Origin: Archangium lipolyticum
GTDB lineage: Bacteria; Myxococcota; Myxococcia; Myxococcales; Myxococcaceae
Reading direction: 5' to 3'
Assembly: GCF_024623785.1 (NCBI RefSeq)
Contig: NZ_JANKBZ010000057.1
Location: 1-38,828 of the forward strand
DNA length: 38,828 bases
Each line of letters opens with the position of its first letter. Position 1 is the stretch's first letter. The notes under the pieces were generated by a model. It was not told the DNA's origin. It searched no databases and saw nothing but the letters and a program-made list of their open reading frames with translations. A program made the translations under genes and the position numbers. This document shows positions 1 through 38,828 of this stretch, in pieces.

Positions 1-176
1 GATGCGGTTCAGGTTCAGGGCGTCGAAGCCATGGCGGATCGCCGCGCGCAGCGCTTCGGTCGCATAACCTTCACCCCAGTGGCGGCTGGCGAGCGCGTAG
101 CCGATCTCGCAGCGGCGGTTCTGCTCGCAGAAATGGTGCAGGCCGACGTTGCCGATCAATTCGCCGGTCGAAGGAC
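1..176 (-). pseudogene. GNAT acetyltransferase fragment, N-terminus missing
   Basis: Read on the minus strand, this stretch encodes about 58 residues beginning STGELIGNVGLHH and running through an EIGYALASRHWGEGYATEAL segment to NLNRI at the window edge. This is the central acetyl-CoA-binding part of a RimJ/RimL-type GNAT N-acetyltransferase; the glycine-rich turn (WGEGYATEAL) is the pyrophosphate-binding motif A. The protein continues off the left edge, but its first half (normally about 80-100 residues) is absent, because similarity stops 18 bases from the stop codon of the MFS gene on the same strand. The reading frame continues upstream only into out-of-frame MFS sequence. It is a 5'-deleted remnant or a rearrangement/assembly junction. 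The family call is firm; the cause of truncation is inference. Confidence 0.65.
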
Positions 177-193
177 CGGGGCCGCGCCGCCGC

Positions 194-1606
194 TCACCGG
201 GGCCTCGACGCGTCCCCGTGCTTCCCGCCAGGGACGAGCACCCAGGCGCACACCCCGCCCACCGCGCACAGCGCGGCGGAGAGCCACAGCGCGCGGTGCA
301 CGCCCGCGAGGAAGCCCGCCCCGACACGGCCTGTGAGCCCGCACACCCCGGGGAGCAGTGCCACGGCCAGTAATCCCGCGATGCGCGCCACCGCGTTGTT
401 GAACCCCGAGGCGATGCCCGCCTGGCTCCCGGCGACACTGGCGAGCACGGTGGCGGTGAGCGGCCCGACGGTGAGTGCGAGCCCCAGCCCCAGTCCCACC
501 GCGCCCGGGAGGACGGAGTCCACGTAGCTCCCACCGCGCTCGATGCGGGTGAACAGGGCGAGCCCCACCGCGCAGACGAGCGGCCCGATGAGCATGAGCA
601 CGCGCGAGCCGAGCCGCTGCGCGAGCCCGCCCACGAGAGGGGAGAGCAGGAGCATCAGCACCGTGATGGGGAGCAGCGAGGCGCCGGCCTCCAGGGGCGA
701 GTAGCCCACCTCCTGCTGGAGCGCGAGCACGATGAAGAAGGTGGCGCCGCCGAGCGCGAAGTAGACGGCGAGGGTGGTGAGGTTGGCGCCGCGGAAGGCG
801 CGGGAGCGGAAGAGGCCGAGGGGCAGCATGGGATGCCCCCCGCGCGCCTGGAGCAGGACGAAGAGCCCGAGCGCGAGGACTCCCCCGAGGCCGGAGGTGA
901 CGGACAGGGTGGACCACCCCTGCACGGGGCCCTCGATGAGGGCGAAGACAATGCCCCCGAGCCCGAGCGTGACACTCAGGGCACCTCCGCCATCGAGCTC
1001 GCGCACCGGGCGGCCAGGCGCGATGGCGGGGACGAAGCGGCGGCCGGCCCAGGCGGCGAGCAGGGCCAGGGGCATGTTGAGGAAGAAGACGGCGCGCCAC
1101 GACCAGACCTCGATGAGCCATCCTCCCAGGAGGGGCCCCACGGCGGTGCTGACACCGGAGAGTCCGGCCCAGGCCGCGACGGCGCGGTCCCGGTCCTTCT
1201 CGGAGAAGGATGTGCGCAGGAGGGCGAGGCTGGTGGGGACGAGGAGCGCGGCGCCAAGGCCCTGGGCGGCGCGAGCGGCGGCGAGCAAGCCCACGCTGGT
1301 GGCGATTCCACACAGCCCCGAGGTGACGACGAAGGCGCCGAGTCCGGTGAGGAAGATGCGCCGCTGGCCGAAGGCATCCCCGAGCGCGCCTCCGGTGAGG
1401 ACGAGCGCACCCAGGGCGAGCAGGTAGGCATCCACGGTCCACTGCAGGCCGGACAGTCCGGTGCCCAGCTCCTCGCCGAGTGAATGGAGGGCGACGTTGA
1501 CGGCGGTGGAGTCGAGGAACGCCATGCTGCTGCCCAGCGCGCTGGCGAGCAGCACGCCGCGGCCGCGGCCACTCGAATAGCTGACGGTCTCCGGGGCGTG
1601 GGCCAT
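194..1606 (-). CDS. MFS drug:H+ antiporter, DHA2 (EmrB/QacA-like) family
   Basis: This 470-residue, 14-helix-type major facilitator exports small molecules using the proton gradient across the inner membrane. Helix 1 carries the DHA2 signature LDSTAVNVAL (near residue 31), and the loop between helices 2 and 3 carries a motif A variant (GDAFGQRRIF). Motif C-like glycines follow in GVSTAVGPLLGGWLIE, and a long hydrophobic C-terminal half completes the usual family length. The start is the ATG at 1606; no strong ribosome binding site precedes it. The gene stands alone, with a GNAT remnant directly downstream and a degenerate Imm52-like gene divergent upstream, so its substrate cannot be read from context. 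The polyketide cluster is 25 kb away and a link is not supported. Confidence 0.9.
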   Translation of the reverse strand: MAHAPETVSYSSGRGRGVLLASALGSSMAFLDSTAVNVALHSLGEELGTGLSGLQWTVDAYLLALGALVLTGGALGDAFGQRRIFLTGLGAFVVTSGLCGIATSVGLLAAARAAQGLGAALLVPTSLALLRTSFSEKDRDRAVAAWAGLSGVSTAVGPLLGGWLIEVWSWRAVFFLNMPLALLAAWAGRRFVPAIAPGRPVRELDGGGALSVTLGLGGIVFALIEGPVQGWSTLSVTSGLGGVLALGLFVLLQARGGHPMLPLGLFRSRAFRGANLTTLAVYFALGGATFFIVLALQQEVGYSPLEAGASLLPITVLMLLLSPLVGGLAQRLGSRVLMLIGPLVCAVGLALFTRIERGGSYVDSVLPGAVGLGLGLALTVGPLTATVLASVAGSQAGIASGFNNAVARIAGLLAVALLPGVCGLTGRVGAGFLAGVHRALWLSAALCAVGGVCAWVLVPGGKHGDASRPR

Positions 1607-1784
1607 GTGCGCAACCCTGTCCGGTCACGCGCACCTTGGCCATACGCGCGCGGGGCAGGCGTTGGCGGCCGCACAACCCATGGATGCCTTCGATGGGCAG
1701 CACCCGCGCGAGGCGGACTGCCTCGCGCGAGCCTCTCCGCGGGAAGTAGATGCCGGAGCGAGATGGTAATCCCAGTTGGGGTTG

Positions 1785-2150
1785 TAGGCTGAATATTCAT
1801 GGGCGATTTCATGCGGAAGCCTTCTTCAGCCTGCTCGCTTCATGCGACCCGAGCCTCACTCATTGGTTCAAGAAGGGCCGAACCCTCGAGGAAGCGCTGA
1901 CGCACCGCTTCGAACCCAATGCGGCGAGTCTCGCGAAGGTATTCAACCAGCAAGCGCGGGAAGAAGGACGCTTCGCCACGGATGGTTTCTCGCTGAGCGG
2001 ATGGAATGGAGCAACTCACGAAGTTCAGGTCGAGCCCGTCGAGGACAAGGGGACTCCAACCCCGCCCATGTGGCGTTGGCCCTCGATGTCTCCGAACGCC
2101 TTGCCCGGGCCGGTCTCCTCACCCCACTTCGCCCCTGGTGGGAATGATGC
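1785..2150 (+). pseudogene. Imm52-like immunity protein remnant
   Basis: One frame (about 1806-2040) encodes EAFFSLLASCDPSLTHWF followed by a KKGRTLEEAL segment and GFSLSGWNGATHE. From memory this resembles the N-terminal half of myxobacterial Imm52 polymorphic-toxin immunity proteins (small acidic cytosolic proteins of roughly 220-240 residues). The conserved N-terminal YVGAYWG-like start is not present, and after the WNG motif the frame drifts into low-complexity proline-rich sequence. A second frame (2045-2147) then looks coding-like (NPAHVALALDVSERLARAG) and stops at 2147. The pattern fits a truncated, frameshifted immunity gene. No cognate toxin gene is next to it. A profile search against Imm52 would settle the family. 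Confidence 0.5.
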
Positions 2151-2200
2151 CCTTCATCGACTCGGCCACGGGCAGGGGTCTCCTTGTTCGAGGAGGCCCG

Positions 2201-3370
2201 CTATCCCGTCTGCTGCGCGTTGAGTGGAACCACCTGCGCCTGTGGAGGCTCCGAGGCCAGCAACTCGTGAATGACCTCCTCGTTGTCGAAGTAGCGCCAG
2301 TGCGTCTCGCCGGTCAGCCGGGCCAGCCACCCCAACCCATGCTGGATGGGCTTCTGAAGGACCACGCCCTGCGGCGCCTTCTTGATGGGGATCGGGAAGC
2401 CGAACCAGTCCTCCGAGGAGTAGATGTCGATCCACTGTTTCACGTGGCTGTTCACCGCGCAGCGATCAATCTCCGTCTGGATCCATTCCGCGCGCCGGGA
2501 GAACAGCTCCAGAGGGCCCGCCAGGGAGATGAACCGCAGAGGCACCTTCTTGTCGGAGTCGTAGTCCGCCAGGATATCCACCGCGATGGCCACGCCAAAA
2601 CTGTGCGCCACGACGGTCACCCGCTCGTACTGGCCTGATTCGCAGACGTTCTGGAGGACCCGGCGAACCCGGTTGCGGATGCGGTAGCGCAATCCCAGTT
2701 CCTTCGGTGAAGCGCACTCATTGCGCAGGTAGCGCTGTGTGAAGTCGCTGATGTCGACCACCATGGACACAGGCAGCACGCCCATGACGAGTGAAGCGAT
2801 GACCCAGGCCTTCAAGCTCCCCATCATCGCCCCCCAGTCCTTGAGGGTGGGAACAAGCTTCCCCCACAGGGAGGCCGCCATCGAGGGCGCTTCCGTGGAA
2901 CCCGGCATCAGCCCGAACAGGTTCCCCAGGAACTGGGGGTCGGAGCCCGCTTGGGAGAAGAGCAGCGTGAGCCCGCCGTAGAGCCAGAACGTCATCAGCA
3001 GGAGCATCACGGCCATGTTGAACGACAGCCACTTGTATTTGCCGAGACCCGCCCAGACCTTGGGGTGGAGCCAGTAGAAGAGCACCCTCAACCCACGCCC
3101 CACCCGGTTCACCAGATGCTCCTGGGTGAGGCGGGTGACGAGGTCGCCCCAGTAGGCCTCGTAGACATCCAGGGTCCGCTCTGGCTGACCGGGTCGGGTC
3201 ACCCGCAGCCGCACCCCTTCCACACCCGCCACGGCCTGGGCTTCGCTCCGAATCACCTCCCCGGTTTCCGGGACCTGCTCGAGCGCGGCGATCAACCGAT
3301 CGCGGTTGAAGTCCTTCTGCCCGGCCTCAGACCCATGAATCAGAACGATCGCTTCTGTCTTTCCGCTCAT
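2201..3370 (-). CDS. Membrane-associated alpha/beta hydrolase
   Basis: This 389-residue protein opens with an alpha/beta-hydrolase beta-strand and oxyanion loop (IVLIHGSEAG, residues 8-17). The likely nucleophile is Ser257 in VTVVAHSFGVAIAVDIL. Two hydrophobic stretches sit between these elements, at about residues 115-138 (FNMAVMLLLMTFWLYGGLTLLF) and 186-206 (KAWVIASLVMGVLPVSMVV). The protein is therefore probably anchored in the inner membrane with the lipase-like fold on the cytoplasmic face. The acid and histidine of the triad are not certain by eye. It is a single gene; the upstream region (3371-3631) separates it from a divergent histidine kinase. Substrate is unknown; a lipid or thioester would be plausible but is not shown. 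Confidence 0.75.
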   Translation of the reverse strand: MSGKTEAIVLIHGSEAGQKDFNRDRLIAALEQVPETGEVIRSEAQAVAGVEGVRLRVTRPGQPERTLDVYEAYWGDLVTRLTQEHLVNRVGRGLRVLFYWLHPKVWAGLGKYKWLSFNMAVMLLLMTFWLYGGLTLLFSQAGSDPQFLGNLFGLMPGSTEAPSMAASLWGKLVPTLKDWGAMMGSLKAWVIASLVMGVLPVSMVVDISDFTQRYLRNECASPKELGLRYRIRNRVRRVLQNVCESGQYERVTVVAHSFGVAIAVDILADYDSDKKVPLRFISLAGPLELFSRRAEWIQTEIDRCAVNSHVKQWIDIYSSEDWFGFPIPIKKAPQGVVLQKPIQHGLGWLARLTGETHWRYFDNEEVIHELLASEPPQAQVVPLNAQQTG

Positions 3371-3631
3371 CGCTCTCCCCCTGGGGAGCCTTCAGTACGT
3401 GAACTCTACACCATGAGAAGGACAAGAAGGAGGGCACCACCAACTACGTGAAGACGGGGGTGGACGCCCGCGGCAGTGGGTTGGCGCTCCCTGGCCCTCC
3501 GTGTCCTCGGTGAGCAGGCGGGCATGGGACGCCCGTCCTCTCGGCTGCTTTATCGGCAGCGGATGAACTATTTCCAACGGAGGCATGCTTCCCGTGTTGT
3601 CGGCTGGATTCCTTCGGCGTTAGGGGGCCTC
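3371..3631. other. Divergent intergenic region with a short coding-like relic
   Basis: This spacer separates the alpha/beta hydrolase from the MEDS histidine kinase and should carry both promoters; I could not pick a convincing -35/-10 pair. At about 3416-3511 one + frame reads EKDKKEGTTNYVKTGVDARG before a stop, which looks like a relic of a protein C-terminus rather than random DNA. I do not recognise the family. Confidence 0.35.
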
Positions 3632-4987
3632 ATGCTCGAACAACTTCGACCCAGTGGACTCTCGGCCGTGGGCTCCCTGCCCTGGGGAGCGCATTTCTGC
3701 CAGTTCTACGACGCGCAGGAGGACCTCGTGGACTCGCTCGTGCCGTTCTTCAAGGCGGGCCTCGACAGCAATGAGAAGTGCCTGTGGGTCACCTCGGAGC
3801 CGCTTCCCGCCCAGGACGCTCGGACGGCCCTTCGCCAGGCGGTCCCGGACATCGCCGAGCGCGAGCGGCGCAATCAGATTGAGATCATCGACCATCACGA
3901 CTGGTACAAGGCGACGGGGAAGACCGACCCGGACTCCACCTTGCGAGGATGGGTGGAGCGGGAGGAGCGGGCCCGGGCGGATGGGTTCGCCGGGCTGCGG
4001 CTGACGGGCAACACCTACTGGGTCGAGCGCTCGGATTGGAACGGCTTCGTCGATTACGAGGCGCGCGTCTCGAAGGTCTTCCAGAGCCGTCACATCATCG
4101 GTCTCTGCAGCTATTGCCTGGGGCGGTGCCAGCCCCATGACATCCTGGACGTGGTCACCAACCACCAGTTCGCCCTCACGCGCAGGGCGGGCGACTGGCA
4201 GATGATCGAAAGCGCCGCGCTGAGCATGGCGAAGGATGAGCTGCACCGCCTCAACGCGGAGCTCGAGCACCGGGTACTCGAACGGACCGCGGCGCTGGAG
4301 CAGGCGGTGCGCTCGCGGGATGAGTTCCTCTCCGTCGCGTCACACGAGCTGAAGACCCCCATCACCTCGCTCCAGCTCTATGTGCAGGGGATGGTTCGCG
4401 CCCAGACGAAGGGAACGCTGACGGCGGAGCAGCTCAACGCCCGGTTGAACCGGGTGCAGGTGCAGTGCGGCCGGCTCGAGCGGCTCATCAACAACCTGCT
4501 CGATGTCTCCCGAGCCGATGCCAAGGCACCGGCGCTCCAGCGGGAGTCCTTCGACATGTCGGAGCTCGTGGCGGATACGACGGAGCGCTTCGCGGAAGAG
4601 TTCGCACGTGCGGGTTGCCAGGTCACGGTCGAGGCCCGTGAACCCGTCGTGGGCTGCTGGGACAGGATGCGGCTGGAGCAGGCGGTCACCAACCTGCTGC
4701 AGAACGCGGTCCGCTATGCCCCGGGCGCTCCCGTCCACGTCCGGGTCCAGAGCGAAGGCCCCTGGGTGCGGATCGTCGTCCGGGACGAGGGCCCGGGCAT
4801 CGCCGAGAAGGACCACGCTCGAATCTTCGAGCGCTTCGCCCAGGTGGAAAGCGAGCGGTTCGCGGGCGGCTTCGGCCTGGGTCTCTGGATCGTGAAGCAG
4901 GTGGCCGAGGCCCACGAGGGCAGCGTGACGCTCGTCAGCCGTCCCGGCGCGGGCGCGACGTTCACCCTCATGCTGCCCTGTGACTGA
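3632..4987 (+). CDS. MEDS-domain sensor histidine kinase
   Basis: This is a 451-residue soluble histidine kinase with no transmembrane segment. Residues 17-195 form a MEDS (DcmR-like sensory) domain: HFCQFYDAQEDLVDSLVPFF, then CLWVTSEP and an IIDHHDWY segment. A short coiled coil (HRLNAELEHRVLERTAALEQ) leads into HisKA with phosphoacceptor His238 in SVASHELKTPITSLQLY. The HATPase_c domain shows the N box (NLLQNAVRYA), G1 (VRDEGPGIA), F box (IFERFAQ) and G2 (GGFGLGLWIVK). I chose the ATG at 3632 because GGGGG precedes it closely and the MEDS domain begins soon after; in-frame ATGs at 3476 and 3563 add residues unlike the family. No receiver gene is adjacent, so it is an orphan kinase. MEDS domains are proposed to bind small hydrophobic or methyl-halide-like ligands; the ligand here is unknown. 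Confidence 0.88.
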   Translation: MLEQLRPSGLSAVGSLPWGAHFCQFYDAQEDLVDSLVPFFKAGLDSNEKCLWVTSEPLPAQDARTALRQAVPDIAERERRNQIEIIDHHDWYKATGKTDPDSTLRGWVEREERARADGFAGLRLTGNTYWVERSDWNGFVDYEARVSKVFQSRHIIGLCSYCLGRCQPHDILDVVTNHQFALTRRAGDWQMIESAALSMAKDELHRLNAELEHRVLERTAALEQAVRSRDEFLSVASHELKTPITSLQLYVQGMVRAQTKGTLTAEQLNARLNRVQVQCGRLERLINNLLDVSRADAKAPALQRESFDMSELVADTTERFAEEFARAGCQVTVEAREPVVGCWDRMRLEQAVTNLLQNAVRYAPGAPVHVRVQSEGPWVRIVVRDEGPGIAEKDHARIFERFAQVESERFAGGFGLGLWIVKQVAEAHEGSVTLVSRPGAGATFTLMLPCD

Positions 4988-5076
4988 AACCGAATAGGTG
5001 GCCGACGAGACCGAAGCGCCCCCGCGGAAAGAAACGGCGCTCGCTGGCCACGCCGCCCACGTGGTGCATCTGCTAG

Positions 5077-5985
5077 GGTGAACCGCAGAGGTCAACCACT
5101 CTGGCACTACCATCACCTCTTCTCCTGATGCTCCTCACCCTGTCCCTGGCGGCGCCGGCGGCAGCGCAGACTCAGCCTCCCGCTCGCGAGCAGCAGCAAC
5201 GCCAGGTCCTCCTCCCCAGCAACCCCAATGAGGCGGTTCCCGAGGCGCGGGTGGCGGTGGGCGTGGCCACCTACCTGCGCTTTGACGCCCCCCTCGACAG
5301 GGCCTCGGTGGAGGTGGAGGGGCGGCCGGCGCGTTTCCGGTGGGTGGAGGTGGGCGAGCGCCTCATCGCCGTGGAGCCCTCCGTCGATCTGGACGCCGAG
5401 GAGAAGCTGGTGGTGCGGGTGCGCTACCGGGACGGAGCCTCCCCCACGGTGGCCACGCTCGTGCTCGTCACCCACCCCACGCTGGTGGACAAGGAGGTGG
5501 AGGTGGTGCGCCGCCCGCGCACGGTGGAGGCGTTGGAAGCAGCCCTGGCGGAGAAGGAGAAGGCCCTGGCGGCGTTGCAGGCCACGAGTGGGCCTGCCGG
5601 GCTCGTCTTCTCCGGGCGGCTCAACCTCGAGGGCGTACAGGCCCGGCTCATGGTGAATGTGCCCACTGGCACCCAGAGTGGGCTGAAGGTGCAAGGGGGA
5701 GAGGGGTATCGCGCCGGTACCTGGGCGCTTGCCGTCGTCCGCGTGCGCAACCTCCCGGGGCAGAAGCCCTGGGCGCCGGGGCAGGCGCGACTCACCCGGC
5801 CAAACGGCACGCCCGTGAAGGTGCGCTCCGTGGACATGGACAGGGCGCTGCTTGGGTCCGGCGAGGAGGGCCTCGTAGTGCTGGAGACGGAGGCCCCCTT
5901 CTGGGATGCGGGTGAGATCCTCCGCCTGGAGTTGCTGGACAAGAGCGGCACCCGGCGTCTCTCCCTCCCCGAAGTGAAGCTGTAG
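5077..5985 (+). CDS. DUF2381 / TIGR02268-type secreted protein
   Basis: This is a myxobacterial paralogous-family protein of unknown function. The in-frame sequence from 5101 reads LALPSPLLLMLLTLSLAAPAAAQ, a good signal peptide. The only in-frame ATG (5128) lies inside it, and the frame is open upstream to a stop at 5074, so translation probably begins at a rare start codon such as CTG 5101 or GTG-like positions near 5077; the exact start is uncertain. The mature part has beta-rich segments (VGVATYLRFDAPLDRASVEV, LIAVEPSVDLDAEEKLVVRV), a short coiled coil (VEALEAALAEKEKALAAL) and a second beta-rich domain, as is usual for the family. It ends 12 bases before a transmembrane Ser/Thr kinase gene, an arrangement repeated many times in Cystobacterineae genomes. 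It probably acts outside the inner membrane as a partner of that kinase (inference). Confidence 0.78.
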   Translation, partial: GEPQRSTTLALPSPLLLMLLTLSLAAPAAAQTQPPAREQQQRQVLLPSNPNEAVPEARVAVGVATYLRFDAPLDRASVEVEGRPARFRWVEVGERLIAVEPSVDLDAEEKLVVRVRYRDGASPTVATLVLVTHPTLVDKEVEVVRRPRTVEALEAALAEKEKALAALQATSGPAGLVFSGRLNLEGVQARLMVNVPTGTQSGLKVQGGEGYRAGTWALAVVRVRNLPGQKPWAPGQARLTRPNGTPVKVRSVDMDRALLGSGEEGLVVLETEAPFWDAGEILRLELLDKSGTRRLSLPEVKL

Positions 5986-5997
5986 GAGCGCCAGCCC

Positions 5998-7755
5998 ATG
6001 ACGGCGGAAGTCCTTCACCCCGATCATCTCCAACCCGGCCACATGGTGGGTCCCTGGCGCATCGTCCAGGTGCTGGGACGTGGCGGCTCCTCCCGCGTCT
6101 TCATGGTGGAGCGCGACAACAAGCCCTACTCCTTGAAGATGGGGCTCCTGCCGCTCTCCGAGGCCCGGGAAGAGCTTTCGGAAGAGGAGTACGTGGAGGA
6201 GATGAGCGCCTACCGGCGGCTGGCACGCGAGGCGGCGGCCCTCTTCACCTATGCCTCCCACCCCAACCTGCTGCGCCTGCACGCGGTGGACTGCTGGCCC
6301 AACCCCAGCAATGGCTATCCCTTCCTCGTCACCGACTACGTGGACGGGGACAACTGGCATGAGTGGCGCTGGCACAACCCTCCTCATGCCGCCAGGCTGG
6401 TGGACACCTTCTCCAGCGTGGTGCGCACCGTGGGCGTGCTGCACCAGCGCGGCGTGTACCACCGAGACCTGAAGGCGGAGAACCTCCTCATCCGTCGGCA
6501 GGACGGCCGCCCCTTCCTCATCGACTTCGGCACCGTGCGTCTGCCGGGAGCCCTCACCAGAACCATGGGCGTACCCGAGGGTGTCATGCACCTGCTGCCG
6601 CCCGAGCTCCTGGCCTACACACGCACCGAGGCGTGGAAGAAGGGCGTGCCCTTCCACGGGGGCGCTGCCGCCGACCTGTACGCCCTGGGGGTGCTGCTCT
6701 TCCAGGCCCTCACGGACCTGCACCCCTTCAGCCCGGAGCTGCCGGACGAGCAGCTGGTGGCCGCCATCGCCACCGTCATCCCAGCTCCACCCCACCTCCT
6801 CAACCCCCTGGCGCCGCGCGCTCTCAGCGACATCGCCCTGCGGTTGCTGGAGAAGAAGCCGGAGGACCGGTACCCCAGCACCGGGGCGCTGCTGCTGGCG
6901 TTGGAGCAGGCAGCCGAGCAGGAGAGACGCTCCCCCGCCTGGAAGGTGCCGCTCTTCGAGTCCGAGCCGCGCCCGGTAGGGCCAACGCCTCCGAAAGAGG
7001 TGGCGCCGCCGCCGCCGGCCCAGCCTCCCGAAACGGCGGGCGCGGCCCCGGAGGAGGCTCCCCAGCCGCAGGAGGCCCCTCCGGCTGCGCCTGCTCGTCC
7101 CCGGCGCGCAAGGTGGCCCCGGGTGCTGCTCGCGGGCCTGACTGTGGTCGGCCTTGTCTTGTGGCTGGCACGCTCCACACTCGCGCCCCTACCCGAGGCG
7201 CTCCCGCCTCGGTCTGGCCCTGCCGAGAAAGGAAGCCCGCCCGTGTCCACCACTCACCCCGCCACCTCCTCGAGTTTCCTCGCCGCCTGGCTGTGCGCTG
7301 CCCTCGGCCTCGGCTGCCCCGCCGTCCAGGTAAAGCCCCCAGAGCCCGAGGACTGCCCCAGGGAGGCGGCCGAGGCCATGGCGGAGCTGAAGCTTCGGAG
7401 GGGCAGCCGTCTTCAGGCTGTCGTGGACGTCAACCAGCCCGGCGATATCAGCGAGGCGGGCGTCTACCAGGACGGACCCGTTACCGGACGCCTCACGGTG
7501 GGAGACGGCAATCTGCCCGTGGGGACGCTGCTCCACGGCCGCCTCTGGACGGGCCCCGGCATCTACTATGACGGCGAGGAACCAGCCGTCATGGGCCGCT
7601 ACACGCTGGCCGTGCTGCCCGACGGGCGGAAGTACCCCGTGTGCATCGTGCTGGGCGACTGGGACGGGCGGGTGCCCAAGCATGAGGGTTCCAAAGAGGG
7701 GGCCACCGTGCTGAATCGCGAGTTGCCGGTGAGCGCCGTCCAGCGCTGGCCGTGA
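5998..7755 (+). CDS. Transmembrane Ser/Thr protein kinase (Hanks type)
   Basis: This 585-residue kinase phosphorylates protein Ser/Thr using ATP. The catalytic domain (about 20-310) has a glycine loop LGRGGSSRVF, catalytic Lys47 (YSLKMG), the HRDLKAENLL loop with Asp157 and Asn162, and Asp176 in LIDFGTVR. A Pro/Ala-rich linker (about 325-372) leads to one transmembrane helix (VLLAGLTVVGLVLWLA, about 381-396). A C-terminal exported domain of about 150 residues follows, carrying a second hydrophobic patch ending GLGCPAVQ and a beta-rich part (GTLLHGRLWTGPGIYYDGEE). The ATG at 5998 follows GGAGCG-type purines and lies 12 bases after the DUF2381 gene, so the two are probably co-transcribed. The external domain likely senses an envelope signal, perhaps through the DUF2381 protein (inference). 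Confidence 0.9.
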   Translation: MTAEVLHPDHLQPGHMVGPWRIVQVLGRGGSSRVFMVERDNKPYSLKMGLLPLSEAREELSEEEYVEEMSAYRRLAREAAALFTYASHPNLLRLHAVDCWPNPSNGYPFLVTDYVDGDNWHEWRWHNPPHAARLVDTFSSVVRTVGVLHQRGVYHRDLKAENLLIRRQDGRPFLIDFGTVRLPGALTRTMGVPEGVMHLLPPELLAYTRTEAWKKGVPFHGGAAADLYALGVLLFQALTDLHPFSPELPDEQLVAAIATVIPAPPHLLNPLAPRALSDIALRLLEKKPEDRYPSTGALLLALEQAAEQERRSPAWKVPLFESEPRPVGPTPPKEVAPPPPAQPPETAGAAPEEAPQPQEAPPAAPARPRRARWPRVLLAGLTVVGLVLWLARSTLAPLPEALPPRSGPAEKGSPPVSTTHPATSSSFLAAWLCAALGLGCPAVQVKPPEPEDCPREAAEAMAELKLRRGSRLQAVVDVNQPGDISEAGVYQDGPVTGRLTVGDGNLPVGTLLHGRLWTGPGIYYDGEEPAVMGRYTLAVLPDGRKYPVCIVLGDWDGRVPKHEGSKEGATVLNRELPVSAVQRWP

Positions 7756-7828
7756 GGCTCGAGGCCCCGAAGAGGTCTTGCGCGCCTGCTACGGGATGCC
7801 TCCGCCACCAGCCAATCCCAGCCCTATG

Positions 7829-7859
7829 GGAGTGTCCGACAAGTTCTTCGACATCGTCG
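7829..7859 (+). repeat. Left terminal inverted repeat
   Basis: 31-base arm beginning GGAGTGTCCGACAAG and ending in ATCGTCG. It differs from the right arm at two positions. Confidence 0.75.
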
Positions 7860-8066
7860 GGAGCGACATCGGCGCCGCGCCACATCGAGGTGCGCGCCGG
7901 CCGCCCAGCGGCCTACCCAACTCGCGGAGACAACACCGAACGTGGTGCGCGTTCGAGCTAGAAGCCCGCCCCAGAGGCACCTTCCGGTCGCGAGCTGCCC
8001 GAACTGGCCCGACCATCGGACCAGTTGCTCGAACTCGCGCCCGGAGACCGCCTCATTTTCTCTCCG

Positions 8067-8097
8067 CGACGATGTTGAAGAACGTGTCGGACACTCC
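8067..8097 (-). repeat. Right terminal inverted repeat
   Basis: Reverse-complement partner of 7829-7859. Read on the minus strand it begins GGAGTGTCCGACACG. It ends 11 bases before the stop codon of the TSP3-repeat gene, so transcription of that gene runs straight into the element. Confidence 0.75.
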
Positions 8098-8108
8098 ACT
8101 GGCTCGAA

Positions 8109-10361
8109 CTACCGGCCGCCGCAGCTCGACTGACCGGCGGTCGAAGTGGCCTCGCTCTTCTGCGCCTCGGTCATGAGGGCCAGCTTGACCAGCGACTGGC
8201 TCGACTGCGCGACACACGAGACGTACTGGCCATGGTTCTTCCACGCCACCGACGAACCGCGCGGGCCGGCGCACGGGCAGAGCTGTGCGAGGGAGCAGCC
8301 GGTCGCCGGGTCGATGAACGGGGAGCCCAACACCGTCACCGCGCAGATATCGGCGGTGTCACCGACGCCGTCGTTGTCGTCGTCCGCATCGCAGGTATCA
8401 CCCTGCGTGTCACCGTCGAAGTTCGACTGGCTGCTGTTCGCGACGAAGGAGCAGTTGTCGCCCGCGTCGCTCACGCCGTCATTGTCGTCGTCCGCGTCGC
8501 AGACATCGCCCTGACCGTCGCTGTCGTTGTTGGCCTGGTCGGCATTGACGATGACCGCGCAGTTGTCATTGCCGTTGTCCACGGTGTCACCATCCATGTC
8601 GGCATCACACACGTCTCCCTGACCGTCCCGGTCGAGGTCGTTCTGGGTCGCATTGGTGGTGGTGGTGCAGTTGTCGGAGCGGTTCGACACGCCGTCACCG
8701 TCCATGTCGCCGTCGCAGACATCGCCCTGCCCGTCGAAATCCATGTCCCACTGATCCGCGTTGGCCACCGCCGCGCAGTTGTCGAGCGCGTTCTGCACGG
8801 TATCGCCATCGAGATCCGGGTCGCACACGTCGCCGAGCGAATCGTTGTCGGTGTTGGCCTGGTCGGCATTTTCCACCAGGGCGCAGTTGTCGGAAGCATC
8901 GCCCACGGTGTCGTTGTCATCGTCCGAGTCGCAGGCATTGCCCTGTCCGTCATCGTCCGTGTTGAGCTGGTCCTTGTTGGACAGCACGGGGCAATTGTCC
9001 GAGGCGTCGAGGAGCGTGTCATTGTCATCGTCGGCGTCGCACACATCGCCCTGGGCGTCACCGTCCAGGTTGGACTGGTCGGTGTTGGCCATGCGAGCGC
9101 AGTTGTCGCTGCTGTCGGCGATGGCGTCGTTGTCATCGTCCGCATCGCACGCATCGCCGAGGCTGTCGGTGTCCAGGTCCGACTGGTCGTTGGGGACCGT
9201 CGAGCAGTTGTCCGTGGTGTCCGGGGTGCCGTCGTTGTCGTCGTCGGCGTCGCAGGCGTCGCCCGCGCCATCGCCATCCAGGTCCGCCTGGTCATTCGGG
9301 GTGCTGGGGCAGTTGTCCGCGGCATCGAGCAGGCCATCGCTGTCGTCGTCGCCGTCGCAGACGTCACCCTGGCCATCGGAGTCGATGTCGGACTGGCTGC
9401 TGTTGGAGGTCACGGCGCAATTGTCATGGCCGTCCGCCACGCCGTCGTTGTCGTCGTCGTTGTCACAGATGTCGCCCTGGTGGTCGGCGTCGTTGTCGGC
9501 CTGATCGACGTTCGAGAGCAGCGCGCAGTTGTCGCTCGTATCCACGACGGAGTCATTGTCGTCGTCGGCGTCGCAGGCATCGCCGGTGGCATCGCCGTCG
9601 TTGTTGGCCTGATCGGCGTTGGCCACGGCCTTGCAGTTGTCATTCGTGTCCGGGATGCCGTCGTTGTCCGCGTCAAGGGACTCGAGCGTGCAGATGGCCG
9701 AGCAGCCATCGCCGCCCGCCTTGTTGCCGTCATCGCACTGCTCGCTTCCCTGCACGATTCCGTTGCCGCACACGATCCCTTCACAGACGTCGCCCTGGCC
9801 GTTGCCGTTCGCGTCGGTCTGCGCCGGGTTGTAGTCGTTCGGGCAATTGTCGACGTTGGCGCATTTGCCGTCCTGGTCACCGTCATTGGCGGCGTCCAGG
9901 GGGCACGAGTCGACTTCATTGCAGGTGCCGTCGAAGTCGGCGTCCGCACAGGAGCCACCGCCAAAGGTCAGGGCGGGAAAGCTGCAATACGGGGCCTGGA
10001 TGGCCGTTGTCGCATCGAAAGTGATTGCGTGGGACGAGGATGAGAAGGCGCTCGTGAAGGTCTGGTAGAAGGCCACTGGCTGCGTGTTGTTCGGGCACTT
10101 CCAACACTGCACATCGGCGGGCAGCTGCGACGCCTGGATGAGGCCAGAGAAGGGATAGCCAAATTCATCAAGGATGATCTTGCCAGTCGGCTGCGTGGTC
10201 TCGGTGTGGTAGGTCCCCGCGTAGAACGTCGTCACACCACCCGAGTCGCGCCAGCAGATCTCCGTCGTGTGCGCGCTCGCGGCAGCCGGGACCATCAGCG
10301 TCATGGTGCCGAGCAGCGCGAGGGTCCAAGGGGGGGATGAAAAGAGTCGTTTCAGGGACAT
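8109..10361 (-). CDS. Secreted thrombospondin type 3 repeat protein
   Basis: This 750-residue exported protein has a signal peptide of about 30 residues (hydrophobic TLALLGTMTLMVP, then AAASA). Next is a roughly 105-residue N-terminal domain (TEICWRDSGGVTTFYAGTYH, two CxxC-like Cys pairs) that I do not recognise. A Cys-rich myxococcal repeat follows (CGNGIVQGSEQCDDGN...GDGC). Twelve complete and one incomplete TSP3 repeats then run to near the end, each with DxDxDG(V)xD...DNC spacing, which binds Ca2+ and forms a stiff rod. The C-terminal 55 residues (LCPCAGPRGSSVAWKNHGQY) form a small Cys-containing cap. The ATG at 10361 places the signal peptide at the N-terminus. It likely works as a calcium-stabilised surface or matrix protein; no partner gene is adjacent. 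Repeat-rich DNA here makes assembly errors possible. Confidence 0.88.
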   Translation of the reverse strand: MSLKRLFSSPPWTLALLGTMTLMVPAAASAHTTEICWRDSGGVTTFYAGTYHTETTQPTGKIILDEFGYPFSGLIQASQLPADVQCWKCPNNTQPVAFYQTFTSAFSSSSHAITFDATTAIQAPYCSFPALTFGGGSCADADFDGTCNEVDSCPLDAANDGDQDGKCANVDNCPNDYNPAQTDANGNGQGDVCEGIVCGNGIVQGSEQCDDGNKAGGDGCSAICTLESLDADNDGIPDTNDNCKAVANADQANNDGDATGDACDADDDNDSVVDTSDNCALLSNVDQADNDADHQGDICDNDDDNDGVADGHDNCAVTSNSSQSDIDSDGQGDVCDGDDDSDGLLDAADNCPSTPNDQADLDGDGAGDACDADDDNDGTPDTTDNCSTVPNDQSDLDTDSLGDACDADDDNDAIADSSDNCARMANTDQSNLDGDAQGDVCDADDDNDTLLDASDNCPVLSNKDQLNTDDDGQGNACDSDDDNDTVGDASDNCALVENADQANTDNDSLGDVCDPDLDGDTVQNALDNCAAVANADQWDMDFDGQGDVCDGDMDGDGVSNRSDNCTTTTNATQNDLDRDGQGDVCDADMDGDTVDNGNDNCAVIVNADQANNDSDGQGDVCDADDDNDGVSDAGDNCSFVANSSQSNFDGDTQGDTCDADDDNDGVGDTADICAVTVLGSPFIDPATGCSLAQLCPCAGPRGSSVAWKNHGQYVSCVAQSSQSLVKLALMTEAQKSEATSTAGQSSCGGR
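8350..9680 (-). repeat. Tandem TSP3 coding repeats, about 12 units
   Basis: The DNA alternates GTCGTTGTCGTCGTC-type Asp-rich blocks with GCAGTTGTC (DNC) blocks at a period of roughly 105-111 bases. Units differ enough at third positions and in the variable segment to indicate old duplications. Translated units follow DADDDNDxxxDxxDNC, then a variable segment, then a D(G/S)QGDVC-type end. Confidence 0.8.
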
Positions 10362-10798
10362 GGTTCTCCTGGGAAGGGGATGTTCGTCCGAGCTGAACTC
10401 ACAAAAGCTGTTGAGCTGGAGCAGTCAGCACGGGATGCAGCGCCTGCCTGACAGTCAGGCAGATGTTGGACATGGCGCTGCTCAACAGCCGTACCAACCC
10501 CGGCAATTCCAAGGGGAAATTCAACAGCCTCACAGGGCTGGCCATGTCGTCGCCATGATGGTGTTATTTTTGAAGGCAAACATTTTCATCGCCAACCAAC
10601 AGGACGATCGACAACGGGCAGCGGTAGGCGCCCGCTCGCCAGGCTACTACATAGCGGCCGGGCAGAAGGCCCTCCGTGCCGGGCCCGTGGGCTGTGACGG
10701 CTTGAGCCTCGACACCCCGCGGCCTTGACCGGCGCTCCACACTTCCTCAACAACTCCCCGGCAAGGTGTTCCCTGTCAGTTCAACCGAGGGGGAACCC
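10362..10798. other. Divergent promoter region of TSP3 and helical-protein genes
   Basis: This is 437 bases without a gene, holding the upstream regions of two divergent genes. It includes a patch poorer in GC than its surroundings (about 10555-10600, GTTATTTTTGAAGG) and the 19-base palindrome listed separately. A looser inverted pair (GCTGTTGAGC near 10404 and GCTCAACAGC near 10486) brackets the palindrome. No open frame here resembles a protein. Confidence 0.5.
10444..10462. promoter_or_regulatory. Perfect 19-base palindrome, candidate operator
   Basis: CTGCCTGAC A GTCAGGCAG is a perfect 9-base inverted repeat around one central base, 83 bases upstream of the TSP3 gene start. Its size and position suit a dimeric repressor or activator site for that gene. 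The regulator is unknown. Confidence 0.4.
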
Positions 10799-11758
10799 AT
10801 GTCGAGCATCGGCAAGTCGTTCAAGAAGGCATTCAAGAAGGTCAAGAAGACCACCAAGAAGGCGGTCAACAAGGTCGCCGACACCACCAAGGACGTCGCT
10901 GACAAGACGGCCAACGCCGTCACCGGTGCGGCCCAGACGGTGTCGAACGAGGTGGGTCGTGAAGCCCAGGAGCTGGCGCGCGACGTGGAGCAGCTGACGC
11001 GGGACACCGCCCGGTTCGCCGAGAAGGCCTATGCCGAGGCACTGGAGGCCGGGGAGGCCGCCTGGGACGCGACCGTCGAGCTCACGGAGCGCTTCCTGAC
11101 GGACGCGCTGGCCGAGCTCGCCGAGGAACTGGCCGAGGACATCTGCCGCGACCACCGCAAGCTCATCGAGTGCATGGTCGAGACGGGGCACGAGCTGCTG
11201 AAGGACCCCGCCAGCCGCAAGGACGTGGAGCGGCTCCTCGACGCCGCCGCCCACAAGCGGAGGGATGAGAAGACCGAGAAGACCACCGACTCGCTGTCGA
11301 AGAACAAGTCGATGAACCGCCTGGGGGCCGAGGCCCGGGGAAAGGATCTCATCACCCTCTCCGTCGGCACCGGCGGCGGCGCGGCCTTCATGGCTGGCGC
11401 CGAGGGCAGTGTCGGCTTCGCCTACGACTATCCGAACAAGAAGCAGCTGCGCGGGTACTTCGGCGTGGGTGGGGTGTCAGGCTTTTCGATCGGCACGTCG
11501 ATGGCCCTCCAGATTGGCGCGTGGGGGAGCATGCCATCCAATCTCGACGGCCCCTATCTGGCGGTGGCCGTGGAGCTCTACGTCAAGGGCGGTGGCGGCA
11601 TCCAGGTCGTCTTCTCCCTGCCCACTTCGGAGAGTGATTGGCTGGATTTCGCCAAGGGGGGAAAGCTCAAGCTCAAGCTCGCCGGCCTCGTCGTGTCCAT
11701 GGGGGGCGGAGGCGAGTTCAGCGCCTCGGTCAGCGCTGGCTACACCTGGGTGTACTGA
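10799..11758 (+). CDS. Lys-rich helical protein with beta-rich C-terminal domain, unknown function
   Basis: This protein has 319 residues. The N-terminal ~130 residues are a charged amphipathic helix built from short K/A/T/D repeats (SFKKAFKKVKKTTKKAVNKV, ADTTKDVADKTANAV), reminiscent of LEA or apolipoprotein-like helices. A second helical section (ELAEELAEDICRDHRKLIEC) follows. The last ~130 residues are Gly-rich and beta-like (SVGTGGGAAFMAGAEGSVGF) and end in an aromatic YTWVY. There is no signal peptide. The start is the ATG at 10799, preceded by GAGGGGGAA; an upstream in-frame ATG at 10766 is less likely. It lies 23 bases before an exported NlpC/P60 gene and may share its transcript. I do not recognise the family. 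Surface or lipid binding by the helix, and a barrel- or lectin-like C-terminal fold, are guesses. Confidence 0.7.
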   Translation: MSSIGKSFKKAFKKVKKTTKKAVNKVADTTKDVADKTANAVTGAAQTVSNEVGREAQELARDVEQLTRDTARFAEKAYAEALEAGEAAWDATVELTERFLTDALAELAEELAEDICRDHRKLIECMVETGHELLKDPASRKDVERLLDAAAHKRRDEKTEKTTDSLSKNKSMNRLGAEARGKDLITLSVGTGGGAAFMAGAEGSVGFAYDYPNKKQLRGYFGVGGVSGFSIGTSMALQIGAWGSMPSNLDGPYLAVAVELYVKGGGGIQVVFSLPTSESDWLDFAKGGKLKLKLAGLVVSMGGGGEFSASVSAGYTWVY

Positions 11759-11781
11759 CCTCGCGACGCTGGAGAACCGCC

Positions 11782-13290
11782 TTGCATCCACGAATCGCAA
11801 TCACGCGTCGCGGCATGTCGCGCGCCTTGCCATGGCTCATCGCCTCGCTCCAGCTCGTGCCCGTGTCCGCGCGGGCCCTGGGCCGGGAGGAGGTGATGGC
11901 GGAGGCCGCCCGGTTCGCGCAGCACCCCTGGGAGATGCGCGCCGCCAACCAGAAGGGGACCTGCCCGGGGGAGTACCGCAGTGACCATGCCCTCGGGAAA
12001 CAGATCGGTGTCCCCTATGCCTGGGGCGGCTCGATGGACCTGGCCGAGTTCGATCGGCGCATCGGCGCGGGGCAGGCCGCTGGCAGCCACAGCGGCGACG
12101 GCATCCTGACGTGTGTCGCGGGAGTCGACTGCTCGGGCTTCATCTCCCGGGTGTGGCGGCTCGCGAAACGCGAGTCCACTTCCACCCTCGGCACCGTGAC
12201 CCGCCCCATCACGCTCGAGGAGTTGCTGCCCGGCGATGCCCTCAACAAGGCGGGCAAGCACGTCGTGCTCTTCGCCGGGACCCGTGCCGATGGCAAGCCG
12301 ATCATCTACGAGGCCTCCGGCAGCGCCTCACGCGTGCGGATGGCGACTCCGAGCTGGTCGTATCTCGCCGGCTATGTGCCCATCCGGTACCCGGGCATCG
12401 AGGACACGCCCGCGGTGGCCTCCGCGGCGCCTGCTCCGGCGCCCGCGGCTCCTCCCACGGCCACCACCGCGCCCCAGGTGGTTCTGGCCTCGGCCACCCC
12501 CGCGGCCCGTGGGCCGGCCACTGCCCGGCTCTCGCTGCGCTACGGTGTCGACGTGGGCTTCACGCCCGCGTCGGAGGACGCGCAGTCCATGGGCCCCGAC
12601 TACCTGGCGGCGGGTCCGAAGGGGACCGTCGCCCTCTATGACCGGGTCCGCCGCCGGGTCTTGGTCCTCGGACGGGAAGGGGTGCGCGGCGCCTTCGATG
12701 CCGGGCTCGCCGATGGCCTGGGCTTCACCCGGCAGGGCGAGCTCATCGTCATGGATGGCACCCGGCACCAGCTTCGTCTCCACCGCATCAGTGGGGAGCT
12801 GCTGCGCACCGTCGACATCCCGCGCGAGGGCCTCCTGGGAGCGCTCACTCTCGATGACGGCGTCCTCCTCGCCACTTCACCGGAGGGCGAGCAGAAGGTC
12901 ATCGCCGAGCTGGTCAACGGAAAGCCGCAGCGGCCGCGCAAGAGCGTGGACCTCTCCCAGCAGCAGGTGTTGCGCTGGAAGGAGGGTGTCGGGGGAGGGC
13001 GGATCGCGGAGGTAGGCGGTGAGACCCTCACCCTTCCGGAAAAGGCCCGCGTCTCGGCCCGGCGGCTCGGGACGTGGATCGAGCTGGTGATTGCCACCAG
13101 CGATGCGGGAGGGACCCGGGTCGAGGTGAAGCGCACCCTGCGCCGGCGGGGACAGGTGGTGACCCTCCCCGATGCCACGCGCGGCGCCTACACGCCGATC
13201 GCCGACCTGGCCGTCGACCCGGACGGCGCCATCGTCTACCTCGAGCCCGGAGCCCAGGAGGTCTCCCTGACCTGGCTCGATGCCGGATGA
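11782..13290 (+). CDS. Exported NlpC/P60-type peptidase with C-terminal beta-propeller-like region
   Basis: This 502-residue protein starts with a signal peptide (WLIASLQLVPVSARA). Residues 70-200 form a divergent NlpC/P60 domain: YAWGGSMDLAEF, catalytic Cys117 in GVDCSGFISRVW, and His160 in AGKHVVLFAG. Such enzymes usually cut peptide bonds in cell-wall muropeptides. An Ala/Pro-rich linker (about 215-245) follows, then ~250 residues of repeating beta segments with NHL/propeller-like phrasing (GPKGTVALYDRVRRRVLVLG, QGELIVMDGTRHQLRLH). I chose TTG 11782 because GGAG lies 7 bases upstream; the ATG at 11815 also leaves an intact signal peptide. It sits 23 bases after the helical-protein gene and is followed 48 bases later by a two-component pair. 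Confidence 0.8.
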   Translation: MHPRIAITRRGMSRALPWLIASLQLVPVSARALGREEVMAEAARFAQHPWEMRAANQKGTCPGEYRSDHALGKQIGVPYAWGGSMDLAEFDRRIGAGQAAGSHSGDGILTCVAGVDCSGFISRVWRLAKRESTSTLGTVTRPITLEELLPGDALNKAGKHVVLFAGTRADGKPIIYEASGSASRVRMATPSWSYLAGYVPIRYPGIEDTPAVASAAPAPAPAAPPTATTAPQVVLASATPAARGPATARLSLRYGVDVGFTPASEDAQSMGPDYLAAGPKGTVALYDRVRRRVLVLGREGVRGAFDAGLADGLGFTRQGELIVMDGTRHQLRLHRISGELLRTVDIPREGLLGALTLDDGVLLATSPEGEQKVIAELVNGKPQRPRKSVDLSQQQVLRWKEGVGGGRIAEVGGETLTLPEKARVSARRLGTWIELVIATSDAGGTRVEVKRTLRRRGQVVTLPDATRGAYTPIADLAVDPDGAIVYLEPGAQEVSLTWLDAG

Positions 13291-13338
13291 CGCGGATGCG
13301 ATACTGGGGCGCCACGCGCCCTGGGAGGAGCCCTCTCG

Positions 13339-14031
13339 ATGAGCAGCAACACCGGTCCCATCCTGGTCGTGGAGGATGATCCCCCCATCGCCGCCGGCCT
13401 CGTGCGCGGGCTGAAGCTGGCGGGTTTCCAGGTGACGCTCGCGACGGACGGACGGCTCGCGCTCGAAGCGGCGGAGCGGGAGCGGCCCGTCCTGGTGGTG
13501 CTCGATCTCAACCTTCCGGAGCGGGATGGTTTCGAGCTGCTCGAGGCCTGGCGGACGCGGCTGCGCGTTCCCATCATCGTCCTCACCGCGCGCCAGGAGC
13601 TCGAGGCCCGGTTGCGCTCCTTCGGCCTGGGGGCCGCGGACTACCTCTCCAAGCCCTTCTGGATGGAGGAGCTGGTCGCTCGCATCCGGGCGCGGCTGCG
13701 ACTCGTGGACGAGGGCCCGCGGCGCGTGCTGCGCTGGGACGACATCACCCTGGACCTGGAGGCCCGGGTGGTGAGCCGCGAGGGACTGGGCCCGCTCTCG
13801 TTCACGCGCCACGAGTTCGATGTGCTGCTCTACCTCGCCGAGCGCCCGGGCCGCTCCCTCACCCGGGAGCAGATCGGCACCCAGGCGCTGCCCGCCAACG
13901 AGGATCGGGACGAGCGGACGGTGGACTCCCACATCGCGAGGATCCGCAAGAAGCTCGGGCCGGCGGGAGGGCGCCTCAAGACGGCCTGGGGAATTGGCTA
14001 CCGCTTCGAGCCGCCGGAGCGCGCACCATGA
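13339..14031 (+). CDS. OmpR/PhoB-family response regulator
   Basis: This 230-residue transcription factor has a receiver domain with acidic pocket ILVVEDD, phosphoacceptor Asp56 (VVLDLNLPERDG), switch Thr in IIVLTARQ and Lys105 (DYLSKPFW). The winged-helix output domain has LSFTRHEFDVLLYLAERPG and the recognition region DERTVDSHIARIRKKLG. GGGAGGAG precedes the ATG. Its stop overlaps the start of the histidine kinase gene (ATGA at 14028-14031), so the two form one operon and almost certainly one signalling pair. The target is unknown; the exported NlpC/P60 gene just upstream is a candidate by position only. Confidence 0.93.
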   Translation: MSSNTGPILVVEDDPPIAAGLVRGLKLAGFQVTLATDGRLALEAAERERPVLVVLDLNLPERDGFELLEAWRTRLRVPIIVLTARQELEARLRSFGLGAADYLSKPFWMEELVARIRARLRLVDEGPRRVLRWDDITLDLEARVVSREGLGPLSFTRHEFDVLLYLAERPGRSLTREQIGTQALPANEDRDERTVDSHIARIRKKLGPAGGRLKTAWGIGYRFEPPERAP

Positions 14032-15422
14032 AGCTCTGGAGGAGCCTGGGCCTGCGCATCCTCGTCGCGGCGGCCGTAATGGGGTTGCTCGCGACGCTCG
14101 GCTCCTCGTACCAGGCCTTCCTGGCGGGCGGAACGCTCGCCATCCGCATCAGCTCGCGGACCTTTGGCGAGGCCATTCTGAGGGAACATGGCGAGGCCTG
14201 CCGCTCGTCACCGGAGGGCTGGTCCTTCCGGACGCGCGACGGCGTGGTGCTGGAGGCCTTCGACGTCGCGGACACCTCGGGCAGGCGCCCATCGCCCGAG
14301 CTCCTCGAGCGCATGCGTGAGGGCGAGGAGCAGCCCGTCATCTTCTACTTCCCACTCTTCGACAGGAGTGCCACGTGGGGTGGGGCCACGCTGTTCCGGG
14401 TGGGGGAGGGTGGACCCTGTAGCCTCATCGAGTGCCGGTGGCCGCTCTTCGGCGAGCGTTACCGGGAGGGCCGGTGGATGTTCCTGGCGGCCGTGCTCAG
14501 CTCGTCCCTCATGGCGGCGCTGTGTACCTTCGTCGTCATCGCCCCGCTGCTGCGGCGGTTCCGCCGGCTGCACCAGGCGGCGGGCGGTATTGGCGGTACG
14601 GCCTATGCGTCGGCGGGGGACGAGACTCCCGACGAGCTGGGCGAGCTGTCCCGGGTGCTGGACGCCACCCATGGCCGTGTGCTGGCGGACGCGGCCCGGA
14701 TCGAGACCCAGAAGCACGCGTTGGAGCGGCACCTGGCGGACGTGGCGCATGACCTGAAGACGCCCATCGCCTCGCTGCAGCTGGCGCTCGAGCTCGCGTC
14801 GGCGGGGCCCGCCGAGGCGGTCTCCGAGCTGCTGGTGCAGGGCCTCGAGGACACCGTCTACCTGACGGCGCTCGTGGAGAACCTCCGCCTGGCGTGTCAG
14901 CTGGGCGAGGGGGTGGATCCGCTGGCGGGGGAGCCGCGGGTGGAGCTCGGACAGACGCTCGAGCGGGTCGTGCGGCGGCTCGGCTTGCTGGCGCGGCGGA
15001 GGGAGCTGTCCCTGGAGGCCGCGCGGCCGGACGAGAACGTCTGGGTGCGCTGCAACCCGACGATGATGGAGCAGGCCATCGTCAACCTGGTGCACAACGC
15101 CCTCACGCATGGGAACAAGGAGGGCCACGTGGTCATCGTGCTCGAGCCCGAGGGGGCCGAGCGCTTCCGGCTGACCGTGCTCGACGATGGCCCGGGGCTG
15201 TCGCCGGCCGAGCTGGAGCACCTGGGGGAGCGCTCGTTCCGCTCGGCGGACGCCCGGCGGAGGGATCCGCGCGGGAGCGGGTTGGGGGTGGCCATCGTGC
15301 GCGAGCTGTGCCGGCGCGTGGGGTTCGGGCTCACGTTCAGCGCCAACGCACCTCATGGCCTGAAGGTGGTCATCGACGGCGCGCGGGCCGAGCCTCCCTC
15401 CGAATCCCTTGTGCTTCCGTAG
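14028..15422 (+). CDS. Membrane sensor histidine kinase, partner of the OmpR-type regulator
   Basis: This 464-residue kinase has two membrane helices (about 9-28, GLRILVAAAVMGLLATLG, and 151-174, MFLAAVLSSSLMAALCTFVV). They frame a ~120-residue periplasmic sensor containing two Cys (C58, C131/C136 region) that may form a disulfide. A HAMP-like linker leads to HisKA with His241 in ADVAHDLKTPIASLQ, then HATPase_c with N box IVNLVHNALTHG, G1 LDDGPGLS and G2 RGSGLGVAIV. It presumably phosphorylates Asp56 of the regulator encoded by the overlapping upstream gene. Its 3' end overlaps the end of a convergent LysR remnant by about 50 bases. Confidence 0.92.
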   Translation: MKLWRSLGLRILVAAAVMGLLATLGSSYQAFLAGGTLAIRISSRTFGEAILREHGEACRSSPEGWSFRTRDGVVLEAFDVADTSGRRPSPELLERMREGEEQPVIFYFPLFDRSATWGGATLFRVGEGGPCSLIECRWPLFGERYREGRWMFLAAVLSSSLMAALCTFVVIAPLLRRFRRLHQAAGGIGGTAYASAGDETPDELGELSRVLDATHGRVLADAARIETQKHALERHLADVAHDLKTPIASLQLALELASAGPAEAVSELLVQGLEDTVYLTALVENLRLACQLGEGVDPLAGEPRVELGQTLERVVRRLGLLARRRELSLEAARPDENVWVRCNPTMMEQAIVNLVHNALTHGNKEGHVVIVLEPEGAERFRLTVLDDGPGLSPAELEHLGERSFRSADARRRDPRGSGLGVAIVRELCRRVGFGLTFSANAPHGLKVVIDGARAEPPSESLVLP

Positions 15423-15780
15423 CGGCCGTGCCCGGTCGACCCAGCTCCTGGGCGAGGAGCTCGGCGACCAGCCGGACCCGGCGGCTGGTGCGCACGTCCT
15501 GATGCGTGACGAGCCACGTCGGGAAGGTGAGTGGAGGAAGGTCCTTCAGCACGCGGCGGACGGAGGGGTCGGCGTCGCCCACCTCGGAGACCATGATGCC
15601 GATGCCCGCGCCTTCGCGGACGAGCGCCCACTGCACGTGCTGGCTCTGGCTGAGAAGAGACCAGAGCCTGGCTGCCTGGACCTCGTCCGTCGGTTGGAGA
15701 ACGAGGTGCATCCGCGAGGTGTCAGAGGAGCAACGCGCTCCGGGAGAGCCCACCCGGAGGCTCCGAAGCAGGAGTCCGTC
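15370..15780 (-). pseudogene. LysR-type regulator, C-terminal fragment
   Basis: The minus-strand frame encodes about 130 residues, including WALVREGAGIGIMVSEVGDA, VLKDLPPLTFPTWLVTHQDV and RTSRRVRLVAELLAQELG. This is the end of a LysR substrate-binding domain. The helix-turn-helix and the first part of the effector domain (about 170 residues) are missing. The fragment starts abruptly at the stop codon of the kinase-hydrolase fusion gene on the same strand. It is therefore a 5'-deleted relic without DNA-binding ability. A GTG at 15753 could start translation but has no good ribosome site. Confidence 0.7.
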
Positions 15781-17727
15781 TCAGGAGGACGTGTCCGCGA
15801 GGAACGCGTGGAGGGCGTCGACGCAGACCGCGGGCACACCCTTTTCGGAGCTGTCGTGACGCATGGTGGCGGCATGCCCGCCCTCGTAGAGGGTCAGGGT
15901 GCCCACCGGCAGATCTCCGCAGGCGGCGACCAGACGATCCTGGCGTGAGTACATCGACAGGACGCGCAGGTTGCTTCGCGTAGGCTCCCGGAGCTGGAAG
16001 GGCTGGGGAATGTGATGCTCCACCAGGGACTGGATGGCGGGTCCAGGTGACTCGCCCCGGGCCTGGGCCAGATAGGCGACGAGATCCAACGGGCGCCGGA
16101 CGCAGGAGTCGAGGCTGAGGGCGGTGACGCGGGGGTGCAGGTCGGCCACGAGCACAGCGGCGATGGCTCCGTGCGAGGCGGAGACGAGCACGACCTCACT
16201 GGCGCCCAGGCATTCGGTGACGTAGTCGATGGCATCCCAGAGCAGGACCGTCTCCCAGCGACCCGCCGTCACCAGGGCCTGTCCACTGCTGTTGCGCACG
16301 CCCATGTGGGTCAGGACGAAGAGCCCTTCGAGTCCCCGGGCGAGCAGCGCCGAGGCGAGTGCCGCCTCCGCCTCGAGGGAAGCCCGGAAGCCGGGGAGGA
16401 AGAGCACGGCGCGCCGGCAATTCCCCGAGGGGATGCAGAGCAGCTCGCAGAACGGACCATCCGTGCGGGAGAGGGGCGGCGCCGCCGTGAAGTGCCGGTG
16501 GCGGGCCAGGAGGCTCTCGAGCGCCACCCGAGACGTGCTCAGGGGGTCGTGGCACAGGATGTCGGTGGGACGGTGGGGGGTGCCCGCACGCCCGAGCTCG
16601 GTCCAGTGGGGGTAGGGGTGGACGGTCAGGTCCGGCACCTGGATGGATTCCCGGGTGGGGACGGCCCGCTTGAGCGCTTTCGCCATCCCCCGTGGCTCCG
16701 TCTCGGTGGCCAGTGCCGCGAGGCTGAGCGGCTCCCGAGCCTCCATGGGAGGCAGGGGCCAGGGCTCGCCCGCGGCCAGGGCGGGCAGGTGCGGGTTTTG
16801 ACGCTTCCAGGCTTCGAGTGCGCAGGCCCGGACGAGCCCACTCTCGACGAGCCGAGGGTCTACTCCCGGCGCGGGAATCAGCTCAAGACCGCGGTCGAGC
16901 TCGACGCGAAAGACGGCTTCGTCCTCCTGCTGTGTCTCGTCGATCGTGACGAAGAAGCGGTCGGGCTGGACGTCGGGATCATAGGGGATCCACATCCACC
17001 AATCCCGGACGAAGGCGAAGGAGCGGGCATGGGGGATGCCCGTGTCCGACACGGAGCGGCCGAGGACGGAGGGCGCGGAGCCGCCTTTCGCGAGGCTTCC
17101 CTTTCGCTCGAAATAGCGGACGTACTGCTCCCACCCCGGCTCTTCCAGGAGGGTGACGTAATCGGTGGTGTGGGTCTTGGGTCCGGCGTCGACCAGCACC
17201 CATCCGTCCTGCCAGCAGATGTTCTTGGGTGACAGATCGACGAGGAAGCCCAGGCGTGCGTAGACGCTGGCGACTTCACGCAGGGCCTCGACGAAGGAGT
17301 CTCGCTGCTCCGGATGGAGGGCGCCCTGGAGGATGAGCGTCTGGAGGGTGGGCCCCCGCAACAATTCCTTGAGCAGGGCGTGGGGGGCTCGCTCGATGAG
17401 CCGGGCGGGGCGCAGCGCGGAGAAGCGGGTCAGCACTTCGCTGACGTCGGCCTCGAGGCGGAAGCTCTCCTGGAACGTGCGGATGGACGCGCGGGCACGC
17501 TTCAGGGCGAAGAGCTCCCCGGTATCGGCGCAGCGGGCCTCGGAGACGGTTCCGACCAGGCCGCTGCCAAGGGGCGCGCCCAGCCGCAGGGTCCGGTCTC
17601 CGAGTCGCATGACGGTCCCTGGTGGGAGCAGGGTCGTCGCCGAAATCATCTCGCGCTTGAGCGCGTCGCTCCGGGTGACGGAGCTGAACAGGGCCAACTG
17701 GCCGGACGTCAGGCGCAGGCGGTACAT
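15781..17727 (-). CDS. Atypical protein-kinase-like domain fused to an alpha/beta hydrolase
   Basis: This 648-residue protein has two parts. Residues ~45-210 look like a small divergent kinase fold: glycine loop LGAPLGSGLVGTVSEA, candidate Lys76 (LFALKRAR), a catalytic-loop equivalent with Asp164 and Asn169 (LVDLSPKNICW) in place of HRDxxxxN, and Asp180 in LVDAGP in place of DFG. A middle section (~230-410) is unassigned. Residues ~425-645 form an alpha/beta hydrolase: strand RAVLFLPGFRAS, nucleophile Ser518 (LVSASHGAIAAVL), Asp597 (YSRQDRLV) and His618 (EGGHAATM), a complete triad order. There is no signal peptide. It follows a TerB-like gene on the same strand with a hairpin between them. 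I know no named family with this architecture; the kinase call is by motif only and ATP transfer is unproven. Confidence 0.7.
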   Translation of the reverse strand: MYRLRLTSGQLALFSSVTRSDALKREMISATTLLPPGTVMRLGDRTLRLGAPLGSGLVGTVSEARCADTGELFALKRARASIRTFQESFRLEADVSEVLTRFSALRPARLIERAPHALLKELLRGPTLQTLILQGALHPEQRDSFVEALREVASVYARLGFLVDLSPKNICWQDGWVLVDAGPKTHTTDYVTLLEEPGWEQYVRYFERKGSLAKGGSAPSVLGRSVSDTGIPHARSFAFVRDWWMWIPYDPDVQPDRFFVTIDETQQEDEAVFRVELDRGLELIPAPGVDPRLVESGLVRACALEAWKRQNPHLPALAAGEPWPLPPMEAREPLSLAALATETEPRGMAKALKRAVPTRESIQVPDLTVHPYPHWTELGRAGTPHRPTDILCHDPLSTSRVALESLLARHRHFTAAPPLSRTDGPFCELLCIPSGNCRRAVLFLPGFRASLEAEAALASALLARGLEGLFVLTHMGVRNSSGQALVTAGRWETVLLWDAIDYVTECLGASEVVLVSASHGAIAAVLVADLHPRVTALSLDSCVRRPLDLVAYLAQARGESPGPAIQSLVEHHIPQPFQLREPTRSNLRVLSMYSRQDRLVAACGDLPVGTLTLYEGGHAATMRHDSSEKGVPAVCVDALHAFLADTSS

Positions 17728-17739
17728 GGCGTGGAGGAG

Positions 17740-17766
17740 GGAAGGAGAGGAGGATCCTCTCCTTCC
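17740..17766 (-). terminator. Hairpin after the TerB-like gene
   Basis: GGAAGGAGAGGA, loop GGA, TCCTCTCCTTCC: a perfect 12-base stem between the TerB-like stop (17777) and the start of the fusion gene (17727). There is no T-run, so it may be an attenuator or RNA-processing site instead of a full terminator. It lies only 13 bases from the downstream start codon and could also mask it. Confidence 0.5.
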
Positions 17767-17776
17767 ATCACGGCAT

Positions 17777-18241
17777 CTACTTCTTCTTCTTCGGGAACAG
17801 CCCCTTGCGCAGGTGCTTCACGGCGTGCTCGAGCTCGACGAGCGACTCGATGGACTTCACCGTGACCTCGTCCACCCCGAGGAGCTTGGCGGCCTGGGCG
17901 ACGGCGGCCTTCTCCTCCTGGGCGTACTTCCCATCCGCGCGGGAGATCTCGATGGCATCGCGCAGGAGCATCTTCGCGCGCAGGCCACCGGGCTTCATCT
18001 TCGGCAGGACCGACTCGAGCTTGACGCCGCGGGCGTCGAAGGACTCGACCTGCTTCGTGAGGTCCTGCGTGAGCCCCAGCTTCGTGAGCCCCTTGCGGAG
18101 CGCCGCCAGCTCGGCCTCGTGGGCCTCTCCGTCGGCGCTGATGATGACCTTGAGCGCCTGGAGGTACTGCACCGCGTCGTTGTCCGACTTGGGCAGACGC
18201 CCGTAACGCTGCGCAACAGCGGTCTCGTTGAAATGAGCCAT
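17777..18241 (-). CDS. TerB-family (tellurite-resistance-like) protein
   Basis: This 154-residue, all-helical cytosolic protein matches the TerB/DjlA-N-like helical bundle: DNDAVQYLQALKVIISADGE in helix 1 and LLRDAIEISRADGKYAQEEK later, the two acidic (x)ADGE/ADGKY turns that bind metal in TerB. It ends in a basic tail FPKKKK. The start ATG at 18241 has GGAGG 7 bases upstream. Members are proposed to scaffold stress or membrane complexes; no other ter gene is present, so tellurite resistance should not be assumed. It is followed by the kinase-hydrolase fusion and may work with it. Confidence 0.8.
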   Translation of the reverse strand: MAHFNETAVAQRYGRLPKSDNDAVQYLQALKVIISADGEAHEAELAALRKGLTKLGLTQDLTKQVESFDARGVKLESVLPKMKPGGLRAKMLLRDAIEISRADGKYAQEEKAAVAQAAKLLGVDEVTVKSIESLVELEHAVKHLRKGLFPKKKK

Positions 18242-18466
18242 GTCATCCTCCAATGGGTGGTGGAATGTGGACTCCCTATCACAAACCGGCGCGTGCATGA
18301 TGCGCTCGTTGACCCTCGAGTCCGCGCGGGTTCTCGTGGAGTGTGCCCGGACGTTACCGCACGCATGAGCCCTCTCCCGGGAAGTCCCGTCGCTGTTCGC
18401 AGCGCCCGCTCGCGCGGTCCGGTTCCCCCGAGGGCGTGTGGCGCGGTCTCTTGCGATGGAGCGTGT

Positions 18467-19316
18467 ATGCCTGCTCACATGACGAAGGATGAAATTCTCG
18501 TACTCGGAGCCACGGGAACCACGGGGCGGAGGCTGACCGGCCTGCTGCGCGCTGCCGGAGCCTCGGTACGGGCTGCCTCCCGCCGGGGTGAGGTGCGCTT
18601 CGACTGGTCCGAGCCGGCGACGTGGGAGCCCGCGGTAGCTGGCGCCTCGCGGATGTATCTCATGGCGCCGCATGAGCTGCCCGTGGATCCCTCGTTCGTC
18701 CGGTTCGCGGTCGAGCGGGGGATGAGGCACATCGTGCTGCTGTCCAGCAGGGCCATCGAGGCCATGGGCGATGAACGGCTGATGGCGGCCGAGCGGACCG
18801 TGCGGGAGTCCGGGGCGGACTGGACGATCTTGCGGCCGGACTGGTTCAACCAGAACTTCGACGAGGGAGTGTTCCGGGAGGCGGTCATGGCGGGTGAGCT
18901 CGCGGTACCTCTGGGCGAGAGCCGCCAGGTGTTCGTGGATGCCGACGACATCGCGGCAGTCGCCGCGGTGGTGCTCTCCGAGGACGGCCATGCCGGACGG
19001 ACCTACGAGCTGACCGGGCCCCGGGCACTGTCCTTCGCGGAAGCCCTCGAGATCATCAGCCGCGCGTCGGGCCGGAAGGTCCGTTTCCTGGGAACGGCCG
19101 AGGACTACCTGAACGCGATGGGCGCGTTGGGCCTCCCCCGGGAGCAGACGATGCAGGAGTGCGAGGCGTTCGCCGCACTGCGCGCTCTCGGTGACGGGGC
19201 GCCCAACGACGTCGTGCGACGGCTGACCGGGCGGGAGCCCAGGAGCTTCGAGTCGTATGCCGCCGACGCGGCCGCTCGTGGCGCATGGGCGTGGGGGGGG
19301 GGGGGGGGGGGGGGGT
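18467..19316 (+). CDS. NmrA-like NAD(P)-binding protein, 3' end disrupted by poly-G
   Basis: This is a Rossmann-fold atypical SDR with GATGTTGRRLTGLL near the N-terminus, an MRHIVLLSSRA strand and the WTILRPDWFNQNF segment typical of NmrA/YesF quinone-reductase-like proteins. Homology-like sequence runs to RSFESYAADAAARGAWA (about residue 275), where such proteins normally stop. Instead the sequence enters a run of 22 G (19294-19315), and none of the three frames stops soon after: the native frame stays open across the antisense Kelch gene. The stop codon has been lost or the run is mis-assembled, so the end given is arbitrary. GGAG 7 bases before ATG 18467 supports the start; ATG 18479 is an alternative. 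It is divergent from the TerB-like gene. Confidence 0.72.
19294..19315 (+). repeat. Homopolymer of 22 G
   Basis: A run of 22 uninterrupted G at the 3' end of the NmrA-like gene. Such tracts slip during replication and during sequencing, so the true length and the downstream frame are unreliable. Confidence 0.9.
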
Positions 19317-19366
19317 GGCGCGCCTGTGGCGGCGCGCCACGTCTCGCGGGGTGTTCCGGCCCGCCG

Positions 19367-20845
19367 TCAGGGAGACGGAGGGCCGTGCAGCCAGACCGTG
19401 CGCTGGGGAGTCGTCGAGAGGGGCTCCCCGGCATGGAGCTGGCCGCCCACGAGCAGCGTCTGGCCCGAGGGCAGCGGCGTCACGGTCATCCCCCAGGGGA
19501 GATCTCCGGGCAGATGACCCACCAGGCGCCAGACCTTCCTGGCCGGGTCGAACGCGCGCATCTTCCAGTACAAGGAATAGGTGCTGAAGAGCACCTGGCC
19601 CGAGTGCAATGGGTGGGTGGCGAAACGGAAGGGATTGGCCGAGGACGGGGACTCCGTGAGAGTCCAGGTGTTCGTCTCGGCTCGGTAGAGCTCCGCGAGC
19701 ACGCCCCCCTGCGGACGGTGCCGGTAGAGGCACAGCACCTCACCGGAGGGGAGCAGGGAGAGGGACGTGTCGAGGGTCTTCTCCGTCGTCTTCATGGCGC
19801 CCGTGGGAGTCCAGGCGTCCGTGCCAGGGTCATAGCGCCATGCTCCCGGGACGGTGTTGGGAGGAGACCCGTTCCGGCCGGGGATGGAGCGCGTGCCGGC
19901 GGCCAGGACCTCGCCCGAGGGCAGACGGATGGCATCGTCCAGGGCGACCTCGGAGGAGAGCGCGGTGGCCGGGCGCCAGGTATTGGCCTCCGGGTCATAG
20001 AGCGCATTGCGTGGCTGTCCCGTCGCCTCCAGACCCAGCAGGAGGACCTTCCCGGACGCGAGCAGGACGGAGCGCTTCACGCGCGCGATCTCCCCCAGCT
20101 CCGAGGCCACCGTCCACGTGCCCGTCGAGGGCTCATAGCGCTCCACGGTGGTGGCGGCTCGCTGCTCGGAGGCTCCTTCGGCCCGGGCCCAGAACCCACC
20201 GACGACCAGCACCTTCCCGGAGGGAAGCAGGTGGGCCTGATGATCGAAGCGGGGCTGGCTCAGCGCCCCAGTGGGCGCCCAGGTCTTCGTCGAGGGCTCA
20301 TACAACTCGGCGGAGGACTCCAGGACGGAGGGAATGGAGGCCTGGGTCGGAGTCTGGGTGGTGACGAACTCGGACACGCCCCCCACCACGAGCACCTTGC
20401 CCGAGGCGAGCCGCGTGGCCGTGTGGCCCACGCGGGGCCGGCTCATGGGCGCGCCCTCGTTCACCACGCAGCGGAACAGAGGGGTCTCCTGGAAGTGGAA
20501 CTCGGCGGACGCGGTCCTCCCCCCCTCCTCGGTGATCGTCGCCGTCACGACCGGCATCGGAGCCCCCTCCGGGATGCAGTTGGGAGCCTTCCAGTTGGAA
20601 TTGATGGGATGCTGGGCATCACGCGCCACCACGGTGCCGGCCGTGGCCGTCCACTGGATGGTGAAGGGTGCTCCGACTTCATAGGAGACGCTCAGGGTCA
20701 CGTCCTCCCCACCCGACAGCTCGCTCGTGGACTGGTGGGCGACGTTGATGACCGGGCCCTGGGGCTGCCCGCATCCCGTGGTGAGCGCAAGCACTCCCGT
20801 CAGCCAGAGCACGGGTGCGGCTGACAGTCTCTGCAACTTCCGCAT
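19367..20845 (-). CDS. Kelch-repeat lipoprotein
   Basis: This 492-residue protein begins MRKLQRLSAAPVLWLTGVLA followed by LTTGC, a lipoprotein signal with the lipid-bearing Cys at about 25. An Ig-like/PKD-style domain follows (INVAHQSTSELSGGEDVTLS, FTIQWTATAGTV). At least six Kelch units follow, each with GHTATRLASGKVLVVGG-like strands then AELYEPSTKTW-like strands, which fold into one beta-propeller. ATG 20845 is preceded by GAGGGGGAAG; an upstream extension to 20992 has no such site. It is probably anchored to the outer membrane and binds a surface ligand or polysaccharide. It is convergent with the NmrA-like gene, and the intergenic DNA contains the poly-G run. Confidence 0.88.
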   Translation of the reverse strand: MRKLQRLSAAPVLWLTGVLALTTGCGQPQGPVINVAHQSTSELSGGEDVTLSVSYEVGAPFTIQWTATAGTVVARDAQHPINSNWKAPNCIPEGAPMPVVTATITEEGGRTASAEFHFQETPLFRCVVNEGAPMSRPRVGHTATRLASGKVLVVGGVSEFVTTQTPTQASIPSVLESSAELYEPSTKTWAPTGALSQPRFDHQAHLLPSGKVLVVGGFWARAEGASEQRAATTVERYEPSTGTWTVASELGEIARVKRSVLLASGKVLLLGLEATGQPRNALYDPEANTWRPATALSSEVALDDAIRLPSGEVLAAGTRSIPGRNGSPPNTVPGAWRYDPGTDAWTPTGAMKTTEKTLDTSLSLLPSGEVLCLYRHRPQGGVLAELYRAETNTWTLTESPSSANPFRFATHPLHSGQVLFSTYSLYWKMRAFDPARKVWRLVGHLPGDLPWGMTVTPLPSGQTLLVGGQLHAGEPLSTTPQRTVWLHGPPSP

Positions 20846-21134
20846 TGGTCTTCCCCCTCTTGTATGGCCGGGCCGCTGTGTGCGGACCCTCATGGACGAC
20901 CACTTCATTTCCGTATCACATGAGCGATGAGGCGAATCCAGGAGTTGCTGCCGCTCCCAGAAAATCGAAATGTTGGAAAGGGCTGTTGTCACGACCCGGC
21001 AACAGTCATTGAATCCATGTGGCTATTGCAACCATGTTGCGTATGCGGCATGACACACGCCACCGGAGAGCGGCGGAGGGGACGCCGACGCAGGGCACCG
21101 CGCGCCGCGCCCGGCTCACCGAAGGGAACGCCAT

Positions 21135-21878
21135 ATGAAGATGACGACGCGGAGGGTCTGGAGTGCACTTCTGGGGTTGGGGCTGGCGGCCTGCGGCCCG
21201 GTGGACGGGACGGAGCCGTCGTTGGAGATGGAAGCGCAGGCGCTGGAGGCCGGCTGCACCTCGCTCGGCAGCCACATCAACAACAACGCCTGCCAGCAGG
21301 CGATCATCTACGCGGACAACGTCAACGTCACGGCGAGCGCCACGCGCAGCACCGCCACCGCGCCGGACATCAGCACGCGTTACAAGACATACACCATCAG
21401 CATGCCGGCCAACGCCGAGGGCTCCGTGAAGTTCACGGCGGCGTCCACCGGCTCCGTCGTCTTCTACCGCACGAAGTACGTGCCCTTCACCGTGGTGGAC
21501 AGCACCACCAACACTCCGGTGGCGGCGGCGCTGACGCAGCCCGTGTCGGTGTTGAACTGTGAGCTCGTCTACGCGTCCGTCTATGACCTGACGGCCGGCA
21601 ATACGTACATCGTGGCGATCGGCCCGACCGAGGGCAACAGCCTCCGGGTGGCGGCGTTGTCCCTGAACGAGTACCGCGTGCGCTACTACCCGGACCTGGA
21701 CAACGACACGTACGGCGCCAACACCGGCTCCATCTATACCGGCTGCACGCCGCCGCCCAGCTATATCAATTCCCGGCGCTGGGACTGCGACGACTCGAAT
21801 GCCAGCATCAACCCGGCCGCGGCCGAGGTGTGCGGAAACGACATCGACGAGAACTGCGACACCGTGACTTCCTGCTAG
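21135..21878 (+). CDS. MopE-like metal-binding-motif lipoprotein
   Basis: This 247-residue secreted lipoprotein has an N-terminal RVWSALLGLGLAAC lipobox with Cys at 20. The central ~140 residues are beta-rich (YKTYTISMPANAEGSVKFTA, AGNTYIVAIGP) and of unknown fold. The C-terminus carries the myxobacterial MopE-type motif: YYPDLDNDTYG, then a Cys-containing spacer, RWDCDDSNASINPAAAE and VCGNDIDENCD, named for the Methylococcus copper protein MopE and probably metal or Ca2+ binding. It is a single gene; its stop is 10 bases from that of the convergent esterase gene. ATG 21135 follows GAAGGGAACG. Confidence 0.85.
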   Translation: MKMTTRRVWSALLGLGLAACGPVDGTEPSLEMEAQALEAGCTSLGSHINNNACQQAIIYADNVNVTASATRSTATAPDISTRYKTYTISMPANAEGSVKFTAASTGSVVFYRTKYVPFTVVDSTTNTPVAAALTQPVSVLNCELVYASVYDLTAGNTYIVAIGPTEGNSLRVAALSLNEYRVRYYPDLDNDTYGANTGSIYTGCTPPPSYINSRRWDCDDSNASINPAAAEVCGNDIDENCDTVTSC

Positions 21879-21888
21879 CTGTTCTTGA

Positions 21889-23166
21889 TCAGGGGGAGGG
21901 TGCCGCGTCCTCCGGGCCGCGAGCACCCTCTTCCTTTTGCTGGAGTGCCAGCTTCCGCAACACCCGTTCGAGGTGCTGCTGGAAGGCGGGGTGCACCCGA
22001 TCGGTCTGGATGCCACGCTGGATGGCGAGCGTGTAGCACTCGAGCGCCGCATCCAGTTGGCCAGCGGCCTCCAGGGCCTCTCCCAGACCGTCGTGGACGA
22101 TGGGCGAGTCGCCGTGCAGCTCGACGTTGCGCCGGAAGACGGTGATGGCGGCATCGACCTTGCCGCTCTCCAGCAGATGGTACCCCATGCGGCTGAGCAG
22201 CTCCTCGGGAGGCCGGACCTCGTAACCGAGCCGCCTGGCGACCCGGACGTAGTTGGCCTCCACCTTCTCCAGGTCGCCAGCGCGCATGATTGGCTCGGAG
22301 ATGCGCCAGTCCTCGAAGAGGGCCTCCAGTCCATCGTAGAGCGTCCGGAGGGGCGTGCTGCCGTGATGGTCGTTCGCGAGGAAGGAGTAGCGCCACACCA
22401 GCCGCTCCGGCCGGGCCTGCTCGAGGGTCCTCGCGAGCCGCTGGATGGGTTCCAGCATGTCGTCGCTCTCGTCCCCCATGCTCATGTAGAGGAAGCGTTC
22501 CTGCGGGGGCAGGCGCTCGAGGGACCGCACTGCTCCATTCACGAGCTCATTCCCGTTCCACCAGAGGCTCGGGCTGATGGCGACGTAGGCGTGGAAACTC
22601 CGCGGGTGGTTCATGAGCGTATGCACGGCGAAGAGTCCGCCCAACGAATGCCCCACGAGGATTCGGTACGGCTGCGTGCGGTAGCGGGACTCGATGCGCG
22701 GAGCCAGCTCTTCCTCCAGGAAGCGCAGGAACCGTTCCGCGCCTCCGGCGGTGGGACGCAACTCCGCGACGGTCCGCTGGGAGGTATCCCCAGGCCTCCG
22801 GAAGCCCGCCAACACCGGCGGGGTGAAATCCCTCGTGCGATCCGTGTTCGATACCCCCACCACGATCATCCGGGGGATGCGATGGCTCTCCGCGAGGAAC
22901 CGCACGACGCCAGTGGTGTGATGGAAGTACGCATCGCCATCCAGGAGGTAGAGAACGGGGTAGCGCTCCGAGGAGGTGTCGTACCCGGGCGGTAGATAGA
23001 CGAGGAAGCCGCGCTCCTCTCCGAGGACGGTGGAGTGGAAGGTGTGCTTCACCCCGAGGGTGATGGGCGTTCCCTCCCGTGGAGAAGCTGCTCCCACGTG
23101 AGAGGGCCCGGACAGGCAGGAGGACAGGAGGAACGCTGCAACCAACGGCGGGATGAGTCGGCGCAT
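21889..23166 (-). CDS. Esterase (IroE/Fes-like fold) lipoprotein with TPR tail
   Basis: This 425-residue exported hydrolase has a lipoprotein signal LVAAFLLSSC. The esterase domain (about 40-310) has FLVYLPPGYDTSSERYPVLY, LLDGD, nucleophile Ser174 in ILVGHSLGGLFAVH, ISPSLWW, and a histidine in ANDHHGSTPL, matching the putative-esterase family PF00756 (enterochelin-esterase and mycolyltransferase relatives). The last ~100 residues are helical with TPR-like phrasing (MGYHLLESGKVDAAITVFRR, AAGQLDAALECYTLAIQRG). ATG 23166 places the signal at the N-terminus. The substrate may be a siderophore or glycolipid ester, but no siderophore genes are nearby. It lies 6 bases downstream of the stop of a truncated kinase gene on the same strand. 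Confidence 0.88.
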   Translation of the reverse strand: MRRLIPPLVAAFLLSSCLSGPSHVGAASPREGTPITLGVKHTFHSTVLGEERGFLVYLPPGYDTSSERYPVLYLLDGDAYFHHTTGVVRFLAESHRIPRMIVVGVSNTDRTRDFTPPVLAGFRRPGDTSQRTVAELRPTAGGAERFLRFLEEELAPRIESRYRTQPYRILVGHSLGGLFAVHTLMNHPRSFHAYVAISPSLWWNGNELVNGAVRSLERLPPQERFLYMSMGDESDDMLEPIQRLARTLEQARPERLVWRYSFLANDHHGSTPLRTLYDGLEALFEDWRISEPIMRAGDLEKVEANYVRVARRLGYEVRPPEELLSRMGYHLLESGKVDAAITVFRRNVELHGDSPIVHDGLGEALEAAGQLDAALECYTLAIQRGIQTDRVHPAFQQHLERVLRKLALQQKEEGARGPEDAAPSP

Positions 23167-23171
23167 GCTGG

Positions 23172-23504
23172 TCACAGCTCCGATGTGAGAGGGCCACGAG
23201 AAGGGCCGCCATGCAGGCGGACCAGCGCGGCCCACGCTTCCGCGGCCCCAGCGCCGATGCGTTCGAGCACCCTGTAGCGTCCGAGCAGGGCACCCCGCGT
23301 GAGCCAGGGTTGCACCGGTCCACCCGCCGGCTGCCCGGGTTCGGAGGGCTGGGACTCCAGGCCGCCGCACGCGCGCGCGGCCTCCGCCAGGAGCGCTCGA
23401 CAGACGGTGCAGTCATCGAGATGCTTTTCCACCGACACCGCTGCTTCGGCGCCCAACGCCCCCTGCGCGAAGGAGAAGAGTTGTCGCGTGTCGAAGCAGT
23501 CCAT
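23172..23504 (-). pseudogene. N-terminal remnant of a Ser/Thr kinase with zinc-finger head
   Basis: The frame gives MDCFDTRQLFSFAQGALGAE, then an anti-sigma-type zinc finger (HLDDCTVC), a Gly/Pro linker and LLGRYRVLERIGAGA, which is the first beta-strand and glycine loop of a Hanks kinase. The sequence then turns to AEAWAALVRLHGGP and stops. The remaining ~250 residues of the kinase domain and everything after are gone, so the product cannot bind ATP or transfer phosphate. The start could be ATG 23504 or ATG 23537. It seems to have been cut by the event that placed the esterase gene next to it. Confidence 0.72.
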
Positions 23505-23767
23505 GCCAGGAAGATGATAGTCGACGTGGGCGGTCATGACGATGAGCGACGCGGATCATCAGGAAGAGCGGGCCTTCGCGAGCGCGTGCGCGCGGGGTGA
23601 GGCCCTGCGTGACCCGAAGTCCGACTGACGGCCATGCCGCTCGGCCCCAGCCAGGGGCCCATCGACATGGATGAACCCGCGGCGCACAAGATGCGAGTAT
23701 GAGAAAACGGGTGGGGTCGTGCGTGGACTTGCATTCCCCCCTCCCCTGGTCTCTGGTGTGCGGCGCG

Positions 23768-25633
23768 ATGCGATTGTCCGCCCTCTGTCTTTGCGCTCCC
23801 GTCCTGGTTCTTTCTCTCTCTTGTGGAGACCCGGCCCCATCCCTCGGCACCGAGCCCCCCATCGTGGACTTGCGAGCCGACGTGAACCGAAACGGCTCCG
23901 TGGACCTCTCGGACCCGACGGAGGACGAGGGAGAGGACACCTGGTCCGCTGAACGAGGGGCCATCTTCCTGGCCAACATCGATGATGACCTCGGCGCTTG
24001 TGCTTTTTCGTATGATGCCGAGGTCGTCAGCGATATCGCTCTGGCCCAGTGCCATGACGCCGCGGACGACAGGGTGAATGGTCAGGAGGACCTCGAAGAC
24101 CTGGCGCGCCTGCTCACGGTGCCCTGGCCCGATGCCCCCGAGGAGGCGGAGGGTCGCCTCACCGTGTCCGAGACGGCCGCCAGCAAGGTGCGCCTCTTCC
24201 GGAAGACCGAGCATGGGTTCGAGCTCTTCGACCCATCGACGGCGCGGCTCGAGGCGCAGGAACTACGGCGCGGCGCGGAGCTCGCCATTGAAGCGCGGGA
24301 TATCGTCCGCGATCTCGACATCTGGGACGGCTACGTGGATGTCGTGCTCAGCGTCAGCTGGAAGGGCGGCACGGATGCGCTTTACCGGGACACCGTACGC
24401 CTGCGTGTCTCCCCGGTGATGACGTTCCATCACCTGAACGCCGTGAAAACCCTCTACACCGCACACCTGTCCATCGGTACACGGGAGGATCTCGTGGACT
24501 TCCCACGTTTCCAGGCCGAATTGGACAGGGCGCGAGCGGGAGTGGGGGTGACAGAGCCACTCTACCTCTACGATACCGGCAAGACGGACCGCTGGGTCCA
24601 GGACCTCTTCGAGTCCGGCTTCATGTCCATGCCGGCACCGGGCGGACAACAACACGTCATCCGGGTGAACTACCGCTCTCCCTTCCTGGCCAGGAAGGTG
24701 CCTACGACTGAGGACCCACCGCCCTCGACCGACAGCCCGCTGCGCCCTGGTAGCCGGCTCGCCTTCCAGCTTCGGGGACGGGACTCGGCGGTCGTCCAGC
24801 AGTATGACCCGAATGCGCTCACGGATGCATTCACCAAGCAGACACTCAATGCGCTCGGCAATCTGGAGACCATTCCTCCCTACGAAAAGGGAGGCGTCCA
24901 CTATCCGTTCGGCCGGCTCTTGATGGGCAGTATCGCGAGTGCCCGCGTGGACCCGACCTTCACCCGGATGCTGGAGGCGCAGCGGATGCAGCCGCCGGTG
25001 TACCTGGACACCTCCTGGCTCTTCGTGGGGCATGTGGACGAAATCCTCAGCTTCCTCCCGGTGGACTCCCCGCGCGGATGGGTCGCACTGGTCGCCGCTC
25101 CTGAACTGGCGCGGACAATGCTGGAGGACGCTCGAGCCCAGGGGCACGGAGACGCGAAGCTCTTCACCGGAAAGGTCTGGGGAATCTCCCGAGGCAGAGC
25201 GTCAGCGGAGGTGTCCATCTCCCAGGTGCTGGCGGATGTGGACGTGATGAATGAGAGCGCGGCGGCCGCCGTGCATGTGGATGCGCAACTCGCCATCCTT
25301 CAGGAGGAGACCGGGCTCACCGACGCGGAGATCATCCGGGTGCCCTTCCTCTTTCAGCGGGTGTCCGCAAAGGCCGCCGCGTACCAACCGGGGACCGTGA
25401 ACCTGCTCTCGCTCTCGCGAAATACCGTCGTCGCTCCCGACCCGCATGGCCCTGTTGTCAATGGGAAGGACATCTTCAAGGCCCACCTCGAAGCGGCACT
25501 GGAGCCCTACGGAATCACCGTGTTCTGGCTGGATGACTGGCTGCTCTATCACCGGGGAAATGGAAACGTGCATTGCGCCACCAACGCCACCCGCCAGATT
25601 CCCGAAGTGAAGTGGTGGCAGACAGGGCGATGA
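23768..25633 (+). CDS. Peptidyl-arginine deiminase (PAD) family lipoprotein
   Basis: This 621-residue protein converts protein Arg to citrulline if active. The signal ends SLSCG (lipid Cys19). An acidic DVNRNGSVDLSDPTEDEG segment (38-55) resembles the Ca2+-binding middle domain of animal PADs. The catalytic region carries all four family landmarks in order: Asp279 (RWVQDLFESGF), His422 and Asp424 (WLFVGHVDEILSF), and Cys603 (GNVHCATNATR), matching Asp350/His471/Asp473/Cys645 of human PAD4. KGGVHYPFGRLLMG is also conserved. Length is close to the eukaryotic enzymes and unlike the shorter Porphyromonas-type deiminases. ATG 23768 gives a clean lipoprotein signal; ATG 23699 is an alternative. It is monocistronic, and its 3' end overlaps a convergent gene by up to 85 bases. 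Secretion implies substrates in the envelope or in prey (inference). Confidence 0.9.
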   Translation: MRLSALCLCAPVLVLSLSCGDPAPSLGTEPPIVDLRADVNRNGSVDLSDPTEDEGEDTWSAERGAIFLANIDDDLGACAFSYDAEVVSDIALAQCHDAADDRVNGQEDLEDLARLLTVPWPDAPEEAEGRLTVSETAASKVRLFRKTEHGFELFDPSTARLEAQELRRGAELAIEARDIVRDLDIWDGYVDVVLSVSWKGGTDALYRDTVRLRVSPVMTFHHLNAVKTLYTAHLSIGTREDLVDFPRFQAELDRARAGVGVTEPLYLYDTGKTDRWVQDLFESGFMSMPAPGGQQHVIRVNYRSPFLARKVPTTEDPPPSTDSPLRPGSRLAFQLRGRDSAVVQQYDPNALTDAFTKQTLNALGNLETIPPYEKGGVHYPFGRLLMGSIASARVDPTFTRMLEAQRMQPPVYLDTSWLFVGHVDEILSFLPVDSPRGWVALVAAPELARTMLEDARAQGHGDAKLFTGKVWGISRGRASAEVSISQVLADVDVMNESAAAAVHVDAQLAILQEETGLTDAEIIRVPFLFQRVSAKAAAYQPGTVNLLSLSRNTVVAPDPHGPVVNGKDIFKAHLEAALEPYGITVFWLDDWLLYHRGNGNVHCATNATRQIPEVKWWQTGR

Positions 25634-26649
25634 GGCGCATGGCGCGGGGGGCCCGCGCTGGCGGAGGGGCTCCTCAAGGTTGCCAGGATGGCCGGCGGGC
25701 GAGGCCCAGCACCGCGGCGAGCGGCAGCACCGAGCGCGGGAGCCATGGCGCGCGCCACATGCCACCGTGCCCCGATGGCGTCCATGGCCATGGAGACGCG
25801 CGCGTGTCTCTCTCCGTCCAGGTACGCGAGTGACGCTACGTCCAGGTCCACGCCGAGCGAGGCGAGCCAGGCGGCGATCTCCGGCGTCTCGGTGAGCAGG
25901 TCGGCGCCGGCGAGCGGGGCCCAGGCATTCGGGTCACCATCGACCGCCGGGGCGCTGGTGCCGGCGAGTGGCGCGAGCAGCCGGCCGTTGCCCTCGAGCG
26001 TGAGTGCCACCATCCGCTGCCAGGTCTCCGGGCGCTTCAGGTCCACGGCGGCCACGTTCGCGCGCCAGTGCAGGAGCCAGCGCAGGGGCCCCGCCTCGGC
26101 CGCCGCGCCGAGCAGCGCGAAGGTTCGGTCGGACAGGTCGAGCCACTCCGGGTGTTGCTGCACGAGCCGCAGTGCCTCCGCGTGGCTCGGCTCGAGCACT
26201 CCCTGCTTCTCCCACTCGTCCAACCGGGCGAGGAGCGCCGCGCCCTCGAGCCGTCCACCGCGGTAGGGGACCCACCAGCGCGGAGGTGCCGCGCGGTCAC
26301 GACCCTCGATGGACACCGTGCGAAAGCCCGGCTGCGTGGGTCGCGCCATCGCCTCCGCGAGCGGCCGCGCCTGTCCGTCGCGCACGAGCTCGAAGGCACG
26401 CCAGGCCGCGTCCAGGCCCGCACGGGCGGTGGCGAGCGCGTTCTCGGGCCGCTCGAGCGACAACTCGGTGAGGGCGCGCAGGTGGTGCGGGTACTCCTGG
26501 CGCCAGCGGGGCTCGTTGCGCACGGCGCGCGCGGCCTCGGGACTCGCCGCCTCGAGCGCCGCGGCGAAGATGCCCTTCGTCGTGGCGGTGCTTCCGCGCC
26601 GCCCATCGGGAGTCGTGGGAAACTGGATGCCGGCTGTCTCGATCGTCAT
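25549..26649 (-). CDS. Uncharacterised protein, possibly frameshifted near its C-terminus
   Basis: The frame encodes 366 residues with no signal peptide. The first ~300 are coherent: GSTATTKGIFAAALEAASPE, WWVPYRGGRLEGAALLARLD, WLDLSDRTFALLGAAAEAGP, LAGADLLTETPEIAAWLASL and ARVSMAMDAIG. I have a faint memory of similar unannotated proteins in actinobacteria, without a function. After about residue 305 the composition turns Arg/Pro-rich and overlaps the 3' end of the PAD gene on the other strand, which suggests a late frameshift or truncation. The ATG at 26649 lies 12 bases from a 12-base palindrome. I cannot assign a role. Confidence 0.6.
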   Translation of the reverse strand: MTIETAGIQFPTTPDGRRGSTATTKGIFAAALEAASPEAARAVRNEPRWRQEYPHHLRALTELSLERPENALATARAGLDAAWRAFELVRDGQARPLAEAMARPTQPGFRTVSIEGRDRAAPPRWWVPYRGGRLEGAALLARLDEWEKQGVLEPSHAEALRLVQQHPEWLDLSDRTFALLGAAAEAGPLRWLLHWRANVAAVDLKRPETWQRMVALTLEGNGRLLAPLAGTSAPAVDGDPNAWAPLAGADLLTETPEIAAWLASLGVDLDVASLAYLDGERHARVSMAMDAIGARWHVARAMAPALGAAARRGAGPRPPAILATLRSPSASAGPPRHAPHRPVCHHFTSGIWRVALVAQCTFPFPR

Positions 26650-26660
26650 GACGGCAGCAT

Positions 26661-26672
26661 GCACGATCGTGC
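26661..26672. promoter_or_regulatory. 12-base palindrome upstream of the uncharacterised gene
   Basis: GCACGATCGTGC is a perfect palindrome just upstream of the minus-strand start at 26649, a position where an autoregulator could bind. A hairpin AGGTGT-CAA-ACACCT follows at 26681-26695. Either could be chance in GC-rich DNA. Confidence 0.3.
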
Positions 26673-26788
26673 GCTCGAGAAGGTGTCAAACACCTCTCTT
26701 GCGGCTTTGGCTTCACTAGTGGACAGCGGAACCCTCTCTCGTCCGACGTGGGGCCTGTTGGCTGTGAAGGCTCGAGTCTCGAAATCCC

Positions 26789-27250
26789 CTAGCGGATGAC
26801 CGCCGCTCCGACGAAAGCCAGCAGCGCCAGCACCGCGGAGGTGGTTCGCGCCAGGTGAAGGCGCCGCCAGCGGCTCACGAGGTGTGAGATTTCAGCTGGG
26901 AGGGGAGGGGACTCGGGGCGCCAGGCGTGCACGCGTTTGTTGAGTGGCACATTGCCGAATTGCGAGATGACCGAGACCGTCGCGGTGAACGCCACACCGG
27001 CCACCACGAGAACGCGCGCCCACGTCCCCGGGAGCAGGAAGGCGAGGACGAGCCCGGTCAGGATCGTGAAGCCCGCGGTGAGAGGCATGTACCTCTCGAT
27101 GTAATGGTCCAGCACCTGGTGCATCCGGATGTACACATCCGAGGGGACCGATCGGAAGGCGGGGACGACGGCGGCGGCCACCATCACCAACCCTCCCACG
27201 AAGATCGCGATGCTGGTGAGCACCATCAGGGTCAGGACCGTGCTGTACAT
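26789..27250 (-). CDS. DUF1772 membrane protein, anthrone-oxygenase family
   Basis: This 153-residue protein has four predicted helices: TLMVLTSIAIFVGGLVMVAA, YMPLTAGFTILTGLVLAFLL, ARVLVVAGVAFTATVSVISQ and TTSAVLALLAFVGAAV. The family signature FGNVPLNKRV follows helix 3. DUF1772 includes the fungal anthrone oxidase HypC and bacterial relatives that turn anthrones into anthraquinones without metal or flavin. It is divergent from the small calycin-like gene and flavin hydroxylase at the edge of a type II polyketide cluster, which fits a tailoring role, although many DUF1772 proteins have no known function. ATG 27250 is chosen because the helix-1 signal anchor begins there; longer in-frame extensions are Arg-rich and unlikely. 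Confidence 0.78.
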   Translation of the reverse strand: MYSTVLTLMVLTSIAIFVGGLVMVAAAVVPAFRSVPSDVYIRMHQVLDHYIERYMPLTAGFTILTGLVLAFLLPGTWARVLVVAGVAFTATVSVISQFGNVPLNKRVHAWRPESPPLPAEISHLVSRWRRLHLARTTSAVLALLAFVGAAVIR

Positions 27251-27498
27251 ATTCCATTTCCGTTCACGAGAGTGATTCTGGAGACCTGCCCTGATAGGAA
27301 TGCCCGTCATGGCCGGCCTCGTCCCTGATTGGAGTCCGCCGGGGGAGATGTGACGGACGGTGGCGCCCAGGGCGGCTCTGGCCGGTTGCCCGGTGGCCGG
27401 GCGCCCGGAGCGGGGTCCGCTCGCCTGGCGGCCCTGGAGCGCCGACGTCACAAACGCGCTGGGGACTCCCTGTCGCAAGGAAAGGAGTCACTCGAGTC

Positions 27499-28017
27499 AT
27501 GGCCTCTGTCGACACGCATCACGCCGAAGCCCGTCATCCCCGACCCACCTCCAGGGGTTCCTGTCACATCCATGGACACAAGTGTCCGACCCGTCACTTG
27601 AAGGCCTTCCAGCAGATCTCCGGGAAGTGGCAAGGCACCATGACGCAATACTCCCTCGAGGGTCAGGTGCTGGTCTCGATGAAGGTCGAGTCGGAGAACC
27701 GTCTCGACTGTTGTTCCCTCTACACGCTCATCGTCCTCACGGACGCCCAGGGACACCAACAGCGGATCGAGTTCACCTCGACCTATTCCAAGAAGATCGA
27801 CGGCTTCGTGGTGGACAACCCGGCCTTGAAGGGGACGGCACGCCAGGTCGGTGACTCGGTCGTGTACATCTACGAGAACCAGCTCCCCGCCCCCAGCTCC
27901 ACCCTCGAATCCGTGAGGGTGAGGGGCAACACCCGGTTTCACACGCTCCAGAACTCCCGGGAGGATGAATTCACGGGCTACGCCATCATCCAAGAGACGC
28001 GGGTGAGCGAAGCGTAG
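27499..28017 (+). CDS. Small calycin/lipocalin-like protein, unknown
   Basis: This is a 172-residue cytosolic protein. After a His/Arg/Cys-containing lead (HPRPTSRGSCHIHGHKCPTR) there is a series of beta segments: FQQISGKWQGTMTQYS, LVSMKVESENRLDCCSLYTL, QRIEFTSTYSKKIDGFVV, SVVYIYENQL and TRFHTLQNSREDEFTGYAII. The GKWQGT opening resembles the GxW motif of calycins, which bind hydrophobic ligands. AAGGAAAGGAG lies 10 bases before the ATG. It is 35 bases upstream of the flavin hydroxylase and likely in the same transcript, so it may bind a polyketide intermediate (inference). No family name recognised. Confidence 0.65.
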   Translation: MASVDTHHAEARHPRPTSRGSCHIHGHKCPTRHLKAFQQISGKWQGTMTQYSLEGQVLVSMKVESENRLDCCSLYTLIVLTDAQGHQQRIEFTSTYSKKIDGFVVDNPALKGTARQVGDSVVYIYENQLPAPSSTLESVRVRGNTRFHTLQNSREDEFTGYAIIQETRVSEA

Positions 28018-28052
28018 TCGTTCCTGCGTCTGGAAAAGAACCGGTGTTGGCA

Positions 28053-29738
28053 ATGGAAATGTTGGATGCATTGGTGGTGGGCGCGGGACCGACGGGGCTG
28101 ACGATGGCGGCGGAGTTGGCGCGGCACGGCCTGCGCTGCCGCATCGTGGACTCACTCGAAGCGCCCTCACGCCTGTCACGGGCGCTGGTGGTGCAATCGC
28201 GCACGGTGGAGCTCTTCGACGACTTCGACATGGCCGGAAAGCTGTTGGAGCGTGGGGAGGCCATGGGGGGCTACAACGTCATCGGCGCCGGTGGGAGGCG
28301 AGCGCGCATTCCCATGCGGCCCTTTCCCTGGTTGGAGACGCGCTACCCCATTCCGCACATGGTGCCCCAGGATGCGACCGAGGCGGTACTCACGGAGCAT
28401 CTCGCCTCGTTTGGCCTCTCGGTGGAATGGGCCGTGACGTTCGAGGGCTTCCGCGAGGACGCGGGGGGAATGGAGCTCACGCTGAAGCACCAGGATGGGA
28501 CGGAGGAGTCGGTGCGGGCGCGCTGGCTGCTCGGGTGCGACGGAGCCCGTAGCCGGGTGCGCAAGGCGGCGGACATCCCCTTCGAAGGCGAGACGTATGA
28601 CTACACGTGCATACTTGCGGACGTACGCGTGGACTGGCCCCTGGGACCCGGCGAGCTGTTCATCATTCCGTCCAGACATGGCGTGGTGGCCGCGTTCCCC
28701 ATGCCGGGAGAGAATCGCTACCGCCTCGTCTTGAACATGCCACGGGATGGCAAGGACGAGACGGAGCCGCCCACGTTGGAGCAGATACAGGCGCTGGTGG
28801 AGCGCATGATTCCAGTGCCCACGCGCCTGAGCGACCCCCTCTGGATGACCCGCTACCGGCAGCACCGGCTGGGCGTGCCCTACTACCGCAAGGGCCGCGT
28901 GTTCCTCGCGGGGGATGCGGCGCACATCCACAGCCCCGCGGGCGGTCAGGGCCTGAACACCGGCATCCAGGACGCATACAACCTGGCCTGGAAGCTGGCG
29001 CTCGTCACGCGGGGGCGCGCGCCGGAATCGCTGCTGGACACCTACGACCTGGAGCGGCACCGGGTGGGCCAGAAGTTGCTGGAGGGTACGGACAGGCGAT
29101 TCGCCCTGATCTCGAGCGGGGGCCTCGTGGTGCGGATGCTGCGGGCGCACGTGATGCCTCGCGCCGCGCGGTGGCTCTTCAAGACCTCCTTCATGGAGCG
29201 GAAGCTGCTGCGGTTCGTCTCCGAGCTGTTCATCCACTATCGGCACAGTCCCCTGTCCACCGAGTCCATCTCGGGCGAGGACGCGGGCGGAGTGCGAATC
29301 TCCGATGGGCCGGCCCCGGGAGAGCGGGTGCCGGACCTGCCGCTCCTGGGAGCGGGCGTGGAGCGCCTGCACGAGGTGCTGCGCGGCCCCCACCACACGT
29401 TGTTGCTGTTCGCCGGGCTGGTACCTGCTGGGAAGACGCCCGCGGCGCTGGAGTCGCTCGCGCGCCAGCTCGAGGCGTCCTACGGGCCCGAGCTGCTCCG
29501 GGTCCGCGTGGTGGCGACGGGAGCGCGATCCGGACCCTACACGCTGGCGGATGCGACGGGTGCGGTGCACCGGCGCTTCGGGGCGGGGGCGGCCTGCCTC
29601 TACCTGGTACGTCCAGACGGCTATGTGGGCCACCGGGCCCGGCCCATCCAGGTGAAATCCCTGGCGACGGAGCTCGCCGCACGCATGGGCCCGCCGCGCC
29701 AGGCGCCCGCGAGCGTGGAGCTGCAGGTCGCTGGTTGA
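28053..29738 (+). CDS. Class A FAD-dependent aromatic hydroxylase
   Basis: This 561-residue NAD(P)H-dependent flavoprotein belongs to the PgaE/RdmE/MtmOIV-like group that hydroxylates or opens aromatic polyketides. It has the FAD GxGxxG motif GAGPTG (10-15), the DG motif in LLGCDGARSRVRKA (163-164), and the GD motif in GRVFLAGDAAHIHSPAGGQG (287-288) followed by LNTGIQDAYNLAWKL. The last ~160 residues form the thioredoxin-like C-terminal domain common in this group (TLLLFAGLVPAGKTP, CLYLVRPDGYVGHRA). ATG 28053 has GGAAAAGAA upstream; GTG 28044 is a longer option. It ends in a strong bidirectional hairpin. Confidence 0.9.
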   Translation: MEMLDALVVGAGPTGLTMAAELARHGLRCRIVDSLEAPSRLSRALVVQSRTVELFDDFDMAGKLLERGEAMGGYNVIGAGGRRARIPMRPFPWLETRYPIPHMVPQDATEAVLTEHLASFGLSVEWAVTFEGFREDAGGMELTLKHQDGTEESVRARWLLGCDGARSRVRKAADIPFEGETYDYTCILADVRVDWPLGPGELFIIPSRHGVVAAFPMPGENRYRLVLNMPRDGKDETEPPTLEQIQALVERMIPVPTRLSDPLWMTRYRQHRLGVPYYRKGRVFLAGDAAHIHSPAGGQGLNTGIQDAYNLAWKLALVTRGRAPESLLDTYDLERHRVGQKLLEGTDRRFALISSGGLVVRMLRAHVMPRAARWLFKTSFMERKLLRFVSELFIHYRHSPLSTESISGEDAGGVRISDGPAPGERVPDLPLLGAGVERLHEVLRGPHHTLLLFAGLVPAGKTPAALESLARQLEASYGPELLRVRVVATGARSGPYTLADATGAVHRRFGAGAACLYLVRPDGYVGHRARPIQVKSLATELAARMGPPRQAPASVELQVAG

Positions 29739-29753
29739 GACCCTCAAACGAGA

Positions 29754-29793
29754 CTCCCCCCTGGACGAAGGAGACCCTTCTTCCAGGGGGGAG
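29754..29793. terminator. Bidirectional terminator hairpin
   Basis: CTCCCCCCTGGA ... TCCAGGGGGGAG, a perfect 12-base stem with a 16-base loop, placed between the convergent flavin hydroxylase and alpha/beta hydrolase genes. No T-run is present, which is common in GC-rich genomes. Confidence 0.75.
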
Positions 29794-29816
29794 CTCGCGA
29801 GTGCCTGGTGTGGGAC

Positions 29817-30920
29817 TCAGTGCCGAGGGGACGCCAGGTGGTCCGCCATCCAGCGCCCCAGTCGCGGAAGGAAATCATCGGAGCGGTTCGCGCAGGTGTG
29901 GTTCTCCTCGGGGTAGGAAATCAGCTCCTTGTCACCTCGAGCCCAATCCAGCAAGCGGATGCAGGATTCATAGGGCACGACCGAGTCCAGCTTGCCATGG
30001 ATGGCGAGCAGGGGGGTGGTGGGCCGTGGAATCGCTCGCAGATTCAGCTCCTCCCGGCAGATCCGGTTCATGGCGGCATCGTTGGGCTGTCCGTACATGT
30101 ACCGGAACTCCTGGCGCACCAGCGGGCTCGAGCGGAGATGGTTGTCATGGTCGTACCCCGCCGAGATGCAGGCGCAGGCCTTGAGCTCGCGGGGGAGCAG
30201 AGCGGCGCTCCTCGCCGCCAGGTAGCCGCCATGGGCCAGACCGCAGATCCCGATCCGGTCGGAGTCGAGCTCCGGGAGCCGATGGGCCTGGGCCAGGACA
30301 CTCTCGACGACCTGCTCGAAGGGGATGACCATGCGGTGGATGCCCGCCAGCTCGCCCTGGCCGGGACCATCGAAGACCAGGACCGCCAGGCCCTGGGCCA
30401 GGAAGGCGCGCGCGAGGGCGAGCAGCTCGATCTCCTTGGCCGAGCTGAGGCTGTTCACCAGCAGGACGCATGGGACCGGTTCCTCCCAATGGGAGCGCAG
30501 GAGATAGGCCGGGAGCTTGTGATTCCCATGAGGGATGGACAGCGCCCGGACATCATAGGGGAGGAGCGGACTGGCCTGCCGGAAGATGCGCGTCACGCGC
30601 CGGCGCGTCATGAACTTCGCTTCGGGGTTGTCGAAGAACATGAGCTCCGCGAGGTGGTGGCAGGTGGCGGCCTTCAGCATCGCCTGCCGCTGTGTGGTGC
30701 GGTTGCCTCGCGCGGCCTCTCGAATGGCATGGCCCTCGAAGTCGTGCCCGATCCCCGTCCAGTGCGTGTGCCAGTCATTCCAGTCATCATGGAGCGCGTC
30801 GTCCCCCACCTCCTCGAGGGCGAGCACGATGTCCCTCCACTCGATACCCGATAGCTTCATGTGGGCGAGGAACGGCTCGCACTCCATGCGCAACGTATCG
30901 GGAATCTGCGCCTTCTTCAT
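29817..30920 (-). CDS. Alpha/beta hydrolase (FrsA/pseudooxynicotine-hydrolase-like) with Ala at the nucleophile
   Basis: This 367-residue protein has a ~120-residue helical N-terminal cap and a hydrolase core: VPCVLLVNSLSSAKEIE (oxyanion region), VLVFDGPGQGE, nucleophile elbow GICGLAHGGYLAARS, Asp312 (AIHGKLDSVVP) and His341 (SYPEENHTCANR). The elbow should read GxSxG, but position 229 is Ala (codon GCC); Asp and His remain. Relatives with Ser include FrsA-type C-C bond hydrolases, and AntI of Photorhabdus, which trims the polyketide chain in a type II anthraquinone pathway, has a similar length and layout. A non-hydrolytic cyclase or retro-aldol-type role is possible, as is loss of function. 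It is divergent from the polyketide operon. ATG 30920 was preferred; an in-frame TTG at 30989 is possible. Confidence 0.82.
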   Translation of the reverse strand: MKKAQIPDTLRMECEPFLAHMKLSGIEWRDIVLALEEVGDDALHDDWNDWHTHWTGIGHDFEGHAIREAARGNRTTQRQAMLKAATCHHLAELMFFDNPEAKFMTRRRVTRIFRQASPLLPYDVRALSIPHGNHKLPAYLLRSHWEEPVPCVLLVNSLSSAKEIELLALARAFLAQGLAVLVFDGPGQGELAGIHRMVIPFEQVVESVLAQAHRLPELDSDRIGICGLAHGGYLAARSAALLPRELKACACISAGYDHDNHLRSSPLVRQEFRYMYGQPNDAAMNRICREELNLRAIPRPTTPLLAIHGKLDSVVPYESCIRLLDWARGDKELISYPEENHTCANRSDDFLPRLGRWMADHLASPRH

Positions 30921-31148
30921 CGTCCACACATGAGCTTCCTGATTCTGCAAGGTCGTCCTCCTGGCATCCGCCTCTTCGGGGTACTCCAAGGAAGAGGGAC
31001 GGCCTTTTTGCTGTGACAGTCGCCCGTTCTCGCCTCCGGCCCCGGCTGCTCGCCTGCTGGGGAGGGCAGCACGAAATTCGAGATGAAGGGCGGATCACAG
31101 ACCGCGCCGATCTCATCTAGCTCCCATGTAACGCGGAGGTTGGATCGA
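30921..31148. promoter_or_regulatory. Divergent promoter region of the polyketide operon
   Basis: These 228 bases lie between the Ala-variant hydrolase and the first gene of the polyketide operon and must drive both. No regulator gene is adjacent and no clear operator stands out. The GGAGG site at about 31134-31138 serves the small ORF. Promoter elements were not resolved. Confidence 0.4.
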
Positions 31149-31343
31149 ATGGAAAACACAAGCACCATTCATCATGTGGCTGCATCGGTCGATCGACGCA
31201 AGGCCATTCACATCATGGCCAACTCGATGTTCCGCCAGCTCATGAACAGTGGCTATTCACACTCACACATCATCGATTTCACGTCAGAAATGCTGCAAAT
31301 CCTCACGGACTCGCTCCGGAGTCCCGTGATCGTCGACGAGTAG
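31149..31343 (+). CDS. Small unknown protein at the head of the polyketide operon
   Basis: This 64-residue cytosolic protein starts MENTSTIHHVAASVDRRKA, continues with a helical IHIMANSMFRQLMNSG segment and ends with SEMLQILTDSLRSPVIVDE. It is not GC-skewed like random sequence and has GGAGG 11 bases upstream of the ATG, so it is probably translated. The amidohydrolase gene starts 19 bases after its stop. I do not recognise it; helical content and lack of catalytic motifs suggest a regulatory or assembly role. Confidence 0.65.
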   Translation: MENTSTIHHVAASVDRRKAIHIMANSMFRQLMNSGYSHSHIIDFTSEMLQILTDSLRSPVIVDE

Positions 31344-31362
31344 AACTTCAGAAAGCCCAGCC

Positions 31363-32373
31363 ATGATCATCGACATCCACTCACATCTCGCCCATCCAGA
31401 GCTCGCAAGGCACGCACCGGTTCCTCCAAGCCTCCTGGACGTGGATCGCCTCATCGAAGTCAAGGCGGAGGCGGGGATCGACCTCACGTTCATCGGTAGC
31501 CCGAGCGGTCCCGGGACCCTGGTTCCGGCCTCGAGGGGTGGCAACTTCACGCAGCCACTGGACAAGCTGCGCGCCTTCCACGACTGGCTCGGCGCGACCG
31601 TCGCGGCGCACCGGACCCGGCTGCGGGCCTATGTCTACTGCGATCCGTTCGCGGACGACGCGATGCTCGCGGCAACCGAGGAGTACCTGCGCCGCGAGGA
31701 GTTCGTCGGGATCATGACCAATCCCAGCGCGCATGGTGAGTACCTCGATTCGCCCAGGGCGGACGCATTCTTCGCCTTCGCCGCCGGGTTGGATGTCCCG
31801 GTGATGATCCACTCCGGGATGGATCCCGTCTGCTGCCAGGGGATCTCCGACTACGGCATGTTCGACATGGTCGGCCGCTACTGCGACGTCACCCTCGGTC
31901 TGTCGGCGCTCGTGCTCTCCGGCCGGCTGGAACAGCACCCGTCGCTGCGCGTCATCGGCACGGCGAGCGGTGGAGCCCTGAGCCTGATCGGCTCCCGGTT
32001 GGACATGGCCTGGCGTTCTCAGCTCTGGGCCGGGGCGGGCAAGAAACCAGAAGGCCTCCGCGACCAGCGGACCCGCACGCCCCCGAGCGTGCTCCTGCGG
32101 CGGCTGTATGCCGATACCACCGCCGACAACCCCGATCTCCACCTCGCCAATCTGAAGGCGTTCGGAGCGGAGCATCTCCTGTTCGGCAGCGACTGGCCGC
32201 CGGTTCCCGTGGTCCACGCCGGAAAGATCCGCGAGGTCGAAGCGCTGCCCCTGTGTGACGAGGAGCGGCGGGCCATCCTCGGAGGCAATGCCTTGCGCGT
32301 CTTCGGCCTCGAAGGCCCGGTTCAACGAAGCACCCGGATGATGGATTCCCAGCAACCTGGGGAGGTCATGTGA
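31363..32373 (+). CDS. Amidohydrolase-2 family enzyme (ACMSD-like), putative polyketide decarboxylase
   Basis: This 336-residue TIM barrel has metal ligands His6 and His8 (IIDIHSHLAH), His150 (VPVMIHSGMD) and Asp277 (LFGSDWPPVP), in the order known from ACMSD and gamma-resorcylate-type decarboxylases. The usual additional His of the VxAHGGG strand is replaced by Ala/Ser (VIGTASGGAL). Relatives decarboxylate aromatic acids or hydrolyse C-C/C-N bonds. Its place as the second gene of a type II PKS operon suggests removal of the terminal carboxyl from the aromatic polyketide or an unusual hydrolysis. Its stop overlaps the next gene's start. Confidence 0.78.
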   Translation: MIIDIHSHLAHPELARHAPVPPSLLDVDRLIEVKAEAGIDLTFIGSPSGPGTLVPASRGGNFTQPLDKLRAFHDWLGATVAAHRTRLRAYVYCDPFADDAMLAATEEYLRREEFVGIMTNPSAHGEYLDSPRADAFFAFAAGLDVPVMIHSGMDPVCCQGISDYGMFDMVGRYCDVTLGLSALVLSGRLEQHPSLRVIGTASGGALSLIGSRLDMAWRSQLWAGAGKKPEGLRDQRTRTPPSVLLRRLYADTTADNPDLHLANLKAFGAEHLLFGSDWPPVPVVHAGKIREVEALPLCDEERRAILGGNALRVFGLEGPVQRSTRMMDSQQPGEVM

Positions 32374-32699
32374 TGTTGCACAGGAAGTTGATCGTGGCTC
32401 GGATGGATCCCTCCAGCGCGAGGGATGTGGCGGACATCTTCGCTGAATCCGACGCGGGGGAGCTCCCCCGGATGCTCGGTGTCACGCGTCGGGGACTGTT
32501 CCATTTCAAGGGGCTCTACTTCCACCTGTTCGAGTCGGAGCAGGAGGTCGATCCGCACCTCGCGGGCGTGCGTGAGCATCCGCTCTTCCTCGACGTGAAT
32601 ACCAGACTGGCCCGCTACATCTCGCCGTACGACCCCGCCACCTGGCGCGGTCCGAACGATGCCATGGCTCACGAGTTCTACTCCTGGCGCGCGAAGTGA
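32373..32699 (+). CDS. TcmI-family type II polyketide cyclase
   Basis: This 108-residue cyclase has the family pattern: [50 protein letters not shown] and [20 protein letters not shown] near the end. TcmI-type enzymes fold as dimeric ferredoxin-like barrels and close the later rings of aromatic polyketides. GGAGGT lies 7 bases before the ATG (32373); the start overlaps the amidohydrolase stop (ATGTGATG), and a GTG at 32370 is equivalent. Its stop overlaps the cupin gene's GTG, so translation is probably coupled. Confidence 0.88.
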
Positions 32700-33169
32700 G
32701 CCCTTCGAAAGCCGCGTCACAAGAAACTCCTCATTCCTCTGTCAATTCAATGAGCCAGACACAGATTACCAAGATCCTGACCAGCAATGCCCACCCGGAT
32801 CGTCGCCGTGGGGGCGAGGTGCGAGTCCTTCTCAGCCCGAAGACCGTGGGCTCCACTTCCGGATTCATGGGAGTGGCGAACCTCGAGCCCGGGGAGAGCA
32901 TCTCCGAGCACTACCACCCCTATTCGGAGGAGTTCCTCTACGTGACGCGAGGGTCGATCATCGCGCGCCTCGACGGGAACCCCATCTCCTTGAGCGCTGG
33001 CGAAGCCCTCCTGGTGCCGAAGAACACCCGTCACCGGCTGGAGAACCCCGGGACGGAGCCGGCTTCCCTCGTGTTCCAACTCGCCCCGCTGGCGCCCAGG
33101 CCGGAGTTGGGCCACGTCGACACCGAGCCCTACCCGGGCTCCGTGCAGGCCGCCGGAGGTGGGCGATGA
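32696..33169 (+). CDS. Cupin-domain protein of the polyketide cluster
   Basis: This is a 157-residue single cupin with motif 1 [17 protein letters not shown] (His, His, Glu metal ligands) and motif 2 [19 protein letters not shown]. Cupins of the TcmJ/RemF type accompany many type II PKS operons and act as ring-cyclisation helpers or oxygenases. The start is taken as GTG 32696, which overlaps the TcmI-like stop (GTGA); the ATG at 32750 is a plausible shorter start, but neither has a clear ribosome site. Its stop overlaps the KS-alpha start. Confidence 0.82.
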
Positions 33170-34437
33170 ATCGCCGCAGGGTCGCCCTGACTGGAATTGG
33201 TGTGGTCGCGCCGGGAGGCATCGGGGTCAAGGCCTTCTGGGAGCGGCTCCTCTCCGCGCGCTCCGCCATCCGCCGCATCTCCCTGTTCGATCCCACGAAC
33301 TTCCGTTCCCGGATCGCCGCGGAGTGCGACTTCGATCCGGCACGTGAGGGCCTGTCCCCGCAGGAGGTGCGCCGGATGGATCGCTGCGTCCAGTTCGCGG
33401 CCGTCGCCGCGCGCGAGGCGTTGGCGGATAGCGGGCTGAAATCGACGCCCAGCGAACCCCACCGGACGGGTGTCAGCATCGGCAGCGCGGTGGGTTGCAC
33501 GACGGCGCTGGAGGACGAGTACGTCGTCGTCAGCGATGGAGGCCGCAAGTGGCAGGTGGATCCGGCCTACGCCACGCCGCACCTGTACCTCAGCCTGATT
33601 CCGAGCACGCTCGCCACGGAGGTGGCCTGGCTGGCCGGAGCCGAGGGCCCCGCGACCGTCATTTCCAACGGGTGCACCTCGGGACTGGACGCGGTGGGTC
33701 ATGCCTTCCAGCTCATCGAGGAGGGCTCGGCGGACGTGATGATCACCGGTGCGTCGGATGCACCCATCTCGCCCATCTCCGTCGCCTGCTTCGACGCCAT
33801 CAAGGCCACTTCGCCCAACAACGACGATCCGGAGCATGCCAGCCGCCCATTCGACCTGAACCGCGATGGCTTCGTGCTGGGTGAAGGGGCCGCGATCTTC
33901 GTGCTCGAGGAGCTCGAGCATGCGCGCCGGCGGGGCGCCCACATCTACTGCGAGGTCGTCGGCTTCGCCTGCCGGGCCAATGCCTACCACATGACCGGCC
34001 TGCGCCCCGACGGCGAGGAGATGGCCGAGGCCATCCGGGTGGCGATGCGGCAGGCGCGAATGGACCCGGAGCGCATCGGCTACATCAACGCGCACGGCTC
34101 CAGCACGCGGCAGAACGACAGACACGAGACGGCGGCCTTCAAGAAGAGCCTGGGCCACCATGCGTACAAGACGCCGGTCAGCTCCATCAAGTCGGTGATC
34201 GGCCACTCACTGGGCGCCATCGGCTCCCTGGAGATCGCGGCCTGCGCACTGACCATCCAGCGGGGAGTGATTCCTCCCACGGCCAACCTGCGCACGCCCG
34301 ATCCGGAATGCGATCTCGACTACGTACCCCAGGTTCCACGCGAGCAGCGGGTGGACGCGGTCCTCAGCGTCGGTAGCGGCTTCGGCGGCTTCCAGACGGC
34401 CATGTTGCTTGCTCGCTCGAAGGAGGTTTCGTCTTGA
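33166..34437 (+). CDS. Type II PKS ketosynthase alpha (KS-alpha)
   Basis: This 423-residue beta-ketoacyl synthase extends malonyl units on the ACP in complex with the chain-length factor. The triad is intact: Cys170 in [16 protein letters not shown], His310 in [15 protein letters not shown], and His347 in [14 protein letters not shown]. The [10 protein letters not shown] active-site motif is the type II PKS variant instead of the FabF one. GFVLGEGA and [10 protein letters not shown] are also present. ATG 33166 overlaps the cupin stop (ATGA); its own stop overlaps the TTG start of the CLF. This is the diagnostic gene of the cluster. Confidence 0.96.
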
Positions 34438-35666
34438 ATGCACTCGAAAGTGGCCGTGCCGTCATCACCGGCATCTCGGCCATTGCCCCCAACGGACTGG
34501 GCGTCCGCGCCTGGTGGGAGGCCACGCTGAGCGGTCGCAGTGGCCTCCAGCGTCCCACCCGGTTCGATCCTGGCGTCTATCCGATCCAGCTCGCGGGCGA
34601 GGTCCGCGATTTCAAACCCTCCCAGCTGGTGGATGGACGGCTCATCGTCCAGACCGATCTCTGGACGCAGTTCGGCTTGGCCGCCACCTCCATGGCCCTG
34701 GAGGACGCCCGGCTCGACCCCCGGAAGCTGCCGGCGTACGAGATGTCCGTCGTCAGCGCCAGCTCCTCGGGTGGCAATGAGTTCGGCCAGCGGGAGATCG
34801 AGCGGTTGTGGAGCAAGGGCCCACAATTCGTGAGCGTGTACCAGTCCATCGGCTGGTTCTACGCGGCGAGCACGGGACAGCTGTCGATCAAGCACGGGAT
34901 GAAGGGAACCTGCTCCTCGGTGGTGTCCGAGCAGGCCGGAGGGCTGGACGCGGTAGGCCATGCCCGCCGGGTGCTGCGCAATGGCTCGCGCATGGTCCTC
35001 ACGGGGGGCACGGAGGCACCCTTGAGTCCCTATGCGCTGACCTGCCAGCTCACCAATGGCCTGCTCAGCCGGCGGGGAGATCCCTCCCGGGCCTACGTCC
35101 CCTTCGACGCGGAGGCTTCCGGCTACGTGGCTGGTGAAGGGGGCGCCATGTTCATCCTGGAGGATGGGGCGGCCGCCCGGGCGCGCGGTGTCGAACGGGT
35201 CTACGGGGAGATCGCCGGATATGCCGCCACCTTCGATCCGCGGCCGGGCTCCGGCCGTGAGCCGGGGCTGTACCGCGCCGCCGAGCAGGCGCTCTCCGAC
35301 GCGGGTATCACCCCAGCCGACATCGACGTCGTGTTCGCGGATGCGGCCGGCGTTCCCGAGCTCGACCGCATCGAGGCCGACGCCCTCATCCGCATGTTCG
35401 GGCCTCGCGGTGTGCCGGTCACCGCGCCGAAGACGATGACTGGCCGCCTGTACGCCGGAGGAGCGGCCCTGGATGTCGTCGCGGCACTGCTCACAATCGC
35501 CGACTCGGTCATTCCACCCACCGTGGGAACCAGAGAGCTCGCACCGGGCTGTGACATCGACCTGGTTCGCGACGAGCCGAGGAAGAAGCTGGTGCGAAAC
35601 GCGCTGGTGCTCGCCCGAGGCTTCGGAGGCTTCAACTCGGCCGTCGTGGTGCGGCGCGCCGAGTGA
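34434..35666 (+). CDS. Type II PKS chain-length factor (KS-beta, CLF)
   Basis: This 410-residue ketosynthase-like partner heterodimerises with KS-alpha and sets chain length. The nucleophile Cys is replaced by Gln167 in [15 protein letters not shown], the classic CLF substitution that gives a decarboxylating, priming partner. Other family motifs are [25 protein letters not shown] and [14 protein letters not shown]. The start is TTG 34434, forced by frame and supported by AAGGAGG 7 bases upstream; it overlaps the KS-alpha stop as TTGA, so the two subunits are translated together. The product length cannot be read by eye. Confidence 0.95.
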
Positions 35667-35684
35667 CCTCCTGGCAATGCATGA

Positions 35685-36482
<798 letters not shown>

Positions 36483-36483
36483 C

Positions 36484-37230
36484 ATGGAGAACGCAATGCA
36501 GCTCGATTTGAAGGGTAGGAGTGCACTGGTCACCGGCGGTTCCCGAGGCATCGGGCGCGCCATCACGCTCGCGCTCGCACGGCAGGGAGTCAACGTGGTG
36601 ACCTGCTACCGGCGGGAGAGCGAGGCGGTGGAGTCGCTGGCCCGGGAGGCCAGGGTGCTCGGGAACGTGGAGCTCGTCCAGGCGGACGTGAGCCGGGAGG
36701 AGGAGGTGGTCCGGCTGCTCGAGAAGTGCCGCGAGCGCCTCGGAAGGCTGGACATCGTGGTGAACAATGCCGGAGCGATCAGCCACGTCCCCCTGTCCGA
36801 TCTCACCCAGACGGAGTGGCATCGGATGCTGGACACCAACCTCACGTCCGTCTTCCTGGTCATCCGTGAAGCACTGCCCCTCCTGTCGGACGGGGCCTCG
36901 GTGATCAACGTCGGGTCGAGTGTCGCCACGCGCGGGATGGCGGCCGGTGCACATTACACGGCCTCGAAGGCGGGTCTCATCGGCCTGACCCGCTCGTTGT
37001 GCAAGGAGTTGGGGCCGCGAGGCATCCGCGTCAACACCCTGGCACCGGGCATCATCGAGACAGACATGGTGTCCAGGCTGACGCCCGAGCAGCGCAAGAA
37101 GTACGAGGCCATGTCCGCGGTGGGCCGGCTCGGCCAGGCGGACGACATCGCCGGTGCGGTGCTCTACCTGGCCAGCGATCTCTCCCGGTTCGTTTCTGGA
37201 GTCACTCTCGAAGTCAATGGAGGCATCTGA
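36484..37230 (+). CDS. SDR-family polyketide ketoreductase
   Basis: This is a 248-residue FabG-like NADPH ketoreductase with the cofactor motif TGGSRGIG (17-24), NNAG (94-97), catalytic Ser145/146, Tyr158 and Lys162 (YTASK), and Asn119. Type II PKS ketoreductases of this kind reduce one carbonyl of the nascent chain, commonly C-9, steering first-ring folding; position here is inference. Its stop overlaps the next ATG (TGATG), and CATGGAG-type purines precede its start. Confidence 0.92.
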   Translation: MENAMQLDLKGRSALVTGGSRGIGRAITLALARQGVNVVTCYRRESEAVESLAREARVLGNVELVQADVSREEEVVRLLEKCRERLGRLDIVVNNAGAISHVPLSDLTQTEWHRMLDTNLTSVFLVIREALPLLSDGASVINVGSSVATRGMAAGAHYTASKAGLIGLTRSLCKELGPRGIRVNTLAPGIIETDMVSRLTPEQRKKYEAMSAVGRLGQADDIAGAVLYLASDLSRFVSGVTLEVNGGI

Positions 37231-37550
37231 TGTACGACAAGATTTTCCGTGTGGAGCTCACGATGGATGTCCAGCCCGGTACCGAGCAGGAGTTCGAGCG
37301 GGTCTGGTTGGAAGTGGGCCAGACCGTGGCGGATCATCCCGACAATATCTCCCAGTGGCTGTCCGCCAGCCGCGAATCCCCGGGGAAGTATCTCATCATC
37401 AGCGACTGGCCCGACGAGGAGACCTTCCGCCGGTTCGAGCAGAGCTGGGAGCACGCCGCGCACCTCGAGAAGCTCCGGAAGGTACGCGCCAGGGGCACCA
37501 TGGAAACGATGACGGTCCTGCACCACATTCCAGGAGCGCGCGACCGATGA
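37230..37550 (+). CDS. ABM-family monooxygenase 1 (ActVA-Orf6-like)
   Basis: This 106-residue dimeric alpha-beta-barrel protein includes KIFRVELTMDVQPGTEQEFE, a central KYLIISDWPDEETFRRFE and METMTVLHHIPG. ABM proteins such as ActVA-Orf6 oxidise anthrones or other phenols to quinones without cofactor or metal. It starts on the SDR stop codon (TGATG), and its own stop overlaps the next ABM gene (ATGA), so it is embedded in the operon. Cyclase relatives share the fold, so an exact reaction is not certain. Confidence 0.83.
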   Translation: MYDKIFRVELTMDVQPGTEQEFERVWLEVGQTVADHPDNISQWLSASRESPGKYLIISDWPDEETFRRFEQSWEHAAHLEKLRKVRARGTMETMTVLHHIPGARDR

Positions 37551-37843
37551 CGGCACGGGCTCGGGTGATGCTCTTCGTCCAGGCTCCGGAGGGGAAGCGC
37601 TCCACCATCGAGGAGCTCTACAGGCAGGTCAGTGGTGTCCTGGATGGGACACCCGGGCTCCTCCGGAACGAGTTGTTGCACTCCTGCTCCAAGCCGACGG
37701 ATTTCGTCGTGTTGAGCGAGTGGGAGAGCCTGGAGTCCTTTCGTGCCTGGGAGCAGGGGCCCGTCCACCGCGGGAACATGCTGGAGTCCTTGCGCCAGTA
37801 CACGACAGGGGCCGCGTTCTACGAAGTGCTCGCGGCGTTCTGA
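37547..37843 (+). CDS. ABM-family monooxygenase 2
   Basis: This is a 98-residue second member of the same fold (ARVMLFVQAPEGKRSTIEEL, DFVVLSEWESLESFRAWEQG, TGAAFYEVLAAF). It is only distantly similar to its neighbour, so not a recent duplicate; the pair may form a heterodimer or act on two different positions. Start ATG 37547 overlaps the upstream stop. It is the last gene before a tandem hairpin. Confidence 0.8.
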   Translation: MTARARVMLFVQAPEGKRSTIEELYRQVSGVLDGTPGLLRNELLHSCSKPTDFVVLSEWESLESFRAWEQGPVHRGNMLESLRQYTTGAAFYEVLAAF

Positions 37844-37844
37844 A

Positions 37845-37868
37845 GCCTGCCCTGGAGGGAGGGCAGGC
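37845..37868 (+). terminator. First hairpin after the polyketide operon core
   Basis: GCCTGCCCT, loop GGAGGG, AGGGCAGGC: a perfect 9-base stem starting one base after the stop of ABM monooxygenase 2. Confidence 0.7.
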
Positions 37869-37871
37869 ATG

Positions 37872-37909
37872 ACCGGGACCGCATGGAGACCCAGCCTCGC
37901 GGTCCCGGT
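37872..37909 (+). terminator. Second tandem hairpin
   Basis: ACCGGGACCGC, loop 16, GCGGTCCCGGT: a perfect 11-base stem followed by TGTTG. With the first hairpin it likely ends or attenuates operon transcription before the final reductase gene. Confidence 0.7.
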
Positions 37910-37963
37910 TGTTGCCATGACAGTGAATGAACATATGTCCATCTGTGGAAGGAAGGCATCTGT

Positions 37964-38599
37964 ATGAATATCGCGCTCTTTGGCGCCACGGGCGCCACCG
38001 GACACCTCGTCCTGGAGCAGGCGCTGGCTCGAGGCCACACGGTCACGGCCCTGGTCCGGACTCCCTCCAAGCTGACCACGACTCATGAGCGGCTCAAGAT
38101 CGTTCAAGGTGACGTGACCGATCCCTCCGCCGTGGAGAAGACCGTCGCCGGGCAGGATGCGGTGATCTCCACCATCGGCTCCGGCTCGAATACGAAGCAC
38201 GTGACCCTCTACTCCACCAGCATCCGCAACATCATCGATGCGATGGAGAAGCAGAAGGTGGAGCGCCTGCTGTGTATCTCGGCGGGCGGTGCCTATCCAG
38301 GCAAGGATCCTGGCGCACCCTTCATCCTCAACTACATCGTCAAGCCGTTCTTCCTCAAGGACGTCTTCGCGGACATGGCGCGCATGGAGGAGGCGGTCAA
38401 ACAGAGCAAGCTGGCCGCCTGGACCATCGTCCGGCCGCCCAGGCTGGTGGACACCCCCGCGACTGGCAGGTACCGGCAGGAGCCGACCTACTGCATCAAG
38501 GGCGGGAACAAGATTTCCCGGGCGGACCTGGCGTCATTCATCGTCGGACAACTGGACGCCGGGGAGTACCTCCGCAAGGGCGTTGCCGTCGCCTACTAG
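37964..38599 (+). CDS. NAD(P)-binding reductase (atypical SDR, SDR_a5/NmrA-like)
   Basis: This 211-residue Rossmann-fold protein starts MNIALFGATGATGHLVLEQA. The glycine motif GATGATG is followed by AVISTIGSGSNTKHVTLYST and WTIVRPPRLVDTPATG. This group includes flavin or quinone reductases and NADH-dependent tailoring enzymes. ATG 37964 follows GGAAGGCATCTGT. It is separated from the operon by two hairpins, so it may have its own promoter; position suggests reduction of a quinone or enone intermediate (inference). The stop is directly before repeat DNA. Confidence 0.85.
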   Translation: MNIALFGATGATGHLVLEQALARGHTVTALVRTPSKLTTTHERLKIVQGDVTDPSAVEKTVAGQDAVISTIGSGSNTKHVTLYSTSIRNIIDAMEKQKVERLLCISAGGAYPGKDPGAPFILNYIVKPFFLKDVFADMARMEEAVKQSKLAAWTIVRPPRLVDTPATGRYRQEPTYCIKGGNKISRADLASFIVGQLDAGEYLRKGVAVAY

Positions 38600-38600
38600 T

Positions 38601-38630
38601 GGAGTGTCCACAACGTCTTTGGACATGGTC
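38601..38630 (+). repeat. Degenerate copy of the MITE end
   Basis: GGAGTGTCC begins both this stretch and the 31-base ends of the element at 7829-8097. With its ACT-rich flank it matches them at about 25 of 33 aligned bases. It starts two bases after the last stop codon of the polyketide region. Confidence 0.4.
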
Positions 38631-38647
38631 CGAGGGCCCGTGGATGT

Positions 38648-38683
38648 CCCCTCTCCCTCTGGGAGAGGGCTAGGGTGAGGGTC
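38648..38683. repeat. Left arm of a CCCTCTCCC-type dispersed repeat
   Basis: Contains the self-complementary CCCTCTCCCTCTGGGAGAG core (9-base stem, TCT loop) and then GGGCTAGGGTGAGGGTC. The same sequence, inverted and with a one-base length difference, recurs at 38784-38819. This resembles repeats seen many times in proteobacterial and myxobacterial genomes. Confidence 0.75.
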
Positions 38684-38783
38684 TTCCCCCTGGAGCGCAT
38701 GACCCCATGGGAGTTCACAGAGGACGGCGAAGGGGCGGTTGCGTGCCGTGATGCAAGCCGGGGCGAGGAACACGCGGGTGACG

Positions 38784-38819
38784 ACCCTCACCCCCCGCCC
38801 TCTCCCAGAGGGAGAGGGA
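38784..38819. repeat. Right arm of the same inverted repeat
   Basis: Inverted partner of 38648-38683. The two arms enclose about 100 bases without a gene, giving a ~172-base palindromic element that could itself act as a terminator and as a recombination site. Confidence 0.75.
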
Positions 38820-38828
38820 GCATGCGCA

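Follow-up and report, generated by a model that had tools for sequence, protein, structure and literature searches.

The window analysed here, a 38,828-nucleotide stretch of Archangium lipolyticum DNA, is one whole contig of the 12.6-Mb genome of this soil myxobacterium and contains a type II polyketide synthase (PKS) cluster (Table 1). The α/β-hydrolase gene that is the subject of this analysis is placed inside the cluster, between an FAD monooxygenase gene and the PKS operon, as the first-pass annotation had stated when it described a hydrolase beside a PKS operon. The gene is divergent from the operon, and a small 86-aa frame lies in between. The PF04673 cyclase of the operon, which we take to be of the TcmI type, is followed by a cupin that, judged by its position, is probably TcmJ-like. 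The ketosynthase (KS) α is 70% identical to the KS of Nonomuraea typhae (L022:6654-7901), and its best PDB match is the actinorhodin KS (1tqy, 2e-179, versus 1.4e-91 for a chain of 6smo, presumably AntDE); it is much nearer to the actinorhodin enzyme than to any other solved KS. This likeness suggests transfer between phyla, and, to judge from its sequence, the host cluster is an actinomycete-like type II PKS cluster. Among the 96 genomes of the family, KS matches at E ≤ 1e-125 were found only in the window genome, in genome G073 and in Pyxidicoccus fallax (G056), and a search for the PF04673 cyclase gene (E ≤ 1e-6) gave a match in a single genome, that of the window itself. In a search of six genomes, the small 86-aa protein matched both other clusters that encode a hydrolase of the type described below (E of 5e-9 and 1.3e-8, with the remaining matches at ∼0.005). 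The three proteins share a conserved stretch of ∼45 residues around SSLFRxLxxxGYSxSH (in the other two loci, near position 17476 of L011 and near position 19154 of L013).

Table 1. Genes of the cluster and active-site codons of the hydrolase, in positions of the window
Feature	Position	Strand	Basis
Anthrone-oxygenase family protein (PF08592), further left of the FAD hydroxylase	26792..27478	-	Pfam
FAD aromatic-ring hydroxylase (FAD_binding_3 + Rng_hyd_C)	28044..29738	+	domains
AntI-type α/β-hydrolase, helical N-terminal cap, Ser replaced by Ala229	29817..30920	-	translation, Pfam, PDB match, AlphaFold2 model
His341 codon CAC (AntI His355); absent from both sister proteins	29898..29900	-	codon reading, alignment column
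Asp312 codon GAC (AntI Asp326)	29985..29987	-	codon reading, alignment column
His230 codon CAT, elbow+1	30231..30233	-	codon reading, alignment column
Ala229 codon GCC, place of the catalytic Ser (AntI Ser245)	30234..30236	-	codon reading, alignment column
Ser159 codon AGC, place of AntI Asp175 in the GLDS loop	30444..30446	-	codon reading, alignment column
Small 86-aa protein, common to both other clusters with a Ser-less hydrolase	31083..31343	+	sequence match
Amidohydrolase 2 family (PF04909), gene 1 of the PKS operon	31363..32373	+	Pfam
Polyketide synthesis cyclase (PF04673)	32370..32699	+	Pfam
Cupin	32696..33169	+	domain
Ketosynthase α	33166..34437	+	domain, PDB match
Chain length factor (KS β)	34434..35666	+	domain
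Acyl carrier protein	35713..35988	+	domain
Aromatase/cyclase (PF03364)	35985..36482	+	Pfam
Ketoreductase (SDR)	36484..37230	+	domain
ABM monooxygenase 1 (PF03992)	37227..37550	+	Pfam
ABM monooxygenase 2 (PF03992)	37550..37843	+	Pfam
NAD(P)H-binding protein (PF13460)	37964..38599	+	Pfam

The hydrolase frame is open and encodes 367 aa from an ATG at position 30920; a start at the alternative TTG at 30989, which is in frame, would lengthen the protein by 23 residues. The codons of the nucleophile elbow, GGT CTG GCC CAT GGC GGC, read GLAHGG (wider context ICGLAHGGY), and alignments place A229, D312 and H341 in the Ser, Asp and His columns of the catalytic triad. Codons and alignment columns thus agree with the initial reading of the window copy, in which the nucleophile was replaced by Ala and the Asp and His were in place. 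The protein matches the Pfam FrsA-like family (PF06500) with 53 bits (3.2e-14; gathering cut-off 22), and scores 65.3 bits against the FrsA equivalog model NF003460, which has a curated cut-off of 477. Its best PDB sequence matches are AntI (5.5e-37), 2,6-dihydroxy-pseudooxynicotine hydrolase (1.8e-27) and FrsA (4e-13). The AlphaFold2 model of the Ala form, built from 44 sequences (mean pLDDT 93.7), has a predicted AntI-like core and a helical N-terminal cap, and the top structural match in the PDB is AntI (6hxa; Z of 46.9, rmsd of 2.5 over 360 residues), followed by pseudooxynicotine hydrolase, FrsA and then, closely, the fungal Ayg1-type enzymes; Foldseek returned the same top three. The kinship with these three enzymes that had been proposed for the hydrolase therefore holds in both sequence and structure. 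A confident model was also obtained for the Gly form from P. fallax described below (pLDDT 89.3, from 28 sequences).

To place the replacement within the family, relatives were collected from the 96 family genomes at E ≤ 1e-30. Matches were present in four of them: two copies in the window genome, one in G006, two in P. fallax and two in G073. When the search was extended to 195 genomes of the phylum, seven had a match, and the three new ones were distant (30–32% identity) and of the Ser type. Extraction at E ≤ 1e-20 from the loci collected yielded 111 hits, or 103 distinct rows after identical sequences were merged. Among the matches listed, the triad states in these rows are S/D/H in 96, A/D/H in four and G/D/L in two, with one fragment that contributes only the S; with AntI added, the nucleophile column of the resulting 104-row alignment, gathered by similarity among the matches listed, contains 98 S, four A and two G. 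In an alignment-based scan, the best 80 of 481 relatives were used, and some rare forms without Ser may therefore have been overlooked. Searches centered on the actinobacterial and on the gammaproteobacterial relatives (341, 390, 369 and 394 genomes; E ≤ 1e-45, in one case 1e-30, with up to five first-look candidates scored per genome) contributed nothing beyond the genome already known, and a single-protein scan of the genome contigs with the window hydrolase found no relative. A plasmid search returned 111 records, all below 60% identity, 10 of which, among the matches listed, were at 29–33%.

The rows nearest to the window hydrolase are one copy from G073 (55% identity) and one from P. fallax (51%), both of which read GLGHGG at the elbow, while the second copies of these two genomes read GASFGG and the second copy of the window genome reads GVSYGG. 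In a maximum-likelihood tree of 33 rows (32 hand-chosen from the 103, plus AntI), the window protein and the two Gly proteins form a Ser-less clade with support of 100/100, whose sister group consists of the Ser-type copies found in G073 and P. fallax (96/94). An AntI clade of 11 of the 33 chosen rows (100/99) contains the three Ser-less proteins, Ser-type copies, AntI itself, and proteins of Zooshikella, Nonomuraea and Herbihabitans, and leaves the other FrsA/POH-like proteins outside; AntI is on a long branch, and its exact place is therefore unsure. The 70% identity of the two KSs had suggested that the window hydrolase might be sister to the Nonomuraea AntI-like protein, but the AU test rejected this placement (p of 1.5e-73). 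On the 33 chosen rows, the fewest changes that explain the presence and absence of Ser are two, one of them in the myxobacterial Ser-less clade and the other in a clade of alphaproteobacterial proteins that reads GMAFGG. The loss of Ser is thus real, old and shared by three genomes of two genera, G073 and P. fallax being congeners. A sequencing error or a recent loss is ruled out, since the Ser-less state is common to the two other genomes and is coupled to a His at elbow+1. The first-pass annotation had asked whether the Ala is kept in orthologues and had named orthologues with Ser as the result that would speak for such an error. None of the two nearest orthologue-like proteins has Ser; the loss is shared, but both carry Gly, and the Ala itself is not conserved. 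The alphaproteobacterial Ala forms, which are FrsA/POH-like and keep Asp and His (L059:1507-2679, L073:10963-12048 and L094:6014-7075), appear from their sequences and position in the tree to be an independent second loss of Ser. Each of their contigs encodes a Ser-type copy as well, and the two frames of the L073 pair overlap by a few bases.

Comparison with the other eight rows of the AntI clade indicates that the nucleophile is not the only position that has changed. The Ser column is A in the window and G in both sister proteins, and S in all eight others; elbow+1 is His in all three Ser-less proteins and Phe or Tyr in the eight others, and is His in only these three of the 104 rows among the matches listed. 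The acid of the GLDS loop is replaced by S in the window, where the loop reads SLSS with its Leu kept, and by G in both sisters, versus D or E in the eight others and 84 D, eight E and one N in the remaining 93 rows among the matches listed. The exchanges that are common to the whole Ser-less clade, in AntI numbering, are therefore S245 to A/G, F/Y246 to H and D175 to S/G. Asp312 has a counterpart in all three members. The place of AntI His355 is occupied by His341 in the window, and in both Gly sisters by Leu followed by an eight-residue deletion. The gate residues of AntI, Arg282 and Asp327, correspond to Pro and Ser in the window (Tyr20 is outside the AntI stretch that was aligned), but they do not define the clade because seven of the eight Ser-type rows of the AntI clade also lack them. 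A His at elbow+1 occurs in ordinary lipases (GHSHGG), and hence is no proof of new chemistry.

Selection was estimated from pairs of G073 and P. fallax genes with a simple count-based method; the genomes are rich in GC. The Ser-less pair (73% aa identity, 344 codons) has a dN/dS of 0.45. The value is 0.28 in the Ser-type copy and 0.23 in the cyclase, and the KS, the ketoreductase (KR) and a neighboring AMP-binding/cyclase fusion all stand at 0.20; for a Ser-type pair taken from G000 and G006, dN/dS is 0.15. The Ser-less sister pair is under relaxed yet purifying selection, as it is constrained, but less so than the five other genes compared between the two genomes (0.45 versus 0.20–0.28). These values apply to the sister pair, the window copy being without an orthologue near enough for the calculation. 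In G073 as in P. fallax, the Ser-less gene comes first in a series that continues with genes for a PF04199 cyclase, an aromatase/cyclase (ARO/CYC), KR, KS and chain length factor (CLF). The same order is found in a second cluster of the window genome (contig C2), in which the Ser-type copy comes first and the aromatase/cyclase has two domains.

Among characterized proteins, AntI of Photorhabdus, an off-loading, trimming and cyclising lyase, is closest to the window hydrolase. The two share fold, cap and clade as well as a type II PKS neighborhood, and the Asp and His of AntI are also present in the window copy. They differ in the nucleophile (Ser versus Ala), the GLDS loop (versus SLSS), elbow+1 (Phe versus His) and the Arg/Asp gate (versus Pro/Ser), and the KS of the window cluster is actinorhodin-like. 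Afyg1p and Wdyg1p (8qd1 and 8qd7), polyketide-shortening hydrolases of fungal aromatic pigment pathways, have a similar fold (Z of 36–37, with 18–19% identity over the structural alignment) and have a Ser nucleophile (PMC11165489). The window model also shares its fold and helical cap with 2,6-dihydroxy-pseudooxynicotine hydrolase (2jbw; Z of 44.6), which has Ser in its elbow, and with FrsA (3mve and 3our; Z of ∼39), although the hydrolase scores far below the FrsA equivalog cut-off. At the level of the whole cluster, the order of acyA–K in the aggregicyclin cluster (acyA–M) of Aggregicoccus edonensis, as described in PMC13213394, equals that of the window operon (order, not sequence, was compared): hydrolase-type enzyme, TcmI-like AcyB, TcmJ-like AcyC, KS, CLF, ACP, TcmN-like AcyG (ARO/CYC), ketoreductase AcyH and monooxygenases AcyI–K. 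The place of acyA, whose product is reported to be of the hydrolase type, of unstated family, and to possess an oxyanion hole, is taken in the window by the amidohydrolase, and that of the third oxygenase by the NAD(P)-binding protein; that report proposes a biaryl-ether step, and no AntI-type enzyme is named in the main-text sections covered here (PMC13213394). Among the titles and abstract openings of the literature on serine-less hydrolase-fold proteins in polyketide work, which were covered in part, the Ser-less clade is not described.

Mutants of AntI and Afyg1p bear directly on what the window protein may do. According to PMC11165489, AntI Ser245Ala yields no AQ-256 in vivo and His355Ala likewise none, the octaketide shunt product aloesaponarin II being formed instead, Asp326Ala behaves like the wild type, and Afyg1p Ser257Ala binds a naphthalene ligand identically to the wild type. 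An AntI form in which Ser has naturally given way to Ala should therefore neither trim nor off-load, while ligand binding may persist. However, two GLDS-loop residues of AntI, Asp175 and Leu174, touch the surrogate ligand (PMC11165489), and the loss of this Asp means that binding may differ. The same mutants weaken the proposal that Asp312 and His341 support altered catalysis in place of the nucleophile, either a general-base retro-Claisen reaction or a Dieckmann-type cyclisation, which we regard as improbable. In its favor, the window copy has both residues and keeps the Leu of the GLDS loop, and the closed form of AntI has been proposed to carry out a Dieckmann closure as its last step (PMC11165489). 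Retention of Asp and His had been taken as the sign of a changed mechanism, but the His is absent from both sister proteins and the GLDS-loop acid has been lost in all three. As AntI S245A and H355A are without product and D326A is unaffected, an Asp/His pair is not known from that report to be sufficient, and retro-Claisen cleavage by these two residues alone is without support (PMC11165489).

The reading that we prefer, and to which we give about as much credence as doubt, is that the window hydrolase is a nucleophile-less AntI paralogue that is kept for a non-hydrolytic role in binding, folding or ring closure. The evidence supports the view that covalent catalysis was lost long ago, and in a loss common to all three members, from an AntI paralogue that is tied to aromatic polyketide clusters. 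The nucleophile would have been lost in the ancestor of a small Myxococcaceae clade that retained the AntI-type paralogue. Its product would be unable to form an acyl-enzyme, so chain trimming or off-loading of the AntI kind would not occur. The pocket between cap and core would be retained and could bind an aromatic polyketide intermediate there, and the protein might aid a non-covalent step by keeping the chain in place while a ring closes or by shielding it, with hydrolysis left to another enzyme. If the Ser-less protein is non-hydrolytic, the product of the cluster would be expected at full chain length. In line with the preferred reading, a PF04673 cyclase, a cupin and an ARO/CYC are all encoded in the window cluster itself. 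Several observations count against it: transcription of the hydrolase gene runs in the direction opposite to the PKS operon, the clade has three known members from two genera, and in the Ser-less pair dN/dS is roughly double that of the five other genes compared and the His position is followed by a deletion, which would also suit slow decay. A more specific version, in which the exchanges of Ser for Ala or Gly and of Phe or Tyr for His founded a nucleophile-free site whose oxyanion hole and His230 close a ring or ether bridge on a full-length polyketide, we consider unlikely; if true, it would be a case of a chain-shortening lyase turned cyclase. Hydrolase-fold proteins that became cyclases after loss of the triad are represented by the carboxylesterase-like [4+2] cyclases of Apocynaceae (PMC10873640). 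These are a precedent for how a protein of the preferred, non-hydrolytic kind could work, but they belong to another family, act on plant alkaloids, and, as described there, have mainly the His replaced rather than the Ser (PMC10873640).

The Ser-less protein could instead be a pseudoenzyme that forms a dimer with a Ser-type homologue or regulates it, a reading that we think has a small but real chance of being correct. A Ser-type copy is also present in all three Ser-less genomes and in four of the 96 family genomes (E ≤ 1e-30), a co-occurrence with a hypergeometric probability of 2.8e-5 when genomes are treated as independent, which they are not, two of the three being congeners. In G073, the two copies start 11.7 kb apart, and among the fungal relatives both Afyg1p and Wdyg1p form homodimers (PMC11165489). 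The window genome, however, has its Ser-type copy on a separate contig, and this copy belongs to a different PKS cluster and to a different branch of the tree. The independent alphaproteobacterial Ala clade shares its contig with a Ser-type copy in three of three cases, but this pairing is biased because the L073 and L094 Ala forms were seen only as the flank of a Ser-type hit. The stepwise loss of active-site residues, the faster evolution of the sister pair and its deletion after the His position would also be expected of a former trimming enzyme that is being lost by neutral decay. The frames are nevertheless intact in three genomes, the clade spans two genera, the dN/dS of the sister pair is below 1, His230 is present in all three proteins and the predicted folds are confident, so decay is in our view decidedly unlikely.

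AntI and the fungal Ayg1-type enzymes set the final length of aromatic polyketides, and chain shortening should not be predicted from an AntI match alone. The Ser-less AntI clade offers a case, open to experiment, in which a biosynthetic hydrolase would have lost hydrolysis and yet been retained, and a natural, shared nucleophile-less AntI in PKS clusters, in genomes that also encode Ser-type paralogues, may separate the binding and folding role of the scaffold from cutting.

Several minor features of the related loci were also recorded. The P. fallax cluster may be the pyxidicycline cluster; a custom pentapeptide-repeat pattern, used to look into this identity, had zero matches in the stretches examined. 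Metallo-β-lactamase-fold proteins are encoded in two of the clusters (L013:19353-20000 and L022:8419-9399), and it is possible that they are independent off-loading thioesterases. A multicopper oxidase gene, identified by a Pfam match, adjoins the Ser-type AntI-like gene in G073 (L012:239-1837), and the flank of the Ser-type gene in P. fallax contains a frame that is 82% identical to this oxidase and ends at the contig end (L015:2-1411). The combination of a multicopper oxidase with an AntI-like gene recalls the laccase and Ayg1 pair of fungal melanin clusters.
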